This document shows positions 1-64,000 of a stretch of 64,000 bases of DNA, in pieces. The stretch comes from Levilactobacillus brevis (GTDB lineage Bacteria > Bacillota > Bacilli > Lactobacillales > Lactobacillaceae), in assembly GCA_003666485.1 (NCBI GenBank), contig CP032931.1:806001-870000 (forward strand), in the 5' to 3' direction. The position numbers and the translations under genes are program-made. Under the pieces are notes generated by a model. The model searched no databases. It was not told the origin of the DNA and saw only the letters and a program-made list of their open reading frames with translations. Within the stretch, counting starts at the first letter, position 1; the number at the start of each line of letters is the position of its first letter.

Positions 1-2
1 TG

Positions 3-404
3 CGCCAGTATGGTGATGATGAATTGAGTCAAATGAAAGTGATGAAATTACTGTATTACGTTCAGGGAACCTTTCTGGCAGTTCATGGGCGTAAAGCGTT
101 TGCTGATGATATTCTTGCCTGGCGGTATGGTCCAGTGGTGCAGGCAGTTCACGATAAATATGTGGGACGAGTCAGTATCGTTGGGCGGTTAACGGCGGCG
201 GATCTAGCCGACTACAATGAGCTGCAACGTGATCCTGACTTGCATCAGGTCTTGACTGCGGTTTGGACGGCATTTGGTGATATGTCTGCGATTCAGTTGA
301 TGAAAGAGACCCATCAAGAACGCCCTTGGCAAGAGACGCCGCAGAGTCAGGTGATTGCGCCGACGCTGATGACCGAATATTTTAAAACCAGTATTGTGCA
401 ATGA
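3..404 (+). CDS. Panacea-domain (DUF4065) protein, 5'-truncated by window edge
   Basis: The reading frame is open to the left edge, so the true start lies outside the window. The visible part carries the Panacea/DUF4065 signature near its N-terminus: a KLLYYVQG segment followed by LAWRYGPVVQAVHDKY. Panacea proteins are known as interchangeable antitoxins of PanA-PanT toxin-antitoxin pairs and as phage-associated GepA-like proteins. The stop codon overlaps the start of the next gene (ATGA), so the two are translationally coupled. I infer an antitoxin role from the domain and this coupling. The gene order antitoxin then candidate toxin is common for such pairs. The family call is firm; the function is inferred. 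Confidence 0.8.
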   Translation, partial: RQYGDDELSQMKVMKLLYYVQGTFLAVHGRKAFADDILAWRYGPVVQAVHDKYVGRVSIVGRLTAADLADYNELQRDPDLHQVLTAVWTAFGDMSAIQLMKETHQERPWQETPQSQVIAPTLMTEYFKTSIVQ

Positions 405-844
405 AAAAAGACTTACGATTAAAAAATCACTTTAAATCTGAAGCAAAAAGTGTGCGGTTGAATGCACGATCACCACATAACAAGCAACGATTAGCTTTTA
501 ACCTGTCGTTTGTCACGTCTAATCGTAAATACAATTTTTCTGGTAAGCACTTTGACAAAAGCATCAAAAATAAATTTGTTGAGAAAATGATACGCTTGTC
601 GAATGACGATCTAGTTACTATTTTGGGCTGGTCAAAAGAAAGTGGTATTGAGAATTTACCAGACCATATCGTTAAATTAGCCGTTAACTCTGAATTTGTT
701 GCGTCGGGTCGGGCAGCAACTTGTCTGACGGGCATGTGGATTTTTCGCTTGGCTAAAAGCGGTCGCGTGATTGGCAAAATTAAGGGCACGACCTTCTATG
801 TGTTGGCCATTGATACGACATTTGATCTGTATCAACATGGATAG
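401..844 (+). CDS. Hypothetical protein coupled to Panacea gene; candidate toxin
   Basis: This 147-residue basic protein starts inside the stop codon of the Panacea gene. The N-terminal 50 residues are rich in Lys, Arg and Asn, and the C-terminus ends in a hydrophobic beta-hairpin-like stretch (VIGKIKGTTFYVLAIDTTF), a pattern also seen at the end of small RelE-like or other nucleic-acid-acting toxins. I do not recognise a defined family. Its codon choice is more AT-rich than that of its downstream neighbours, in keeping with a mobile module. From the Panacea pairing I infer it is the toxin partner, but no catalytic residues can be named. Confidence 0.6.
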   Translation: MKKDLRLKNHFKSEAKSVRLNARSPHNKQRLAFNLSFVTSNRKYNFSGKHFDKSIKNKFVEKMIRLSNDDLVTILGWSKESGIENLPDHIVKLAVNSEFVASGRAATCLTGMWIFRLAKSGRVIGKIKGTTFYVLAIDTTFDLYQHG

Positions 845-917
845 CACTTACTGGCCAATTCTTAAGTTTCTCCCGCAATCCTTACCAAATCACTAAAATT
901 AACCATTTATCCTAGAA

Positions 918-925
918 AAATTTTC
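918..925. repeat. IS256-element target site duplication, left
   Basis: The octamer aaattttc directly precedes the left inverted repeat and recurs directly after the right one at 2278-2285. An 8-bp duplication is the usual size for IS256-family insertions. Confidence 0.85.
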
Positions 926-950
926 GAGAGCGTAAAATATCTTGTGTAAA
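926..950 (+). repeat. IS256-element left inverted repeat
   Basis: Pairs with 2252-2277. The shared blocks are AGCGT and ATCTTGTGTAAA. Confidence 0.85.
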
Positions 951-1042
951 TGCATAAAAGATTTCTGAATTGTATAGAAATAGGGAATGCCTTCCCTTAT
1001 GATATTTAGTAACCACAGAAAACATCACAGGAGGCATTCCCC

Positions 1043-2218
1043 ATGAATGAACTTACCACAGAAATTATCGCTGCACTAGCCCAAAAGCAAGATTTGGACG
1101 AAGTTTTTCGTCACCACCTCGAAATTGCGATTAACCAGCTACTTCAAACCGAATTGGTAGAGTTTTTGGGTTACGAACGCTACTCATACGCTGGGACTAA
1201 CACTGGTAATAACCGCAACGGCAGTTATGAGCGCTCGTTTGATACGAAGTACGGCCAACTTAACTTAACCATTCCTCGAGATCGCAATGGCCGGTTTAAA
1301 AATCATACCTTGCCAGCCTACGGTCGGCACAGTGATAATTTAGAAACAACGGTCATTCAGTTGTATACCAAGGGAATTACCACTGCTGAAATTGCCGAAC
1401 TCATTGAGAAAATGTACGGTGCTCACTACTCCAAAGCCACGGTTTCCAACATGACTAAAGCCGTCAATGAACAGGTTCAAGCTTTCCAGCAACGTCGACT
1501 GGCTTCACAATATGCGGCCATCTTCTTAGATGCCACTTACTTGCCGTTAAAGCGGGATACCGTTCAAAAAGAAGCCGTTCATATTGCGATTGGCATTCGT
1601 CCAGATGGTACGAAAGAAGTGCTGAACTACCAAGTGGCGCCAACGGAATCGACTGGAATCTGGACTGAACTGCTGGGAACCTTGATCAAGCAGGGCGTTA
1701 AAGATGTGCTGTTGTTTGTGGCCGATGGGTTAGTTGGTTTGGATGAAGGCTTGAATCGGAATTTCCCTAAAGCCAAACGACAACGTTGCCTGGTTCATGT
1801 TGGGCGGAATCTGATGAACAAAGTTCGCGTAAAAGACCGCAAGGCCGTGATCAGTGACTTTAAACAAGTTCATCGGGCCGCCAACCGTGAAGCAGCCGAA
1901 CTGAAACTGAATGAGTTCGCCAACAACTGGCATCAGACCTATCCCAAATTAATCAAAGATCTGCTTAAAATGCCGAATTTACTCACTTTCATGGACTTTC
2001 CACCAGCTATCCGGCAATCACTATACTCCACTAACCCGATTGAGAACTTTAATAAGCATCTCAAGCGCACCACCCACCACAAAGAACAATTTCCAACGGA
2101 AGATTCACTGGATCGCTTCCTGGTTTCTCAGTTTAATGTTTATAACGAGAAGTCTCTGAAGCGGATCCACCGAGGGTTCAAAGGACTCCAGGACACCTTG
2201 GAAGCATCATTTATTTAA
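1043..2218 (+). CDS. IS256-family transposase
   Basis: This 391-residue Mutator/IS256-type DDE transposase cuts and pastes its element using the flanking inverted repeats. The family hallmarks are visible: a GNNRNGSYERSF segment near residue 55, the first catalytic Asp in AAIFLDATYLPL (about 160), the second in FVADGLVGL (about 230), and the catalytic Glu in YSTNPIENFNKHLKR near residue 335. Length is normal for the family (about 390-400). The ATG at 1043 follows a good ribosome-binding site, CAGGAGG. Nothing appears truncated, so it is probably active. Confidence 0.95.
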   Translation: MNELTTEIIAALAQKQDLDEVFRHHLEIAINQLLQTELVEFLGYERYSYAGTNTGNNRNGSYERSFDTKYGQLNLTIPRDRNGRFKNHTLPAYGRHSDNLETTVIQLYTKGITTAEIAELIEKMYGAHYSKATVSNMTKAVNEQVQAFQQRRLASQYAAIFLDATYLPLKRDTVQKEAVHIAIGIRPDGTKEVLNYQVAPTESTGIWTELLGTLIKQGVKDVLLFVADGLVGLDEGLNRNFPKAKRQRCLVHVGRNLMNKVRVKDRKAVISDFKQVHRAANREAAELKLNEFANNWHQTYPKLIKDLLKMPNLLTFMDFPPAIRQSLYSTNPIENFNKHLKRTTHHKEQFPTEDSLDRFLVSQFNVYNEKSLKRIHRGFKGLQDTLEASFI

Positions 2219-2251
2219 GTTAGATACATATTATATGTACGAAGGCATTTC

Positions 2252-2277
2252 GTTTACACAAGATTCTTGACGCTACC
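2252..2277 (-). repeat. IS256-element right inverted repeat
   Basis: Reverse complement of the left terminus with a few mismatches. The second copy of the target duplication, aaattttc, follows at 2278-2285. Confidence 0.85.
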
Positions 2278-2336
2278 AAATTTTCAAATTTGACTATATT
2301 AGAAGGTAACTTATCAATCGGGGGAAGGGTAGACAC

Positions 2337-3125
2337 ATGGCCAAGCAGTCCCGGGGCTTGATTGCCTATCACGTGGGGGTCACAACCCTTACGTTGGGCT
2401 CAGTACTAAACGTGATTCTGTTACTCGTCGGCATTGGCGACTACGGGTTAGAAATGAAAATCGCCAACGGCTTATTGTTAGTCTTTGCTATTGATTACGT
2501 GATTCGCCTCGGCATCACCAAAAATCGCAAAGTCTTTTTGATTCAGTCGGCATTTGACCTGCTGGGGATTATCCCGTTGCATCCGGTCTTTGCTTTCTTC
2601 CGGCTGGCACGGTTGGTGCGGCTGATTCGTTTCCACCATCTCTTTTGGCGGTTGGGCTTGTCCGGCAAATGGACGCGGGCGTATCACCGCTTCATTTACC
2701 AGACTGGCTTCATCTATCTGTTTTCCATCAGTGTGGTCATCATTGTGCTCAGCGCCTTTCTCTTCTCGTTAACGGAAAGACAGAGCCTGGCCAATGCACT
2801 GTGGTGGGCGATCACCACTGCGACGACCGTGGGCTACGGGGATGAGACGCCCCACACGGCCTTTGGTAAAATCATTGCCAGCTTCCTGATGGTCGGTGGC
2901 ATTGGCTTTATTGGTCTGTTGACCAGCACGATTTCGGATTTCGTCGCCAGCCGAACGGAACAGGTAACCTCTAATCAGGAGGCACAGCAACAAGCCGACC
3001 TGGATCGTTTATTGGCTAAAATCGACACGCTCACGACCAAGGTCGATCACCTGCAGACTCAGGTTGACCGGTTGACGCCAGCTAAGAAAGTCCGCAATCA
3101 AAAAAGGCCGCGACCTAAGTCGTGA
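2337..3125 (+). CDS. Voltage-gated-type potassium channel family protein
   Basis: This 262-residue membrane protein has the Kv/KvAP layout. Early hydrophobic helices are followed by an arginine-repeat S4-like helix (FRLARLVRLIRF, about residues 85-96). Then come an S5 helix, a pore loop with the K+ selectivity filter TTVGYGDETP (about 162-171), and S6. The tail (210-262) is a hydrophilic predicted coiled coil with heptad-like Leu/Val and a basic end, likely for tetramerisation. It should conduct K+ across the cytoplasmic membrane. The ATG follows a G-rich ribosome-binding site (GGGGGAAGGG). Its last bases overlap the terminator of the convergent gene. Confidence 0.9.
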   Translation: MAKQSRGLIAYHVGVTTLTLGSVLNVILLLVGIGDYGLEMKIANGLLLVFAIDYVIRLGITKNRKVFLIQSAFDLLGIIPLHPVFAFFRLARLVRLIRFHHLFWRLGLSGKWTRAYHRFIYQTGFIYLFSISVVIIVLSAFLFSLTERQSLANALWWAITTATTVGYGDETPHTAFGKIIASFLMVGGIGFIGLLTSTISDFVASRTEQVTSNQEAQQQADLDRLLAKIDTLTTKVDHLQTQVDRLTPAKKVRNQKRPRPKS

Positions 3126-3129
3126 CCTC
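3099..3129 (-). terminator. Intrinsic terminator for the 3168 gene
   Basis: Read on the minus strand, a GGTCACGAC / GTCGCGGCC stem is followed by TTTTTT. It overlaps the 3' end of the convergent channel gene. Confidence 0.65.
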
Positions 3130-3167
3130 ACTGTCAGCTTGCGAAATGGGTAATGCGGTGAAAATGC

Positions 3168-3785
3168 CTAGCGAACGAACTGTAAGTTGTAATTGCCTTG
3201 CCCGTCAGAGGTAATGGTGTAGGTGGAATATCCAGCCTGTAGCCACTGGTCTTTTGACGCCTGAGCCCAATTCTGGGCGTCGGCGACCGACGAGAAGGTG
3301 TGAGTGCTGGCGAACGTTGAATCCGAGCTAGCCTTGCTACTAGAGCTGGCGGATTGACTCGAACTCGTCGCACTCTGCTTGGTTTGGGCCTGATCGAGCA
3401 GCTTTTGCTCGCGGTCCTGTACGGCGTCGTTAGATTCGTTGTTGATGATATTCTGTAATTTTTGCTTTTGCGTGACGGTTAACCCGTTATCGTTGTAGCT
3501 GCTGTACGTCGATTTGAAGCTCTCGAAAGCGGCCTGTTCCGAAGCCGAGGAAGCCTTGGCCACGATAGAGGCACTGGTGCTCGATGAAGCGCTGGTGTCA
3601 TTTCCAGAGTTACTGTTGTGATGGTTAATCGCTAAGACCAGCAGAATGGCGATTGCCAGTGTTATCAACGTCATCAGCCACGGCCACCACCGGCGCGGCT
3701 TCCGTGGCCGCTGACGGGTGGGTTGGTCCGATCCCTGGTTAAAGTTATACCGTTGTACGCGTGATTTTGGTTCTTGGTTGTTCAA
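3168..3785 (-). CDS. Membrane-anchored Ser-rich extracytoplasmic protein, unknown function
   Basis: About 205 residues. A short basic cytoplasmic head (RPRKPRRWW) leads into one membrane helix (WPWLMTLITLAIAILLVLAI). After it comes a Ser/Ala-rich linker, a charged helical region, a second Ser-rich linker and a small C-terminal domain ending in YTITSDGQGNYNLQFVR. The topology is N-in with the bulk outside. I chose the TTG start at 3785 because a clean GGAGG lies 8 bases upstream; ATG codons at 3800 and 3824 are possible, but the first of these contains the ribosome-binding site itself. The C-terminal domain may bind cell wall, but I cannot assign a family. Confidence 0.75.
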   Translation of the reverse strand: MNNQEPKSRVQRYNFNQGSDQPTRQRPRKPRRWWPWLMTLITLAIAILLVLAINHHNSNSGNDTSASSSTSASIVAKASSASEQAAFESFKSTYSSYNDNGLTVTQKQKLQNIINNESNDAVQDREQKLLDQAQTKQSATSSSQSASSSSKASSDSTFASTHTFSSVADAQNWAQASKDQWLQAGYSTYTITSDGQGNYNLQFVR

Positions 3786-3991
3786 CTGAAAAACCTCCAT
3801 GTCCAGAACGGTGTGAAAAAACAAGCTTGCCGCCGAGACGACAAACTACCACACCCTCCATAATACCGCAAAACGCCAGCAGAAGAAAATTTTCACCCTG
3901 ATTTTTACCAATTTCCAATCATTCTCATCACGAAATTTGCGAACCTATTGTATGATGGTAGTGGAACTAAGATTGAAAGGTGGTTTTACTT

Positions 3992-4855
3992 TTGCATAAT
4001 GATATTCCCGAATTACCGCTAAATAACGGCAACCGGATTCCGCAACTCGGCTTAGGGGTCTTCCAAGTCGACAATGCGGCAGACACGAAGAATGCCATCA
4101 AATGGGCGTTGGCTGCGGGTTACCGGCACATTGATACGGCCGCATATTACGGTAACGAACAGTGGGTTGGCGAAGCCATTCGTGAGAGTGACGTGAAGCG
4201 CGAGGACATCTTCGTGACGTCCAAGCTCTGGAACAGCGTCCGCGGTTACGACGAGACCAAGGCGGCCTTCCAAGAAACGCTGGACAAGTTAGGGTTCGAT
4301 TACCTGGATATGTACCTGATCCACTGGCCAGCACCTGGTTATCTGGATAGCTGGCGGGCCATGGAAGACCTGTACAAGGCCGGCAAGATCAAGAACATTG
4401 GGGTGTCTAACTTCAATCAAAAGCAAATGGCTGATATCTTGGCCAACGGAACGGTTAAGCCCGTCGTTGACCAGATTGAAACCCACCCGTACTTCCAACA
4501 AGACGACATGCACGCCTACTTGGAAAGCGAGGGCATCTTGCACGAAGCTTGGAGTCCATTGGGTGGCGGCAATAACAACGCCTTGACCGATCCCGTCATC
4601 AATGAATTGGCAGCGGCGCATGATGTGAGTGCGGCCCAAATCATCTTACGCTGGCACGTTCAACGCGAAGAAATCGTGATTCCTAAGTCGATTCACGAGG
4701 CTCGGGTACAACAAAACCGCGACATCTTTGCCTTTGGCTTGGATGAAGACGAGATGAAGGCCATCGCAGATCTCGATGCCGGCAAACGCGTCGGCCCAGA
4801 TCCTGACGATGACGCCTGGTTAAAGAAGTCCCAGACGTATTCCAGCCGAAAATAA
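3992..4855 (+). CDS. Aldo/keto reductase
   Basis: NADPH-dependent (beta/alpha)8 oxidoreductase of the DkgA/YvgN-like group, which reduces aldehydes and ketones such as methylglyoxal. The catalytic tetrad is visible: Asp in RHIDTAAYYGNE, Tyr in the same segment, Lys in FVTSKLWN and His in LIHWP. The cofactor-binding end is present as VIPKSIHEARVQQN. The length of about 287 is typical. I preferred the TTG at 3992, which has AAAGGTGG 8 bases upstream, over the GTG at 3980, which lies inside that site. It is monocistronic, followed by a strong terminator. Confidence 0.92.
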   Translation: MHNDIPELPLNNGNRIPQLGLGVFQVDNAADTKNAIKWALAAGYRHIDTAAYYGNEQWVGEAIRESDVKREDIFVTSKLWNSVRGYDETKAAFQETLDKLGFDYLDMYLIHWPAPGYLDSWRAMEDLYKAGKIKNIGVSNFNQKQMADILANGTVKPVVDQIETHPYFQQDDMHAYLESEGILHEAWSPLGGGNNNALTDPVINELAAAHDVSAAQIILRWHVQREEIVIPKSIHEARVQQNRDIFAFGLDEDEMKAIADLDAGKRVGPDPDDDAWLKKSQTYSSRK

Positions 4856-4868
4856 CCTCAGCTAACAC

Positions 4869-4915
4869 AACAAGACGTTGCCACCCAATCCAACGGTGGC
4901 AACGTCTTGTTTTTG
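4869..4915 (+). terminator. Intrinsic terminator of the aldo/keto reductase gene
   Basis: A perfect stem AACAAGACGTTGCCACC / GGTGGCAACGTCTTGTT is followed by a T-rich run. Confidence 0.9.
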
Positions 4916-4939
4916 TGTTTAATGAAGATTGCGTAGACC

Positions 4940-5127
4940 AGTTGCCTACGGCTGCCAGGGGTTCCGCCTGCTATGGGGGACACCTCCAGCCTGAGGAGCG
5001 GTCTTCCGGTTCGCTTTGAAGCCTGGCAAAACTCGCCAGGCTTCAAAGTCGCCCCACGCTGTAGGCCGAGAAACAACCTCGGCCAACACCGTCGACACAG
5101 CTGGCTCCACCCCTGGCCTCCTCCGGC
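4940..5127 (-). repeat. Structured intergenic repeat, type A (copy A1)
   Basis: The outer arm GCCAGGGGT (4954-4962) pairs with ACCCCTGGC (5109-5117). Inside, a perfect 14-bp hairpin stem CTTTGAAGCCTGGC / GCCAGGCTTCAAAG (5014-5027 with 5035-5048) lies beside the conserved block CAGCCTGAGGAGCGGTCTTC. Related copies are at 22425, 35441, 39247, 39528 and 42123, with changed but still complementary arms. This copy and B1 fill the convergent gap between the reductase gene and the 5536 gene. Confidence 0.8.
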
Positions 5128-5313
5128 GCAGATGGCGAGTTCAGGATACACGGTCTTGAAACGTGGTCAATGATACCGTTAGTCGTTGGTAGCTACTAAT
5201 TTTCCTCGTCGTCCAGCGTTATTGCGGCACCGAATCAGGTCATGACAGCTACTAACCCAACTCGCAGGTCATATCTGTATCACGGACAATTGCGTACCAA
5301 CTTGTTGGCAATC

Positions 5314-5510
5314 ACCACAGGAGCCGAGAGTTCGCTAGAGATGAGTTCAGCTGTGGGAGTTCCCTTAGCGGCACGGTTCACGGCGCTTAGGGAACTGACA
5401 CCTTGGAGACGCGGGTTATCGGCTCCAAGGTGAGGGTCAAGACCGCTCTTCGGCTTGGCCCGGCGCCCTCAGCGTTCCAACTCATCTCTAGCGAACGGTA
5501 AGGCGGCCAG
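5314..5510 (+). repeat. Structured intergenic repeat, type B (copy B1)
   Basis: The outer arms CGCTAGAGATGAGTT (5333-5347) and AACTCATCTCTAGCG (5479-5493) form a perfect 15-bp stem. Three inner hairpins follow: AGTTCCCTTAGCG / GCGCTTAGGGAACT, CCTTGGAG / CTCCAAGG, and GGGTCAAG / CTTGGCCC around the conserved ACCGCTC loop. Other type B copies keep the same plan with different arm sequences. Confidence 0.85.
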
Positions 5511-5535
5511 CAAAACTAACATCGTCAGCCATCGT

Positions 5536-5925
5536 TTACCGATACAACGGAATACCAGCGTCTTTGGCCATCGGCACCAACTTGTCCGTCAAAACGTTGA
5601 CGACGTTGATGGGCACCTTGGCGAAGGGGCTGAAGAAGTCTGGGTGATCCGGGTTAGGCACGTCTTGGGTTTCCTTTAAATTAGGCACCATAGCCTTCAG
5701 GTCATCTTGATTCAGACCCAATTGGGTGGCGTAGTAAACGACTTCCCGGTAGCTCACATTTTTAAAATAAAAGTAATAACACAGGGCGGCAACGACAAAA
5801 TACCAGAAGATGGTCCACTGTAGACCAATTTGGCTGGGGTCTAAAAAGCCAATCACAATGGCCGCAATCACGAAGACGACGTAGATGGCGACGGAAATGG
5901 CGGCCCAGCGCTGTTTGTGCGTCAA
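5536..5925 (-). CDS. Small two-helix membrane protein, unknown function
   Basis: About 129 residues. Two hydrophobic segments (AAISVAIYVVFVIAAIVIGFL and WTIFWYFVVAALCYYFYF) form a short hairpin near the N-terminus. A soluble cytoplasmic C-terminal half of about 75 residues follows, rich in Asp and Pro (DVPNPDHPDFFSPF). I chose the TTG start at 5925, preceded by GAGGTG 8 bases upstream. An ATG at 5940 overlaps that site and the upstream part is not protein-like. I do not recognise the family. It is transcribed towards the A1/B1 repeat pair. Confidence 0.7.
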   Translation of the reverse strand: MTHKQRWAAISVAIYVVFVIAAIVIGFLDPSQIGLQWTIFWYFVVAALCYYFYFKNVSYREVVYYATQLGLNQDDLKAMVPNLKETQDVPNPDHPDFFSPFAKVPINVVNVLTDKLVPMAKDAGIPLYR

Positions 5926-6019
5926 AATTGAGCACCTCATTTTTCTTTTAGAGTTGTTACCAGTGTACGGGGTTTTAGGTCGAAAATTCAAGCGATTTCT
6001 CTAAATTCAGTCAGGAAGT

Positions 6020-6048
6020 TTCGACTTTTAGCGCCAGTCGTGTATAAT
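6020..6048 (+). promoter_or_regulatory. Candidate promoter of the GNAT gene
   Basis: TTCGAC (6020-6025), a 17-bp spacer and a consensus TATAAT (6043-6048) lie about 45 bp before the start codon. Confidence 0.6.
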
Positions 6049-6094
6049 AACACGGTAATGTTGCCGAGCGCTTAAGAATTGAGAGGTAGACGAA

Positions 6095-6631
6095 GTGAGT
6101 TTAAGTTTTGAGACGATTCAGCCCGAAGATTTCAAACAGGTAGACCAATTGGTTTCAGCGGCGTTTGAACCCGTCGAAGAAAGTGACGGCAGTGAGGTGG
6201 GCTTGATCCACCAGCTGCGGTCAACGTATGATTATCAGCAGAGCCTAGAAGTCGTGGCCAAGCCAGCGGTCGAGACCGTGGTGGGTCATGGCCTGTTGAG
6301 CCCCATCACCGTACGGGGCAACCGGCATAACACAACGATCGTTGCCCTGGCACCACTCGCGGTGGATCCTGATTGGCAAGGAAAAGGTGTTGGGAGTCAA
6401 TTGCTGAGTGAGTTAGAGACCCGGGCTCGGCTGGCGGGTTTTCCCGCAATCAGTGTGGTAGGCGATATGAACTACTACGGGAGCCGGGGTTACGTGATGG
6501 CCGAAGACTTTGCCATCCACAATAGCCTGCCAGTCCCGATGGGCAATCACCTGATCAAACCCCTGACGGCCGGGGCGCTGGCCCACGTCGGCGGGATGAT
6601 CGAGTACCCGAACGTCTTTTACCGCGATTAA
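6095..6631 (+). CDS. GNAT-family N-acetyltransferase
   Basis: 178 residues with the GNAT fold, predicted to move an acetyl group from acetyl-CoA to an amine. Motif A is clear: LAVDPDWQGKGVGSQLLSEL (about residues 91-110), with the Q/R-x-x-G-x-G/A pyrophosphate loop as QGKGVG. A later YYGSRGYVMAEDF segment corresponds to the usual F/Y-Y-x-x-x-G-F element of motif B. The C-terminal portion resembles YhbS-type acetyltransferases. The substrate is unknown. The GTG start has GAGAGG about 8 bases upstream. It stands alone with its own promoter. Confidence 0.9.
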   Translation: MSLSFETIQPEDFKQVDQLVSAAFEPVEESDGSEVGLIHQLRSTYDYQQSLEVVAKPAVETVVGHGLLSPITVRGNRHNTTIVALAPLAVDPDWQGKGVGSQLLSELETRARLAGFPAISVVGDMNYYGSRGYVMAEDFAIHNSLPVPMGNHLIKPLTAGALAHVGGMIEYPNVFYRD

Positions 6632-6753
6632 GCTTGGTTAGGAATCACTGAGTGACCTGGTGATTTCACAAACTAAAAAAAGATGTATGTGGTTAAACCG
6701 TTGATTTGCCGGCGTTTTAACCGCCACCCGAAAGATTAAAATTAAATTAGAGG

Positions 6754-6782
6754 TTGACGGTCGCTAAACAGCGTGCTAATAT
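6754..6782 (+). promoter_or_regulatory. Promoter of the T-box/nhaC transcript
   Basis: TTGACG (6754-6759) and TAATAT (6777-6782) have an exact 17-bp spacer, placing the transcript start near 6789, just before the T-box fold. Confidence 0.75.
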
Positions 6783-6788
6783 CAAAGT

Positions 6789-7051
6789 CAATCAAATACA
6801 GAACGCTAATTTCCATTACCAAGTAGCGTGTCATCTGGGTGTCAGAAAGTCGGTGGTTGCTGCGAACCGATCAGGGTGATTACGACGAAATACAGTGGAA
6901 TGTCCTGGTACGCCAGGCGGAAAGACTAGAGCCGTTACCTTCTAGAGAGTGGAGTTACTGGGTCTAGAACCAGTGACCCAAGTTGGGTGGTACCACGGTT
7001 TAGTCTAAATCGTCCCTGTTGCAGAATTGCAGCAGGGGCGATTTTTTTATA
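6789..7051 (+). promoter_or_regulatory. T-box leader, probable tyrosine specifier (UAC)
   Basis: The conserved T-box sequence GTTGGGTGGTACCACGG lies at 6982-6998. It is followed by a strong terminator hairpin, AAATCGTCCCTGTTGC / GCAGCAGGGGCGATTT plus a T-run (7008-7048), with which the antiterminator competes. Upstream, AGTCGGTGGTTGCTGCGAACCGATC (6849-6873) forms a stem I apical-type hairpin. In the following segment GACGAAATACAGTGG the specifier position reads TAC at 6891-6893, a tyrosine codon. Uncharged tRNA should stabilise the antiterminator and turn on the NhaC-type transporter. The T-box call is firm; the amino-acid assignment is a reading of the fold by eye. Confidence 0.9.
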
Positions 7052-7083
7052 CATACTTGGCAAAATAAGAGGGAGCGATTTTT

Positions 7084-8526
7084 ATGAAAGAACACACACA
7101 ATCAGAAAAGAAACCGATGAACTTCGGCGAAGCAATGATTATTTTACTGGCCATGTTGGTCATTATGGGCTTAGGCGTTATCAAATTTGGCCTGTCACCA
7201 ACTACGCCCGTGCTGCTGGTCATCGCGTTGGTCATTCTGTGGGCGAAGGTCCGCGGCGCTGACTGGGACACTATTCACAGTGGCATCATCGACGGCATCA
7301 AGACCGGGATCATTCCCATCTTCATCTTCCTGTTGATTGGGGCACTGATCAGTGTCTGGATCGCCGCTGGGATTATTCCATCCATGATGGTCTTCGGGTT
7401 TCATTTGATTTCAGCCCAATGGTTCGTACCGTCCGTCTTCCTGGTCTGTGCCATCGTCGGGACGTCTATCGGGAGCGCCTTTACCATCATCTCCACGATT
7501 GGGATCGCCCTGTTCGGGATGGGGACCACGATGGGCTTCAACCCCGCATTAGTTGCTGGGGCCATCATCTCTGGGGCCATCTTCGGTGACAAGACCTCAC
7601 CACTGTCTGACTCGACCAACCTGGCGTCAGCCATCGCAGAATCCGAATTATTTGCGCACATTAAAAACTTAATGTGGTCGACGATTCCAGCCTTCTTGGT
7701 TTCCTTAGTACTTTACTTCTTCATGGGCACCGGTGCTTCTGATACCAATGCTATGGGCAAGATCAACAGTACCGTTGCCACGTTAAACGCCAACTTCTCC
7801 ATTACCTGGTGGGCAGCTTTACCTATCATCGTGATGTTCGTCTGTGCTTGGCGCAAGGTTCCCGCCATTGAAACGTTGCTGTTGAACGTGGGCTTGGGAA
7901 TCGTGATGTTGTTCATCGAAAAGCCTAGCACCTCAATTAGTAGTGTGGCCACGATGATTGAATCCGGCTTCGTCTCCAAGACTGGTAACGCCAGTGTTGA
8001 TGCCTTACTGACACGTGGTGGGATTAGCGCCATGATGTCCACGGTGTCTCTGATTATCTTGACCCTGACTTTAGGGGGCCTGCTGATGAAGTTCGACATT
8101 ATCCAAACGGCAATGGTCCCATTGGCAAAGCGGTTGAAGAGCTCAGGTTCATTGGTCACCGCAGCCATCCTGTCCGGAATCGGCGTCAACATCTTCGTTG
8201 GGGAACAGTACCTCTCCGTCATCTTACCTGGGAAGGCCTTCAAGGAAACCTTTAATAAGCGTGGCCTGGATAACTTGGCCTTGAGCCGGGTCTTAGAAGA
8301 TGGTGGAACTGTCATCAATTACTTGGTACCATGGGGTGTCGCAGCCGTCTTCGCTGCCAACACGCTGGGCGTTTCGACGCTGGCTTACCTGCCATTCTGT
8401 TTCTTCAGCTTGTTCTCACCAGTCTTCTCCATCCTGAGTGGGTTCACGGGCGTTGGCTTGAAGCGCCTGCCATCCTCTGACGACAGTAGTGCCACTGCAG
8501 CCAGCATGGCTGCTGATGGGCGTTAG
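7084..8526 (+). CDS. nhaC: NhaC-family transporter (Na+/H+ antiporter superfamily), T-box controlled
   Basis: 480 residues with roughly 11-12 membrane helices and the NhaC-type sequence GAIISGAIFGDKTSPLSDSTNLAS near residues 155-180. Family members exchange Na+ and H+ or carry amino acids with Na+. Because the gene is the only one downstream of a T-box with a tyrosine specifier, I infer that it imports tyrosine or a tyrosine-containing compound rather than serving pH homeostasis. Start ATG 7084 follows GGGAGCG. Two hairpins after the stop, at 8559-8602 and 8621-8668, end the unit. Confidence 0.9.
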   Translation: MKEHTQSEKKPMNFGEAMIILLAMLVIMGLGVIKFGLSPTTPVLLVIALVILWAKVRGADWDTIHSGIIDGIKTGIIPIFIFLLIGALISVWIAAGIIPSMMVFGFHLISAQWFVPSVFLVCAIVGTSIGSAFTIISTIGIALFGMGTTMGFNPALVAGAIISGAIFGDKTSPLSDSTNLASAIAESELFAHIKNLMWSTIPAFLVSLVLYFFMGTGASDTNAMGKINSTVATLNANFSITWWAALPIIVMFVCAWRKVPAIETLLLNVGLGIVMLFIEKPSTSISSVATMIESGFVSKTGNASVDALLTRGGISAMMSTVSLIILTLTLGGLLMKFDIIQTAMVPLAKRLKSSGSLVTAAILSGIGVNIFVGEQYLSVILPGKAFKETFNKRGLDNLALSRVLEDGGTVINYLVPWGVAAVFAANTLGVSTLAYLPFCFFSLFSPVFSILSGFTGVGLKRLPSSDDSSATAASMAADGR

Positions 8527-8620
8527 GCAGTAGTACTGGTCAAACGATTGTAATAGAAAGCATCCCCGTGGGTGGCCGACGGTTTGTGTTGGCCGGGGAT
8601 GACTAAACAAAATAATGAGT

Positions 8621-8668
8621 AAAAACACGTGAACACTTGCCAGTTGATGGCGGTGTTCACGCGTTTTT
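8621..8668 (+). terminator. Intrinsic terminator after nhaC
   Basis: The stem AAACACGTGAACAC / GTGTTCACGCGTTT ends in a T-run. Confidence 0.8.
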
Positions 8669-8765
8669 GATTGGCGCTGTTCTTACGGGCGTCCCGGCTG
8701 GTTGAGAGTCGCTTGAATACCGACGAAGAAGCTGACCATCAGTCGGCCTCACTGCCTCCAAGTGT

Positions 8766-9431
8766 TCAATTCTCAACCGGTACTGTCACCGGCAACGTAT
8801 ACAAATAAGTGGCCACCAAACCGTTAACCGTGATTTCCCGTTGGTCTGGCAGTTGTAGGTACAGCAAGTGGAGTTCGTCGTCTCGGGCGACCACCGTTAC
8901 CGGAACGTTCAGTGGGAGACGCAGGTGCGCCACGTAAGCCACCAGGTTTGCCGTTTCTAAATAGCCACACAGCGTGACCGTCGCGTTGACCGGGACATCG
9001 CTGAGGCGGGTGACGCGGCTGTCGTCTAGCATTTGGTCCGGTTGCAATGCGCCGCCAAATGGACTTCGTTGGGGATGGTCAAGGTAATCGGCCATGGCCG
9101 CCACGGTAGCCATGGTCAACGTGTCCGCCATTTGCCAGGCTTGATCTGGAATCTGCACGAGGGGCAAGTGCAGCTGACGGTCTAAAAACACCTCGCACAG
9201 CCGATACGCAAATAGGAGGTGGCGCGCTTGGTCCCGGCCCGCTTCGGTCAGTGTGACCCCAGTGTAGCGACGCCGGTGAACCAGCCCCTGGGCCTGCAAC
9301 TGCCGAGTGGCTTCGGTAACCGTCGCTGGCGTTACGTTGGCAAAGTGGATAATTTGTTTATTGCTGACGCGCGCACGGGCAAAACTACATTCAGCAATGA
9401 TTTTTAAATACGTATTTTGATGGTTTGACAT
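8766..9431 (-). CDS. DtxR/MntR-family regulator lacking canonical metal ligands
   Basis: 221 residues with the DtxR layout: an N-terminal winged helix (SNKQIIHFANVTPATVTEATRQLQ as recognition region), a dimerisation domain with RLCEVFLDRQLHLP and SPFGG, and a C-terminal SH3/FeoA-like domain from about residue 150. It lies next to, and divergent from, two manganese-transporter genes, so it probably regulates them. By eye, the residues that bind Mn/Fe in DtxR and MntR are not conserved: the HR-L-EVFL His is Tyr (FAYRLCEVFL), and the usual E-A-x-x-x-E-H segment reads DQAWQMAD. The ATG at 9431 has GGGGAG upstream. Metal sensing may be altered or lost. Confidence 0.85.
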   Translation of the reverse strand: MSNHQNTYLKIIAECSFARARVSNKQIIHFANVTPATVTEATRQLQAQGLVHRRRYTGVTLTEAGRDQARHLLFAYRLCEVFLDRQLHLPLVQIPDQAWQMADTLTMATVAAMADYLDHPQRSPFGGALQPDQMLDDSRVTRLSDVPVNATVTLCGYLETANLVAYVAHLRLPLNVPVTVVARDDELHLLYLQLPDQREITVNGLVATYLYTLPVTVPVEN

Positions 9432-9746
9432 CTAATCAACTCCCCAGGAAATTAGAAAATATTTCAGTACCCCTAAAATTTTATTTTTACGATTTAAATT
9501 TTACCGGTCTTCGGGCCCACTTGCAAATTTTTCTAAAAATCATCTGTTTATAATCGTTTAATAAGATTTTAGTTAATGAGAATGCCGTTAAACAGGCACT
9601 CTAACGCTAAAAGTTTTGCGAACCAAAATATTTTTCAGCCAAACTTAAAAGCCGTTTCAGTAAATTGAAAGTGATGAGGTTGGGAATGTAACCGCTTAAC
9701 TAGCAGATAAAATTATTAATGAGTTCACATTTTAAAGTTAACTGTC

Positions 9747-9787
9747 CCTAAATTTCTATTTGATTTAAACAAACTTTAGGTTACAAT
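9747..9787 (+). promoter_or_regulatory. Promoter of mntH copy 1 with paired CCTAAA / TTTAGG half-sites
   Basis: TTGATT (9760-9765) and TACAAT (9782-9787) are spaced 16 bp. Inverted half-sites CCTAAATTT (9747-9755) and AAACTTTAGG (9771-9780) bracket the -35 hexamer, as expected for an operator of the neighbouring DtxR-type protein. CCCCTAAAATTTTA near 9470 may be a further half-site before the regulator gene. The rest of the 389-bp gap holds only AT-rich sequence with a small hairpin around 9580-9603. Confidence 0.55.
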
Positions 9788-9820
9788 GGGCCTTGTAGGA
9801 AACAGAAGGGGGTCTTGATT

Positions 9821-11413
9821 TTGAGTGATACACCAAAGAAGCACAAACTCATTGAATATGCCAATGGGCGGTCACTTGAAGAGATTAACGGTACGGTCAA
9901 AGTACCGAAGGGGAAAGGGTTCTGGAAAACGCTGTTCATGTATTCCGGGCCTGGTGCGTTAGTTGCGGTCGGTTACATGGATCCAGGTAACTGGTCAACG
10001 TCCATCACGGGTGGGCAAAATTTCCAATACTTATTGATGTCGATTATCTTGATCTCAAGTTTGATTGCGATGTTACTGCAATACATGGCAGCTAAACTTG
10101 GTATCGTGAGCCAAATGGACTTGGCCCAGGCGATTCGTGCCCGGACCAGTAAGTCACTAGGCATCGTGTTATGGATCCTAACGGAATTTGCCATTATGGC
10201 AACGGATATTGCGGAAGTGATTGGGGCGGCGATTGCCTTGTATCTGCTCTTCCACATCCCGTTGATTATTGCCGTATTCATTACGGTATTAGATGTTTTG
10301 CTCTTATTGTTACTGACCAAGATTGGGTTCCGCAAGATCGAAGCCATCGTGGTTTGCCTGATTCTAGTGATCCTAGTGGTCTTCGCTTATGAAGTCGCCT
10401 TGTCCAATCCTGACTGGGGTGGCGTCTTCGGTGGCTTGATTCCGAGTGCCAAGACGATTGCGTCAACGCCAAAGATTGGTGGTCAAACGCCAATCAGTGG
10501 GGCCTTGGGGATTATCGGGGCAACGGTCATGCCACATAACCTTTACCTGCATTCAGCGATTTCGCAAACGCGGGAGATTGACCACCACGATGAAGAAGAC
10601 GTGGCCCGGACGGTGAAGTTCACCAGCTGGGATTCCAACATCCAATTGACCTTGGCTTTCTTCGTGAACGCCTTGCTGTTGATCATGGGGGTTGCCGTCT
10701 TCAAGAGTGGGTCCGTCAAAGACCCGTCATTCTTTGGTCTATTCCAAGCCCTGTCAGATACCAGCACGATGAGTAACGGTGTGCTGGCCGGCGTGGCACG
10801 GACTGGCGTGCTGTCGACTTTGTTTGCGGTCGCCTTACTTGCTTCTGGTCAAAACTCAACGATTACCGGGACCTTGACCGGGCAAGTCATCATGGAAGGT
10901 TTCGTCCACATGCGGATGCCACTGTGGTTACGGCGGTTGGTCACGCGGCTGATCTCCGTGATTCCTGTGTTGATCTGTGTCATGTTGACCAGTGGCAAGA
11001 GCGCCATTGATGAACACGAAGCGTTGAATGATTTGATGAACAACTCGCAGGTCTTCTTGGCCTTCGCCTTACCGTTCTCGATGCTGCCATTATTGATGAT
11101 GACGGATAGTCAGGTCGAAATGGGCAAACGATTCAAGAACTCGCTGTGGATCAAGGTACTGGGCTGGTTCTCGGTCTTAGCCTTGACCTACCTGAACCTA
11201 ATCAATATGCCGGCCTCGATTCAAGGCTTTTACGGTGATGGCATCACGGCCGCTCAGACCGCGACAGCCAACTGGATCGCCTACATCTTGGACGCAGCTA
11301 TTTTGATTTTGTTAGTATGGACGATCGTAGAACTGCACAAGGGTAGCAAGCGGTTAGCCGCACGACTGGCGGCGGACCATGCGGACAGTGCGGTTACAGA
11401 TGAGGAGGCTTAG
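9821..11413 (+). CDS. mntH: Nramp-family manganese transporter, copy 1
   Basis: About 530 residues with 11-12 membrane helices. Nramp metal-site motifs are present: DPGNW in TM1 ([16 protein letters not shown]) and [10 protein letters not shown] in TM6 ([18 protein letters not shown]). It imports Mn2+ with H+ and is likely central for oxidative-stress tolerance in a catalase-poor bacterium. I chose the TTG at 9821, which has AGAAGGGGG 8 bases upstream and aligns with the start of copy 2. The downstream usp gene begins 4 bases after the stop, so both are one transcript. The pair is repeated at 12073-14079. Confidence 0.95.
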   Translation: MSDTPKKHKLIEYANGRSLEEINGTVKVPKGKGFWKTLFMYSGPGALVAVGYMDPGNWSTSITGGQNFQYLLMSIILISSLIAMLLQYMAAKLGIVSQMDLAQAIRARTSKSLGIVLWILTEFAIMATDIAEVIGAAIALYLLFHIPLIIAVFITVLDVLLLLLLTKIGFRKIEAIVVCLILVILVVFAYEVALSNPDWGGVFGGLIPSAKTIASTPKIGGQTPISGALGIIGATVMPHNLYLHSAISQTREIDHHDEEDVARTVKFTSWDSNIQLTLAFFVNALLLIMGVAVFKSGSVKDPSFFGLFQALSDTSTMSNGVLAGVARTGVLSTLFAVALLASGQNSTITGTLTGQVIMEGFVHMRMPLWLRRLVTRLISVIPVLICVMLTSGKSAIDEHEALNDLMNNSQVFLAFALPFSMLPLLMMTDSQVEMGKRFKNSLWIKVLGWFSVLALTYLNLINMPASIQGFYGDGITAAQTATANWIAYILDAAILILLVWTIVELHKGSKRLAARLAADHADSAVTDEEA

Positions 11414-11416
11414 CTC

Positions 11417-11848
11417 ATGGCAACGACATTTAAAAAGATTTTAGTAGGGGTCGATGATTCGGCCGATGCGCTGTTGGCGTTTGACTACGCGATTCATCAG
11501 GCCAAACGTGACCAGGCGGAGTTGGTGATCGTCTCCGTCTTGGAACATGACGACATGAACGTGTATCAAGCCTTGGACAGCGACTACGTCCACGGGGAAC
11601 GCGACGAGTTGCGCGATCACGTGCGGGGGTATCAGCAACAAGCCCAAGACGCTGGCGTGGCTGACGTCAAAATGGTGATTGCGGAAGGCGAACCAGGGGA
11701 GACCATCGTCCGCGATGTGATTCCCCACGTACAACCGGACCTGTTGGTGATCGGATCGATTGCCAAGAAGGGTGTGAGTCGCTACTTCGGGAGTCAAGCG
11801 GCCTACATGGCCAAGTACGCCCCCATCTCGGTGATGGTCGTTCGGTAA
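11417..11848 (+). CDS. Universal stress protein, copy 1
   Basis: 143-residue UspA-fold protein, ATP-binding type. Visible elements are the N-terminal KKILVGVDDSADALLAFDYA, the conserved Asp of strand 1, and the C-terminal nucleotide loop GSIAKKGVSRYFGS, a variant of G-x2-G-x9-G-S in which the second Gly is Ala. Its ribosome-binding site GAGGAGG overlaps the end of mntH. The link to an Mn transporter suggests a regulatory or stress-sensing partner. It is closely similar to the 13648 gene. Confidence 0.92.
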   Translation: MATTFKKILVGVDDSADALLAFDYAIHQAKRDQAELVIVSVLEHDDMNVYQALDSDYVHGERDELRDHVRGYQQQAQDAGVADVKMVIAEGEPGETIVRDVIPHVQPDLLVIGSIAKKGVSRYFGSQAAYMAKYAPISVMVVR

Positions 11849-11911
11849 GTCGTCGGATTGATTTTTACGAAATGCGTCAGTGTCACGCATAGATAGTAAA
11901 TTTAGCCAAAC

Positions 11912-11952
11912 TAAGTCGTTAGGCCGCTAAACAGCGGTTTGACGACTTTTTT
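11912..11952 (+). terminator. Intrinsic terminator of mntH-usp unit 1
   Basis: AAGTCGT...GCCGCT / AGCGG...ACGACTT hairpin with a TTTTTT tail. Confidence 0.8.
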
Positions 11953-12072
11953 ACTCCCAAAAGTTAACCACCCATCGGCAAAATCTAACAACTTGGGCAT
12001 TAGCTACGCCAACGACGACCAGTTGCCGTACACTAGCCTTGATCAAAGAGAGTACCCGAAAGGAGCGATTGC

Positions 12073-13647
12073 ATGGCTGACGAAAGGAAACATAAGTTGA
12101 TTGAATACGCCAATGGCCGTTCGCTGGAGGAAATTAATGGGACGGTCAAGGTACCCAAGGATATCGGGTTTTGGAGAACACTGTTTGCGTACTCTGGGCC
12201 TGGTGCGTTGATTGCTGTGGGGTATATGGATCCCGGGAACTGGTCGACATCAATTACCGGTGGGCAAAACTTCCAGTACCTATTGATGTCTGTTATCTTG
12301 ATGTCAAGTTTGATTGCGATGCTGTTGCAGTACATGGCAGCTAAACTTGGCATCGTGAGTCAGATGGATTTAGCGCAAGCCATACGTGCCCGGACCAGTA
12401 AGTCACTAGGTGTTGTGTTATGGATTCTGACGGAATTTGCGATTATGGCCACGGATATTGCGGAAGTTATCGGTGCGGCGATTGCCCTGTACCTGTTGTT
12501 CCACATTCCGTTGGTCATTGCCGTATTCATTACGGTCTTTGATGTGTTGTTACTGTTATTGTTGACCAAGGTCGGCTTTCGTAAGATTGAAGCAATCGTT
12601 GTTTGCTTGATCATGGTCATTCTCTTCGTCTTTGTTTATCAAGTAGCACTGTCTAATCCTAATTGGGGTGGCGTCATTAAGGGCTTGGTCCCAACGACTG
12701 AGACCTTCTCCACTGGTCGGACGGTTGCCGGGATGACACCGTTAAGTGGGGCCTTAGGTATTATTGGGGCCACGGTCATGCCGCACAATTTGTACCTGCA
12801 CTCCGCGATTTCTCAGACGCGGGCCATTGACCACACTGACGAAAATGATGTTGCTCGAACGGTTAAGTTTGCCGGGTTGGATTCAAACATTCAACTGACC
12901 TTCGCGTTCTTTGTGAATGCCTTACTGTTGATTATGGGGGTTGCGGTCTTCAAGACCGGTGCCGTCAAAGATCCTTCCTTCTTCGGCTTGTTCCACGCCT
13001 TGTCAACGACGTCCACGATGAGTAATGGTGTGCTCAGCAGTGTTGCCCGGACCGGTATCTTGTCCACGTTATTTGCCGTTGCCTTACTGGCTTCCGGGCA
13101 AAATTCCACAATTACCGGGACGCTTTCCGGTCAAGTCATTATGGAAGGCTTCGTTCACATGCGGATGCCACTGTGGTTACGGCGGTTAGTCACCCGGTTG
13201 ATCTCCGTCATTCCTGTTCTGATCTGTGTCACGTTGACCAGTGGCAAGAGTGCCATTGCGGAACACGAAGCGTTGAATGATTTAATGAACAACTCACAAG
13301 TCTTCTTGGCGTTTGCCTTACCATTCTCAATGCTGCCATTATTGATGATGACGGACAGCAAGCTGGAAATGGGCGAGCGGTTCAAGAACTCCTGGTGGTT
13401 GAAGATCTTAGGCTGGTTCTCCGTGATTGCCTTGACGGCGTTGAACCTGGAAGGGATGCCGAGTCAAGTCCAGGCCTTCTTTGGGAGTAACGTCACTGGC
13501 AGCGAGTTGGTTTTAGCCAACGGCATCGCGTATCTGCTGATTGCAGCCGTCTTGGGATTGTTAACTTGGACCGTTGTTGAATTGCACTTTGGTAACAAGC
13601 GCTTGGCGGCACAAATCGCTGCTAAGAAGAAAGTAGGGGATGAGTGA
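12073..13647 (+). CDS. mntH: Nramp-family manganese transporter, copy 2
   Basis: 524 residues, near-identical in plan and over long stretches in sequence to the 9821 gene. DPGNW is in TM1 and [10 protein letters not shown] in TM6. Differences gather in the periplasmic loop at about 205-225 ([19 protein letters not shown]) and in the last 60 residues, which suggests an older duplication under constraint in the transport core. The ATG has GAAAGGAG upstream. Its stop codon is directly followed by the ATG of the second usp gene. Confidence 0.95.
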
Positions 13648-14079
13648 ATGTCAACCGGATTTAAACGCATCTTAGTTGGGGTTGACGATTCAGCGGACGC
13701 CTTGCTGGCCTTCGATTATGCGATTCATCAGGCCAAACGAGATCATGCAGAACTGATCATTGCCTCGGTTTTGGAAAGTGAAAGTATGAATGTTTACCAG
13801 GTGCTGGACACGGATTTTGTCCATGGTGAGTATGAATCGCTGAAGCGGCATATCCGCAAGTACCAGCATCAAGCAGAGGCTGCTGGCGTTGCCGATGTTC
13901 AAATGATTATTTCCGAGGGCGAACCGGGAGAAACCATTGTGAAAAAGGTGATTCCGGAAGTAAAACCGGATATCTTGATCGTCGGGTCGATTGCGAAAAC
14001 GGGCGTCAGTCGTCACTTTGGGAGTCAAGCCGCCTACATGGCCAAGTACGCACCGATTTCGGTGTTGGTCGTGCGCTAA
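13648..14079 (+). CDS. Universal stress protein, copy 2
   Basis: 143 residues, homologous along the full length to the 11417 product, with the same GSIAKTGVSRHFGS nucleotide-loop variant. It is contiguous with mntH copy 2 (TGA then ATG), so it is translationally coupled. A terminator follows, closing the second unit of the tandem duplication. Confidence 0.92.
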   Translation: MSTGFKRILVGVDDSADALLAFDYAIHQAKRDHAELIIASVLESESMNVYQVLDTDFVHGEYESLKRHIRKYQHQAEAAGVADVQMIISEGEPGETIVKKVIPEVKPDILIVGSIAKTGVSRHFGSQAAYMAKYAPISVLVVR

Positions 14080-14098
14080 CGGGTAACTGAATAGGTAT

Positions 14099-14133
14099 GA
14101 GGCGTTTGGGATGCTTTTCCCAGGCGCCTTTTA
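14099..14133 (+). terminator. Intrinsic terminator of mntH-usp unit 2
   Basis: GAGGCG-TTT-GGG / TCCC-A-GGCGCCTTTTA hairpin. Confidence 0.7.
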
Positions 14134-14280
14134 TTTTGGGGGCCGCTGCTGTCCTGAGTCAGTAAGGTAGGGTAACTTTCAAAACCAGTGCATTTGCTAT
14201 GAATACAGCGCGACGAGTCCTCATAATGAAGACCTAAGGACCAGGAGTGGGTCCGGACAGATGAGATTGGGGGAGTCATC

Positions 14281-14655
14281 ATGAGTCGAGAAAATCTGTT
14301 GACGTATGCCGTGATTCTGCATCCCGAGGTCGGCCGGTACTGCGTGACCATTCCGAAGATTGGATTGGCTTGGGGCACGACAACGGAAGCGGCCTTGTCG
14401 ATGGCGACTAAGCTGATTGTGGCCAGACTGCAAAATGGGGATGCCGTCCCAGAGCCGGTCGCTTTTGCTGAGCTCACCGTACCAGCGGGCGATACGAAGA
14501 CCGTGGTACGGGTGGACACGACTGCCTACCCGAAGCATACGAAAGATATGAAAAAAACCAACACAGTTTCCAGCTACCTGAATCGCTGGGGGCAGGCGGC
14601 GGGACTGAACTTTTTCCAATTGCTGACGACGTTAAAGAATCGATTTAGCGACTAA
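14281..14655 (+). CDS. HicB-like antitoxin-fold protein, solitary
   Basis: 124 residues. The first 65 match the HicB/RNase-H-like fold: YAVILHPEVGRYCVTIPKIGLAWGTTTEAALSMATKLI, followed by VPEP. The C-terminal 30 residues (NTVSSYLNRWGQAAGLNFFQLLTTLKNR) resemble the HicB DNA-binding end. No HicA gene (a dsRBD-like protein of about 60 residues) lies on either side. It may be an orphan antitoxin or a regulator of another locus. The ATG has TGGGGGAG upstream, and a terminator hairpin follows. Confidence 0.75.
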   Translation: MSRENLLTYAVILHPEVGRYCVTIPKIGLAWGTTTEAALSMATKLIVARLQNGDAVPEPVAFAELTVPAGDTKTVVRVDTTAYPKHTKDMKKTNTVSSYLNRWGQAAGLNFFQLLTTLKNRFSD

Positions 14656-14684
14656 CAATTTCGCCAATAAGTGAATGAGTGCCA

Positions 14685-14735
14685 AAAAATCACGGGTAAC
14701 TTTCCTAAGATTAGGAAAGCTGCTCGTGATTTTAA
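14685..14735. terminator. Bidirectional terminator between hicB-like gene and guaC
   Basis: AAAATCACG...CTTTCCTAA / TTAGGAAAG...CGTGATTTTAA hairpin in a convergent gap. Confidence 0.75.
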
Positions 14736-14742
14736 GTTGTCA

Positions 14743-15729
14743 TTAGTAGTTATCGCCGTTCATGATGGAACTCTTCACAATCACGTAATCCACGGTCCGA
14801 ATGTCCAGCAGATTTCGGCCACCGGCGTAGGAAATAGAGGATTGCAAGTCTTCTTGCATGGCGTTCAACGTGTTGGCGATATCGCCGCGGTAAGGGACCA
14901 GCATTTGCTTCCCCTCAACGTTGCGGTATGCGCCTTTTTGCTTCTCGGACGCAGAACCCCAGTATTGCTTGAAGGTCCGGCCGTCGATGGTCAACAGGCT
15001 ACCGGGTGACTGTTCGTGGCCCGCTAACATGGAGCCAATCATGACCATGCTGGCGCCGAAGCGAATGGATTTGGCGATGTCGCCGTTGTAGCGAATCCCA
15101 CCGTCTGCAATGATCGGTTTCCGCGCCGCCTTGGCACAGAGCCGAACGGCAGCTAATTGCCAGCCACCGGTCCCAAAACCAGTCTTGAGCTTGGTGATGC
15201 AGGCTTTTCCGGGGCCGATACCGACCTTGGTGGCGTCCGCACCGGCATTTTCGAGTTCTCGCACGGCTTCGGGCGTCCCGACGTTGCCGGCAATCACAAA
15301 ACTGTCGGGTAACTTGGTCTTGATCTGCTTGATCATCCGAATGACCGCGTCACTGTGGCCGTGGGCGATATCGATGGTGATGTATTCCGGTACCAGATCA
15401 GCCGCAGCCAGTTCGTCGATGAAGGCGTGTTCGTCAGGCTTGACGCCCACACTGATCGACGCAAACAGGGACTGGTCATGCATCCGTTCGATGAAGCCCC
15501 GACGTTCTTCGGGATGGAAACGGTGCATGACGTAGAAATAGTCGTTTTGCGCTAACCAAACGGCTAACGGTTCGTTGATGACGGTCTCCATGTTGGCAGG
15601 GACGACCGGGATCTTAAAGCGATGCGGGCCGAATTCGATGCTAGTGTCGGCCTCGCTACGGCTGTCGATGATACATTTATTGGGAACGAGTTGAATATCT
15701 TCGTAATCAAATACTTCTGCGGGATGCAT
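14743..15729 (-). CDS. guaC: GMP reductase
   Basis: 328-residue IMPDH/GMPR-family barrel that converts GMP to IMP and ammonia with NADPH, linking guanine salvage to adenine nucleotides. The catalytic Cys loop is [11 protein letters not shown], the phosphate-binding part is [14 protein letters not shown] and [13 protein letters not shown], and the N-terminus begins [14 protein letters not shown] as in GuaC. There is no CBS domain, which separates it from IMP dehydrogenase. AAGGAGTG precedes the ATG. It follows purA by 25 bp on the same strand, so the pair recycles GMP to IMP and then to AMP. Confidence 0.95.
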
Positions 15730-15754
15730 GAGCAGTCACTCCTTGTTCGTGGGG

Positions 15755-17041
15755 TTAGGCGTTCCAGACGTCACGTAAAATGTTCGTCTGTTCGCGGTCA
15801 GGGCCGACGGACAGCGTGGCAATATCCACGCCAACCAGTTCAGCTAAGCGTTTAACATAATTTTGGGCATTGACGGGCAGTTCTTCGACTGAGTGACAGC
15901 CGGTAATGTCTTCCGTCCAGCCAGGTAATTCTTCATAGATCGGTTGGCAAGCGTCCAGGTCGACTAAGCTGGCTGGGTAATGGTAAATGGTTTCGCCATT
16001 CAGCGCGTAAGCCTTGCAGATCTTGACGGTCTTTAAGCCGGTCAGCACGTCTAAGCAGTTCAGGGATAAACTGGTTAAGCCAGAAACCCGTTTAGCATGG
16101 CGCAAGACGACACTGTCGAACCAACCGATTCGCCGGGGGCGCTTGGTCACAGTCCCGTATTCATGACCGGTTTCACGAATCGTGTCACCAATCTCATCGA
16201 AGAGTTCGGTTGGGAAAGGTCCGTCACCCACCCGCGACGTATAGGCCTTGCAAACACCAACGACGTGATCGATCTTGGTTGGGCCAACGCCGGCCCCAAT
16301 CGTCACGCCCCCGGCGACGGGGTTGGATGAAGTCACGAATGGGTAAGTCCCATGGTCGATGTCCAACATGACCCCTTGCGCCCCTTCAAAGAGGACGTTC
16401 TTGCCGGCGTCGATGGCATCGTTGATGACCACGGACGTGTCGGTGACGTGACTCTTGATTTGTTGGCCTAATGCGTAATATTCTTCAAAAATCGTTTCAA
16501 AGTCTAAAGGTTCAACGCCGTAAAGCTTGGTCAAGACGTTGTTCTTTTCAATTAAGTTTTGGCGTAACTTGTCCGCAAAGATATCGTGGTCCAATAAATC
16601 GGCGATGCGAATCCCGATTCGTTCGGCTTTATCCATGTAAGCCGGGCCGATACCCTTGTTGGTGGTGCCAATCTTGTTTTCCTTGGCCTTTTCTTGGGCT
16701 TGGTCTAACAGGATGTGGTAAGGCAAGATGACATGGGCGCGGTCAGAGATCCGTAGGTTGTCCGTTGAGATCCCATTGTTGTGAAGATAAGTGAGTTCTT
16801 CAATTAAGGACTTCGGATTGACCACGACGCCATTACCGATGACGCTCAGCTTGTCGGCGTAGAAGATCCCTGAAGGAATCAGCCGCAGCTTGAACGTTTG
16901 ACCGTTGAAGACGATGGTGTGGCCGGCATTGTCACCGCCTTGGTAGCGGGCAATGACATCAGCCTTCTCACTCAGAAAATCCGTGATCTTTCCTTTACCT
17001 TCATCGCCCCATTGACTACCAACTACTACTGTTGATGACAT
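15755..17041 (-). CDS. purA: Adenylosuccinate synthetase
   Basis: 428 residues. Joins IMP and aspartate using GTP, the first step from IMP to AMP. The signature [15 protein letters not shown] starts at residue 8, with GDNAGHTI, the catalytic Lys/His and the IMP loop [14 protein letters not shown] visible. I set the start at the ATG 17041, with GATGAGGTG upstream; the longer frame to 17080 has no supporting site. It is the first gene of the purA-guaC unit and is divergent from purB. PurBox-like sites lie upstream. Confidence 0.97.
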
Positions 17042-17098
17042 TGCAAACACCTCATCGTTATTTTTTACCAGGCCGAACACCCAGCAAAAATAATTGTA

Positions 17099-17139
17099 TC
17101 AAGTTCGTAATTGAATTGCAAGCGAAAAGCGAACAATTA
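17099..17139. promoter_or_regulatory. PurBox-like pair before purA
   Basis: AAGTTCGTAATT (minus strand AATTACGAACTT) at about 17101-17112 and AAAAGCGAACAATTA at 17125-17139 face each other. PurR of Firmicutes binds paired AWWWCCGAACWWT boxes; both sites here keep the CGAAC core. Confidence 0.55.
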
Positions 17140-17256
17140 TTTAAATAATCAGTATAAAAGTTCTTTTAATTATGAGTAGAAACTAATTAATAATGGATAT
17201 ATCGGTGAAATGTCTGGTAAAAATAGGACGTTCTATGCTAAAATAGATAGCGGAGC

Positions 17257-17291
17257 AAGAAACGAATTTTAAAAATAATGTTCGGATTTTA
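17257..17291. promoter_or_regulatory. PurBox-like pair before purB
   Basis: AAGAAACGAATTTT (17257-17270) faces ATGTTCGGATTTTA (17278-17291). The second is a full-consensus PurBox on the minus strand (AAAATCCGAACAT). A TAAAAT hexamer at 17239-17244 may be the purB -10. Confidence 0.6.
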
Positions 17292-17314
17292 CCTATTACT
17301 GAGGAGGAACTTTG

Positions 17315-18610
17315 ATGTTAGAACGCTACACCCGACCAGAAATGGGCCAGATTTGGTCCCTGGAAAATCAGTATCAGTCTTGGCTTGCCGTTGAAGTCGC
17401 CATCGACGAAGCTTGGGCCAAATTAGGTGAGGTCCCTGTGGCAGATGCCCAGAAAATTCGGGAAAACGCCACGTTTGACGTTGATCGTATCGCCGAGATC
17501 GAAGCCGTGACGCACCATGATATGGTGGCATTCACCCGCAACGTGTCGGAATCACTGGGGGCTGAACGTAAGTGGATTCACTTTGGCGTCACCAGTACCG
17601 ACGTGGTGGATACGGCCCAGGGCTACCGGTTGAAGCAGGCCAACGTGGTGATTCGTCAGAGTCTGGTCACGTTGATCGCCACATTAAAGGACCTGGCGTT
17701 GAAGTATAAGAAGACGGTCATGATCGGCCGGACGCACGGGGTTCAAGCTGAGCCAACCACCTTTGGACTGAAATTAGCCCGTTTCTACGCTGAAATGCAA
17801 CGGAACCTTGACCGCTTCGACCGCGCCGCTGCGGGGGTGGAAACCGGAAAAATCAGTGGGGCAGTCGGCACCTTTGCCAACGTGCCACCCGAAGTTGAAG
17901 CCTTTGTTTGTGACCAGTTGGGAATTAGTGCGCAACCAATTGCCAGCCAAGTGTTGCCGCGAGACCTGCACGCTGACTATGTTGCGACGTTGGCGTTGAT
18001 TGGGACGAGCGTGGAAAACATTGCCACGGAGATTCGGAGCCTGCAGCGTTCGGAAATTCATGAAGTTGAAGAACATTTCAACCCCGGGCAAAAAGGCTCG
18101 TCAGCCATGCCACATAAGCGTAACCCGATTGGTTCGGAAAACGTGACTGGTTTGGCCCGCGTGTTGCGGGGCACCATGGTCACGGCATATGAAAACGTCA
18201 GTCTCTGGCATGAACGCGACATTTCCCACTCGTCAGCCGAACGGATGATTTTGCCGGAAAGCACGACGTTGTTGGATTACATGTTGCACCGAATCAACCG
18301 TATTTTAAGCAACTTGGACGTGTTCCCAGAAACCATGAAGGCCAACATGGGTCGGACTTACGGTCTGATCTACAGTCAACGACTCTTGTTGAAGCTGATT
18401 GAAACGGGTTTGAGTCGTGAAGCCGCCTATGACTTGGTGCAACCACTGACGGCGCAGGCTTGGGATCAACAGACCCAGTTCCGGCCATTAGTGGAAGCTA
18501 ATGCTGAGATTACGGCCCGATTGACACCGGCGCAGATCGACGATGCCTTCGATTATCACTATCACTTACGGCGAGTGGACTTTATTTTCAAACGCTTAGG
18601 CCTAGACTAA
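17315..18610 (+). CDS. purB: Adenylosuccinate lyase
   Basis: 431 residues of the fumarase/aspartase superfamily. It cleaves succinyl-AMP to AMP and fumarate and acts also on SAICAR in IMP synthesis. The family signature GSSAMPHKRNPI holds the mobile-loop catalytic Ser, and EAVTHHDMVAFT and the catalytic-His stretch GRTHGVQAEP are present. The ATG at 17315 has GAGGAGG 7 bases upstream. It is divergent from purA and shares PurBox-like sites with it. Confidence 0.97.
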   Translation: MLERYTRPEMGQIWSLENQYQSWLAVEVAIDEAWAKLGEVPVADAQKIRENATFDVDRIAEIEAVTHHDMVAFTRNVSESLGAERKWIHFGVTSTDVVDTAQGYRLKQANVVIRQSLVTLIATLKDLALKYKKTVMIGRTHGVQAEPTTFGLKLARFYAEMQRNLDRFDRAAAGVETGKISGAVGTFANVPPEVEAFVCDQLGISAQPIASQVLPRDLHADYVATLALIGTSVENIATEIRSLQRSEIHEVEEHFNPGQKGSSAMPHKRNPIGSENVTGLARVLRGTMVTAYENVSLWHERDISHSSAERMILPESTTLLDYMLHRINRILSNLDVFPETMKANMGRTYGLIYSQRLLLKLIETGLSREAAYDLVQPLTAQAWDQQTQFRPLVEANAEITARLTPAQIDDAFDYHYHLRRVDFIFKRLGLD

Positions 18611-18637
18611 TAGTCAAGAAAAGTGGGGGAATGAACA

Positions 18638-18859
18638 ATGGAAAAAGTGTATTCACCAGCTGATGCGCAGCGGAATCTCCAGAGTTTGTTACAAGAGGTC
18701 AAAGATGGTAAGGCAGTCCGGATTGAAGATCAAACCACGGACGCGATTTTGGTGAGTGAACAACAGTGGGCAGCGGTACAAAAACAGCTGGCCGCGGCTG
18801 CGCAACATCAAACGGTCCAACAGCGCGAAGATTTGTACAAGGCTTGGCGTTGGTTGTAA
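18638..18859 (+). CDS. Phd/YefM-like antitoxin-fold protein, solitary
   Basis: 73 residues. The N-terminal half, YSPADAQRNLQSLLQEVKDGKAVRIED, matches the DNA-binding Phd/YefM fold, while the C-terminal tail (QQREDLYKAWRWL) would be the toxin-binding part. No Doc, YoeB or other toxin gene is adjacent. It starts 27 bp after purB with a GTGGGGG ribosome-binding site and may be co-transcribed with it. It could be an orphan antitoxin or a transcription factor. Confidence 0.7.
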   Translation: MEKVYSPADAQRNLQSLLQEVKDGKAVRIEDQTTDAILVSEQQWAAVQKQLAAAAQHQTVQQREDLYKAWRWL

Positions 18860-18950
18860 GGTGAGTTTGCCGGGTCGTTTATCGGATTGATACGGTAAAT
18901 CGGCAGGTCACCAGCTATTCGGCGTATACACACTATCAGTAAGCAAACAA

Positions 18951-18998
18951 AAAGTTCGGCGTCACTCTCGGGGAAAGAGTGATGCCGAACTTTTTTCA
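18951..18998. terminator. Strong bidirectional terminator
   Basis: AAAGTTCGGCGTCACTCT / AGAGTGATGCCGAACTTTTTT. It ends the purB-phd unit on the plus strand and the 3' part of the minus-strand unit. Confidence 0.9.
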
Positions 18999-19160
18999 TG
19001 AGGAGTACATTCACATTAGGGGGTGTAAATGTATTTTAGAGGAGTGGTCAGGCTTGAGGGAACCTGACCTTGGGGTGATTCTCTTAGGGGGAGAGAATCA
19101 AAAGGGATTGGAATAGAATTTAGTAGTAATTGGTATTGGCTAATTACTATGGTTATTACT
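18951..19160 (-). ncRNA. Candidate 3'UTR-derived small RNA with C-rich hairpin loops
   Basis: On the minus strand four or five hairpins follow each other: 19123-19149 (TAGTAATT / AATTACTA), 19076-19100 (TGATTCTCT / AGAGAATCA, loop CCCCCTA), 19046-19069 (GGTCAGG / CCTGACC, loop TTCCCTCAAG), 19006-19033 (loop ACCCCCTAA) and the terminator with loop TTCCCCG. C-rich loops that could pair with Shine-Dalgarno sequences are typical of Gram-positive regulatory RNAs. I find no clear own promoter, so it may be the 3' untranslated region of the 19287 gene. On the plus strand the loops are G-rich instead. Confidence 0.4.
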
Positions 19161-19286
19161 ATACCCGGAGTTTGTGAATAGAATCGGGGCAAAGTCGTGA
19201 TGACTTTTTGACTAATTGGTAAAGAAAAACTAAAGTGTGAAGGAATTGCGATAACCGGCCAAATGCCGTTAAGTTAGGCTTAAGGT

Positions 19287-20225
19287 TCACTCGTCGTCGA
19301 AGTACGTCTGCAGAAATTCCGTCACGTGTTGTTGGTAGCGCGCCGGATTAGTCCAGAAACTTTCGGCGTGCGAAGCATTTTTCACAATCCACAGTTGCTT
19401 GGGTGCGTGGGTCGCCGCGTAATTTTCGTAGGCCATCCCCACCGGTACGTACACGTCCTTTTCCCCGTGAATGAAGAGAATCGGTCGCTTGTTCTTCTGC
19501 AGTTGTTCCGTGGCGGTCACGTCGCCCAGGTAGTAGCCCAACCGGCGCTTGGAGATGGTGCTGACCAGGGGTTCAATCGGGTACTTCGGCAAGTGGAATT
19601 GACGCTTCAACAGGTAAGTCAGCTCGGATTCGATGCTGGAATACCCGCAGTCGGCGATGATGGCCTTGACCTGATCTGGCAGGGTTTCACCGGAGAGCAT
19701 TTCCATGGTGGCCCCGCCCATGCTGACGCCGAACAGCAGAATCTTGACGTCATTATCGGCGCGGTCAATGACCTGTTGGATCCACTGCAGGTAGTCGAGC
19801 CGGTCTAGCCAGCCAAAGCTGATGTATTTGCCAGCACTTTCGCCGTGGCCGCGGTCATCGGGCAAGAGCACGTTGAAGCCGAGCCGGTGGTACATTTGGG
19901 CAAAATTCGCCATGGTTTCGCCGTTCCCCTTGTAGCCGTGGGAAATGATGACGGTCTGGCGACTTGGTGTTTCGGCCGGGATGTATTCGGCGACCATGCG
20001 GTTTTGCGGGTCGTGTTCGTGCAGGTACCATTTTTCCTTGGGAATCTGTTTGTACCAATCGACGTAGGCGTAGTAGGCATCGGCGTATTTCTGCTTGTCC
20101 GCGGAGGTCTCCGGGACGTAGTTGACCCGCTTAAAGGCGAAATTAAAGAGGTGCTCGCTAGCGGCCAGTGAGGTCAGGGCGATGCCCGCCAATGGCAAGG
20201 CCCAGGTCAGTGTTTTTTTCTTCAT
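19287..20225 (-). CDS. Membrane-anchored alpha/beta hydrolase
   Basis: 312 residues. An N-terminal hydrophobic segment (LTWALPLAGIALTSLAAS) should anchor it or act as a signal. The hydrolase core shows the oxyanion strand VIISHGYKGNGE, the nucleophile elbow GVSMGGATM (Ser), the acid in FIHGEKDVYVP (Asp) and the catalytic His in NASHAESFW. It resembles the BAAT/DUF1749-like esterase group found widely in lactobacilli. The substrate is unknown, probably an ester at the cell surface. The ATG has AAAGGACTG upstream. Confidence 0.88.
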   Translation of the reverse strand: MKKKTLTWALPLAGIALTSLAASEHLFNFAFKRVNYVPETSADKQKYADAYYAYVDWYKQIPKEKWYLHEHDPQNRMVAEYIPAETPSRQTVIISHGYKGNGETMANFAQMYHRLGFNVLLPDDRGHGESAGKYISFGWLDRLDYLQWIQQVIDRADNDVKILLFGVSMGGATMEMLSGETLPDQVKAIIADCGYSSIESELTYLLKRQFHLPKYPIEPLVSTISKRRLGYYLGDVTATEQLQKNKRPILFIHGEKDVYVPVGMAYENYAATHAPKQLWIVKNASHAESFWTNPARYQQHVTEFLQTYFDDE

Positions 20226-20291
20226 CCATATCCAGTCCTTTCCAGTTAAAAAACCAGACTACCCGTGAATCGGTTAGCCTGGTACGGATGT

Positions 20292-21086
20292 TTAGTCCAA
20301 ATAAAGTTGTCGTAAAGTTGTTAAATCATTGTGTGATAAGCCCAACACATCGTGTAAATAGTCCTGAACGCCACCATACTGGGTGTTGATGATCTTCAGG
20401 GCCGCGGCGAGGTAGTCCGGGTTAACAGTCGACAGCGCACGAATGTTGGTGACAAACGCCTCCGAATGACCGCTCTGCCGGGCCTGGTCGCTTTGCTTAT
20501 CGACCAGCGGCATCACGTTGGGGTTGGTCAACAAGTAGTCTTGCTGAATGGTTTGGGGGTCAACGTTCAAGGCACTCAACGCTAGAAAGGCGCCCATCCC
20601 CGTCCGATCCTTGCCGGCAGTACAGTGGAACAACACGGATTGGTCCGCCTGTTCGTTGGCCAGCAGGGTGCCGAAGAACTTGTGATAAGCCGTTTGCGCG
20701 CTCGGCAACGTGACCATCTTCCGGTACACGTCCAACATGTGCTGGTAGCCGGCCTGGTCATTGGTATTGAAGCGTTGTTCCAACTGTTCTTGCGTCGCCG
20801 AGGCGTCAGTCTCATCGCCATCGGGGAAGACCGGTAAGAAATGATAGGTCACGCCCGCTGGCACCTTGTCGGGCGCCTGCTTGCGTTCATCCTTGGAACG
20901 AAAATCCACGTCCGCGATGACGCCATAGTCGGCCAGCAAGGTTTGATCCTCTGGGGTGAGCCGAGCCAACCCGTCCGTCCGCAATAACTTGTGCCACTTC
21001 ACGGTATGACCATCAACGGTTGCGTAGCCACCCAGTTCCCGGAAATTCCAGCCGCCAGTTACGTTTAGTTTTCGGTTATTTGTCAT
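20292..21086 (-). CDS. Tyrosine-protein phosphatase (Y_phosphatase3/DSP-like)
   Basis: 264 residues. The phosphatase P-loop is exact: FHCTAGKDRTGMG, with Cys nucleophile and Arg in C-x5-R form, near residue 158. The N-terminus NVTGGWNFRELGGYATVDG is typical of the bacterial family related to LMW-unlike tyrosine and phosphoinositide phosphatases (LipA/Lp-type). It acts in the cytoplasm on phosphotyrosine proteins or phospholipids. It sits upstream of the 19287 hydrolase on the same strand, 66 bp apart, and may share its transcript. Confidence 0.9.
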   Translation of the reverse strand: MTNNRKLNVTGGWNFRELGGYATVDGHTVKWHKLLRTDGLARLTPEDQTLLADYGVIADVDFRSKDERKQAPDKVPAGVTYHFLPVFPDGDETDASATQEQLEQRFNTNDQAGYQHMLDVYRKMVTLPSAQTAYHKFFGTLLANEQADQSVLFHCTAGKDRTGMGAFLALSALNVDPQTIQQDYLLTNPNVMPLVDKQSDQARQSGHSEAFVTNIRALSTVNPDYLAAALKIINTQYGGVQDYLHDVLGLSHNDLTTLRQLYLD

Positions 21087-21253
21087 TGGCTCTTTGCCAC
21101 CCTTTCATCTCAACTGTTACATCCTCTATTCTAACGGTTTTGGCAAAAATTACCTAGTAATTCACTCTAAGGGAGGCGTTTTTGCGTGAAACGCTGTATA
21201 CTGGCAATATAAGTCGAGAGAATTGATGAAGGCAAAAAGATAGGGTGATAGTC

Positions 21254-22144
21254 GTGAGTTTGCGTGGGAAATGGTTACTCTTCAAGACCCAGCATAGTCA
21301 GCTCAAACAGCAGATTCAACAAGCATTTTTACAGCCCAGTCGGCAAAACCGGGCCGTGGTGCCCGAGAAGTTTCCGGCTACCATCGTGACGAAAGAGCGG
21401 CAAGTCTTCGGGGGCCGTATCTTGACCGCCGCCTCTGGCGCGCCGTTGCGGCAACACGTGCTGTTGTTTCATGGTGGTGCCTACACCATGCAGGGGACGG
21501 ATAGCCATCGTGAATTAATGGAAACGTTGATCCAGCAGGCTAATTTGCGGGTCTCCTACGTGGATTATCCGTTAGTGCCAGAGGCCACGGTTGACGATAC
21601 CGTGATCTTTGCCATGAACGCCTACGATTATTTGCGGGCGCAGTATCCGGACGACCAGTTCTTTTTAATGGGTGATTCGGCAGGTGGTGGGTTGGCCTTG
21701 ACGCTGCTTCAACAGTTGAAGATCCACCAAAAGCCATTACCGGCGGGGACCATCTTGATTTCGCCGTGGGCCGACCTCAGTATGATGAATCCGGACCTCC
21801 AAACGGCTGCCAAGCACGACCCGTATTTGACGCTAGCCACGCTCAAAAAAATCGGGTTCGACTACGCCGGCGACCATCCGGTGACTGATCCGCTAGTCAG
21901 CCCGATTTACGGGGACTTCGCCGACCTGGGGCCGATTCTGTTGTATTACGGCACCAACGAGTTGTTGGCGGCCGATGACCAACGCCTAGTCCAAAAATTA
22001 GCCGAGGCCAGCGGCACACCGTACAAGGCCCGCGAGGTCAAGTCGATGCTGCACGACTACATTCTCTGGGGCAAGCTACCAGAGACCAAGCGCACGTTGA
22101 AGGAAGTCAAACAGTTCATTTTGACGCAAAATATGGATGCATAA
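21254..22144 (+). CDS. Alpha/beta hydrolase, HSL-family esterase
   Basis: About 296 residues of the hormone-sensitive-lipase type. The HGGAYT oxyanion-hole motif is near residue 75 and the nucleophile elbow GDSAGGGLAL near residue 140. The catalytic Asp and His lie in the usual C-terminal region (LLAADDQ and MLHDYILW). It hydrolyses short-chain esters, a frequent role in flavour formation by lactobacilli. I set the GTG start at 21254, which has AGGGTG 6 bases upstream; the GTG at 21245 lies inside that site. Confidence 0.9.
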   Translation: MSLRGKWLLFKTQHSQLKQQIQQAFLQPSRQNRAVVPEKFPATIVTKERQVFGGRILTAASGAPLRQHVLLFHGGAYTMQGTDSHRELMETLIQQANLRVSYVDYPLVPEATVDDTVIFAMNAYDYLRAQYPDDQFFLMGDSAGGGLALTLLQQLKIHQKPLPAGTILISPWADLSMMNPDLQTAAKHDPYLTLATLKKIGFDYAGDHPVTDPLVSPIYGDFADLGPILLYYGTNELLAADDQRLVQKLAEASGTPYKAREVKSMLHDYILWGKLPETKRTLKEVKQFILTQNMDA

Positions 22145-22151
22145 TCATTGT

Positions 22152-22185
22152 GAGAGATGGGGTAGTGATGCCCGGTCTCTTTTTT
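22152..22185 (+). terminator. Terminator of the esterase gene
   Basis: GAGA...GG / CC...TCTC hairpin followed by TTTTTT. Confidence 0.6.
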
Positions 22186-22314
22186 GCGCGGTGGCAAGTA
22201 AGGGACGTTGTCGTTTAGTTGGCTCACCTGCTGCTGGCATCTTTGAGATGTGTTCTTCAGCTCAAAGATGAATGGGTAAAAGGCCACCTGCTAAGGAAAC
22301 ACCACCATATTTGG

Positions 22315-22690
22315 TGGACTCTCGGCTACAGGAATACTTGCCAGCAATAATTGACTTGTTCCTTGGTAACAGGTAACTTATCAATGAAATTTTAACCCGC
22401 ACAATATTACTGAAAGACATCAACTTGCCGGAGTCAGCCAGGATGGAGCCAGCTGTGTCGACGGTGTTGGCTGAGGTACTTTCTCAGCCTACAGCGTGGG
22501 ACGACTTGAGAGCCTGGCGGGTTTGGTCAGGCTTTCAAGCGAACCGGAAGACCGCTCCTCAGGCTGGAGGTGTTCCCCAGAGCAGGCGGAACCCTGGCTG
22601 ACGCAGGCTCCTGGTTTCCCTAACTTTAGTGGACAGAATACTGTCGTTCCGGAAATCAATGCGGTAAGACTGCTTTCTTTTACTAGTCAA
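22315..22690 (+). repeat. Left copy of a direct repeat flanking the S53 peptidase gene
   Basis: Starts with a type B end fragment (GGTGGACTCTCGGCTACAGG) and carries an AT-rich stretch, the complete type A2 element and TAGTGGACAGAATACTGTCG. The same order recurs at 24663-24868 after the peptidase gene, but without 158 bp of the A element. Identity is visibly partial, so the duplication is not recent. Confidence 0.65.
22425..22612 (+). repeat. Structured intergenic repeat, type A (copy A2)
   Basis: The outer stem GTCAGCCAGG (22433-22442) pairs with CCTGGCTGAC (22593-22602), different from A1 yet still complementary. The inner hairpin CTTGAGAGCCTGGC / GTCAGGCTTTCAAG and the conserved AAGACCGCTCCTCAGGCTGG block are present. 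Confidence 0.8.
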
Positions 22691-22776
22691 TTTAAGTATG
22701 TTGCTTAACGCGAGAACTGTGGCCACCGTTCAACTGGACGTCAGCGTATAATAATGCTTAATGGAGGGGATGTCCT

Positions 22777-24618
22777 ATGAAAATTCGGTTTCTCGTGGCC
22801 GGCCTGATTGTGGGGCTGGGCGGCTTTGGTGGCATTCAAGCCACTGCGGCCAGCACCAGCACGGTCGCCACGCCGTATCGTGAAAGTCAGCTAGGCGGGT
22901 TGCAAAACGTCCAGCAGGTTTCAGCTAGCAAAACGGTAACCCTGGATCTGGTCTTAAACACTCGGAATTCAGCCGAGCTGACCAAGACAGCCTATGCCGT
23001 TAACACGGCGGGTAACAAGCAATTTAAGTCCTATTTAACGCCCAAGCAGTTTCGCCAAAAGTTTGGTCAATCAACGACCACGACCAAACGGCTCGCGAAA
23101 TACTTTAAGTCACATAAGTTTAAGGTCACGACGTTTAATGATGGCTTGATCATGCAGATCAAAGGGAGTGCCAGTGCGGTCAACAAGACCTTTGCGACCA
23201 ACTTAAAGACGGCCCGTTATTACGGCACCAAGATTCAGTATTCTAAGAAAACACCGAAGTTACCGAAGAACGTGGCCAAGCCAATCAAGGCTGTCATTGG
23301 GATCACCAACCTAGTCAAGTTATCTAGCCTAGGCGCGACCAGCACGGCCACGGATGGGCCGACTAGCGATGGCGCACCGCAAAACTTCTTGAGCCAATAC
23401 CACGCAACTGGCCTGGCGAATAGCAATGACGGCAGTGGGCAAACCATTGGGATCATCAGCTTTAGCAAGGTCAACAAGTCTGACATCACGCATTTTTGGT
23501 CAGCTGAGGGCGTGGCCGATTCTGCCAGCCGGATCAGCGTGAAATCGACGGGCGGCATGAACATCTGGGGTAACGTCGATCCTGGCAATGCCGAAACGGC
23601 GCTGGACGTTGAACAGGCGGGGGCGTTGGCACCCAAGGCCAAGATCCGCGTTTACACGGCATCGCTCAGTGATGTGGGCTGGCTCAATGCGTTTGCGACG
23701 GCGTTTGGTGAGAATAAAGCCAGCAGCCTGTCGCTCAGTTGGGGCCTGTCAGAAGGCGTCTTGCAGAGTCTGAACAAATATCACGTGTTGACGCCGCTAT
23801 ATGGCAGCATTATGAACACGTTGCTGGCACAAGGCGCTACGCAAGGTGTATCCACGTTTGCGGCCAGTGGGGACACCGGGGCTTACGGCGAGGAGTTGGC
23901 TAAAAACGGGGATGTCGACGAGGGTATCTACGCCAACTTCCCGGCCAATAACCCGTGGGTCACGGCCACTGGTGGGACCACGTTGCCATTCTCGGGGACG
24001 TTGGCCAATGGTGTGGAAGTGAAGGTCGATCAGGAACGGACCTGGGGCGGCGACGAGCTGTTTGACGCCTATTCACAAGACCCGGCCTTCTTCCAGAAAA
24101 ACTCGGATCTGCTGGACATGCTACAAAGCGGTAGTGGTGGCGGGATCTCCACGCTGTACGCCACGCCACAATATCAAAAGGGTGTATCCGGCGTGAACAC
24201 CTACAACGCCCGGCAATACTTGACTGACGATGGCTTACCACGGTTGAATGCCGGCCTGATCACGGGCAAGGCCAGTGGGCGAAACTATCCAGATGTCGTG
24301 GCCAATGCCGATCCGCTGACCGGCTACGATGACTATGACAGCGCCGATGGCTGGAGCACGGTCGGGGGTACCAGCGTGGTCGCACCACAATTTGCGGCGA
24401 TGGCTGCCGTCATCAACAGTAACCGCAGCAAGCGCATGGGGCTGTGGAACCCCCAGCTCTACGCGTTGGCCCAAACCAGTCAGTCACCATTTACCAAATT
24501 GGATTCAGACACGAACAATGGGAATCTCTTCTACGTCGGCCAACCTGGCAAGACTTACAACCAGGCTGCCGGTCTGGGAACCGTGAACTTTGACCAACTG
24601 GCCAAGGTCTTTAAGTAA
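22777..24618 (+). CDS. Secreted S53-family serine peptidase (pro-kumamolisin/sedolisin)
   Basis: 613 residues. A signal peptide (KIRFLVAGLIVGLGGFGGIQATAA) precedes an inhibitory pro-domain (about 30-190), which contains YLTPKQFRQKFG as in kumamolisin pro-regions, and the catalytic domain. Catalytic residues are the Glu and Asp in GNAETALDVEQA, the oxyanion Asp in ASGDTGAYG, and the nucleophile Ser in VGGTSVVAP. The calcium site is likely formed by YPDVVANADP plus C-terminal acidic residues. S53 enzymes are acid-active proteases, which suits an organism that acidifies its medium. A ribosome-binding site GGAGGGG precedes the ATG. Direct repeats flank the gene. Confidence 0.92.
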   Translation: MKIRFLVAGLIVGLGGFGGIQATAASTSTVATPYRESQLGGLQNVQQVSASKTVTLDLVLNTRNSAELTKTAYAVNTAGNKQFKSYLTPKQFRQKFGQSTTTTKRLAKYFKSHKFKVTTFNDGLIMQIKGSASAVNKTFATNLKTARYYGTKIQYSKKTPKLPKNVAKPIKAVIGITNLVKLSSLGATSTATDGPTSDGAPQNFLSQYHATGLANSNDGSGQTIGIISFSKVNKSDITHFWSAEGVADSASRISVKSTGGMNIWGNVDPGNAETALDVEQAGALAPKAKIRVYTASLSDVGWLNAFATAFGENKASSLSLSWGLSEGVLQSLNKYHVLTPLYGSIMNTLLAQGATQGVSTFAASGDTGAYGEELAKNGDVDEGIYANFPANNPWVTATGGTTLPFSGTLANGVEVKVDQERTWGGDELFDAYSQDPAFFQKNSDLLDMLQSGSGGGISTLYATPQYQKGVSGVNTYNARQYLTDDGLPRLNAGLITGKASGRNYPDVVANADPLTGYDDYDSADGWSTVGGTSVVAPQFAAMAAVINSNRSKRMGLWNPQLYALAQTSQSPFTKLDSDTNNGNLFYVGQPGKTYNQAAGLGTVNFDQLAKVFK

Positions 24619-24662
24619 GAAAACGAGGTTGCTAGTCGTTTACAGCTTCTTAGCGAAAACTG

Positions 24663-24868
24663 GCGGACTCTCGGCTACAGGAGTGGTTGACAACAATAAT
24701 CGACTTAACCCTTCCTAGCAGTCAACTTGTCACTTAACTTCTGGCCAACACAATGTTACTGATAACACCAACTTGCCGGAACCCTGGCTGACACAGGCTC
24801 TTGGGTTCCCTAAGTTTAGTGGACAGAATGCTGTCGTTCCAGGAGTTAACGCGTTAAGTTTACTTTCA
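24663..24868 (+). repeat. Right copy of the direct repeat flanking the S53 peptidase gene
   Basis: Matches 22315-22690 from GGCGGACTCTCGGCTACAGG through TTTAGTGGACAGAATGCTGTCG. The A-type core is missing: CTTGCCGG joins directly to AACCCTGGCTGAC at 24779-24782, whereas copy 1 has 158 bp between the same words. Confidence 0.65.
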
Positions 24869-24886
24869 GCTTTTGTAAAACAAGAC

Positions 24887-24925
24887 AAATAAGCAGTCCG
24901 GGCCGTGGTCCTGGGCTGCTTATTT
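24887..24925. terminator. Bidirectional terminator between S53 gene and surface-protein gene
   Basis: AAATAAGCAG...CC / GG...CTGCTTATTT hairpin in a convergent gap. Confidence 0.8.
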
Positions 24926-24939
24926 AGGTTAGTGAGATT

Positions 24940-26814
24940 TTACCGAATTTGGTGAACCAGTTGTGGATTGCCGGAAATATATCCGCCGGCCACGCGGTAG
25001 CGCAGGGTATCGCCCTTGCTGAAGTTGTTGGCGTTGGAATAATCCCAGCCCCGAACAGTGAAGGTCGCCTGGGCCTTGCGGGCGTAGTGACGATTGCGTT
25101 TCGTCAGGTTGGCCGTGGTGTAGCGGTTCAAAGCCCCCTTGGCAGCGACTCGCTTAGGCATCGTAACGCGGCCCGCTTGGACCAACTTCTTGTTGGCGGT
25201 GATGTAGCGGCCGTTGCTGAGGACGAAACGAGTCGTGAGGTTGTGGCGCACAATCTTTTTCACCTTGACCGTTTGGCCCTGACGGTAGTGATGCTTCTTC
25301 CCGGTCAAATTTTTCTTGGCGTAGCTGTTCACACCGCTAGGATTGATGATCGTGACGGTCTTGTGCTTGGCGGCGTAGTAAACGGGAGACGTGTAGGCGC
25401 GGTTAGTGGTGATGTACCCGGTCTTGCCGCGGGTCTTACTGTGGTGATTGACGTCCTTGACCTGGTAGCGCTTGACACCATTCTTAGATTTTGCGTAGCC
25501 CGTGACCACAAACATTGGTCGGTTCATCCGTGATTTTTTAGCATACCATTGTTTGCGTGCCTTAGAGGTAAAGGTGGCTGATTTGTAAAGCCCAATCTTT
25601 TTAGTCGTGTAGACCACGGTCCCTTTAGGCGCAATGGGATTAATGGTCGCAGCGGCCGACCCGGTTTGCAACGCCGCTTCCTTGCTGTAAACGTAAGTGA
25701 CGGACTGTGGCTGCGTGGTGAACTTTCCGGTCGCATTGGTAGGCGTCTGAGTCAGCTTGTAGCCAGTAAAGGTTAAGGCGTCACTGTGGTAGGCAGTATC
25801 GAGGTCGCCGGTCAAGGTCCGGTCTTTGGCGAGCTGGTTGCCTTGGTCATCGACGTAGTGGACGGTGACGGGTTGGCTCTGGTCGGGTGTTACATCAGGC
25901 AGCGATGGCAGAACTGGCTTTTCAACAGTCGATCCATCAGTGAATACGTAGAAAGCGGAAAAGATAACGATTGTATTTAGCTGGTAAGTCCCGTCGGCCT
26001 GTTTAGTTAGGAAGTTACTCATCGGCTGTTGACAAAAAGACTTGGTAGCAGCTGCAGAGGCTGCAGGGTCTAACGTAACTCGCTCTGCATCGCTCAGTTT
26101 ATCAAGATGCATAGCTTGAATGTATTGCGTGAAAAAACTTTTCACTAAATAATCATGAAGATTCTCAATATTTTCTGGATTTCCGAAGAGTTGATCAAAC
26201 TGTTTTAGCTGGCCTGAATTATCGCTAAATGTTGTCACGAGTATGGGACGTAACTCATTTTGATAGCCTGCGGAAAGTTCTTCTGGACTAATCTGGTCGA
26301 GTTTAAGCAATGTTAAATTTTTAACGAGCCATGTATTCATGTAGCTTGAAACGTCTAGCTGGTCAAAAAAATCATCATATGTTTGATCAGGATCAGATAG
26401 GGCGTAAATATATTCACCGACTGTTTCACCTTTAGATAGGCTGATAGAACTGAATTCTTGGACGATGGCAGGGCCAATTTGAGCCGCTATTTTATCATTG
26501 TTGGCAGCTGCAAAGTTGGCCATGTAGTCTGTATCCTTAAGCTGGTCCATAGTCATTGTTTGTGGCTGTGTGGCTGTCGTTGGATCATCGGTACTTTTAT
26601 TGTACCAATAGGATTTAATGGATTTACCATTTTGCACTAGTTGCGTATATGGTAATTCTATTGAGCCGATTGTATAAGTTTGCTTGTCATCAGTACTAGT
26701 AGTCACGACGGATTCTGTCGCTGCATCAGCCTGAGCCACAACGGGTGTGGCCACGCCCCCTAATAATACCAATGCGAAGGCGGCCGTCATAAATTTACTA
26801 AATCCCCTAGTCAT
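24940..26814 (-). CDS. Secreted surface protein with MucBP and SH3/GW-like anchor domains
   Basis: 624 residues. Signal peptide KFMTAAFALVLLGGVATPVVAQA. Residues about 40-300 form a unique Asp/Gln-rich helical domain. A MucBP-like domain follows at about 310-385 (VTVHYVDDQGNQLAKD ... SVTYVYSKE). The last 220 residues are strongly basic with repeated units such as KRYQVKD...GKTGYITTN, characteristic of lactobacillar SLAP/DUF5776-type wall-binding repeats. There is no LPxTG, so retention is probably non-covalent. MucBP suggests mucin or glycan binding. The N-terminal region has lower GC than the repeats, hinting at domain shuffling. Confidence 0.85.
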   Translation of the reverse strand: MTRGFSKFMTAAFALVLLGGVATPVVAQADAATESVVTTSTDDKQTYTIGSIELPYTQLVQNGKSIKSYWYNKSTDDPTTATQPQTMTMDQLKDTDYMANFAAANNDKIAAQIGPAIVQEFSSISLSKGETVGEYIYALSDPDQTYDDFFDQLDVSSYMNTWLVKNLTLLKLDQISPEELSAGYQNELRPILVTTFSDNSGQLKQFDQLFGNPENIENLHDYLVKSFFTQYIQAMHLDKLSDAERVTLDPAASAAATKSFCQQPMSNFLTKQADGTYQLNTIVIFSAFYVFTDGSTVEKPVLPSLPDVTPDQSQPVTVHYVDDQGNQLAKDRTLTGDLDTAYHSDALTFTGYKLTQTPTNATGKFTTQPQSVTYVYSKEAALQTGSAAATINPIAPKGTVVYTTKKIGLYKSATFTSKARKQWYAKKSRMNRPMFVVTGYAKSKNGVKRYQVKDVNHHSKTRGKTGYITTNRAYTSPVYYAAKHKTVTIINPSGVNSYAKKNLTGKKHHYRQGQTVKVKKIVRHNLTTRFVLSNGRYITANKKLVQAGRVTMPKRVAAKGALNRYTTANLTKRNRHYARKAQATFTVRGWDYSNANNFSKGDTLRYRVAGGYISGNPQLVHQIR

Positions 26815-27130
26815 TTAGCACACTCCCTTTACTTTTTCTATATTTATTATATGCAGTATATCATGGTTGTAGCCGCAAAAGCTAGGGCAACTACTGTTAT
26901 ACCGGCATTTTTAATAGTTGGCTTAGAGAGCACCATATGTCTAATGCGAGTTACACACAATGAATAAAATGGCAAATAGGGGGAACGGTTTCGATAAGAG
27001 GTGGTTGCAAGACGTGACCAATCGTCATGAAAATGGCTAGGAAAACAGATACCCTCAAGGAAACTGGACGACAATAATTGACGACGTAATGATTGCCCGA
27101 TTAGTTGTTGACAAAAACTAATAACAAATC
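26815..27130. other. Gene-free stretch upstream of the surface-protein gene
   Basis: AT-rich DNA that should hold the promoter of the minus-strand 24940 gene. A 75-codon minus-strand frame (26847-27074) has no ribosome-binding site and is not protein-like. I see nothing else. Confidence 0.5.
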
Positions 27131-27169
27131 AAAAAAGCCAGACTTGTTAAATTTCACAAGTCTGGCTTC
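27131..27169 (-). terminator. Terminator of the YczE-like gene
   Basis: GAAGCCAGACTTGT / ACAAGTCTGGCTTTTTT hairpin on the minus strand. Confidence 0.85.
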
Positions 27170-27194
27170 TCATTTGTTTTTAATATTAAATGAC

Positions 27195-27851
27195 TTACAC
27201 GTCCACGTGGTGTTTGAGCCGTGGGAAGACGTGATAATCTGCCCAGCCCATGACGATGCCCTGGGTCACCAATGCCCAAACGGTCCCAAAGCCGATGGCG
27301 TGTAGCTCACCGGTGAAGATGTAGGACAGGATGATGATCAACAGGGGCGGCGCGTAACTGGCCCACTGGGCGATGATGGCCGAGCCGCGGAGGTATTTGA
27401 ACCGCAGAATATACGCCAGGTCATCGTTGGGGTGCATGATGATATTACACCGGTTATAAATGGAGACGGCAAACGCGACTCCAAACAGGCCGATGATGTC
27501 GACAATCACGCGGCCGGCTAGCGGCAACTGCCCCACGCCAATCCAGTTCCAGAAGTAGCCGATCCACTCGACCAGGTAACTGAAGGGGATGATGTACAGC
27601 AGGTTGGACACGAACCGGCGCCGGTCAAATTGCCCCAGCAACAGTTGGTTCAACAGCGTGATGACGATGCCGTAAATAAACAGCGTCGTGCCCAGGGGGA
27701 CGTGAATCCAGTTGGCCAGGTTGACGGACGACCCGGTCCACACGGCGCTCCCCAGGTTGGTGGAGATGGTCAGGGCATTAGCCGCCGAGTTCAGGACGAT
27801 GGAGAACCCCAAAAAACGCATCCGTTGCCCAAAGTCCTTCATTTTCGCCAC
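27195..27851 (-). CDS. YczE/YyaS/YitT-family membrane protein
   Basis: About 218 residues with five to six hydrophobic helices. The opening RMRFLGFSIVLNSAANALTISTNLGSAVWT resembles the YczE/YyaS group of integral membrane proteins of unknown transport function. A cytoplasmic loop carries IYNRCNIIMHPNDDLAYILR. I chose the GTG at 27851 with AGGAGG 9 bases upstream; the longer frame to 27881 starts before the ribosome-binding site. It ends at a strong terminator and appears monocistronic or second after the 27933 gene. Confidence 0.8.
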   Translation of the reverse strand: MAKMKDFGQRMRFLGFSIVLNSAANALTISTNLGSAVWTGSSVNLANWIHVPLGTTLFIYGIVITLLNQLLLGQFDRRRFVSNLLYIIPFSYLVEWIGYFWNWIGVGQLPLAGRVIVDIIGLFGVAFAVSIYNRCNIIMHPNDDLAYILRFKYLRGSAIIAQWASYAPPLLIIILSYIFTGELHAIGFGTVWALVTQGIVMGWADYHVFPRLKHHVDV

Positions 27852-27932
27852 GACCACACACCTCCTGATTTTTCTGCACAAGTTCTAGTGTAATGGAAGT
27901 GCCGGTCAATGAAAAGGGCCTTTACCAACTTT

Positions 27933-28658
27933 TTACATGCGTTGGGCGGCGCGGTTGACGAAATTCTGGAAAATCTGCCGCGATTCGTCGTGGTGCTTGT
28001 ACATGTTTTCCGGGTGCCATTGGACGCCGAGAATCTGGTCGGTGTCCTTGGATTCCAGCGCTTCAATGACCTGGTCATCGGCACTGGCGGTCACGCGCAG
28101 GCTCGGGGCCACATCCTTGATGGCTTGGTGATGCCGAGAATTGACGTAAGGCCGTTCGCCGGTCAGCGTGGCCAGTGTACTCCCGGGCACGACCGTCACG
28201 TGATGGCTGGGCTGATTGCCCATGGCGGCTTGGCTGTGCTTGATCTGGGCCAGCGGGTCTTCACTCAGGTCTTGATACAACGTGCCCCCCAGGCCGACGT
28301 TGATCAGCTGCAGGCCCCGGCAAATGCCCAAGATGGCCTTGTTGGCGGCCACGGCTTGTTTGAGCAGTTCGATTTCAAATAAGTCACGCTTGCGGTAGGT
28401 CTTGCCCAACCGGATGTGGGGTTCCTCGCCGAAAAAGGTGGGGTCCACGTCGGCGCCGCCTAAGAAGGCCACGCCGTCAAAGAGTGGTAGGTAGTCGGCC
28501 ACATCCTCCGGGTCGATGCTTGGCAGGATAATGGGCAGGCCGCCCGTTTTGACAATGGCTTCTACGGCTGGTCGCGGGGCAAAAGCCGCGTTTCTTTCGT
28601 TAATGATATTCGTTGCCTCGTCGAGTGTGTCGGCGGGCAGGGCAATGCGAGGACGCAT
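27933..28658 (-). CDS. Class I glutamine-amidotransferase-fold hydrolase (PuuD-like, peptidase C26)
   Basis: 241 residues. The catalytic triad of this family is visible: Cys in ILGICRGLQLINV (about 110), and His and Glu in GVQWHPENMY near the C-terminus. LGGADVDPTFFGEE is typical of gamma-glutamyl-GABA hydrolases and related gamma-glutamyl peptidases. It likely removes gamma-glutamyl groups from a small amine or amino acid. The start at ATG 28658 has AAAGGAAG upstream; the longer frame has none. The 27195 gene follows by 81 bp. Confidence 0.9.
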   Translation of the reverse strand: MRPRIALPADTLDEATNIINERNAAFAPRPAVEAIVKTGGLPIILPSIDPEDVADYLPLFDGVAFLGGADVDPTFFGEEPHIRLGKTYRKRDLFEIELLKQAVAANKAILGICRGLQLINVGLGGTLYQDLSEDPLAQIKHSQAAMGNQPSHHVTVVPGSTLATLTGERPYVNSRHHQAIKDVAPSLRVTASADDQVIEALESKDTDQILGVQWHPENMYKHHDESRQIFQNFVNRAAQRM

Positions 28659-28756
28659 GGCGTCGCTTCCTTTCAATGATAAAGGTATTTGTTGACCAGT
28701 ATACCCATTTCTAAGGAAATTTGTTACCGGAACTACCGAAACTTGTAACGAAATAG

Positions 28757-28785
28757 TTAACAAATTTTCTAAATAACTTTACAAT
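28757..28785 (+). promoter_or_regulatory. Candidate promoter of the 28818 gene
   Basis: TTAACA (28757-28762), 17 bp, TACAAT (28780-28785). Confidence 0.6.
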
Positions 28786-28817
28786 AAAGAAGTAGACTAA
28801 ATTTAAGCGAGGTAAAC

Positions 28818-29081
28818 ATGATGACAGAACGGCAGTTGATTCAAGAAATTTTGAATTCCGAAGCGGTTGAGTATCGTTTTGAAAACGTCGATGAGGATTC
28901 AAAGGAATACACGCTTTTATTGAAACGGCAGGACAAGGATGTTCGGGCTGTCGAGACGATCAACGATGAAATCAAGAAGTACTTCCAAAGCGCTAACTTC
29001 GATTACAAAGAGGAGTTGCATCCAGAAGGGGTCGACGACGATATCCGCTTGGTAATCAAGCGCAACAATGGTGAAAAATAA
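28818..29081 (+). CDS. Small acidic protein, unknown function
   Basis: 87 residues (or 86 from the second ATG), with a promoter, a GAGG ribosome-binding site and a terminator of its own, so it is a genuine small gene. It is charged, with alternating strands and helices (EYTLLLKRQDKDVRAVETINDEIKKYF), no membrane segment and no Cys. I do not recognise the family. The overall plan, a strand-helix-strand unit with an acidic tail, would suit a small binding or regulatory protein. Confidence 0.75.
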   Translation: MMTERQLIQEILNSEAVEYRFENVDEDSKEYTLLLKRQDKDVRAVETINDEIKKYFQSANFDYKEELHPEGVDDDIRLVIKRNNGEK

Positions 29082-29095
29082 AGATAAGCGTTAAG

Positions 29096-29130
29096 GGCTA
29101 GTCACGTTTCGCGCGCGGCTAGCTTTTTTG
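29096..29130 (+). terminator. Terminator of the 28818 gene
   Basis: GGCTAGTC / GGCTAGC-type hairpin with a TTTTTT tail. Confidence 0.75.
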
Positions 29131-29267
29131 ACGGGTGGATTGGGTGGTAGTGCTTGCGTCCGTCCACCGTGTTTCATGTTCAGGGGCGCTGGATGGTCAG
29201 GTGACCAGTACATACCGCCAATTAACCGTTACCCTAAATAACTTAACCATCAATAAGGAGGACGCAC

Positions 29268-29915
29268 ATGACAATTGAAGAACTATACCAGCGCATGGCT
29301 GCCGAGATGGGGCCGCAACCGTGGCTGAAGCCGGGAACACCGTGGGCCGAAACGCCTGTGGAGATCATGCTGGGCGCCATTTTAGTTCAGAACACCAACT
29401 GGCGAAACGTGGAGCCCTCGCTGATCAATTTAAAGCGAACCACGGGTTTTGACCCGGCAAAATTGCGGGAGCTAACCCCGGAGACCATCACGCCGCTGAT
29501 TCGCTCCAGCGGCTTCTACAATCGCAAGGGGCCGGCCATTTTGGCGTTGGCCACTTGGTTGGGCCAGGCCAATGACGATTTAGCCGCGCTCAAACAGCGA
29601 TCCGGCAGTAGTCTGCGATCAGACCTGATGGCCATCACCGGCATTGGCAACGAAACGGCCGATTACATCTTGATGTACACGCTGGACCACGGCACGTTCA
29701 TGGTCGACACCTACGCCCGCCGCTTGTTCGCCTGGCTAGGGGCCACGATGCCCAAAACGTACCCGGCATTTCAGAAACAAGTCTTGCGCCAATTTCCACT
29801 GGGCCTGGCCGATTGCCAGGAGTTCCATGCGCTGATCGATGAGTTCGGCAAGCGGGTGAAGGATGATGCAGACTTTGCGCAGTCGTTTTTGGCGGGAGAA
29901 CGGTTGGTGGTTTAG
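29268..29915 (+). CDS. HhH-GPD DNA glycosylase, endonuclease III-like
   Basis: 215 residues. The helix-hairpin-helix and Gly-Pro-Asp-type module is at about 122-150: MAITGIGNETADYILMYTLDHGTFMVDTYARRL, with the catalytic Asp in MVDTYARR. The Lys of bifunctional endonuclease III (in GxGxKTA) is replaced by Glu in GIGNETAD, and the C-terminal four-Cys iron-sulfur loop is absent. This suggests a monofunctional base-excision glycosylase related to the MIG/AlkA-like branches. It is preceded by AAGGAGG. It stands alone, followed by repeat B2. Confidence 0.88.
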   Translation: MTIEELYQRMAAEMGPQPWLKPGTPWAETPVEIMLGAILVQNTNWRNVEPSLINLKRTTGFDPAKLRELTPETITPLIRSSGFYNRKGPAILALATWLGQANDDLAALKQRSGSSLRSDLMAITGIGNETADYILMYTLDHGTFMVDTYARRLFAWLGATMPKTYPAFQKQVLRQFPLGLADCQEFHALIDEFGKRVKDDADFAQSFLAGERLVV

Positions 29916-30019
29916 AAGTGAATTGGTTGTCGCCGATAACTTTATAGCTAGCTACAATGTGATCGACTGTTGTGCTAAATGGTTAATCAGTTGGGAGAAG
30001 AACATAGTTGTTGTCAGTA

Positions 30020-30216
30020 ATCACCACAGTAGCCGATAGTTCGTCAAATATGAGTTCAGCTGTGGGAGTTTTCTTAGCGGCGTGGTTCTTGCCGCTTAGA
30101 AAACTGGCACCTTAGAGACGCGGGTCATCGGCTCTAAGGTGAGGGTCGAGACCGCCCTGTGGCTCGACCCGGCGCCCTCAGCGTTCCAACTCATATTTGA
30201 CGAACGGTAAGGCGGA
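30020..30216 (+). repeat. Structured intergenic repeat, type B (copy B2)
   Basis: The outer stem CGTCAAATATGAGTT (30042-30056) / AACTCATATTTGACG (30188-30202) is perfect. Inner stems AGTTTTCTTAGCGG / CCGCTTAGAAAACT, CCTTAGAG / CTCTAAGG and GGGTCGAG / CTCGACCC all differ from B1 by paired changes. Confidence 0.88.
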
Positions 30217-30379
30217 AGTTTAGCCAGTTTAAAAAACAAACGGTTGATTTCTTAAGAAAGTTTCAAACGCGCCAAGAGCGGGGACAAAATCTAGCGTTTT
30301 TCACAAGGGTCGTGCTATGATTAATGCAATTGATTTGGAACCGCTTACTGAAGCGTTAATTTTGGAGGGAGTTTTACAT

Positions 30380-31897
30380 ATGGCACTCAAACAGCCGGAA
30401 AACTATCTGTTAGCAATTGACCAAGGGACCAGTAGCACGCGGGCGCTGATTTTTGATCATACCGGGCGCAAGGTGATCGAAGGATACAAGGAAGTGCCGC
30501 AATACTATCCGCATCCCGGTTGGGTCGAATCTGACGCCAATGAGATTTGGAATAGCGTATTATCGGTGATTGCCAGCGCGTTGATCGACGCGTCGATCCA
30601 TCCCGAAAATATTCAGGCCATTGGGATCAGTAGCCAACGGGAAACCACCATCGTGTGGGACCGCGTGACCGGCGAGCCTATCTACCACGCCATCGGTTGG
30701 CAAAGTAAGCAAACGGCCAGCCTTGCCAAGGAGTTGGTTGCCGCGGGTCGAGCGGAAACGATTAAGGAAAAGACCGGTCTGGTGGTCGATGCCTACTTCA
30801 GTGCCACCAAGGTGCGCTGGATCTTGGATCACGTGCCTGGCGCACAGGAGAGAGCTGAAAAGGGTGAGCTGTTATTTGGGACGGTCGATAGTTGGCTGGC
30901 TTGGAAATTGTCGGGTGGTAAGATTCACGTGACCGACTACAGTAACGCTAGCCGGACCATGTTGTTTAACATCCACACGCTCCAGTGGGACACGGACATT
31001 TTAAACTGGCTGAACATCCCCGCTGCCATGCTACCGGAGGTCAAATCCAGTTCCGAAGTCTACGGCGTCACCCAGAATTTCCAATTTTACGGGGTGGAGG
31101 TGCCGATTGCCGGCATCGTCGGGGACCAATCCGCCGCGTTGTTGGGGCAGTTGGCGTTAGAACCAGGAACCGTGAAAAACACGTACGGTGACGGGGCCTT
31201 CGTCATGATGAATACCGGGCACAAACCGCAGCTGTCCAAGCATAACCTGTTGACGACGATTGCCTATCAGTTGGACGGTCAGGTGACCTACGCGCTTGAA
31301 GGATCCATCCTGGTGGCCGGCACCGCGTTGGCTTGGTTGCACGAGAGCATGCAGATCATCAGCAGTGTTCCCGAGTCGCGACAGGCGGCCATGGCCTCGA
31401 CCGACGAAGATGAAGTCTATGTCGTGCCGGCCTTCAACGGCTTGGGCGCGCCGTACTGGGATCCGGATGCCAAGGGGGCCGTCTTTGGCCTGACGCGTGG
31501 AACCGACCGCAACGACTTCGTGAAGGCGACCCTGCAGTCGATTGCTTATCAAACGCGTGACGTCTTGCGGACCATGAAACAGGATACCGGCATCGACATT
31601 TCCGAATTGATGGCCGATGGCGGGGCATCGCGGAACCGTTATTTGATGCAGTTCCAGGCGGATATTTTGAATATTCCCGTTCAACGGGCGGCCGATGAAG
31701 AGACCACGGCCATGGGGGCGGCCATTGCGGCTGGCCTGGCCGTGGGCTTCTGGCAAAGCCTGGATGAGATCAAAGAGATTCGCAATGCCGGACGCGTCTT
31801 CACACCAGACATGGCCGAGGACCGCCGCAACCACCTGTACGCCGGTTGGCAACAGGCCGTTGCCGCCACGCGGGCGTTTAAACCACAGCAAGATTAA
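30380..31897 (+). CDS. glpK: Glycerol kinase
   Basis: 505-residue FGGY-family kinase that forms glycerol 3-phosphate for lipid synthesis and glycerol use. The N-terminal [15 protein letters not shown], the FGGY signature around [10 protein letters not shown] and the ATP-binding end [17 protein letters not shown] are clear. In PTS-regulated Gram-positive GlpK the activating phospho-His lies in an N-x-x-H-F-Y/F-G segment; here it reads [11 protein letters not shown], with Gln in that place, so HPr-dependent activation is probably lost. The start at ATG 30380 has GGAGGG upstream; the longer frame to 30317 lacks one. No glpF or glpD is adjacent. Confidence 0.96.
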
Positions 31898-31910
31898 TCA
31901 GGTTGTCCAT

Positions 31911-31952
31911 AAAAAAGTCCCAACCGCCGGTGATTGGTGGTTGGGACTTTTT
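31911..31952. terminator. Bidirectional terminator after glpK
   Basis: AAAAAAGTCCCAACC / GGTTGGGACTTTTT in a convergent gap. Confidence 0.88.
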
Positions 31953-31958
31953 GCGTAG

Positions 31959-32234
31959 TTAAGTGAATTGAACGGTGACTTTTTTATTGACGGCGGCAGC
32001 AATTTCACTTAGCACTTTAACAGAGACATTCATTCGGCCCTCCTCAATGCGGGCGATTGTAGATTGCGGTTTACCAACCAGTTTGCCAAATGCACGTTGT
32101 GTTAATTGTTTTTCCTCGCGAAGCTTGCGAACGGCAACAGCAACGTCAAGATTAATTGCGGTTTGGTTAGCTTGTGCAGCGAATTCAGCACTCTTAGCAC
32201 TTTGTTGTTGAATGAAGTGGTCGATATGATTCAT
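31959..32234 (-). CDS. XRE-family helix-turn-helix protein
   Basis: 91 residues. A Cro/C1-type HTH occupies the C-terminal two thirds: VRKLREEKQLTQRAFGKLVGKPQSTIARIEEGRMNVS, with the usual Q/S-T-x-x-R-x-E-x-G recognition pattern. It is similar in size to HigA-like antitoxins, but no toxin gene is adjacent. It may repress its own promoter. The start at ATG 32234 has AAAGGAAG upstream; the longer frame contains a proline-rich stretch without a signal. Confidence 0.85.
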   Translation of the reverse strand: MNHIDHFIQQQSAKSAEFAAQANQTAINLDVAVAVRKLREEKQLTQRAFGKLVGKPQSTIARIEEGRMNVSVKVLSEIAAAVNKKVTVQFT

Positions 32235-32285
32235 GGTGGCGGGCTTCCTTTCGGTTGGTGAAGGTGGTGGCGGTTGCTGAAATTT

Positions 32286-32314
32286 ACTGTACGCAATTGT
32301 CACGGTAAAAGCAA
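32286..32314 (-). promoter_or_regulatory. Promoter of the XRE gene
   Basis: On the minus strand TTGCTT (32314-32309), 17 bp, TACAGT (32291-32286). Confidence 0.6.
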
Positions 32315-32378
32315 GCAGCAACCGTTATAAATCGTTTAATAAAAATCATTGATCCGTGGCCAACACTGAGCAAGCCAG

Positions 32379-32408
32379 CAAAAAACCGCCCCTTATGATT
32401 GGGACGGT
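32379..32408 (-). terminator. Terminator of the DUF368 gene
   Basis: Minus strand ACCGTCCC / GGGGCGGT hairpin with a TTTTTT tail. Confidence 0.75.
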
Positions 32409-32436
32409 CTAGATATTTTTAAATTAATGTTCGACG

Positions 32437-33294
32437 CTATTTATACTTTTCTTCCAACCGGCTCATCCAGTACCCCAGGGCAATCCCTGCGACCAGCGCC
32501 AGGGCGCTCCAGACCAACGTCATCCAGGTGGTCCCGGCATACGAGATGCTTTCGGCGGCGTGGCTATTGGGCACCAGAATCAAGATGGTGCTAGCGGTCA
32601 CAATGCCCAAGATGAAGTGGTACACCCGCGAATGGAAGCGGTGGATGAGGTAGTCCATCCCCTTGGAAAATAGCGCCATGGCCAACACGCCGCCGATGGC
32701 GATGGGTAAGTAGACGCCTAGCAGGTCGAAATTTTTAAAGCCAGTCAACATCGGTGTAAACAGGCCTAAAATCAGCAACAGGTTCGACGGACTCAGCCCC
32801 GGCACCAGTACCCCCAGGGCAATCAAGGCGCCAGCGACCACGAAGCCACCGAAGTTTGCCGGTAATGTGCCAAACAGGTCGCTCATGAAATATAACAGGC
32901 CACCACTGATCAACAGGGTGCCCCAGAACCACAGGTGGTCGATGCCATCTCGGGGGCTTTGGGCAACGGCCGTTTGATTCAGGGAAGGCAACGTGCCCAC
33001 GATGGCGCCGGCAAAGCCCCACAGGACAATGACTTGCCAGTGAGCCAGCAGGTATTCCAGCGGCGCGGACAACAGGGCGATTCCCACGATGCCGCCCAGA
33101 CCGACCGGCACAAAGTACCAGAAGTCGCGTTTGAAATTTTGGCGAAAGTGGGCCATGAAGCCTAACAGGCGCTCGTAAATGCCTAGGATAGCGGCGAGGA
33201 CCCCGCCGGAAACACCGGGTAAAATAAAGCCCAGGGCAATGATGACGCCTTTGAAGAAGCGTTTCACCGGGCTGTCAGGACGCGTCGTTTGCAT
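32437..33294 (-). CDS. DUF368 (PopT-type) membrane protein, probable undecaprenyl-phosphate translocase
   Basis: 285 residues with about 8 hydrophobic helices. The two inverted DUF368 motifs are clear: ALGFILPGVSGGVLAAILGIYERL near the N-terminus and ALGVLVPGLSPSNLLLILGLF in the middle. DUF368 members (PopT) are reported to return undecaprenyl phosphate across the membrane, feeding peptidoglycan and wall-polymer synthesis, so the same role is inferred here. The ATG has GAAGGAG upstream. The gene stands alone with a terminator. Confidence 0.88.
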   Translation of the reverse strand: MQTTRPDSPVKRFFKGVIIALGFILPGVSGGVLAAILGIYERLLGFMAHFRQNFKRDFWYFVPVGLGGIVGIALLSAPLEYLLAHWQVIVLWGFAGAIVGTLPSLNQTAVAQSPRDGIDHLWFWGTLLISGGLLYFMSDLFGTLPANFGGFVVAGALIALGVLVPGLSPSNLLLILGLFTPMLTGFKNFDLLGVYLPIAIGGVLAMALFSKGMDYLIHRFHSRVYHFILGIVTASTILILVPNSHAAESISYAGTTWMTLVWSALALVAGIALGYWMSRLEEKYK

Positions 33295-33433
33295 AATTTT
33301 CTCCTTCGTCGTGCGGTTAGCGTTTTCCCTAAGATACCAGAATTAGGGGCTGTGGGCAATCCGGCCGCGTGAAAGTACAGGATTATTTAAGAATTAATCA
33401 CCACGAAAAATTTAAAGAAGTTACGCATAGGCC

Positions 33434-33464
33434 TTGACTTCGAGTCGCTCTAACCACCTATACT
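33434..33464 (+). promoter_or_regulatory. Promoter with 19-bp spacer and dyad, MerR-type
   Basis: TTGACT (33434-33439) and TATACT (33459-33464) are separated by 19 bp. An imperfect dyad CTTCGAG-TCG-CTCTAAC (33438-33454) lies within the spacer. Long spacers with a central dyad are the hallmark of promoters activated by MerR-family proteins, such as the AdhR/NmlR group. Confidence 0.65.
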
Positions 33465-33499
33465 GGCAACATTCACTAAGGAATAGGAGCGATTTAAAT

Positions 33500-34243
33500 A
33501 TGACTGTTAAAAATAAAGTGGTTGTCATCACGGGAGCTTCTTCAGGTATCGGCGCTGCGACTGCCAAGCTGTTAGCCAGCAATGGTGCCAAGGTCGTCTT
33601 GGGCGCACGCCGGGCTGACCGGTTGGCGGCCTTGGTTGCCGAAATTACCGACGCTGGTGGTCAGGCCGCTTACCAAGTCACGGACGTGCGGGATGCCGCT
33701 GAAGTCCAGAGCCTAGTTGATCTGGCAAAGTCTAAATTTGGTGGCATCGACGTCATCTTCAATAACGCCGGTATCATGCCGACCTCACCGATCAGTGCGC
33801 TGCACACGCAGGAATGGAACGACATGATCGACATCAACCTGCGCGGGGTACTCAACGGGGTGGCCGCCGTCATGCCTGATTTCACGGCTCAAAAGCACGG
33901 CCAAATCGTCACGACGTCTTCTGTGGCGGGCATCAAGAGTTTCCCTGGCGCAGGGGTCTATGGCGCGACGAAATTTGCTGTGCGCAACCTGATGGAAGTC
34001 ATCCGGACGGAAAGTGCGCAAGAAGGCACGAACATCCGCACGGCCACGCTGTACCCAGCGGCCATTAACACGGAACTGTTGCACACCATCACTGATGAAA
34101 ATGCCAAGCAAGGCATGGACCAACTGTACGACGCGGTCGGCATCACGCCAGACGCCATCGCCCGCGTGGTTAACTTTGCCATCGACCAACCGGCCGAAGT
34201 CAACGTTAATGAATTCACGATTTACCCAACGAAGCAAGCTTAA
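33500..34243 (+). CDS. Short-chain dehydrogenase/reductase
   Basis: 247-residue classical SDR using NAD(P)(H). The cofactor loop is VVITGASSGIGAATA; the NNAG motif and the active-site Ser-Tyr-Lys are in TSSVAGIKSFPGAGVYGATKFAVRNL. An Arg pair after the second strand (GARRADR) favours NADPH. The substrate is unknown; the MerR-like promoter suggests a response to aldehyde or electrophile stress. ATG 33500 has AGGAG upstream, while the longer frame starts inside the promoter. Confidence 0.93.
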   Translation: MTVKNKVVVITGASSGIGAATAKLLASNGAKVVLGARRADRLAALVAEITDAGGQAAYQVTDVRDAAEVQSLVDLAKSKFGGIDVIFNNAGIMPTSPISALHTQEWNDMIDINLRGVLNGVAAVMPDFTAQKHGQIVTTSSVAGIKSFPGAGVYGATKFAVRNLMEVIRTESAQEGTNIRTATLYPAAINTELLHTITDENAKQGMDQLYDAVGITPDAIARVVNFAIDQPAEVNVNEFTIYPTKQA

Positions 34244-34257
34244 GTTATTAGCTTGAT

Positions 34258-34306
34258 CAAAAAATCCGCAACCAACGCGTTTTGTCATTGGTTGCGGATT
34301 TTTTTG
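34258..34306 (+). terminator. Terminator of the 33500 gene
   Basis: AAAAAATCCGCAACCAA / TTGGTTGCGGATTTTTTT hairpin. Confidence 0.9.
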
Positions 34307-34477
34307 TTGTCATCAGCTGAATTTTAAAGGCGGATTAAGTCAGTAAATTCTGGTCAAATGGTGTTCTAACTACGAAAATTGGTGAAACCAGAATGCCTCT
34401 GGTGTCTTAGTAGTATCAGCCACACTGGATTTGATTGTGGCCAACTGTTGCCAAGGATTAAAGCGATTGTGGGGGAA

Positions 34478-34680
34478 TCACCCTCCGTAGCCGTGAGCCC
34501 GCCAAATATGGGTTCAGCCGTGGGAGTTACCTTAGCAGCGTTTTTTTGCTGGTTAGGTAACTGGCGTCCTTTGAGACGTGAACTTCGGCTCGAAGGCGAG
34601 GTGTCGAGACCGCATTTTGGCTCGACCCGTCCGCCCACAGCGATCCGACCCATATTTGGCGGGTGGTAGGCGGCCAGCTG
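34478..34680 (+). repeat. Structured intergenic repeat, type B (copy B3)
   Basis: A perfect 16-bp outer stem CCCGCCAAATATGGGT (34498-34513) / ACCCATATTTGGCGGG (34648-34663). The inner hairpin AGTTACCTTAGCAGC / GCTGGTTAGGTAACT keeps the CTTAG / TTAG core. The hairpin loop GAGACCGC is also conserved. Confidence 0.88.
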
Positions 34681-34769
34681 GACCATGTAGCTGTAAACAA
34701 CTAGATCTAGCGTGCAAAGTTGTGCGACTACCATGATGACAGTTAGTTTTCACTCTTAAATGAGCAATC

Positions 34770-34803
34770 TAAAAAAGCCGACCAGCAACACTGCCAGTCG
34801 ACT
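34770..34803 (-). terminator. Terminator of the DUF2628-like gene
   Basis: Minus strand AGTCGAC ... GTCGGCT followed by TTTTTT. Confidence 0.65.
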
Positions 34804-34809
34804 CTCAGC

Positions 34810-35253
34810 TTATTCTTTCGGTTGTGACCAATAGTGGGCCCGCGCTAACAGGTCGCGGGAGCGTTCATCGGCGGGGATGAATCCCCGGTTGAACAGGTGC
34901 TTGAAGTACATCAGGTTGTACAGTGACCCCCACAGTAGGCCTTGAAGCAATGGCCACACGGAAACCGTGAACTGCGCCGTTTGCGCGGTGGGGACCGTCA
35001 TCATCAGTAACATGGATGCCCCGAGGTCGACCCCTAAGATACACAGTAAGTTATACCAGTCGGCACGGAAGATGGCTGGAAATGGGGGGAAGAAGAACAT
35101 GGTCCATGAGAACCCCACCTTAGCGATCCGCATGTTTCCCGTCTCGGGGTTCACGACGGTCGCGTAATTAGGCGGTAACGGCAGTCCTTGAGGGCCGTCA
35201 CCATTTTGATTGTTTTGATCGTCGTCGTTAAAGCCCTTAAAAGGATCTTGCAT
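34810..35253 (-). CDS. DUF2628-like membrane protein
   Basis: 147 residues. An Asp/Asn/Gly-rich head of about 35 residues (FKGFNDDDQNNQNGDG) precedes a conserved VGFSWTMFFFPPFPAIFRADW segment, as in DUF2628 proteins, then two further hydrophobic helices and a basic tail. Function unknown; probably a small membrane-associated protein. I chose ATG 35253 because the longer frame to 35637 would read through repeat A3. The upstream site AGAAAG is weak. Confidence 0.78.
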   Translation of the reverse strand: MQDPFKGFNDDDQNNQNGDGPQGLPLPPNYATVVNPETGNMRIAKVGFSWTMFFFPPFPAIFRADWYNLLCILGVDLGASMLLMMTVPTAQTAQFTVSVWPLLQGLLWGSLYNLMYFKHLFNRGFIPADERSRDLLARAHYWSQPKE

Positions 35254-35440
35254 GTCATTTGCCAACTTTCTAAAAATTTCGTTCGTCCAGACGATATGGT
35301 TAAGACTGATTACCCAATCTGGCGGGTAAAATACCATCCCAGTTCGGTGAGACAGGTTTTTGAAACCCCTAGTCATGATGATCACTAGCAACCATTGGGT
35401 AGTGACAAGACTGGCCCATCTAAGATGGGAGATACAATCA

Positions 35441-35626
35441 TGCCGGAGGAGGCCAGGGGTGTAGCCAGCTGTGTCGACCCAGTTAGCTGGCGTTGTTTGC
35501 CAGGTTACTGGGTGGGGCGACTTGAGAGACTCGCGGTTTTGCGAGGCTTTCAAGCGAACTGGAAGCCCGCGTCTGGGCTGGAAGTGTCCCCCATAGCAGG
35601 CGGAAGCCCTGGCAGCCGCAGGCAAC
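35441..35626 (+). repeat. Structured intergenic repeat, type A (copy A3)
   Basis: The outer arm GCCAGGG (35452-35458) pairs with CCCTGGC (35607-35613). The inner hairpin CTTGAGAGACTCGC / GCGAGGCTTTCAAG around a GGTTTT loop is at 35521-35554. An additional stem-loop CCAGTTAGCTGG lies at 35479-35490. Confidence 0.8.
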
Positions 35627-35704
35627 GGCATCAACAATACTCATTGGGTGTCAGTTTGTCGTTATCTAAAAGTCTAACACGAAAACCAGTTGCTGCCTAT
35701 TAAT

Positions 35705-37231
35705 CTATTGACGGCGGCGTAGTTTAACCACTGCCTCACAGCGCGCGGTCTGCGGCATCATGTCCACGGACTGGATATAATCGACCTGATAATCATGGGT
35801 CAGCTCGACCAAATCCTTGGCCAGCGTCGATGGGTTGCAGGAAATGTAGACGAACTTTTCAGGGCGTACGGCCAGGATGGTTTCAATCAAAGTCGCGTCC
35901 AAACCGGTGCGCGGTGGGTCGACCACGATGGCGTCCGGTCGGAATCCGGCCATGATCCATTTGGGCAGAAGGTCTTCGGCGGTGCCGACTTCGTAGTGGG
36001 CGTTGGTGATGCCGTTGGCCGCCGCGTTGGCATTGGCGTCGGCCACGGCTTCGGGGATGACGTCCATGCCGCGGACTTCTTCAGCCACGTCGGCTAAAGA
36101 CAAACCAATCGTCCCGATCCCGGAGTAGGCGTCGACCACGGTTTCACCCGGTTGTAAGTCCAAGGCCTTCTTGGCTTCGGCGTACAGAACGGTCATTTGT
36201 GACGGGTTCAGTTGTAGAAAGGCGCGAGCGGAGAGCTTGAAGGCCAGGCCGTCTAACTTTTCCGTGATGGCGTCGGCGCCGGCTAACGGCTTCGTTTCGT
36301 CGCCCCAGACCAGCGAGGTTTCACCCGGGTTGACGTTTTGCATGACCGAGGTCACTTGGGGAAGCTCACTAGCGATGCGTTCGAGCAGTTCGCGTTTGTG
36401 CGGTAGCTTTTGGGAGTTGGTGATGAAGACCAGTTGGACGTCGTCGGTGTTGGCAGCAGCACGCACGACCAGCGTTTTGACGATGCCAGACTTGGCTTCT
36501 TCGTCGTAGATGGGCATGTCCAAGTCCTGGAGCATGGCGACCACGGCGCGCATCACGGTCATGGTGACGGGCATTTGGACGGAGCAGGTGGCCAGGTCAA
36601 CGAGATCGTGGCTGCGTTCGGCGTACAACCCGGCTTCGACTTTGCCCTCGGCGTTGCGGCGAACCTGGAATTGCGCCTTGTTGCGGTAGCCGTAGGGGTC
36701 GTCCATCCCCAGTGTTGGGCGTAGATCGTAGTGGCGAAAGCCTTGGGGCTGGTAGCGTTCCAGGGATTGGGCCACGATATCACGCTTGAATTTCAGTTGC
36801 TCGGGGTAGTCTAAATGTTCTAGCTCAAAGCCGCCGACAGCATCGGCATAGCTGTCCCGTGGTTCTACGCGGTGGGGGCTGGCCTTGCGAATCCGGTGGA
36901 CCTTGGCGCGCAGGTAGCGGGTGGCCACGCTGGTGACTTCCACGACGGCCTCTTCATCGGTCAAAGCGCCGGGCACGAACACGGCCATGCGCTTGTAGTA
37001 GCCGATACCTTCGCCGTTGATCCCCATGCGTTTGATGGTCAATGGAAAACGTTGGCCGACTTCCACGGTCACGCCGGGGTTTTCCCGTTCTTGGCGGCGC
37101 CGGTCATTGTAGCCACGGCTAGTCCCGTGATTGTCGCGGTTGCGGTCCCGGTAACTGTGCCGGTCGTTACGGTCATTGTGGGCGTAGCGGTCGCGGCCGC
37201 CACGGTGATTGTGTGATTCAAAATTTGCCAT
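35705..37231 (-). CDS. rlmD: 23S rRNA (uracil-C5)-methyltransferase, RlmD/TrmA family
   Basis: 508 residues. A TRAM domain (about 50-110, FPLTIKRMGINGEGIGYYKRMAVFVPGAL) precedes an RNA-binding middle part and a C-terminal SAM-methyltransferase. SAM-binding motif VVDAYSGIGTIGLSLA, catalytic Cys in VYISCNPSTLAKDL, and VVDPPRTGLD are all present. It methylates C5 of a uridine in 23S rRNA. Residues 5-50 are an unusual Arg/Asp/His/Asn-rich tail, rare in this family and likely RNA-contacting. ATG 37231 has CAGGAG upstream. Confidence 0.93.
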   Translation of the reverse strand: MANFESHNHRGGRDRYAHNDRNDRHSYRDRNRDNHGTSRGYNDRRRQERENPGVTVEVGQRFPLTIKRMGINGEGIGYYKRMAVFVPGALTDEEAVVEVTSVATRYLRAKVHRIRKASPHRVEPRDSYADAVGGFELEHLDYPEQLKFKRDIVAQSLERYQPQGFRHYDLRPTLGMDDPYGYRNKAQFQVRRNAEGKVEAGLYAERSHDLVDLATCSVQMPVTMTVMRAVVAMLQDLDMPIYDEEAKSGIVKTLVVRAAANTDDVQLVFITNSQKLPHKRELLERIASELPQVTSVMQNVNPGETSLVWGDETKPLAGADAITEKLDGLAFKLSARAFLQLNPSQMTVLYAEAKKALDLQPGETVVDAYSGIGTIGLSLADVAEEVRGMDVIPEAVADANANAAANGITNAHYEVGTAEDLLPKWIMAGFRPDAIVVDPPRTGLDATLIETILAVRPEKFVYISCNPSTLAKDLVELTHDYQVDYIQSVDMMPQTARCEAVVKLRRRQ

Positions 37232-37471
37232 TTTATCTCCTGTGACCCGGGTGCCGGTCAACACCAGACACCCGCATCGTTCTTTAGAAATTCAGTCATT
37301 AAGTCCGAAAAGACTTACGGTCTTGAACATTATACCAAACTTTCACGTCCCCCGGGGCGCGCGACCTTGGCCGGCCAAAATTAAAAGCCGTTTTCGTAGG
37401 CGATTGGCTGGGGTTTCGGTACAATGAAAGCAGATGTTTTTGGTGGCTGGTTTGGGGCCACACAGTGTGAG

Positions 37472-37662
37472 CTGGCCGCCTACCGTCCGCCAAATATGGG
37501 TCGGAACGCGGTGGGCGGACGGGTCGAGCCGAAGGGCGGTCTCGACGCCTCGCCTTTGAGCCGGAAAGGCGCGTCTCAAAGACGCCAGTTACCTAAGTGG
37601 CGTGAATCGTGCCACTAAGGGAACTCCCACGGCTGAACCCATATTTGGCGGACTCTCGGCTA
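37472..37662 (-). repeat. Structured intergenic repeat, type B (copy B4)
   Basis: A perfect 16-bp outer stem TCCGCCAAATATGGGT (37486-37501) / ACCCATATTTGGCGGA (37637-37652). It is the only clear copy in a divergent gap, between rlmD and the fetA-like gene. Confidence 0.88.
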
Positions 37663-37829
37663 CAACGGGATTGCTAAGCGACAATCAGCTTAGTTCTAGT
37701 GGAGGCAACGCGCTGTCACTGACAAGGACCAATCTGCCAGGGTCAGCCGGCAATCAGTGGTCCCAGCGTTTCGGCCCTAATTTTGTGCCACGAAACAGAT
37801 CGCTAAAGAACAAGAAAGGAGCAGGTGCC

Positions 37830-38480
37830 ATGAGTTTGATCGAACTCGAGAATGTGGGCTACCAGGTCGATGACACGGCGATTCTAACCGACATCAACCT
37901 GAATATTGACAAGGAGGAGTGGGTGACGGTGACCGGGCCATCCGGTGGCGGTAAATCCACGTTGGTCCGCATCATCGCGTCACTCCTCAGTAAGACCAGT
38001 GGCCAGTTGACTTTTGCCGGCCAGCCCATTGAAAGCTACGACCCGGTGGCTTACCGGCGCCGCGTATCATATAGCTTTCAGCAGCCGACGCTTTTTGGCG
38101 ACACAGTCCGGGACAACTTACAATTCCCTTACCAGATTCGTCAGCTACCGTTTGACCAAGACCGCGCCGTGGAAGGCCTGGAGGTGGTAGGGTTGGCCGC
38201 CAGTGATTTGGACAAGGCGGTCACAGATCTCTCCGGTGGTCAGCGCCAGCGAGTCGCCCTGTTGCGCAACGTGATGGTCTACCCGGAAGTCTTGATTTTA
38301 GATGAGGTCACGGCGGGGCTGGATTCCGAGAACAAGGCGTTCGTCTGGTCGCTTATCAAACGGTTTAACCAAGAGGACCACCTGACGATTATTGCCATCA
38401 CCCATGATCAAGCAGAAATCGACGCGGCCAAACGACTGATCACAGTCAAGGACGGCCGCATCGTAGGAGGCAACGCATGA
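37830..38480 (+). CDS. ABC transporter ATPase, FetA/YbbL-like
   Basis: 216 residues. Walker A GPSGGGKSTLVRI, Q-loop YSFQQPTLFGDT, signature LSGGQRQRVALLRN, Walker B VLILDEVTAGLD and switch His in IAITHDQAE are intact. Partner permease genes of the FetB/UPF0014 type follow with a 4-bp overlap. In E. coli FetAB exports iron and protects against peroxide; the same role is plausible here. ATG 37830 follows GAAAGGAG. A longer frame (to 37602) runs through repeat B4 and is rejected. Confidence 0.92.
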   Translation: MSLIELENVGYQVDDTAILTDINLNIDKEEWVTVTGPSGGGKSTLVRIIASLLSKTSGQLTFAGQPIESYDPVAYRRRVSYSFQQPTLFGDTVRDNLQFPYQIRQLPFDQDRAVEGLEVVGLAASDLDKAVTDLSGGQRQRVALLRNVMVYPEVLILDEVTAGLDSENKAFVWSLIKRFNQEDHLTIIAITHDQAEIDAAKRLITVKDGRIVGGNA

Positions 38481-39235
38481 ATTTAGCTGTGAACAATCAA
38501 TCTTTACTGTTGGCGCTGGGCCTAGTCGTCATTGCGCTGGCAATTGGCTGGAAGGAAAAATTAGGCATCGACCGCGACATGATCATTGGTGTCATCCGGG
38601 CCGTCGTCCAGCTATTTGTGGTTGGGTATCTGTTGAAATACGTGTTTCGCGTCGATAATATCTGGCTGACCACGATTTTAATTTTAATTATTATTTTTAA
38701 CGCCGGGTATAACGCGAAACAGCGAAGCAACGGTATTCCGCGGGCCCTGCCGATTTCCATTGGTGCCATCCTCATTAGCACAGGCGTCACCCTGGGCGTT
38801 TTGATGCTGGCGGGCGCGATTAAATTCATCCCGTCGCAAATGATTCCAATCTCCGGGATGATTGCGTCCAATTCAATGGTTGCCATTGGCCTGTGTTACC
38901 GCAACCTCAATGCCCAGTTCAAGCAGGAACGGCAGGCGGTGTTGGAAAAATTAGCGTTGGGCGCGGATTTGAAGGATGCGTCCAAGGAAATTTTACGGGA
39001 CAGTATCAAGACGGGGATGCAGCCGACGATCGACTCTGCCAAGACGGTCGGTATCGTGAGTCTGCCGGGGATGATGTCCGGATTAATCTTTGCCGGCGTC
39101 GACCCGGTGCGGGCCATCAAATATCAGATTATGGTCACGTTCATGCTGATGTCGGCCACCAGCATTGGCTCGGTGCTGGCGTGCTACTGGGCCTACCGCG
39201 GCTTCTACAACGACCGCAAACAGCTGGTGATTTAG
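38477..39235 (+). CDS. FetB/UPF0014-family permease
   Basis: 252 residues with about 7 helices. The family landmarks VIRAVVQLFVVGYLLKYVF and GMMSGLIFAGVDPVRAIKYQIMVTFM are present. It overlaps the ATPase gene by ATGA and forms the transmembrane half of a probable metal exporter. Two type A repeats follow in the 591-bp gap before the next gene; no ordinary terminator is obvious there. Confidence 0.92.
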   Translation: MNLAVNNQSLLLALGLVVIALAIGWKEKLGIDRDMIIGVIRAVVQLFVVGYLLKYVFRVDNIWLTTILILIIIFNAGYNAKQRSNGIPRALPISIGAILISTGVTLGVLMLAGAIKFIPSQMIPISGMIASNSMVAIGLCYRNLNAQFKQERQAVLEKLALGADLKDASKEILRDSIKTGMQPTIDSAKTVGIVSLPGMMSGLIFAGVDPVRAIKYQIMVTFMLMSATSIGSVLACYWAYRGFYNDRKQLVI

Positions 39236-39246
39236 CTGTTTATTCC

Positions 39247-39425
39247 GCCTTGCCAGCCAGACGCGGCCATCCCATGGGGACCGGTCAAAGCCTGAGGAGC
39301 GGTCTTTGGCCTCGCTTTGAGCTGTCCCAAACCCGGCCATCTCAAAGTCGTCCCAGGCTGTAAGGCCGGCAGAAGACGCCGACCTAACACCCTTGTCACG
39401 GGATTCTGCGTCTGGCTGGCAAGGC
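39247..39425 (-). repeat. Structured intergenic repeat, type A (copy A4)
   Basis: A perfect 18-bp outer stem GCCTTGCCAGCCAGACGC (39247-39264) / GCGTCTGGCTGGCAAGGC (39408-39425), unrelated in sequence to other arms. The core AGCCTGAGGAGCGGTCTT is conserved. The inner stem uses CTTTGAG / CTCAAAG. Confidence 0.85.
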
Positions 39426-39527
39426 TAAACGACAATCACCAGCTGTGAGGACAAGTCTCAGAAAGAAACGTGGTGGTGACGCACAGTAAGCAGCTAGCTG
39501 GTAAATAGTGGGCGATGTTGTTGTGAG

Positions 39528-39705
39528 CCGTAGCCGGCCCGGGACGGAACCCTGTGTCGGTGGCGTTAGGCCGGTGGGTTTCCGGTCTTACGGCACGGGA
39601 CGTTTGGGAGACTCACGGGTTTGGTGAGGCTCACAAATGAGCTGGAAGACCGCTCCTCAGGCTGGAAGCGCTCCCCATAGGGTGGGAGTCCCGGGCCGGC
39701 TACGG
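39528..39705 (+). repeat. Structured intergenic repeat, type A (copy A5)
   Basis: A perfect 18-bp outer stem CCGTAGCCGGCCCGGGAC (39528-39545) / GTCCCGGGCCGGCTACGG (39688-39705). Inner hairpin GACTCAC / GTGAGGCTC with a GGGTTTG loop, then GAAGACCGCTCCTCAGGCTGG. Confidence 0.88.
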
Positions 39706-39744
39706 CGGATAGACAACGACGTTAGCACTAATTTGCCAGATTAA

Positions 39745-39774
39745 TTGCAATCGCTTACGGGAATTCGCTATTCT
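39745..39774 (+). promoter_or_regulatory. Candidate promoter of the second SDR gene
   Basis: TTGCAA (39745-39750), 18 bp, TATTCT (39769-39774). Confidence 0.55.
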
Positions 39775-39826
39775 AGAGACAAAGCGTTTTAGACAAGACA
39801 GTAGAACCGAATTGGGAGGGATATGT

Positions 39827-40663
39827 ATGACACATAGAAAAGTAGCGCTGGTCACCGGAGCCTCGTCTGGCATCGGCAACGCCATTGCACGGAGCCTGCA
39901 CCGCAACGGCGTCATCGTTTACGCGGGCGCGCGGCGGGTCAGTCGGATGAATGACCTAGACGACTTGGGCATCACGACGTTAGCCCTAGACGTGACCGAC
40001 CCGATTAGCGTGGAAAATGTGGTGGACCGCATCGTTAGTGAAACGGGACGGGTCGACATTTTGGTCAACAATGCTGGTTATGGTTTGATGGGGGCCCTAG
40101 AAGATGTGCCGATGGACCAGGCCCGCGACCAATTTGACGTGAACCTCTTTGGGGCCGCGCGGCTGATTCAGTCCGTGTTGCCCATGATGCGCCAACAACA
40201 CAGCGGCCGCATCATCAACATCACGTCCGTAGACGGCAAGGTCGCCCAACCGCTGGCCAGCTGGTACGTGGCGTCAAAATTTGCGCTGGAGGGTCTCTCG
40301 GACGCCCTGCGCCTGGAGCTTGAGCCGCTGGGCATTCAGACGGTCGTCATTGAACCGGGAGCCATTCAATCCGAGTGGGCTGACATTGCCGCCGAGCATT
40401 TACGCACGACCTCGGGGCAGGGGCCGTACAAACCAACGGCTGACCGCGCCGCAGCCATTTTGACCGTGGTCAAGCAGTTCTCCAGCAAGCCGCGTGTCAT
40501 TGCGCGGTTGGTCGACCGGGCGGCGCTGTCACGGCGGCCCAAGACTCGGTATCACGCGGGTTCTGGCAGTCAGATCTTAGTGGCCCGGCGGTTCTTGTCG
40601 GACAAGATGATCGACCACCTGTGGCAGGTGATTGGTGAGGCGGCTGAACGGTTTGCCCGCTAA
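39827..40663 (+). CDS. Short-chain dehydrogenase/reductase
   Basis: 278 residues of classical SDR type. Cofactor loop ALVTGASSGIGNAIA, NNAGYG motif and active site around ITSVDGKVAQPLASWYVASKFALEGL (Ser, Tyr, Lys). The C-terminal third is longer than in the 33500 gene (SSKPRVIARLVDRAAL...), as in retinol-dehydrogenase-like and YbbO-like SDRs. The substrate is unknown. ATG 39827 has GGGAGGG 6 bases upstream. No terminator separates it clearly from the thi leader. Confidence 0.9.
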   Translation: MTHRKVALVTGASSGIGNAIARSLHRNGVIVYAGARRVSRMNDLDDLGITTLALDVTDPISVENVVDRIVSETGRVDILVNNAGYGLMGALEDVPMDQARDQFDVNLFGAARLIQSVLPMMRQQHSGRIINITSVDGKVAQPLASWYVASKFALEGLSDALRLELEPLGIQTVVIEPGAIQSEWADIAAEHLRTTSGQGPYKPTADRAAAILTVVKQFSSKPRVIARLVDRAALSRRPKTRYHAGSGSQILVARRFLSDKMIDHLWQVIGEAAERFAR

Positions 40664-40674
40664 TCCGAGAATCA

Positions 40675-40702
40675 TTGCCATGCCTGGAAAACCTGTTATA
40701 CT
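40675..40702 (+). promoter_or_regulatory. Promoter of the thi operon leader
   Basis: TTGCCA (40675-40680), 16 bp, TATACT (40697-40702), just before the riboswitch. Confidence 0.65.
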
Positions 40703-40715
40703 TAACTTAACCAGA

Positions 40716-40804
40716 ACACTAGGGGTGTCCACGATTGGGCTGAGATACGGGTGACCGTGATCCCTTAGAACCTGTCAAGTTCAGACTTGCGAAGGGAACG
40801 TGTC
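40716..40804 (+). promoter_or_regulatory. TPP riboswitch (THI element)
   Basis: The invariant parts are all present: ACTAGGGGTG at the start, GGGCTGAGAT, CCCTTAGAACCTG and the closing GCGAAGGGAACGTG. It binds thiamine pyrophosphate. With the terminator directly behind, TPP should stop transcription of thiMDE. Confidence 0.96.
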
Positions 40805-40814
40805 GTGGCACCAA

Positions 40815-40862
40815 CAACGGGCCACCGGTTCACTGATCGTGAGGCGGTTCCCGTTTTTATTT
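40815..40862 (+). terminator. Expression-platform terminator of the TPP riboswitch
   Basis: AACGGGCCACCG / CGGTTCCCGTT hairpin with TTTTTATTTT. Confidence 0.8.
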
Positions 40863-40985
40863 TGTCCAAATGTAAAGCGCTCACATGGTCCCAGCCGCGC
40901 AATTAGTTAGGTGGCTGTTAGAAATGCGAGCGCACATACCTGGTAGGCTGGCCTGAATTAGATAGTACAAGGGAGGATTTCACCA

Positions 40986-41774
40986 ATGAAAGTGACTTTG
41001 CTCGATGAATTGCGGGCGCAAAACCCGATCGTCTTTAACGTTTCTAATTTCGTGACCGTCCAAGACGTGGCCAACGGTATCAACGCGATTGGCGCGTCGC
41101 CCATCATGTCTGAGGAAGTGGCCGAAGCGGACGAAATGGTTGGCTTGGCGGGGGCAGTGTGCCTGAACCTGGGCGCTGTCACGGCCACGCAGGTCACCCA
41201 GATCCGCGCGGTGGGTCAGTCGGCGAACCGCCAACACCGGCCACTGGTCATCGACCCGGTGGCGGTTGGCGCGGTCAAATACCGGATGCAAATGGCGACC
41301 GGCCTGTTGGCTGATTTCCATCCCGACGTGATTCGGGGTAACGCGGGCGAAATCGCGGCGCTGGCCGGTGTCGACTGGCAAGCGAAGGGCATCGACGCCG
41401 GCGAAGGTTCCGGGGATCTGGCGGCCATCGCCAAGGCTTGCGCGCAGAAATTAAAGTGCGTGGTCATCCTCTCCGGTCCCACCGACGTCATCACGGACGG
41501 CGAACGGGTGGTCAAGGTCTTGAACGGAACGAAATTGTTCCAGGTCCACGTCGGTTCGGGTGACATGCTATCCAGCATCGTGGCGGCCTTCTGCGCAGTC
41601 ACCGATGACTACTTCGAGGCGGCCCAAACGGCTTGTCTGGTCTTCGCCGCCATCGGTCAATTGGTCGCAGACGCCACGCCAAACCTGGGTGCCGGCACGT
41701 TCATCATGAAGCTCCTCGACAAGCTCCAAACCGCCACCGTCGCCGAAATCGAAGGCATTGCCGCTTTCGAATAA
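40986..41774 (+). CDS. thiM: Hydroxyethylthiazole kinase
   Basis: 262 residues, ribokinase-like fold. Phosphorylates the thiazole alcohol in thiamine salvage. Family elements: VFNVSNFVTVQDVANGINAIGASP at the start, VIDPVAVGA and HPDVIRGNAGEI in the middle, and the anion-hole loop HVGSGDMLSS. In many ThiM proteins the acid/base position in this loop is Cys (GxGCM); here it is Asp, as in other ribokinases. GGGAGG precedes the ATG. First gene after the riboswitch. Confidence 0.95.
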   Translation: MKVTLLDELRAQNPIVFNVSNFVTVQDVANGINAIGASPIMSEEVAEADEMVGLAGAVCLNLGAVTATQVTQIRAVGQSANRQHRPLVIDPVAVGAVKYRMQMATGLLADFHPDVIRGNAGEIAALAGVDWQAKGIDAGEGSGDLAAIAKACAQKLKCVVILSGPTDVITDGERVVKVLNGTKLFQVHVGSGDMLSSIVAAFCAVTDDYFEAAQTACLVFAAIGQLVADATPNLGAGTFIMKLLDKLQTATVAEIEGIAAFE

Positions 41775-41814
41775 GACTGGTGGTCACCTACCGTGTAAAT
41801 GGCGGAAACCAGAT

Positions 41815-41838
41815 GCCTGCGGCTGCCAGGGGTTCCGC
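41815..41838. repeat. Type A end fragment abutting B9
   Basis: GCCTGCGGCTGCCAGGGGTT matches the outer end of copy A1 (GCCTACGGCTGCCAGGGGTT). The remainder of the element is not here; a type B copy follows, suggesting nesting or deletion. Confidence 0.55.
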
Positions 41839-41850
41839 ATATTGTGGAAA

Positions 41851-42035
41851 CTGGCCGCCTGCCGCGGCGCGAAATCTAGGCTGGAACGCTGGGGGAGGAC
41901 GCCCCGAGCCAAAGGGCGGTCTCGGCGCTTGCTTTGAGCCAGAAAACCACTGTCTCAAAGTCACCAATTTGTCAGCTCAGACCGCTGCCAAATTCCCCGG
42001 CTGAGCCTAGATTTCGCGCCACTCACAGCTCCGGT
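41851..42035 (-). repeat. Structured intergenic repeat, type B (copy B9), inside the thi operon
   Basis: A perfect 16-bp outer stem GGCGCGAAATCTAGGC (41866-41881) / GCCTAGATTTCGCGCC (42005-42020). It belongs with B6 to a B subgroup with the GCGCGAAATCTAGG arm. Confidence 0.85.
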
Positions 42036-42122
42036 GGTGGTCGCTTGCAACGGCTACTTGAGACGGCAACGCTGGTGGTCAGACAATGGGCTGACGTTTG
42101 GTTGCTGAATGTCACAAGTATT

Positions 42123-42307
42123 AGCCGGAGGAGGCCAGGAGTGGAGCCAGCTGTGTCGACGGTGTTGGCTGAGGTCTTTTCTCAGCCTACAGCGTGGGGC
42201 GACTTCGAAGACTCGCGGGTTTGGCGAGGCTTTGAAGCGAACCGGAAGCCCGCTTCTCAGGCTGAAGGTGTCCCCCATAGCAGGCGGAACTCCTGGCAGC
42301 CGTAGGC
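42123..42307 (+). repeat. Structured intergenic repeat, type A (copy A6), inside the thi operon
   Basis: The outer arm GCCAGGAGT (42134-42142) pairs with ACTCCTGGC (42289-42297), one compensated pair away from A1. The inner hairpin has CTCGC / GCGAG with a GGGTTTG loop. Confidence 0.82.
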
Positions 42308-42371
42308 GAGCAGCTCTACACAATTTAAAAGTTATCAAAAAATGCAACAGAACCAGAAGGGATGGGTAACC

Positions 42372-43187
42372 ATGGCAAATGAATTTCCACAAACCTTAAC
42401 GATCGCTGGGACGGACAGCGGTGGCGGGGCCGGCGTGATGGCTGACCTGAAGACGATGCAGGAGCGCAACGTCTTCGCCACGGCCGTTATCGTCGCGGTA
42501 ACCGCGCAAAATACACTGGGCGTGCAGGACTTTATGGCCTTGCCGCAAAAGCTGATCGACGAACAATTCGCGTCTTTGGCGGACGACCTGAAGATTCGGG
42601 CCTGCAAGACGGGGATGCTGGCCGATGCGGCTCACGTGCATGGCGTCGTGGAAAATTTGAAGAAATACCAATTCGGCCCATTGACGGTTGACCCGGTGAT
42701 GATTGCCAAGGGGGGCGCGGCGTTGTTGGCAGATGATGCCGTGGCCACGGTACGTGAGGAATTGGTCCCACTGGCGGATGTGTTGACGCCGAATTTACCG
42801 GAAGCCGAACGCTTGACTGAGCAAAAGATCACCACGGCGGCTGACATGGAACAGGCGGCAGTCGCACTGCAAGACTTGGGGGCCAAGAACATCATCATCA
42901 AGGGTGGTCACGAAGCCACGCCGGACAAGGCCAGTGATTTCGTCTTATTGGCGGACGGTCGGTCATTTTGGCTGACGGCACCACGGGTCGATACGGTGCG
43001 GACTCACGGCACGGGTGACACGCTGTCGTCTTGCATTACCGCCGAACTGGCGAAGGGCAAGGACTTTGAAACGGCCATTCGCATCGGCAAGGACTACGTG
43101 ACGGCGGCCATCGCCAATCCAATCGCGGTCGGCCACGGTCACGGACCGTTGAATCATTGGGCTTACAATCAAGGAGGCGCTGAATAA
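42372..43187 (+). CDS. thiD: Hydroxymethylpyrimidine (phosphate) kinase
   Basis: 271 residues, ribokinase fold. Phosphorylates HMP and HMP-P for thiamine assembly. The start TIAGTDSGGGAGVMADLKTM and the anion-hole RTHGTGDTLSSCI (catalytic Asp) match ThiD. ATG 42372 has AAGGGATGGG upstream; the longer frame lacks it. It overlaps thiE by its stop codon (TAATG). The 597-bp gap from thiM is filled by repeats. Confidence 0.95.
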   Translation: MANEFPQTLTIAGTDSGGGAGVMADLKTMQERNVFATAVIVAVTAQNTLGVQDFMALPQKLIDEQFASLADDLKIRACKTGMLADAAHVHGVVENLKKYQFGPLTVDPVMIAKGGAALLADDAVATVREELVPLADVLTPNLPEAERLTEQKITTAADMEQAAVALQDLGAKNIIIKGGHEATPDKASDFVLLADGRSFWLTAPRVDTVRTHGTGDTLSSCITAELAKGKDFETAIRIGKDYVTAAIANPIAVGHGHGPLNHWAYNQGGAE

Positions 43188-43840
43188 TGTCAGTGACGTT
43201 TGAATCAGGTCTGTTACGGGCCTATTTTGTGGCGGGGAGCCAAGACGTTCCCGGTCAAGATTTGCGCAAGGTGTTAGCGACCATGCTGGATGCCGGTATC
43301 ACGGCGTTTCAGTTCAGAGACAAGGGTGCTAGCACGTTAAATGAGGAGCAGCGGGTGGCGCTGGGAAGCGATTTGCGCGTGCAATGCCATGAGGCCAATG
43401 TGCCATTTATCGTGGATGACGACGTGGATCTGGCCATCCTGCTCAATGCGGACGGCATTCACGTGGGTCAGAGCGACCAGAAGATTCAGCAGGTCATCAA
43501 AAAGGTCGATGGTCGGCGGATGTTCGTGGGGTTGTCGTGCAATACGGCTGAGCAAGTTGCCGCGGCCAACCAGATCGGCGGCATCGACTACATCGGGAGC
43601 GGTCCCATCTATCCGACCGTTTCCAAGGACGACGCGGATCCGGCCATGGGCGTCGATGGTCTGGCCGCACTCGTGCAACAGGCCAACGTGCCCATCGTGG
43701 CGATTGGCGGCGTGACGGTCAAGTCGTTGCCAGCCATTGCGGCGACCGGAGCGGCGGGCGTTGCGGTCATTACCCTGTTGACGCAGAGTACCGACCCGTA
43801 TGCGGACACGCAAGCCATGCGCCAAGCCTTTGCCAAATAG
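43187..43840 (+). CDS. thiE: Thiamine-phosphate synthase
   Basis: 217 residues, TIM barrel. Joins HMP-PP and thiazole phosphate to thiamine phosphate. Pyrophosphate-contacting FRDKGAST, VDDDVDLAILLNADGIHVGQSD and YIGSGPIYPTVSKDDA are present, as is the C-terminal GAAGVAVIT. Last gene of thiMDE, followed by a strong terminator. No de novo thi genes (thiC, thiG) are in view, so this is salvage. Confidence 0.95.
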   Translation: MSVTFESGLLRAYFVAGSQDVPGQDLRKVLATMLDAGITAFQFRDKGASTLNEEQRVALGSDLRVQCHEANVPFIVDDDVDLAILLNADGIHVGQSDQKIQQVIKKVDGRRMFVGLSCNTAEQVAAANQIGGIDYIGSGPIYPTVSKDDADPAMGVDGLAALVQQANVPIVAIGGVTVKSLPAIAATGAAGVAVITLLTQSTDPYADTQAMRQAFAK

Positions 43841-43844
43841 AAAC

Positions 43845-43892
43845 GGACACGCCTCACGTTCAAATTGTGTTGAACGGGGGGCGTGTTTTTTT
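43845..43892 (+). terminator. Terminator of the thi operon
   Basis: GACACGCC...GTTCAA / TTGAAC...GGCGTGTTTTTTT hairpin. Confidence 0.88.
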
Positions 43893-43982
43893 GTGGAGAC
43901 CCGTAAATCATTTAAATTGGTAAGGATGCTGTCTTAGCCACTCTGAAATACCTGTAACAGTCGGTTTTATCGTCTAAAACAA

Positions 43983-44073
43983 CAAAAAACAGGCCCGATT
44001 TCACCGTGTTTAAGTGCGGCAAACCAGACCTGTTCCAAAGTTGAGGAAGCTAGTTGACTAGGGCTAACTTCAC
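43983..44073 (-). ncRNA. Candidate small RNA, minus strand
   Basis: In the 510-bp gap between thiE and umuC, minus-strand TAGCTT (44108-44103), 17 bp, TAGAAT (44085-44080) precede a 90-base stretch. That stretch has a GAAG...CTTC hairpin and a terminator-like stem AACAGGTC / GGCCTGTT with a TTTTTTG tail. No reading frame fits. Seen by eye only. Confidence 0.3.
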
Positions 44074-44295
44074 AAGTACATTCTAACACGACTACCAAAT
44101 AAAAGCTATTAAAATATGACCATTCTGCAATATATTCGTTAATAAAATGTCCAAATGGGTGAGTAAGCTAACTGACCGATTTGGTTTAGGGAATGTCAAA
44201 ATATTTCCCCAAATTGGTTACGACTTACGCCTGCTAATTGTGAGATGAATCACATTTAGCAGATAAAAAACGACAAATTAATTTGCCTGTTCCCC

Positions 44296-44324
44296 TTGTA
44301 AATTAGAACAAGTGTTCGTATAAT
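44296..44324 (+). promoter_or_regulatory. Promoter with LexA-type SOS box before the umuC-like gene
   Basis: TTGTAA (44296-44301) and TATAAT (44319-44324) have 17-bp spacing. The palindrome GAACAAGTGTTC (44306-44317) lies between them and fits the Firmicutes SOS box CGAACRNRYGTTYG. Confidence 0.8.
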
Positions 44325-44350
44325 GAGAACAACGAGAGGGGGAATACGTC

Positions 44351-45649
44351 ATGGACTATTCGCAAGAGCCACACGGTCTGTTTTTTATGATCGACAACAA
44401 GTCCTTTTACGCCAGCGTCGAGAGCGTTGAGCGGGGACTGAATCCGTTACAGTCGATCATCGTCGTGATGTCCGAGGCCGATAACACGGGCTCAGGGCTG
44501 GTCTTGGCAACGTCACCGATGGCCAAGAAACTCTTTGGTATCAGTAATGTGTCGCGCCAATACGAAGTGCCGCATGATTCCCGTATCTTAGTTGTACCGC
44601 CGCGGATGAACTTGTACATTCAAAAGAATCTTGCCATCAATAAAATCTTCCGTGAGTACGTGGCGGATGCCGACCTATTTCCATACTCCATTGACGAATC
44701 CATTTTGGATATGACCAAGTCCTGGCGGTTATTTGGCCGCACACCGGAGGAAGTCGCCCGCAAGATTCAGCTACGGATTCGCCACGAGTTGGGGTTGTAC
44801 ACCACCGTGGGTATCGGGGAGAATCCGGTCCAAGCGAAATTGGCGTTGGACTTGCAGGCCAAACACGACCACGAATTGATCGGTCGCCTGACCTACGAGA
44901 ATTTTCCCCGCTACATCTGGCCAATCACCAACCTGACGAAGGTGTGGAGTATTGGTCGCCGCACCGCCGCGCATCTTCAGCGCCTGGGCATTCACAGTAT
45001 GGGGGAGCTGGCCCACGTGAACCCGTATGAACTGCAGCAGACGATGGGCCTGATTGGCGCGCAACTCTTTGCACTGGCCTGGGGCATCGACCGTAGCCAC
45101 TTTACGCAGGTACGGCCACCCAAGGAAAAGAGCTGGAGCAACTCGCAGGTCTTGCCGCGCGATTATCAGGTCCAACGGGAGATTGAGTTGGTCTTACGAG
45201 AGATTGGCCAGCAAACGACCGCTCGCATGCGTCATCACCACCAACAGACAGGGTGCATCAGCCTGTACGTCGGCTTTGCTTGGGATGGCCAAGCCGACGA
45301 CGGGCGTAGCGGGTTCAATCATAGCCGACGCATTGACCCGACCGACAACGCTCAGACAATCATCCGGGAATTGTTGACGTTGTTTCGGGATAATTGGGAC
45401 GGCCAACCAGTCCGCAACTTGGGCGTGGGGTTGTCGCGTCTGAGTCCCAGTGGGCGCCTGCAACTGGATTTATTTCAGGACCCGCAGCGACAGATCAAGG
45501 ACGATAAATTCGACCGGGTCATCGACGAGTTGCGGGATCGTTTCGGTAAGACCGCCGTGATTCCCGCCAGCAGCCTGCTCAAGGGCGGGACCATGTTGCG
45601 GCGGGCATCGTTAGTCGGCGGTCACAATGGGGGGAATAGCTTTGATTGA
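44351..45649 (+). CDS. Y-family DNA polymerase, UmuC/UvrX-like
   Basis: 432 residues. Translesion polymerase: the first acidic motif is MIDNKSFYASVESVERG, the second YSIDESILDMT, with the helix-hairpin-helix at WSIGRRTAAHLQRLGIHSMGELA. The little-finger domain extends from about 250. It should be induced by DNA damage through the upstream SOS box and copy damaged DNA with low fidelity. The ATG has GAGAGGGGG upstream. Two small genes follow in the same unit, as is usual for UmuC homologues of Firmicutes. Confidence 0.93.
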   Translation: MDYSQEPHGLFFMIDNKSFYASVESVERGLNPLQSIIVVMSEADNTGSGLVLATSPMAKKLFGISNVSRQYEVPHDSRILVVPPRMNLYIQKNLAINKIFREYVADADLFPYSIDESILDMTKSWRLFGRTPEEVARKIQLRIRHELGLYTTVGIGENPVQAKLALDLQAKHDHELIGRLTYENFPRYIWPITNLTKVWSIGRRTAAHLQRLGIHSMGELAHVNPYELQQTMGLIGAQLFALAWGIDRSHFTQVRPPKEKSWSNSQVLPRDYQVQREIELVLREIGQQTTARMRHHHQQTGCISLYVGFAWDGQADDGRSGFNHSRRIDPTDNAQTIIRELLTLFRDNWDGQPVRNLGVGLSRLSPSGRLQLDLFQDPQRQIKDDKFDRVIDELRDRFGKTAVIPASSLLKGGTMLRRASLVGGHNGGNSFD

Positions 45650-45950
45650 TGAGACCAAGGAAGCCCAGCTGATTTTAAGCCGACTGGCACCGCTATTCAC
45701 GGCCCAGTGGCACTGTCAGTATCGCTTGGACGTGATCAATAACCAGTACGGCCACGTCTTCAATTTCTTCTTAGACATCAAACGAAAAAATCACCGCGAA
45801 CGGTCGATTCCGCTCCATTCGCTCCATACCACCGACCTGGCCGTCTTGGAACGGGTACTGACGCAGGTGCGGCAGGACACGGCGCTCACGCTGAATTTCG
45901 TCGACTTCGGTCGGGTGCGTTGGCCCCTGAGTCAGCGCTGGATTCGTTAG
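45642..45950 (+). CDS. Hypothetical protein in the umuC cassette
   Basis: About 102 residues, overlapping the end of the polymerase gene by 8 bp. I chose TTG 45642 with GGGGGG upstream; an ATG at 45627 is possible. The protein is basic and ends in VRWPLSQRWIR, with no membrane helix. I do not recognise the family, but the position between UmuC and YolD suggests a role in damage-induced synthesis. Confidence 0.75.
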   Translation: MIDETKEAQLILSRLAPLFTAQWHCQYRLDVINNQYGHVFNFFLDIKRKNHRERSIPLHSLHTTDLAVLERVLTQVRQDTALTLNFVDFGRVRWPLSQRWIR

Positions 45951-45963
45951 GAAGCGAGGCGTC

Positions 45964-46356
45964 ATGATCTTGCATCAGACTGACAATGACGACCTCGCCC
46001 AGAACTTCTTTGCCCGTGATTATCACGATCGCGGCATGTTGAAGTGGGGTGGGTTCTACTTGTCTGACCACACCAGTGCTTTGGCCAAAATGCATGCGGC
46101 CGAGCAGGTGGAACAGCCCTTGCCTGAACAAACTGCGGCGGTCGTCAGTGAGCGACTCGCCGCAGCCTGGCGCAGTCAACAGCCGGTCCATTTGCAGTTA
46201 AACGTGGTGGATGACAACCAGACGATCCAGCTCTTGGATGGCGTGGTTGCCGGGGTGTTTGACGATCAAATCATTTGCCAGCTGCCTACCGGTAAATGCC
46301 AATCGGTAGCGTTGGCGGCAATCCGATGCGTTGTTCTAACTAAAAACGTGCACTGA
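45964..46356 (+). CDS. YolD-like protein
   Basis: 130 residues. The YolD core YHDRGMLKWGGFYLSDHTSAL (about 20-40) is clear. YolD proteins are considered functional counterparts of UmuD in Firmicutes and occur next to UmuC/UvrX genes, exactly as here. The second half (VHLQLNVVDDNQTIQLLDGVV) forms a small beta domain typical of the longer members. The terminator overlaps its last codons. Confidence 0.88.
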   Translation: MILHQTDNDDLAQNFFARDYHDRGMLKWGGFYLSDHTSALAKMHAAEQVEQPLPEQTAAVVSERLAAAWRSQQPVHLQLNVVDDNQTIQLLDGVVAGVFDDQIICQLPTGKCQSVALAAIRCVVLTKNVH

Positions 46357-46385
46357 CCACAGCGAGGGTCGGCGCACGTTTTTGG
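46343..46385 (+). terminator. Terminator of the umuC-yolD cassette
   Basis: AAAACGTGC...GACC / GGTC...GCACGTTTTT hairpin, overlapping the yolD stop. Confidence 0.8.
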
Positions 46386-46574
46386 TTACCAAAGATTAGC
46401 AAAGGGACCATCGATGCCGACCGCGACATCAGTGTTCCCTTTGTTGGAGATTGAGTTATGGTGTGTTTCACAGATGGGCTGAAACCCACCTCGGGGCCAG
46501 TATAACATTGCGGCGGCCGTTTGTTTACTGGTTCGGTACTGATTGTGCGATTAACACCTTTATTGACGGCTGGG

Positions 46575-46768
46575 TCTGGCCGCCTCCGGTCTGCCAAATA
46601 TGAGCCGGAACGCGGTGGGCGGACGGGTCGAGCCAAGGGGCGGTCTCGACACCTCATCTTCGAGCCGAAGACCACGTCTCAAAGACGCCAGTTACCTAAC
46701 CGGCATGAAGCGCGCCGCCAAGGTAACTCCCACGGCTGAGCTCATATTTGACGGACCTCCGGCTACAA
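46575..46768 (-). repeat. Structured intergenic repeat, type B (copy B5)
   Basis: The outer arm GCCAAATATGAGC (46593-46605) pairs with GCTCATATTTGAC (46739-46751) except for one mismatch. First of three type B copies in a 923-bp convergent gap. Confidence 0.82.
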
Positions 46769-46803
46769 GGGTGGCTGCCAATCGTCCACTATGTTGGTGT
46801 AGG

Positions 46804-46990
46804 TCTGGCCGCCTACCGTGGCGCGAAATCTAGGTTGGAACGCTGGGGGAGGACGTTCTGAGCCAAAGCCCGGTCTCAGCACTTGCTTTGAGCCGAAGGC
46901 CACGTCTCAAAGTCACCAATTTACCAGCAAGGAGCGCTGCTAAATTCCCCGGCTGAACCTAGATTTCGCGCCACTCTCGGCTACAAGGGT
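46804..46990 (-). repeat. Structured intergenic repeat, type B (copy B6)
   Basis: A perfect 18-bp outer stem TGGCGCGAAATCTAGGTT (46819-46836) / AACCTAGATTTCGCGCCA (46956-46973). Confidence 0.86.
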
Positions 46991-47057
46991 GGTTGCCAGC
47001 AGCGGTTAGGTGATTTGTATTGGTCAGCCGATGATGATTGCCGTTCCGGTCCATGGG

Positions 47058-47190
47058 CCACGGCGCTTAGGGAACTGACAACTTGGAGACGCGAACTATT
47101 GGCTCCAAGTTGAGGCCGGAGACCGCTCCTTGGCTCGGGCCGGCGTCCACAGCGTTCCAACTCATGTCTAGCGAACGGTAAGGCGGCCAG
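47058..47190 (+). repeat. Structured intergenic repeat, type B (copy B7), 5'-truncated
   Basis: Begins within the first inner hairpin (GGCGCTTAGGGAACTGAC) and continues to the right outer arm AACTCATGTCTAGCG and AACGGTAAGGCGGCCAG. The left arm is missing, so this copy cannot close its outer stem. Confidence 0.75.
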
Positions 47191-47224
47191 TACACACCAT
47201 GTAACTAACAGACAGGCAAAGCGC

Positions 47225-47265
47225 AAAAAAAGGTAGCCACCGCGGACCACTCGCGGCGACTACCC
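47225..47265 (-). terminator. Terminator of the 47280 gene
   Basis: Minus strand GGGTAGTCGCCGCG / CGCGGTGGCTACC followed by TTTTTTT. Confidence 0.85.
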
Positions 47266-47279
47266 AACTTGATTATAAG

Positions 47280-48386
47280 CTAAAATTTATTGTTTGTGGT
47301 CTTCATCAACTCGGCACCCTTGTTCGTCATCAGGTAGCCCGCACCGTTCTTGGTGAACTGGATACCTTCGAACTCACGCTTGCCGCTCAGGTTAGTCCCT
47401 TCGACCTGGCTAGCCTTCAGATGGCCCAGCTTGGAAACAGGTACGGAAGAAATACTGCTGTCGGAGACGAAGTACAACCGGTTACGTTTAACATTGTATG
47501 CAATCGACTGTGGCTTGGTCCCTGGACGGTAACGCAGACCTTGCATGATCAGGTGGAACTTCACAGACTTCTGGTTGATCTTACCCTTGTAGATCTTGAC
47601 CGCACCCTTAGGCGCCCAACCACCGTTGGAGTACGTGAAGAAGTAGGCATTGCCCTTCTTGTCAAACGTCAGGTTGGAGCCCATGGTAACGGTGCTCTTC
47701 AACATGAAGTTGATCTTCTTGGTTGGCTTCAAGGTTGAGGTTGAGACTTGTTGCACATTGGAGTGAACCTTGACGGGCGCACCGATGAACCAGAGTTGGC
47801 CGTTCTTGGGGTTCATTGCCAGTGATTGACCGTGGCCCGTGTTAAATTTCGGCCCAATCTTGACGTACTTCATGATGGCCTTGTCGGTGCTGGTCATCTT
47901 GTTGACGGAGTGGTCGTAAGTCGCGCGGCGCAGGGCGTCCATGTGTGACGTGCTGATACCAAATTGACTCCGGAGTGCGCCCAGATTATAGCGGACGATC
48001 CAGCCTTCCGTGCTTTGGGAACTGGTGGTGATCAGTTCATACAAGGTGTTGCCATCCTTGGACAGCACTTCGCTTTGGGGATTGCCCCAGTCAGCGGAAC
48101 GGTTGTAGGTCACTGGCAGGAACACGTTGGATTTGAACGTGACCTTCTTGCCCTTGGTGCTGGAAATGCTGGTTGGGCTGGTCTGGAAAATGTTCGTGTA
48201 ACTCTGCTGGAACGTGTAGCGCTTAACGAACAGGTTCTTGTTTTTCACGGTTTTATACTTGTTGACATTGTAATTTGCCAGCGCGTTACCATGTTGCGTA
48301 TAGGTCTTGGCGTGTGCCAGTGTCGTCGTCCCACCGAAGAGCAGGGCAGCAGTGGCTGCGGCCGTTAACAAAACTGCTTTTTTCAT
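47280..48386 (-). CDS. Secreted protein, probable beta-propeller type, unknown function
   Basis: 368 residues. A signal peptide (KKAVLLTAAATAALLFGGTTTLAHA) is followed by a basic mature protein with repeated strand patterns such as GQSLAMNPKNGQLWFIGAP, NLTFDKKGNAYFFTYSNGG and SIAYNVKRNRLYFVSD. These resemble blades of an extracytoplasmic beta-propeller. No anchor motif, so it may be released or held by charge. ATG 48386 has GAGGGG upstream. I do not recognise a named family. Confidence 0.78.
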   Translation of the reverse strand: MKKAVLLTAAATAALLFGGTTTLAHAKTYTQHGNALANYNVNKYKTVKNKNLFVKRYTFQQSYTNIFQTSPTSISSTKGKKVTFKSNVFLPVTYNRSADWGNPQSEVLSKDGNTLYELITTSSQSTEGWIVRYNLGALRSQFGISTSHMDALRRATYDHSVNKMTSTDKAIMKYVKIGPKFNTGHGQSLAMNPKNGQLWFIGAPVKVHSNVQQVSTSTLKPTKKINFMLKSTVTMGSNLTFDKKGNAYFFTYSNGGWAPKGAVKIYKGKINQKSVKFHLIMQGLRYRPGTKPQSIAYNVKRNRLYFVSDSSISSVPVSKLGHLKASQVEGTNLSGKREFEGIQFTKNGAGYLMTNKGAELMKTTNNKF

Positions 48387-48602
48387 GACTCTAAGTCCCC
48401 TCAAATAAGTATTTAAAACTGTTTACATAATTATTTATACCACAATTTTTAGTGTTCTGAACAAAAAACAGGCAAAAAGATTTTGCGGTTGCGAGAACTG
48501 AGGGGAAGACGACAGTGAGGCGGCTAAATAGAGCGCGTTAAGTTCTGTTGCTAATCACCCACTATACCAGTCTTTTAGCGAAATCAGTGACCTTGAAATC
48601 AG

Positions 48603-48671
48603 TCAAACGGGTCCAAAAATAAAAATCACCCCCAAAATAAAAATTACCAACAATCCAACAAATTTCGTCAT
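48603..48671 (-). CDS. Possible 22-residue hydrophobic peptide
   Basis: A minus-strand ATG opens a 22-codon frame starting MTKFVGLLVIFIL and ending FIFGPV, almost entirely membrane-spanning; a GTG two codons earlier is also possible. GGTGACGG precedes it. Such peptides occur as small membrane proteins or type I toxins. Nothing else in the 464-bp gap between 48387 and 48850 was recognised. Confidence 0.3.
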   Translation of the reverse strand: MTKFVGLLVIFILGVIFIFGPV

Positions 48672-48850
48672 TTTCACGAAACCGTCACCTGACGCCGTTT
48701 TGCAAAGTTGCGGCCCAAAAGTACGCCTAAAGTGGGAAAAAATACCCCCGTTTTCGCGAAATTTTCCCGGTTGGTCCTCACTGACAACGTCCGGTAAAGT
48801 GGGGGCTAATCCATGGCCATGGATCATCAGAATTGAGAGGATGATTCAAC

Positions 48851-49414
48851 ATGCAACAGACCCCACACGCCGCTGCTTATAAATTTCTATATACCGGCGA
48901 CCACGAAATGATTTTGTACGCGACGCTCAAACGCCTGCATCTGCGCCCCGCGCATCCCGATTATGAGGACTATCTGCAAGAGGCCCGGCTGTTGTTCCCG
49001 GAAGTCTACGTCGACTTTCCCGATGACCCGGAAGCCAAGCCGCACCAATTTCTGGCCTACGCCCAACGCAAGATCTACTGGGCGCTGTTAGACCGGTTAC
49101 GCCGGGACCGCAAGCAAAATGACCGACAAGAAGACGGCGACCAGACGACACTGTTAGAGGTGTTGCCCAGCGACGACGATATTTTAGACGCCATCGGGCA
49201 ACAGGATTTTCGCCGCTACCTGCTAAAGGTCATCGGGGGCTCCGGCAGTACCGGTGAGTGGCGCTTCTTGGTGGGCACGCTGATCGACCAGTTGACGGCC
49301 GATGAGATTGCCGCTAAACATGGCGTGAGCCGCAATACGGTGTACAAATGGCGCCGCACGCTCATCCGCCGATTGGTCAATCATTTAACCCCGCCAGAAA
49401 AATTTTTTAATTAA
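48851..49414 (+). CDS. Sigma-70 family factor, ComX/SigH-like
   Basis: 187 residues. Region 2 at about 20-85 (LHLRPAHPDYEDYLQEARLLF...YWALLDRLRRDRKQ) and a region 4 helix-turn-helix at 140-180 (LTADEIAAKHGVSRNTVYKWRRTLIRRL). The size and layout fit the competence sigma factor ComX of lactobacilli. It would direct RNA polymerase to late competence or related genes. GAGAGG precedes the ATG. Two small DUF genes follow. Confidence 0.85.
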   Translation: MQQTPHAAAYKFLYTGDHEMILYATLKRLHLRPAHPDYEDYLQEARLLFPEVYVDFPDDPEAKPHQFLAYAQRKIYWALLDRLRRDRKQNDRQEDGDQTTLLEVLPSDDDILDAIGQQDFRRYLLKVIGGSGSTGEWRFLVGTLIDQLTADEIAAKHGVSRNTVYKWRRTLIRRLVNHLTPPEKFFN

Positions 49415-49517
49415 TTTGGCTTTAGGGGGTTACAAATTCCGGTTGGATTTCGTTAGTAAGAGTATAAGGGTTGGCCAACCACTTATAAAAATTTCGCAAC
49501 ATGAGAGGAGCACCACC

Positions 49518-49715
49518 ATGCAAACCAACTGGAAGAAGACCACCATCACCTTTATCTTAGGCGCCGACGTTGACCGCCCCGTAAAGATCGTTTTACAAAA
49601 CGCGGTCGCAACGCCCGAAGCCAAACAGATCGAAGCCTTTGGCGGCTACCTCGCTGGCTTGACCGGCCTACCATTTCACGCCGCAACCGTGGCCACGCAA
49701 ACGGCCGTTGCCTAA
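49518..49715 (+). CDS. DUF1659-family protein
   Basis: 65 residues. ITFILGADVDRPVKIVLQNAVATPEAKQIEAFG resembles DUF1659 proteins, found in tandem with DUF2922 in Firmicutes, often near a sigma gene. No enzyme motif. GAGAGGAG precedes the ATG at 49518; the frame to 49416 is not protein-like. Confidence 0.8.
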   Translation: MQTNWKKTTITFILGADVDRPVKIVLQNAVATPEAKQIEAFGGYLAGLTGLPFHAATVATQTAVA

Positions 49716-49751
49716 CGTCTGTCACTCAGTCAACTGAAAGGGAGTAATTAA

Positions 49752-49988
49752 ATGAAAGCATTAGAATTGAGTTTTAAGGGTTCCGACTTGCGCATCAAGC
49801 ACTTGCGGTTGAAGTACGTCAACACGGACCTCACCACTGACGATGTGCAAAAGCTGATGAATGAGATTGCCGCGGCCAAGTTGTTCAACAAGGACGGCGT
49901 GGATCTCTACGCTACCCCAGTGCGCGCCGACATCATCGAAACGACGAAGACCAACCTGTTGGGCGATACCGTAACGCCGGCCGTCTAA
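49752..49988 (+). CDS. DUF2922-family protein
   Basis: 78 residues. KALELSFKGSDLRIKHLRLKYVNTDLTTDDVQKLMNEIA and the ending ADIIETTKTNLL are typical of DUF2922, the usual partner of DUF1659. Function unknown. AAAGGGAG precedes the ATG. A strong terminator follows. Confidence 0.85.
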   Translation: MKALELSFKGSDLRIKHLRLKYVNTDLTTDDVQKLMNEIAAAKLFNKDGVDLYATPVRADIIETTKTNLLGDTVTPAV

Positions 49989-50019
49989 CGTCTGACTTAA
50001 GAAACTGAACTGATCACCT

Positions 50020-50059
50020 GAAAATGGCCGGCTTTCCTGCGAGGGAGCCGGCCATTTTT
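50020..50059 (+). terminator. Terminator of the sigma-DUF1659-DUF2922 unit
   Basis: AAAATGGCCGGCT / AGCCGGCCATTTTT hairpin. Confidence 0.9.
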
Positions 50060-50255
50060 AGAACAACGCGTGAAAAATGAAAACATTATCCACCTATCAG
50101 TGAAAAACGGTTGAAAATTCAACTAGCAAAAAATATAGGCTTAATTTGTAATTATTTCACCCGTGACCAAACGATTTTTTTATACTGTGGGCATGACGTT
50201 GGAAACCGGTTTCATACCGGGGACTGACGAAGACCAATTATTCTGGGGGAGAACA

Positions 50256-52727
50256 ATGATGCAACCAAAAATGGAATTGAAGACACGTTTCAAGATGTAT
50301 AAGAAGGGGAAGTCGTGGGTCATCGCTGGTATCGTTAGCGGGGCCTGCGTGATGGGGCTGGGCTGGTCGGCTCAGGCGGCGACTAGCGATACGGCAGATA
50401 CGGCGATCAGTGAAGTAGCTGCCGCCCCGGTGACCTCGACGAGTGATACATTGACGGCCGAGTCAACTACTGCTGGGTCGGCAACGGCCGATGAAGTAAA
50501 TACGACCGACGATGAAACGACCACGACCGACGCGGCAGCCACCACAAAACCAGCCGTTGATGCGGTGACCGTGCCGACGGACACAACCGACGAATCGAAC
50601 ACCACGCCCGCGGCAACCGTTGAGACGCCAACCGCAGACGTGACGGACACACCGATCACAGACGACACGACAGCCGAAACGGCACCAACTGCGACCGACA
50701 CACCGACCGAACAGCCAACCAGCGACCTCGCGCCAAGTACGACCGACGAGGCGCCGACTGATGCAACACCCGCACTCAGTACGACCGACGAACCAAGCAC
50801 TGACGCAGTCCCCGCAACGCCAACGATCACGGCAGACCCCATCAGTGACGTGGCCCCAACCACAACCGACCAGGTCACGCCTGGCGCGATGACGAAGCCC
50901 GCCGTTGCGCCGACGCCAGTCACGACCGCGGCTACAGTGACCGTGCCGGAAACCCGGCCGGACCTGGCGAACTTGCCAAGTGCACTCGAGACGGGGTGGA
51001 CCCAACCGGCCGTGGCGTTGGTTCAAGCCGAGCTGACCAAGCCAGCCACCATGACCGTGAGCCACACCAAGGAGACTCCGGCCATCGACCTGTGGATGCC
51101 CAACAAGCAGTTGCAACAGATTGTCTTGGCGGCTTTACAGGAACTAAACGCCGATGACAAGACCTGGACGACGGTCGCTGACATCACGCAAGAGGATTTG
51201 GCCCGCTTGAAGAAGCTGATTGCCGTGGGCCACAACGGCATGGGCACCTACATCGACGGCCACACGGAATTTTCACTGGTGGGCCTGGAACACGCTGTTA
51301 ATTTGGAAACGATTATGTTGACCAACACGCTGGACGTGGGCACCGGCGCCTTTTACGGGGACATCGTGGACGTGACGCCACTGGCCAACCTCCAACACTT
51401 GACGACCTTGGACCTGCAGCACAACCGGGTCCATGACGTGACGCCGTTAACCAACCTGCAGCACCTCGAGAACCTGTTTTTGGCCTACAACTGCATTCAG
51501 GACTTTTCGCCGCTGAACAACACCGTTTCTCATGCCCCGAACAACTTTTCCTACACGGGGCAGTTCATTTTACTCGATTCAGTGCTGATCAATGAGGCCG
51601 ATCGTGAGGGCCACCTCCAAGTGGCTTGTACCACGATTGACGGCGAAGTGGTCCAGCTGTCGGTGACGGTTGGCGTTGCCCAGCCACTATTTTATGTGAA
51701 CGGCCAACACACGTACCACGTGTACTTCACGGGCGGCAATCCGAAGCCAGACGGTCACGGCGGCGTGTACTATACCAATATTCAAAACCAGCAGCCGGGC
51801 GCCACGTCATGGCCCGGTAATGACAGCATTCTGGTTGACCCATTGCCGGACTACTATTACTTGACCGGGGTTCACAACCCCACTGGCGGCTCGCTGGACT
51901 TTGCGGTGATTCAGCCATACGCGATTTCCCACAGTGCGGCTGACGTAACGGTCCATTACGTAGATGAAGCGGGCGTTGAAATTGCGCCGTCAACTACGTT
52001 AAAGCCGGGACTGGTCGGTGAAGCGTACGCGACGACGCCGGAAACGATTCCGCATTACGTCCTGCAAACGACACCGGACAACGCCACGGGTGTGTACGGG
52101 GATAACGCGATTGATGTGACCTACGTTTACGCGGAAGAGGAGTCCGACGCGGAGGGACCAGACAAGCCAACACCACCGGGAACGGATGAGGGTGGCAACC
52201 CAACGACGCCAGGAGAACCAGGACCGACGACGCCCGCACCAGCACCGGACGAAGAGACGCCGGATGGGGATGGCGGCAATCAGTCGGGTGATCAGGGTGG
52301 TGGTCAGACTGGCGGGCAAGATGGCGACCAAGGCGGCAGTCAGGATGGTGGTCAACCCGATACTCCTGGCGGTCAAGGGACCGGAGACCACAACACTGGC
52401 AATCATAATACCGGGTCCCAACCTGGCGCGGGTACGCCGGGGGGTGCCCACCAACCGGGGACGGTCACGGATGATGGTGCTGGGGATACGGCGCTGCCAG
52501 GGCTGACGCCGCCGAGTGCCACGGGCAGTCAGTCGGCCGGCCAGGTCACAGTATTGGCGCACAGCCACGTGACGCCAGCGAACGCCGCGACGCAACCGGT
52601 ATCGACTACCGGTGCGACGACGCTGCCGCAGACTGGTGACCAACCGACGTCCGCAATCTGGGGCGTGGCCTTGTTGACGGGGATGCTGGGCTGGCTAGGG
52701 CTTAGATTGAAGCGTCAACACGGATAA
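50256..52727 (+). CDS. LPxTG-anchored surface protein with LRR and MucBP domains
   Basis: About 823 residues. The signal peptide carries the KMYKKGKSWVIAGI variant of the KxYKxGKxW motif. Residues about 40-250 are Thr/Asp/Pro-rich and repetitive. Leucine-rich repeats follow (DVTPLANLQHLTTLDLQHN, then DVTPLTNLQHLENLFL) near 390-440, and a MucBP domain (VTVHYVDEAGVEI ... VTYVYAEE). A Gly/Gln/Asp-rich spacer precedes the sortase signal LPQTG, a hydrophobic helix and RLKRQHG. Covalently wall-bound and likely adhesive. ATG 50256 or 50259 has GGGGGAG upstream; the frame to 50163 is not needed. Confidence 0.92.
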   Translation: MMQPKMELKTRFKMYKKGKSWVIAGIVSGACVMGLGWSAQAATSDTADTAISEVAAAPVTSTSDTLTAESTTAGSATADEVNTTDDETTTTDAAATTKPAVDAVTVPTDTTDESNTTPAATVETPTADVTDTPITDDTTAETAPTATDTPTEQPTSDLAPSTTDEAPTDATPALSTTDEPSTDAVPATPTITADPISDVAPTTTDQVTPGAMTKPAVAPTPVTTAATVTVPETRPDLANLPSALETGWTQPAVALVQAELTKPATMTVSHTKETPAIDLWMPNKQLQQIVLAALQELNADDKTWTTVADITQEDLARLKKLIAVGHNGMGTYIDGHTEFSLVGLEHAVNLETIMLTNTLDVGTGAFYGDIVDVTPLANLQHLTTLDLQHNRVHDVTPLTNLQHLENLFLAYNCIQDFSPLNNTVSHAPNNFSYTGQFILLDSVLINEADREGHLQVACTTIDGEVVQLSVTVGVAQPLFYVNGQHTYHVYFTGGNPKPDGHGGVYYTNIQNQQPGATSWPGNDSILVDPLPDYYYLTGVHNPTGGSLDFAVIQPYAISHSAADVTVHYVDEAGVEIAPSTTLKPGLVGEAYATTPETIPHYVLQTTPDNATGVYGDNAIDVTYVYAEEESDAEGPDKPTPPGTDEGGNPTTPGEPGPTTPAPAPDEETPDGDGGNQSGDQGGGQTGGQDGDQGGSQDGGQPDTPGGQGTGDHNTGNHNTGSQPGAGTPGGAHQPGTVTDDGAGDTALPGLTPPSATGSQSAGQVTVLAHSHVTPANAATQPVSTTGATTLPQTGDQPTSAIWGVALLTGMLGWLGLRLKRQHG

Positions 52728-52894
52728 GAACCGTTTCGTGGGTATTTACCCGCAATCACGCTGTTTCGACAGTGTGATCTTACATAAAAATTGCAGAAGT
52801 GTATTTTGTGAGAGACAGTCGCCATCGGTGATATGCTCTGATAGTTAAAATTCTAGGATGATCTTAGCGGCTTCATATTGTGTGGGATGACAGG

Positions 52895-52942
52895 AAATAC
52901 CACCAACGCCCCGCCTCTAACGGCTGAACGCTGATGGTATTT
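52895..52942 (-). terminator. Terminator of the degraded paralogue at 53 kb
   Basis: Hairpin AAATACCACCAACG / CGCTGATGGTATTT, matching the terminator of the 54055 paralogue (53984-54029). Confidence 0.65.
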
Positions 52943-52968
52943 GGTTTAACAGCTGGCTGTTAACACAA

Positions 52969-53055
52969 TTATTTTAACGTCGAAAGGGCATCTGCCAGGG
53001 CTTCACTAAGATTTTGAACGGCGTTAGCAATGTCGGAGGCACCATCGGCATTGCT
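52969..53055 (-). pseudogene. Detached C-terminal remnant of the 53057 gene
   Basis: In another frame the minus strand encodes SDIANAVQNLSEALADALSTLK then stop, matching the end of the 54055 product (SDIYQASENLGETLADAVATLD). The middle of the protein is missing between this piece and the 53057 frame, so the locus has undergone an internal deletion plus a frame change. Confidence 0.75.
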
Positions 53056-53056
53056 G

Positions 53057-53464
53057 CTAAGACGTGTAGATGTGGCCCGTTACATATTGAGACGAGGACT
53101 TGGCGTTGGCCTTTTTCAGGTGGCCCTTCCAGATCCAGCCCTTAACGTTGCCACGCTTATTTTGGATGTGGTAGTAAGTTGCCGTTTTGCCGTTGGGTTT
53201 CTTGATCTGGACGGCCTGGGAGGCGTAAAAGTTGGTCTTCCGGTATTTCAGGGACTTGTGAGTCTTCTTGATCAGTTGCGTATTCGCGTAGATGTAACCA
53301 CCCTTGATGTGGTAGGCAGTCTTTTTGTTCAAAATATGGATGCCGGGGAGAACTGTAGCCGCCTTGGTTTTGGCGTGTACGGGTAAGGTGGCGATGGGTA
53401 GGGCCACAGCGCCTAAGCTCAGGGCGATGAGACTCACGGTAGTTGTTTTAATAAGGGTATTCAT
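53057..53464 (-). CDS. Truncated secreted SH3/GW-like wall-binding protein
   Basis: 135 residues from ATG 53464 (GGAGG upstream). Signal peptide SLIALSLGAVALPIATLPVHA, then the wall-binding domain KKTAYHIKGGYIYANTQLIKKTHKSL...GKTATYYHIQNKRGNVKGWIWKGHLKK. After residue 118 the sequence no longer matches its paralogues and ends at a stop, with the true C-terminus stranded downstream (52969-53055). Probably a decayed member of the 54055/54813 family, though the anchor domain could still be made. Confidence 0.75.
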   Translation of the reverse strand: MNTLIKTTTVSLIALSLGAVALPIATLPVHAKTKAATVLPGIHILNKKTAYHIKGGYIYANTQLIKKTHKSLKYRKTNFYASQAVQIKKPNGKTATYYHIQNKRGNVKGWIWKGHLKKANAKSSSQYVTGHIYTS

Positions 53465-53710
53465 GATAGTGGAGACCTCCATTATAGTTTGATGGCAGTG
53501 ATGGGTGACGTGCAGACCTTATGTACATGGTGACGAAAAAGGCCCTTAACGATTGGCTGTTTGACGTAATCAAGCGGTTGACTGGGGCTAGTTTTAAAGT
53601 CGCGATAGGAAAAGCTGTGACAAATCACTAAAATTAACTCTTTTGCGGCTATATACGGTAATAGTTCAAAAGATTATCCGCCTCGACTAATCATCTTCGG
53701 TGGGCAACCT

Positions 53711-53836
53711 TTAAGTGCCTAGTGATTGCGGTCTTGATCGGGGTGTTCGATCCACTTGGTTCAGATGAGCCGTTGACGGTAGATCGGTGGACTTCACATC
53801 AGAACAAGCGGGTAACTGTGCTGTGAATTTACGCAA
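53711..53836 (-). CDS. Possible 41-residue peptide or gene remnant
   Basis: A TTG start 6 bases after an excellent AAGGAGGG opens a 41-codon minus-strand frame (MRKFTAQLPACSDVKSTD...). It is hydrophilic with one Cys and resembles no family I know. The good ribosome-binding site argues for a real or recently lost gene; the composition argues against a folded protein. Confidence 0.3.
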   Translation of the reverse strand: MRKFTAQLPACSDVKSTDLPSTAHLNQVDRTPRSRPQSLGT

Positions 53837-53983
53837 ATAGATCCCTCCTTTCGCTATAAAGTCATGGTAACACACGGGATAGATAATCCCTATTAAATAC
53901 ACTTATAATTAATATTATATGGTGTAATATAAATAAGCGGATAAGGCTGGCGCTAAAATGGGGACGGCAACCAAAATAAAAAT

Positions 53984-54029
53984 ACCACCAACGCTCGTCG
54001 AAGATAATGGCTGAGCGTTGATGGTATTT
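53984..54029 (-). terminator. Terminator of the 54055 gene
   Basis: Minus strand AAATACCATCAACGCTC / GAGCGTTGGTGGTATTTTTATTTT hairpin. Confidence 0.82.
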
Positions 54030-54054
54030 GATTTAGCAGGTAGTGTTAATGGAG

Positions 54055-54792
54055 TTAATCTAACGTTGCCACGGCATCTGCTAGTGTTTCTCCGAGGTTT
54101 TCGCTTGCTTGGTAAATATCTGAGTCGTCAGTAGGATCGTCACTTGCAGAGATTGTCTCAGCGAGTTGGTCGCTCATAGCAACTAACTTGGCGTTGGTTA
54201 CAGAATTAAACCGACCTTTAAAGCTGGCTACAGCCTGAATGGTAGCCTGACCATCTTTTGCGGAAAAACCATGGATATTTTGAATGACTCCAGGCAAGCA
54301 ACTGTAGTCATCATATGCATTGCTGGTCGTGACGTCTTTAAATGCATCTAAAGCATCCGATTGGTCACCAGAGGACATCGCCCGCACTGCCGCTAAGACG
54401 TGCTTGATATCCGACTTGCGCCGGGCCAAAGCCTTGGTGTTGACCTTCTTCAAATTACCTTTCCAGATCCAGCCCTTCACGTTGCCACGCTTGTTCTTGA
54501 CGTAGTAGTAAGTAGCCGTCTTGCCGTTGCGCTTCTTGAGCTTAACGGACTTGGTGGCGTAGAAGGTGGTCTTCAGGTACTTGAAGGCTTTGTGGGACTT
54601 CTTGGTCAGCTTCGTACTGGAATAGAGGTAGCCGCCATTGACGTGGTAGGCCGTCTTCTTTAGTTTCTTGGAGCTGAGGACCTTCGCCGCCTTGGTCTTA
54701 GCCAGTGCGGGTAAGGTGGTAGTTGGCAGGGATGAAACGCCTAGGCTGAGGGCAACGAGACTCACAGCGGTTGTCTTGATAAATTTATTCAT
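54055..54792 (-). CDS. Secreted SH3/GW-like wall-binding protein
   Basis: 245 residues. Signal peptide KTTAVSLVALSLGVSSLPTTTLPALA; wall-binding domain KTAYHVNGGYLYSSTKLTKKSHKAFKYLK...TATYYYVKNKRGNVKGWIWKGNLKK (about 35-120). A C-terminal helical acidic domain of about 120 residues (KSDIKHVLAAVRAMSSGDQSDALDAF...) follows. Paralogue of the 53057 and 54813 products. The anchor resembles the GW-like units of S-layer proteins. The role of the helical domain is unknown. ATG 54792 has GGAGG upstream. Confidence 0.82.
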   Translation of the reverse strand: MNKFIKTTAVSLVALSLGVSSLPTTTLPALAKTKAAKVLSSKKLKKTAYHVNGGYLYSSTKLTKKSHKAFKYLKTTFYATKSVKLKKRNGKTATYYYVKNKRGNVKGWIWKGNLKKVNTKALARRKSDIKHVLAAVRAMSSGDQSDALDAFKDVTTSNAYDDYSCLPGVIQNIHGFSAKDGQATIQAVASFKGRFNSVTNAKLVAMSDQLAETISASDDPTDDSDIYQASENLGETLADAVATLD

Positions 54793-54812
54793 TGTGAAGA
54801 CCTCCATTGGAA

Positions 54813-55610
54813 TTAATTGATGGTTTTGAGAGCGGCGATTAACTGCTTGGTGAGTTTCTCGGTAGCTTCTTCCAAGAAGTCAGAGTGGTAGTCTGAAGGA
54901 TCCTTGTATTGTGAAATACGCTTGAGGACCAGCTTTTGGGTCTTGGCCAGCTTAGCATTGGTCTTGTGATCGAACCGGCCTTTGAAGATGTTGTAAGCGG
55001 CCAGAATAGCCCGAGATTCTTTGGGGTCTGAAGCGTACATCTCGGCGATGGCGTCCCCGATGCCGATGGGTCTAAAGTCGATGGACCCTTTCAAAGGTGC
55101 CTTTAAATAGGCCGTGGCTAACTTGGCACGGTTACAGTCGTAGATGATGCTAGTGCGAGTACTTTCATCTTCCCAGCCCTTTTCCACCTTGACTTTCGGG
55201 AAATAACGGGCGAGCGCTTTGACGCGACGGATGTCGGAGCGACGTTGGGCGTAGTTCTTGGTGCGGTTTAAATAGCCTTGCCACACCCACCCTTTGACGG
55301 TGCCTTTTTTCTGAGAAACGTAGTAGTAAGTGGCCGTCTTACCATTGGGCTTCTTGACTTTCGCCGATTTAGTCGCTGAGAGCGGCGACTTGATGAGCGT
55401 GAAATTGTGCTTGGCCTTCTTGGTGAGCTTGGTGCTGGTGTAAAGGTGCCCACCATTGGCGTAGTAACGGGGCTTGGCCAGCTTCTTAGTGCTGATCACT
55501 TTAGCAGCCTTGGTTTTAGCGGCAGCCGGTAACGTGGGGGCGGAGAGCGTAACGACCCCCATACTAAGGGTAGCCAAACCGACAGCTAAAAATTTAGGCA
55601 ACTTATTCAT
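54813..55610 (-). CDS. Secreted SH3/GW-like wall-binding protein
   Basis: 265 residues with the same plan: signal peptide VGLATLSMGVVTLSAPTLPAAA, wall-binding domain KPRYYANGGHLYTSTKLTKKAKHNF...TATYYYVSQKKGTVKGWVWQGYLN, then a helical domain of about 140 residues with two Cys-free repeats. It lies directly upstream of the 54055 gene, 20 bp apart, so the two are co-transcribed. A tandem duplication is likely. ATG 55610 has GAAGGGAG upstream. Confidence 0.82.
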   Translation of the reverse strand: MNKLPKFLAVGLATLSMGVVTLSAPTLPAAAKTKAAKVISTKKLAKPRYYANGGHLYTSTKLTKKAKHNFTLIKSPLSATKSAKVKKPNGKTATYYYVSQKKGTVKGWVWQGYLNRTKNYAQRRSDIRRVKALARYFPKVKVEKGWEDESTRTSIIYDCNRAKLATAYLKAPLKGSIDFRPIGIGDAIAEMYASDPKESRAILAAYNIFKGRFDHKTNAKLAKTQKLVLKRISQYKDPSDYHSDFLEEATEKLTKQLIAALKTIN

Positions 55611-55919
55611 GATTTCTCCCTTCATTTATGTAGATGCAAAATTACTTTATAATTATATCACGATAATCCGGAGATGAATTGGTTTTGTGGATAATTATAT
55701 TTCGGATTAATAGTGTGGTGCAGTTGCTAAACGATGGGCGTCGCGGACTTGGCCACAGAAGACCGCCAAAAATCGTGGTAGGTGGGGATGACCAGATAGA
55801 AAACGATGAAGAAGGTAAATCCCGAATAATAGGCAAAATAGAAATATTTGAGAAAAAATCGATAATAATTGAAAAAACAATTAAATAGGATATTCTAAAG
55901 AGAAAAAGGAAGTGAGCCT
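55611..55919. other. AT-rich divergent gap
   Basis: Holds the promoters of the minus-strand 54813 unit and the plus-strand ATPase gene. Short frames on both strands (55642-55888) lack ribosome-binding sites. GC is lower than in the surroundings. Confidence 0.45.
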
Positions 55920-57170
55920 ATGCTCCATCAATTGACTATCAAGAATTTCAAAAGTTTCAGGAATGAAGTGACGCTAGACCTAACGGCGACTGCATTGAAA
56001 GAGCTGCCAGCCGATGTTGTCGTAGATGTGCTACATGAACGAGTGCTAAAGTTAGCGGCCTTGTACGGAGCGAATGCCTCTGGGAAGACGACGGTCATCC
56101 GGGCCTTGTCATTGATGAGAGCACTGGTTCGTCGGTCCTTTGTCAGTGAGCAGTACCAGCGCCGAGTTACCCCGTACTGGTTTTCAGATGACCAGACGCC
56201 AACAGAATTCAGTGTGTTATTTTCTACTGAAACCAATATCTTTCAGTACGGGTTTGGGTATTTGAAGGGCGTTGTCACTTCGGAATTCCTTTATCAACGG
56301 GATAAATCTAAGGTAGAAGAACGTTATTTGAACATTTTAGATCGCACGGCTGACACGGTGACGGGAATACTAATGGAGAATGCGGCAGTGCAGGCCATCA
56401 GTCCAGCAATCGGTAAAGGGTCGTTATTTTTATCGGCGCTGGCCAACCTGAATATTCCAATCGTTCGAGAAGTGAGTGATTGGTTTGAACACTTGGCAAT
56501 CAAGGATTATGGCAATCCACGAACAGAATCAATTAAGCTCAGAAGTTTTACAGGCCGAGCATCTAGTCGGATGATTCAGCTGTTGCGGGACCCTAAAGAA
56601 AAGGCAGCGTTTGAGAATTTCAGTCATGCGATTGACGTGGGAATTGAAGAGCTGGGCGTTATCAAGCGCGATTTGCCGGAAGTAGAAGATGAGCGGTTTC
56701 AGGTGGTGACCTTTCACCGTGATCCGCGAACCGACAAACTGAAACAAACGTCAATTAGTGATGAATCCAGTGGTACACGCAAGATGTTAATGCTGTACGT
56801 AGATTTGAAACAAGTATTGGATACGGGCGGTACGCTATTGGTTGATGAGCTGGACGCCAAGCTACACCCCTTACTGTTGCGGTACGTCCTATTGATATTC
56901 CACAACACCAGTACGAATCCGCACGGGGCACAACTGATTTTCACTACCCAAGAACTGTATACACTCGACCGAAGCAATTTCAGACGCGATGAAATTTGGT
57001 TTGTGGACAAGAATCAGGATGGTGTGTCAGACCTGTATTCATTGGACACGATTGTTGAGCCGTCGGGAAAAAAGGTCCGGAATGATGCCAGTTATGGGAA
57101 GGACTATATCCTGGGGAAATATCGAGCAGTCCCAGCTTTGAAACCAATCAATGACGGTCAAAATGATTAA
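55920..57170 (+). CDS. AAA-family ATPase (AAA_15/21, RloA/AbiLi-like), solitary
   Basis: 416 residues. N-terminal LTIKNFKSFRNEVTLDL and Walker A YGANASGKTTVIRAL; C-terminal half has SDESSGTRKMLML (signature-like), Walker B GGTLLVDELDAKLHPLLL and a D-loop His region. These OLD/ABC-type ATPases often pair with an RloB/DUF4276 nuclease in phage-defence loci, but here a terminator follows at once. It could act alone or with an unlinked partner. GGAAGTGAG precedes the ATG. AT-rich flanks suggest acquisition. Confidence 0.85.
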   Translation: MLHQLTIKNFKSFRNEVTLDLTATALKELPADVVVDVLHERVLKLAALYGANASGKTTVIRALSLMRALVRRSFVSEQYQRRVTPYWFSDDQTPTEFSVLFSTETNIFQYGFGYLKGVVTSEFLYQRDKSKVEERYLNILDRTADTVTGILMENAAVQAISPAIGKGSLFLSALANLNIPIVREVSDWFEHLAIKDYGNPRTESIKLRSFTGRASSRMIQLLRDPKEKAAFENFSHAIDVGIEELGVIKRDLPEVEDERFQVVTFHRDPRTDKLKQTSISDESSGTRKMLMLYVDLKQVLDTGGTLLVDELDAKLHPLLLRYVLLIFHNTSTNPHGAQLIFTTQELYTLDRSNFRRDEIWFVDKNQDGVSDLYSLDTIVEPSGKKVRNDASYGKDYILGKYRAVPALKPINDGQND

Positions 57171-57222
57171 AAAGCCACCAACAGGCACGCGTCGAAATGG
57201 CGCGTCTCTGTTGGTGGCTTTA
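57169..57222 (+). terminator. Terminator of the AAA ATPase gene
   Basis: AAAAAGCCACCAACAG / CTGTTGGTGGCTTT hairpin with inner GACGCGC / GCGCGTC-like pairing. Confidence 0.85.
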
Positions 57223-57325
57223 ACTTGGATCGATTAAAAATGTTAATTCAATTTCTAGGAGTGTAGTAACTAGTGGTGTTAATACGCATCAGCGGTGGGG
57301 TATTAAGTTGATTATCACTGCCAAT

Positions 57326-57516
57326 CGCCACCGTAGCCGAGAGTTTGCTAGATATGAGTTCAGCCGTGGGAGTTCCCTTAGCAGCTTGCTGGTTAGGGAA
57401 CTGGCACCTTGGAGACGCGGGTTATCGGCTTCAAGGTGAGGGTCAAGACCGCACTTTGGCTTGGCCCGGCGCCCACCGCGTTCCAACTCATATCTAGCGA
57501 ACGGTAAGGCGGACAG
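57326..57516 (+). repeat. Structured intergenic repeat, type B (copy B8)
   Basis: The outer stem GCTAGATATGAGTT (57347-57360) / AACTCATATCTAGC (57485-57498) is perfect. The inner hairpin AGTTCCCTTAGCAGC / GCTGGTTAGGGAACT has a very short loop. GGTCAAGACCGC is conserved. Confidence 0.88.
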
Positions 57517-57524
57517 ACCTAGCA

Positions 57525-58433
57525 CTACCCCACATGCGGATGTTCCAACACCTTATCCGGATAGGCCTTGGCAACGTAGCTCGTGATGGCCGCAATCATC
57601 TTGGCGGTCGAGGGCGCCTTGGCCTGTTCGGAGTTGACCACCAGACAGATTGTCCGGTAGAAACGCGTGTCGAACGGGTACACGTTGACGTTACCGCTGA
57701 CCCGTTCCAAGGCCAGTTCGGGCAAAATGCCCATGCCCATGCCAGCCTCGACCATGGCCAGAATCGACTGGTCATCAATGGAGAACCGGAGCGCGTTCGG
57801 CCGGATGCGGTAGTGGTCGAGTGCGGCCTTGGTGTCCTTGTCGTAGTCGCCACGTTGGAGGATGAAGTTTTGATCGACCAAGTCGGCGGCCGTGACGGTG
57901 GTCCGGTTGGCGGGGATGAAATCGCTCGGTGTGATGCAGTAGATTTCGTCCTTGACCAGCGGCAGGACGGTCAACTTTTCAGCGACCGGTAAGGCGGATA
58001 GTCCCAGGTCCAACCGGCCCGTTTTGACTGCGGCGGCGATGTCACTGAAGCCGGCCTGTTCTAAGTTGATGTCAATTTGCGGGTAGTCTTGCTTGAACTG
58101 CCGAATGATGGGCGGCAGCCAAGTGATGCACACGGAGGAGAAGGCCCCCAGCCGTACCGATCCGGCGTTGAGGCCGTTGATGTTGGCGGCGGCTTGTTGG
58201 AGCCGGTCCTCGGCGTTGATGACCCCCTGGATCAAGGGTAAGACGTTTTCCCCGTCTGGTGTCAGCTCGACGCCGGTACGGTTGCGGATGAAGAGCGGAA
58301 AGCCCAGCTCCTTTTCCAATTGGTTGACGGAGTGACTGATGGCTGAGGGCGTGACGTTCAGCGTTTGGGCCGCTCGGTAAAAGGTTTGTTCTTGCACGAT
58401 AGCTTGGAAGACGCGGTAAGCAAAAGGTAACAT
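57525..58433 (-). CDS. LysR-family transcriptional regulator
   Basis: 302 residues. N-terminal winged HTH (FYRAAQTLNVTPSAISHSVNQLEKELG, about 20-46) and a periplasmic-binding-protein-like effector domain from about 90. It is divergent from the 58967 aminotransferase gene, the classical arrangement for a LysR activator and its target. ATG 58433 follows AGGGGGTG by 8 bases. The effector is unknown, perhaps an amino acid or keto acid. Confidence 0.93.
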   Translation of the reverse strand: MLPFAYRVFQAIVQEQTFYRAAQTLNVTPSAISHSVNQLEKELGFPLFIRNRTGVELTPDGENVLPLIQGVINAEDRLQQAAANINGLNAGSVRLGAFSSVCITWLPPIIRQFKQDYPQIDINLEQAGFSDIAAAVKTGRLDLGLSALPVAEKLTVLPLVKDEIYCITPSDFIPANRTTVTAADLVDQNFILQRGDYDKDTKAALDHYRIRPNALRFSIDDQSILAMVEAGMGMGILPELALERVSGNVNVYPFDTRFYRTICLVVNSEQAKAPSTAKMIAAITSYVAKAYPDKVLEHPHVG

Positions 58434-58455
58434 CGACGACACCCCCTAAAATGTT

Positions 58456-58527
58456 CGTAAGTTGAATGTGATTCACGTAAAGTCAAAATAGATGAACAGT
58501 TTTTCCATTACTCGTATTTTAGCATAA
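58456..58527. repeat. Imperfect direct repeat, copy 1, in the lysR-aminotransferase gap
   Basis: GATTCACGTAAAGTCAAAATAG...GATGAACAG...TATTTTAGCAT corresponds to 58660-58724, where it reads ATTCACGTAAATTCCAAATAG...TTGAACCAG...TATTCTATCAT. Both contain promoter-like hexamers with matching spacing, so regulator sites may be duplicated. Confidence 0.5.
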
Positions 58528-58689
58528 GCGCGCGGCTAGGGGAACGAGAGATGGGTGGTTGGGGCAGTGAATTAGCAGTGGGGTTACGGGGAATTTGGCA
58601 AAGATTTGAAATGATCTGGTAACCCGCTCGCCCAACCGGCGCCACCCAAATTGGTAAAGATGAATTACATTCACGTAAATTCCAAATAG

Positions 58690-58719
58690 TTGAACCAGCT
58701 TTTCACGCACCGATATTCT
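58690..58719 (+). promoter_or_regulatory. Candidate promoter of the aminotransferase leader
   Basis: TTGAAC (58690-58695), 18 bp, TATTCT (58714-58719). Predicted transcript start near 58727, leaving a leader of about 240 bases. Confidence 0.5.
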
Positions 58720-58736
58720 ATCATGAACGCAAGGTT

Positions 58737-58879
58737 AGGGCTTGGGACAAAGTGCCCCGGTAGGTGGTATCACCAAGCCTATAGGGCCGAAACTTGGGCC
58801 AAAAGGCAGCTGGTTCCGCTTAAAACTGATAAGGAAATAAGCCAAACCCGGGATTATTCGCTTATCAGCCTTAATGTTC
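58737..58879 (+). promoter_or_regulatory. Structured 5' leader of the aminotransferase gene, unknown class
   Basis: Three stems can be drawn: GGCTTGG / CCAAGCC enclosing CCCCGGTAGGTGGTATCA, then GGCC / GGCC, then a perfect CTGATAAG / CTTATCAG. GGTGGTATCACC resembles a T-box core, but no stem I or terminator with a T-run is seen. It could be a cis-regulatory RNA of unknown type. Confidence 0.35.
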
Positions 58880-58966
58880 GCTAGCTAACCGCCTTTCGTC
58901 CCACTCTAACAAAGCCATCGTTGATTAGCCGACAGCCCCGCGCTGTCAGAAAGGTGTGTGATTTCC

Positions 58967-60181
58967 ATGTTGAAAGATTTGTTGGCAACTCGTGCGAATC
59001 CAGATGTGCCGTCAGCGTTGAGTGGTCTGTTCGCAAATGACCCGGACCCCAGCGCCATTTCGTTTGCGGCCGGCAGTCCCAATGAGAGCTTGTTTCCGGT
59101 GGCGGCGGTCCAGCGGGCCTTCAATACGGCCATCGCCAAGCAGGGCGCGCACCTGTTTCAGTACCAGAATCCGCAGGGCAATCCGGCGTTGCGGGCCAAG
59201 CTGGCGGCGCGGATCGGTAAATGGGGCCAGGTCACGACGGACGCCGATCACGTGGTCTTGACGGTTGGTGGGCAACAGGCCATTGAGCTGGTGGCCAAGG
59301 CGCTACTGAACGTGGGCGACGAGGTGGCGGTCGAGGTGCCGACCTACGTGGGCGCGCTGGCGGCCTTAGACCTCTACCAGCCGACGTATTACAGCGTGGG
59401 CCTACAATCGGATGGCATCGACCTCGATCAGCTGGAGACCACCTTAAAACGCCATCCAGGCATCAAACTGTTGTACACGGTGCCGGACTTCCACAATCCC
59501 ACGGGTATCACCATGAGCGTGGCCAAGCGCGAACAGCTGGTGGCCCTCGCCAATCGCTATAATTTCATCATCCTCGAGGACTCCCCGTACCGTGACCTGG
59601 GCTATGACCAAACGCCGTTGCCAGCCATCAAGAGCTTTGACACCGAGGGCCGCGTCATCTTCGTGTCCAGCTTGTCGAAAATTCTGATGCCCGCCTTACG
59701 GACCGGGTGGCTGGTGGCCGACGGGGAGTTGCTAGACGCCATCATGAAGGTGCGGCTGGCCAGCGACCTGGAGGCGACCGGCGTGACCCACGCGGCGATT
59801 GACGCCTACCTGACGGCCAATGACCTGGACGCCCACGTCAACATCCTCAAGGACCACTACCGTGTGCAGTGTGCGGCCATGGTGGCGGCGCTGGGCAAAT
59901 ACTTCCCGGACGAGTCCCAATTCACCACGCCAGCCGGGGGCTTCTTCGACTGGGTCACCTTACCGGTAGATATCGACACCGGCGAGCTCCTGCGCGACCA
60001 GGTCACGCCTAACGCCCACGTCAGTTACGTACCCAGCACCAACTTCTACCCGAACCGTGATGTCCACAACGGCCTGCGCTTGTGCTTCAGCGGCCTGACA
60101 CCCACGGCCATCGACGCCGGCATCCACCGCTTGGGTGACCAGGTGAAGGCTGCCGTGCATGAGGTGAAGCCGGTGGTGTGA
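58967..60181 (+). CDS. PLP-dependent aminotransferase, class I/II
   Basis: 404 residues, fold type I. The PLP Lys is in FVSSLSKILMPALRTGW, with the Asn and Tyr/Asp pocket in VPDFHNPTGITMS and ILEDSPYRDLGYD. FAAGSPNESLFP at the start is typical of the 2-aminoadipate/aromatic or branched-chain group (LysN/MocR-like domain without the HTH). The substrate is probably an amino acid and keto acid. ATG 58967 follows AGAAAGGTG. Likely target of the divergent LysR protein. Confidence 0.92.
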   Translation: MLKDLLATRANPDVPSALSGLFANDPDPSAISFAAGSPNESLFPVAAVQRAFNTAIAKQGAHLFQYQNPQGNPALRAKLAARIGKWGQVTTDADHVVLTVGGQQAIELVAKALLNVGDEVAVEVPTYVGALAALDLYQPTYYSVGLQSDGIDLDQLETTLKRHPGIKLLYTVPDFHNPTGITMSVAKREQLVALANRYNFIILEDSPYRDLGYDQTPLPAIKSFDTEGRVIFVSSLSKILMPALRTGWLVADGELLDAIMKVRLASDLEATGVTHAAIDAYLTANDLDAHVNILKDHYRVQCAAMVAALGKYFPDESQFTTPAGGFFDWVTLPVDIDTGELLRDQVTPNAHVSYVPSTNFYPNRDVHNGLRLCFSGLTPTAIDAGIHRLGDQVKAAVHEVKPVV

Positions 60182-60196
60182 ATAAAAGGTAACGTA

Positions 60197-60226
60197 AAAA
60201 GGCGTCGCTAGCTGGCGGCGTCTTAC
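60197..60226 (-). terminator. Terminator of the relB-like gene
   Basis: Minus strand AGACGCCGC / GCGACGCCTTTTT hairpin. Confidence 0.75.
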
Positions 60227-60238
60227 ATAGTTCTAAAC

Positions 60239-60499
60239 TCACTGCTGATCCAAGTCGTGCCACAGCTCAGCCAAACTATTGTAGATCTTGAGGTGGTCTG
60301 AATGAACGAGCTCACGGGCTACTGCTGGTGAGTAGGCGTCAGGGGTGAAGGGCAATCCCTGATCGGCGACGCTTTGCTTGAGAAATAAGGTAACAGCGGT
60401 AGGTAAATCGAGACCTAATCGCTGATAGACGGCTTGTGCTTCTGTTTTTAAGGCACCGTCGACGGGGATGCTCAGGTGCTGCGGATGTTGTGTGGTCAT
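60239..60499 (-). CDS. RelB/DinJ-family antitoxin, solitary
   Basis: 86 residues. Ribbon-helix-helix start (HLSIPVDGALKTEAQAVYQRLGLDLPTAVTLFLKQSV) typical of RelB/DinJ, with an acidic C-terminal tail that would bind a RelE/YafQ toxin. No toxin gene is adjacent on either side. Either the toxin was lost or it acts on a distant partner. ATG 60499 has AAAGGAG upstream. Confidence 0.85.
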   Translation of the reverse strand: MTTQHPQHLSIPVDGALKTEAQAVYQRLGLDLPTAVTLFLKQSVADQGLPFTPDAYSPAVARELVHSDHLKIYNSLAELWHDLDQQ

Positions 60500-60758
60500 T
60501 TGCAGGACTCCTTTGCGCCTTAGCTTACCATGTTTCATTCAGGGATAATAGAAAGGTGGCTGGCAAGTCGTTTCGTGATGGGCCCGCAGCCGACAGTCGC
60601 CACCCAAGCGAAACCCATCACCCACCAATTAAATCCCCCCATAAATAGGAAAAGAAAAACACCAACGCCCACTCACCCAACAAACCATCCCGCCACAAGT
60701 CGCCAATCCGCCACCCGCCGCCTAACGTGCTAGGTTAGCCACAAAGGAGGCGAGTACG

Positions 60759-61442
60759 ATGCCGAAAAACTTTGAGATTGGCCAGCCTCGGGAGTTCGGC
60801 AACTGGAACTACCGGCATTCACACTTCATCTACCGGCTGTACTTCGAGTACCGCTTGGAGGAATACCCGACCGATCACAAGACCCTCAGATACTTCGATA
60901 ACTACTTTAGCCGCATGCACTACATGGGCGTCCCGGCCGACCAATGGATCAGTGGCAAGTCGTGGCCACCCAACGGCGCGGATAGTCTGTTCAACGAGTG
61001 GGACCTCAATCACTTGTGGCAAACGGGGGAGATCATCAGTCCCCGCGAGCCGCGGGCGATTCAGTGGCGGCTGAAGGACCTGACCATCTGGGATTACTGG
61101 TTGAACCTGCAGACGACGAACCGGACCTGGGCGGACGCCGAGGAGACGGACTTCATGGTGGGGGATGCTGATGCACTGCCTCTGAAGGAGGTCACCCACC
61201 GCATGGAAGAGTACCTGGACTGGTTGAAGTCAGCGACGAAGCCGTTCCCGGACTACGATAACTTTCTGTACTGGTACTGCCAGTCCAGCGTCTTCATGAT
61301 GCTGACGGCGTGGCAGTATGATCTGCGCACCCACACGCCGGCCACCTTCGCCGCGTTCATGGCGGACCAAACGGCCACCTTCGTCAGTCACGTCCGCACT
61401 TACATGGACACCTTGAATGCCTGGTCGCATTATTGGAAATGA
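60759..61442 (+). CDS. Hypothetical aromatic-rich soluble protein
   Basis: 227 residues with many Trp, Tyr and His (EFGNWNYRHSHFIYRLYFEYRLEEYP). No signal peptide or membrane segment, mostly helical prediction. I do not recognise the family. It has an excellent AAAGGAGG ribosome-binding site and a terminator, so it is a real gene. Upstream, 60540-60758 is C-rich low-complexity DNA of no recognised function. Confidence 0.78.
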   Translation: MPKNFEIGQPREFGNWNYRHSHFIYRLYFEYRLEEYPTDHKTLRYFDNYFSRMHYMGVPADQWISGKSWPPNGADSLFNEWDLNHLWQTGEIISPREPRAIQWRLKDLTIWDYWLNLQTTNRTWADAEETDFMVGDADALPLKEVTHRMEEYLDWLKSATKPFPDYDNFLYWYCQSSVFMMLTAWQYDLRTHTPATFAAFMADQTATFVSHVRTYMDTLNAWSHYWK

Positions 61443-61454
61443 AAATGGGTAAGC

Positions 61455-61488
61455 AAAAAGGCCGACGAATAAAATTTCGTCGGCCTTT
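61455..61488. terminator. Bidirectional terminator after the 60759 gene
   Basis: AAAAGGCCGACGAA / TTCGTCGGCCTTT hairpin. Confidence 0.85.
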
Positions 61489-61585
61489 ACCTTAAAGAAG
61501 TTAGTCGTTTCCGTTCTCCGCGGAAGCGATCACTTTAAGGTAACAATTTCCTGTTGCCAAAAAGCATCACCCCCTTTCATTTAAT
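61455..61585 (-). ncRNA. Candidate structured small RNA with short leader frames
   Basis: Minus-strand promoter TTGCAT (61620-61615), 17 bp, CATACT (61597-61592). The transcript begins with AAAGGGGGTGATGC, a strong ribosome-binding site. Tiny frames follow: a 10-codon ATG frame, or a 19-codon TTG frame. Downstream, TTACCTTAAAG / CTTTAAGGTAA encloses TTCCG / CGGAA, then the terminator. It looks like a small type I toxin-type locus whose frame is broken, or a regulatory RNA. Confidence 0.4.
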
Positions 61586-61614
61586 GACTAGAGTATGGAC
61601 CCGTGGCAACGAGA

Positions 61615-61620
61615 ATGCAA
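61615..61620 (-). promoter_or_regulatory. -35 element of the candidate small RNA
   Basis: Minus strand TTGCAT; its -10 CATACT lies at 61592-61597 with a 17-bp spacer. Confidence 0.45.
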
Positions 61621-61830
61621 GAATTGTGTCTTGACCCAACGAACGCCGCAAAAAATCAAGGGTCCAAGCTTAACGTCGCATTAATCTTTACCACTTCTAA
61701 ACACTTAAAAATCCCATTAAGTTGCCCATAAGCTTGTAGTTGAGCTGTTTACAGTAAAATTGTTCATGTGACAAAAACATTACAGAAGGCCGTTTATTGT
61801 TTCATTCCAACGACAAAAAGAGCATAATCC

Positions 61831-61859
61831 TTGTTTCTCCACAACTAACGGGCTATACT
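61831..61859 (+). promoter_or_regulatory. S-layer gene promoter P1
   Basis: TTGTTT (61831-61836), 17 bp, TATACT (61854-61859). Confidence 0.75.
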
Positions 61860-61893
61860 AATAGTCGTAGTTAGGGGATAGCTAAACGAGCTA

Positions 61894-61930
61894 GCGAACT
61901 TTAAGAATAAAATTCTTAACAAAAGCGCTA
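61894..61930. other. Hairpin in the S-layer mRNA leader overlapping P2
   Basis: TTAAGAA / TTCTTAA (61901-61919) with flanking TAGCG / CGCTA pairing. On P1 transcripts it may form a stable 5' stem; on DNA it overlaps the -35 of P2. Confidence 0.5.
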
Positions 61931-61944
61931 ACTTCGGTTATACT
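61916..61944 (+). promoter_or_regulatory. S-layer gene promoter P2
   Basis: TTAACA (61916-61921), 17 bp, TATACT (61939-61944). Two tandem promoters are also known for the L. brevis slpA gene. Confidence 0.75.
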
Positions 61945-61992
61945 ATTCTTGCTTGATAAATTACATATTTTATGTTTGGAGGAAGAAATACT

Positions 61993-63486
61993 ATGCAATC
62001 AAGTTTAAAGAAATCTCTTTACTTGGGTTTAGCTGCTTTAAGCTTTGCCTCAGTTGCCGCAGTATCAACTACTGCTTCAGCTAAGTCATATGCTAAGGCC
62101 GGTGCTTACACCGTTTTAAAGGCTGATCCTACTGAACGTAACGTCGAAGCAACTGGTACTAACGCTTTATATACTAAGCCAGGTACTGTTAAGGGTGCTA
62201 AGATTGTCGCTTCCAAGAAGGTTATGGGCGAATTAGCTACTTCAAAGAAGTCAGCTAACTACTTCCGTGCTTACGGCCAAAAGGTTACTAACCGTGGTTC
62301 TGTTTACTACCGTGTTGTAACGATGGACGGTAAGTACCGTGGTTACGTTTACGGTGGTAAGACTGAAGGCACTTTCGCTGCTGGCGTTAAGAAGGCTGAC
62401 ACTACTGTTGACAAGACTGCTACTGACTCAATGGTTGGTAAGACTGTTTACTTTGCAAACCCAGGTACTAAGAATGTTACTTGGACTGCTCCTAAGTACA
62501 CTCAATACAAGGCTTCCAAGAATGTCGTTAACACTAAGCCATTCACTAAGGATACTTTGACTGTTACCAAGGCTGCTACTAAGACTCGTGAAGGCTCATT
62601 GTACTACTACGTACAAGATGCTACTCACCCATCTGTAAGTGGTTGGATTTATAGCAAGGCTGTTACTACTGACTCATCAAATGCTTTTGATGAAGTTACC
62701 GATGTAAAGGTTAACTTCGTAGGTGCTGATGGTAAGACTGTTACGTCTACTATTCTTCAAAACCTAGCTCCTGATGACACCACTATTGGCACCACTGCCA
62801 AGACTACTGGTACTGCTGTTGGTTCAGCGGCTAAATTAGCATTTGGTACTGATTCTACAGTTGCTTCTAAGGCATTAGCTGGTACTGGGTACACATTGGA
62901 TGTTAACCCATTATCAAACGCTAACCAAGCTGCTTTGTTAGCTGCTAAGACTGGTGCTACTGTTAACTTGACTGTCACTAAGAATGCTGAAGTTACTACT
63001 CCATTGTTCTTCAAGACGGCTAACAGTACTGCTACCTCTAACGACTCCAAGACTCTGACTCAATACACTACTGGTACTGCTACTGATGCCACTGTTGTAC
63101 TTCCTTCATTGAGTGCTGGGTTCAAGGGTGTTGATGGTGCCAACTTTACCAAGGCAACGTTATTAGCATTTGCTAAGGCTAATGGTTTGGAAACGTTATA
63201 CACACCAACTTACGAAACTACTCCTGAAGGTTCTGACACTCCCGTTAAGACTTACGTTAAGTACACTTTGAACGATGCTCAAGATGGTACTTACGGTGTT
63301 AAGAGTTCTGCTACCTTACTCTACACGGCAAATGTTATCACTGGTAGTACTTCACCAGCCGATGCATCTACTTCTTCATCAGCTGATACAGGTGCAATCT
63401 TCGGTTCATCATCAGCATCCACTACTACTGGTACTGATACTGATGGTGGTCAAACCGCTGCTACCAATGTTGACTCCGGTAAATAG
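61993..63486 (+). CDS. S-layer protein precursor, L. brevis SlpA/SlpB type
   Basis: 497 residues. Signal peptide of 30 residues ([20 protein letters not shown]...ASA) and mature start [15 protein letters not shown]. The N-terminal half holds SH3/GW-like wall-binding units ([42 protein letters not shown]). The C-terminal half is Thr/Ala-rich self-assembly sequence, ending in a Ser/Thr/Asp-rich tail. Codon use is extremely biased (GGT, GCT, ACT, AAG), as in the most highly expressed genes. GGAGG precedes the ATG at 61993. It should form the outer protein lattice. The longer frame to 61972 contains the ribosome-binding site. Confidence 0.93.
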
Positions 63487-63502
63487 TATTGTTTAGCATT
63501 TT

Positions 63503-63536
63503 AAAAAGAGCGACTCTTCTGGGTCGCTCTTTTTTA
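63503..63536 (+). terminator. Terminator of the S-layer gene
   Basis: AAAAAGAGCGAC / GTCGCTCTTTTTT hairpin. Confidence 0.92.
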
Positions 63537-63562
63537 TTTGAGTTTTTATAAGAGGTGAAATA

Positions 63563-64000
63563 ATGAAAAAATCAGTCAAAGGTCGGTTCCCATTGACACT
63601 AATTTCGGCCTTTTTTGTTCCGATAATTATCATGGGTAGTATATTTATTTCTATGAAAATGATTCCTTTCGGTTCAAACAGTCTTTTGACAGTAGATTTG
63701 AACCAACAATATATAGATTTTTTTGCGTATTTGAGAAATACAATTCTCCATGATCCTTCAAGCCTGTTCTATTCCTTTTCGAATGGTTTTGGCGGTGAGA
63801 TGTTTGGAACATGGTCTTACTACTTGTTGAGTCCTTTAAATTGGATTTTACTTTTTTGCACAGGCACTTCACTGACTACTGGTATATTTTTTATAACTTT
63901 AGCCAAATATGGGCTTGCTGGTCTTTCGTTTGCATACTTATTGTTGAAGACATCACAACAAAAGGGGCTACCCTTAGTTACCTTTTCGACTGTTTATGCA
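63563..64000 (+). CDS. YfhO-family membrane protein, 3'-truncated by window edge
   Basis: 146 codons are visible; the frame is open at the right edge. A first membrane helix (LTLISAFFVPIIIMGSIFISMK) is followed by the extracytoplasmic segment SLLTVDLNQQYIDFFAYLRN and LFYSFSNGFGGEMFGTWSYYLLSPLNWILL, which match the start of YfhO proteins. YfhO relatives are multi-membrane glycosyltransferases that decorate teichoic acids from lipid-linked sugars. Next to the S-layer gene it might glycosylate that protein or wall polymers. GAGGTGA precedes the ATG. The codons are clearly more AT-rich than in the window as a whole. Confidence 0.85.
   Translation, partial: MKKSVKGRFPLTLISAFFVPIIIMGSIFISMKMIPFGSNSLLTVDLNQQYIDFFAYLRNTILHDPSSLFYSFSNGFGGEMFGTWSYYLLSPLNWILLFCTGTSLTTGIFFITLAKYGLAGLSFAYLLLKTSQQKGLPLVTFSTVYA

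Follow-up and report, generated by a model that had tools for sequence, protein, structure and literature searches.

The thiM-thiD spacer of Levilactobacillus brevis as the probable remains of a two-armed, MITE-like element

In the thi operon of Levilactobacillus brevis, thiM and thiD are 597 bp apart downstream of a TPP riboswitch, which raises the question of where this spacer came from and what it does to expression of the genes behind it. An earlier note, made from the letters alone, had seen repeats inserted here and proposed that they act as read-through RNA elements, internal terminators or mRNA processing sites. We analysed a 64-kb window, the whole stretch of DNA under study, on contig C1 of a 3.10-Mb genome (5 contigs), together with loci of relatives. 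Our reading is that the spacer is very probably what remains, worn and partly nested, of a mobile element that is non-autonomous (a MITE) and belongs to a high-copy family of Levilactobacillus.

Layout of the thi operon and content of the spacer

Annotation of the window agreed with the operon as described earlier. A single Rfam match places the TPP riboswitch upstream of the thi genes; thiM ends at 41774 and the thiD ATG begins at 42372, leaving a spacer of 597 bp (41775-42371); thiD and thiE overlap by 1 nt, the thiD stop and the thiE start both lying at 43187.

40711..40815, plus strand: TPP riboswitch aptamer 5' of thiM (Rfam RF00059, 62 bits, E 9.5e-10)
40986..41774, plus strand: thiM, hydroxyethylthiazole kinase (Pfam PF02110, HK, E 3.5e-69)
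41815..41850, minus strand: outer-end remnant of an A arm, from another copy (nhmmer, model A 149-184, E 7e-4)
41846..42308: whole two-armed element (collinear with 87-552 of the 629-bp intact copy L135:13025-13653)
41851..42030, minus strand: left arm, type B, its canonical folded strand being the minus strand (nhmmer, model B 1-180, E 9.2e-57)
42031..42123: centre of 93 bp between the arms (gap of the divergent B(-)/A(+) pair)
42124..42307, plus strand: right arm, type A, its canonical folded strand being the thi mRNA strand (nhmmer, model A 1-184, E 5.9e-61)
42355..42364, plus strand: ribosome-binding stretch of thiD, AGAAGGGATG (by-eye reading of 26 rows)
42372..43187, plus strand: thiD, phosphomethylpyrimidine kinase (Pfam PF08543, Phos_pyr_kin, E 4.1e-90)
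43187..43840, plus strand: thiE, thiamine phosphate synthase (Pfam PF02581, TMP-TENI, E 1.5e-53)

The riboswitch also precedes thiM in all ten relatives' loci scanned with Rfam, and neither these loci nor the window gave any other match at gathering score. ThiM of the window is 97% identical to ThiM of L. angrenensis and L. suantsaiihabitans, and AGAAGGGATG or a variant of it was seen by eye directly 5' of thiD in most of 26 rows (25 congeneric loci and the window).

Searches with profiles, each built from 30 copies of the respective arm type in the own genome, recovered the end fragment, the full B and the full A repeat that had been noted in the spacer. The two full repeats together align with the intact L. 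suantsaiihabitans copy L135:13025-13653 (blastn, 70.6% over 487 columns, E 1.5e-48). Both arms occur far above chance: the own genome holds at least 40 A matches (40 of 126 candidates scored) and at least 43 B matches (40 of 149 scored), the query itself included in each case, and the profile searches found 15 arms in the window besides the end fragment. The 13 window arms outside the thi operon, several in divergent pairs and others solitary by the A and B profiles, are 4944-5127 (A-), 5323-5509 (B+), 22427-22608 (A+), 30032-30215 (B+), 34490-34677 (B+), 35442-35623 (A+), 37472-37661 (B-), 39272-39401 (A-), 39528-39687 (A+), 46577-46753 (B-), 46805-46982 (B-), 47073-47189 (B+) and 57335-57515 (B+).

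A and B form a single two-armed unit

Applied to the window, to stretches of four relatives and to fetched loci, the profiles matched arms 238 times in 83 sequences, a count that includes overlapping loci. Arm pairs were made distinct by sequence and neighbours less than 400 bp apart were compared. All 63 opposite-facing neighbours diverge and none converges, in addition to 19 pairs in the same direction. Because of this uniform divergence, the unit of the family is arm-centre-arm, and A and B, each ~180 bp long, are its two divergent arms. The centres span 18-361 bp and are mostly unrelated between copies, except in some related copies; their comparison revealed a weak ~22-nt motif at the inner edge of the arms. 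The thi insert is one such unit, B-centre-A with a centre of 93 bp, and has an older A remnant beside it.

Intact relatives carry the hallmarks of a MITE

Intact relatives of the thi copy measure about 630-640 bp and end in a 14-bp terminal inverted repeat (TIR), CTGAAGGTTGAAAG. The intergenic copy L135:13025-13653, for example, is 629 bp long and has the ends CTGAAGATTGAAAG...CTTTCAACATTCAG. Its site is empty in the window, where TTAAGTG is present once at the orthologous place (~31960); in L. suantsaiihabitans this heptamer flanks the copy on either side. A copy directly behind thiE in L. angrenensis is flanked by AAAATAA. With one-base shifts at each end and a single mismatch allowed, 51 of 64 TIR pairs (200-900 bp; fetched sites) showed a 7-bp target site duplication (TSD), which was perfect in 40; in an earlier set the duplication was present in 29 of 35, as compared to 4.1% of 1056 control flanks paired across copies. 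The 51 TSD-bearing copies range from 277 to 894 bp, with 16 of them at 636-641 bp, and many of the shorter ones are internal deletions that kept TIR and TSD. The copies in relatives combine a TIR, a 7-bp TSD and a short body, and no transposase gene was found in those examined.

The abundance of intact ends differs between genomes. The pattern CTGAANRTTGAAAG occurs at 57, 50, 55 and 26 sites in G003, G026, G009 and G005, respectively, as compared to 1, 0, 1 and 1 sites for the reversed control pattern. Since the own genome has one such site (control: two) and a first survey found a TIR within three substitutions on only 13 of 184 distinct outer flanks (~3, or 1.9%, expected from shuffling), the TIRs in the species of the window have mostly decayed. 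Movement in G009 is recent: identical copies are cut off by the ends of two contigs, 77 bp into the element, and fresh duplications flank another two copies that are nearly identical to each other.

A source of transposase was sought in several ways. By eye, no transposase gene was present among the ORFs of the three TSD-bearing copies longer than 720 bp, one of which contains a gene piece while the two others are slightly longer ones without a long ORF. No autonomous element was seen between the TIRs at 40 sites of G003, at 72 further sites (mostly G009 and G026) and at 20 more in a pair screen, with part of the G026 sites covered; draft assemblies may lack such an element. Two TIR pairs, of 2062 bp in L206 and 1688 bp in L207, were considered as an autonomous transposon and rejected, as they enclose ordinary genes. 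At 14 of the 72 further sites there was no similarity to the arm profiles or to the 629-bp copy within 700 bp; by eye, several of these, in G009, resemble a diverged form of the element and one, in L435, resembles a chance match inside a gene, and two are cut by contig ends. Five of the 40 sites in G003 likewise showed no such similarity. The 629-bp copy had no match in plasmid and phage collections, and the 14-base TIR matched viral contigs as often as expected by chance among the matches listed.

Two individual copies are worth recording. L453 684-1577 (G009, by inference L. fujinensis) is a recent 894-bp copy with matching flanks TTAAATTA and, inside its A arm, a gene piece whose product would be part of a membrane protein, YfhO (Pfam PF09586, E 4e-32). 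L456 is a near-identical copy without this piece. Judged from the two sequences, this looks like the capture of a gene fragment by a bacterial MITE. In G005, the B arm of one two-armed element contains an insertion sequence with two ORFs, which by eye is IS3-like (L139 ~10701-13071; 34930-37300 in joined coordinates).

The family is widespread in Levilactobacillus

Matches to the A arm were obtained in 31 and to the B arm in 24 of 35 genus genomes, the own genome included; copies per genome are lower bounds, with 4 to 40 candidates scored in each. Five Levilactobacillus stretches, together 312 kb, contain 75 arms, which amount to 11.9 kb or ~4% of the sequence and to ~1 arm per 4.2 kb. In a family-wide sample of 201 genomes, a search with the B arm (E up to 1e-6, at most four candidates scored each) found six Levilactobacillus genomes, the own one included, and one genome of another genus, in which the match covers a 35-bp core only. 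Among 25 thi loci from outside Levilactobacillus, weak profile hits appeared in three (A in two, B in two). We found no description of such a family in Lactobacillaceae in the open-licence literature searched. In G162, a genome of another genus of Lactobacillaceae, the B-arm core (query 66-100) is present in at least four places with 91-94% identity, e.g. at C25:12552-12586, which could mean that the family has a distant branch there.

History of the thi site

The thiM-thiD gaps were counted with the stop codon, gap base 1 being position 41772 of the window. The gap is short, 18-33 bp, in 19 other congeneric loci, while seven have a long one of 336-916 bp, namely the window (600) and L. angrenensis, L. 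suantsaiihabitans, L. lanxiensis, L. mulengensis, L. wangkuiensis and L. cerevisiae, which supports the earlier claim that repeats were inserted within the operon. In a tree of ThiM, ThiD and ThiE (26 rows), the seven long-gap species form one clade (100/100) with one change of state. Arms are present in all seven long gaps, but their type and order differ: L. angrenensis has an A(-) joined to a B end; L. suantsaiihabitans an A remnant, a B(-) and a B(+); and L. lanxiensis, L. mulengensis, L. wangkuiensis and L. cerevisiae each one diverged B-like (+) arm. The ribosome-binding stretch before thiD is retained in all seven.

Most simply, these data would be explained by a single acquisition in the ancestor of the seven species, followed by turnover; since the arms differ among the species, this is the simplest reading rather than a proven one. 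None of the seven long gaps, that of the window included, has inserts flanked by a TIR within three substitutions; the one three-substitution match, in L. wangkuiensis, lies inside an arm. No target duplication was seen at the thi insert of the window either. Because both TIRs and the duplication are gone at thi, we infer insertion by a MITE mechanism from the relatives described above. In the scenario that we favour, the element would have entered once, in the ancestor of the clade, and the insert would since have changed through decay, deletion and either new insertions or recombination. As thiD retained a ribosome-binding site of its own and no working terminator came with the element, the insertion may have been tolerated.

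Intact copies often lie behind terminators

According to our own rule, a terminator is a single hairpin of at most -9 kcal/mol before at least 5 T in 8. A terminator-like hairpin with T-tract was found within 30 nt of an end in 25 of 51 intact copies as compared to 30 of 400 controls (Fisher p 1.6e-12), the controls being random intergenic non-element positions of the L. angrenensis and L. suantsaiihabitans stretches only and the elements coming from other genomes as well. Of these 25 copies, 21 are 12-23 nt away from the T-tract, and the other 26 intact copies have no terminator within 30 nt. Earlier sets gave the same picture, both for the terminator neighbourhood (18/33 vs 17/300) and for a terminator within 90 nt (21/33 vs 11/150 random positions). 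Sites behind terminators are probably harmless landing places. The thi operon is an off-type target for the element, because the 18-33 bp between thiM and thiD in short-gap relatives leave no room for a terminator, and none is present there.

The arms fold, and one strand seems to carry the structure

For covariation analysis, 60 arms of each type were picked by hand from diversity lists of 98 A and 102 B arms, which in turn came from 128 A and 135 B distinct full-length arms. RNAalifold predicted a closing stem carrying hairpin branches for the 60 A arms and for the 60 B arms. In the A arms 96.9% of the cells are paired and 41 of 63 pairs have changes on both sides, and in the B arms the corresponding values are 95.7% and 34 of 53, with compensatory changes counted per sequence and not per event. 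None of 500 shuffles reached the observed A or B values, and sliding the partners by 1-3 columns reduced pairing to 32-51%. At pairs with a Watson-Crick majority, G-U outnumbers A-C in A (117 vs 37 cells; 34 vs 10 pairs, p 4e-4) as well as in B (74 vs 22 cells; 23 vs 4 pairs, p 3e-4). When the structure was predicted from the other strand, the result was unchanged for A and weaker for B (80 vs 49 cells, 22 vs 6 pairs, p 0.004). Because G-U exceeds A-C, one strand seems to carry the structure. The bias would point to RNA, or to single-stranded DNA, of the strand leading outwards from the centre; for a cut-and-paste transposon, this would be the strand with the 3' end at each tip.

How is this covariation to be explained? 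Long palindromes can be perfected by hairpin-templated repair, and covariation could thus be a functionless product of template switching in quasi-palindromes, the more so as compensatory changes were tallied by sequence rather than by event. However, repair should treat G-U and A-C alike, and we would not expect the G-U excess observed in both arms from palindrome repair or from cruciform DNA, which makes this explanation distinctly improbable. The same strong covariation and one-sided G-U excess might also suggest that the arms are structured non-coding RNA genes that spread by gene duplication and not as a mobile element. Yet TIRs, exact 7-bp target duplications and the empty site show transposition, and the arms belong to no Rfam family at gathering score in the window and ten relatives' loci; we regard RNA genes as extremely improbable. 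A more specific proposal within the MITE interpretation is that the two divergent copies of a branched structure act as single-stranded nucleic acid on one strand, be it as outward transcripts or as the 3'-tip strand, with a role in mobilization or in aiming the element behind terminators. We put this forward as a possible, if rather unlikely, structure-guided mode of transposition. If it were true, the A arm in the thi mRNA would be in its working orientation.

Consequences for thi expression

In the thi mRNA, the A arm is present in its canonical orientation and the B arm in the other; on this strand, the predicted folds have about -97 kcal/mol (A) and -87 kcal/mol (B). Of the functions suggested earlier, internal termination found no support: a scan detected 4 terminator-like matches as compared to 3.7 expected, the centre contains one weak stem on the mRNA strand (42078-42095, 5 pairs), and the above terminator rule identified one site in one of the seven long gaps, in the loop of an A hairpin. 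The earlier interpretation was right in that repeats were inserted in the operon, was not supported with regard to terminators, and missed that B and A are the arms of one unit. Read-through of the spacer into thiDE appears likely from its sequence. According to PMC3049150, the pneumococcal trp operon has a BOX element between two riboswitches; this element is transcribed, and both riboswitches apparently still function.

Two regulatory alternatives to a passive insert were considered. One is that a promoter brought by the insert frees thiDE from riboswitch control and has them transcribed separately. The centre has a promoter-like match on its plus strand (42058-42087, 9/12) that would fit, but the scanned region has two matches vs 0.9 (sd 1.0) by chance, and the centres are mostly without conservation between copies. 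A thiD promoter in the spacer was consequently rejected as being at chance level, and uncoupling of this kind is very improbable. The other is that the insert has been co-opted to regulate the operon, with the A arm, once folded, serving as RNase site, stabilizer or attenuator that sets thiDE lower or higher than thiM. The presence of the insert in all seven species of the clade and the strong predicted fold of the A arm by itself speak for co-option, and PMC3049150 cites influences that BIME, ERIC and Correia elements have on the mRNAs of operons. However, arms, order and gap length vary by lineage, so that only the presence of the insert is kept, as neutral drift would also give, and similar arms lie at many other places in the genome. 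We therefore regard co-option as unlikely. The likeliest state, as judged from the DNA, is that of a tolerated scar that would be read through with thiMDE, perhaps tuning the mRNA. In this MITE-scar reading, thiM, the folded spacer and thiDE would be transcribed together under control of the TPP riboswitch, and the folded RNA would alter mRNA decay or the thiM:thiDE ratio modestly at most. A role of the arms in mRNA processing, as also proposed in the earlier note, or in mRNA stability is conceivable because they are predicted to be strongly folded on the mRNA strand.

Relation to known repeat elements

Pneumococcal BOX, RUP and SPRITE elements are likewise folded repeats that occur genome-wide and can be co-transcribed, and the BOX copy between two T-box riboswitches of the trp operon is a close parallel to the thi insert in a riboswitch operon (PMC3049150). 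These elements are typically shorter than 200 bp (BOX 67-637 bp; same source), whereas the Levilactobacillus element has about 630-640 bp and two inverted arms. Bacterial MITEs such as Correia elements and Nezha share more features: they are short, non-coding, multi-copy and folded, have TIR and TSD and lack an own transposase; PMC3049150 calls MITEs AT-rich, however, and by eye the Levilactobacillus arms are not. The Levilactobacillus element further differs from bacterial MITEs in its two divergent branched arms with their own covariation, in its variable centre and in the frequent location of intact copies right behind an intrinsic terminator, and no partner IS was found at the TIR sites examined.

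Other classes of elements fit less well. REP/BIME are 20-40 bp palindromes moved by a RAYT (Y1) transposase; they are likewise palindromic intergenic repeats, often in inverted pairs, but the arms described here have ~180 bp, and TIR and 7-bp TSD speak for another type of transposition. To our knowledge, IS200/IS605-derived elements have neither target duplications nor terminal inverted repeats, and TIR and 7-bp TSD thus separate the family from them. Class C group II introns insert just downstream of intrinsic terminators and have a branched RNA structure; placement behind terminators and a branched, RNA-like structure are therefore shared with the Levilactobacillus element. As far as we know, however, these introns consist of intron RNA domains and lack TIR and TSD, both of which are present here, and the window gave no Rfam intron match and no reverse transcriptase was seen.

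The family is of more interest than its thi copy: it joins a clean transposition signature with a preference for sites behind terminators and a strong, apparently strand-specific structural constraint on two arms, and raises the question why a MITE should have folded arms. The thi site itself amounts to a natural experiment, in which a riboswitch operon has hundreds of foldable bases between two genes across a clade of seven species.

A conserved stretch behind thiE

Between thiE and the gene for a Y-family polymerase (44351-45649), the window contains a non-coding stretch, ccgtgtttaagtgcggcaaa...acttcacaagtacattctaacacgac (~43990-44110), that has no Rfam match at gathering score. By eye, L. 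angrenensis, L. suantsaiihabitans and L. lanxiensis share it almost unchanged, whereas the flanking DNA is less alike. It is possibly a regulatory RNA or a leader.
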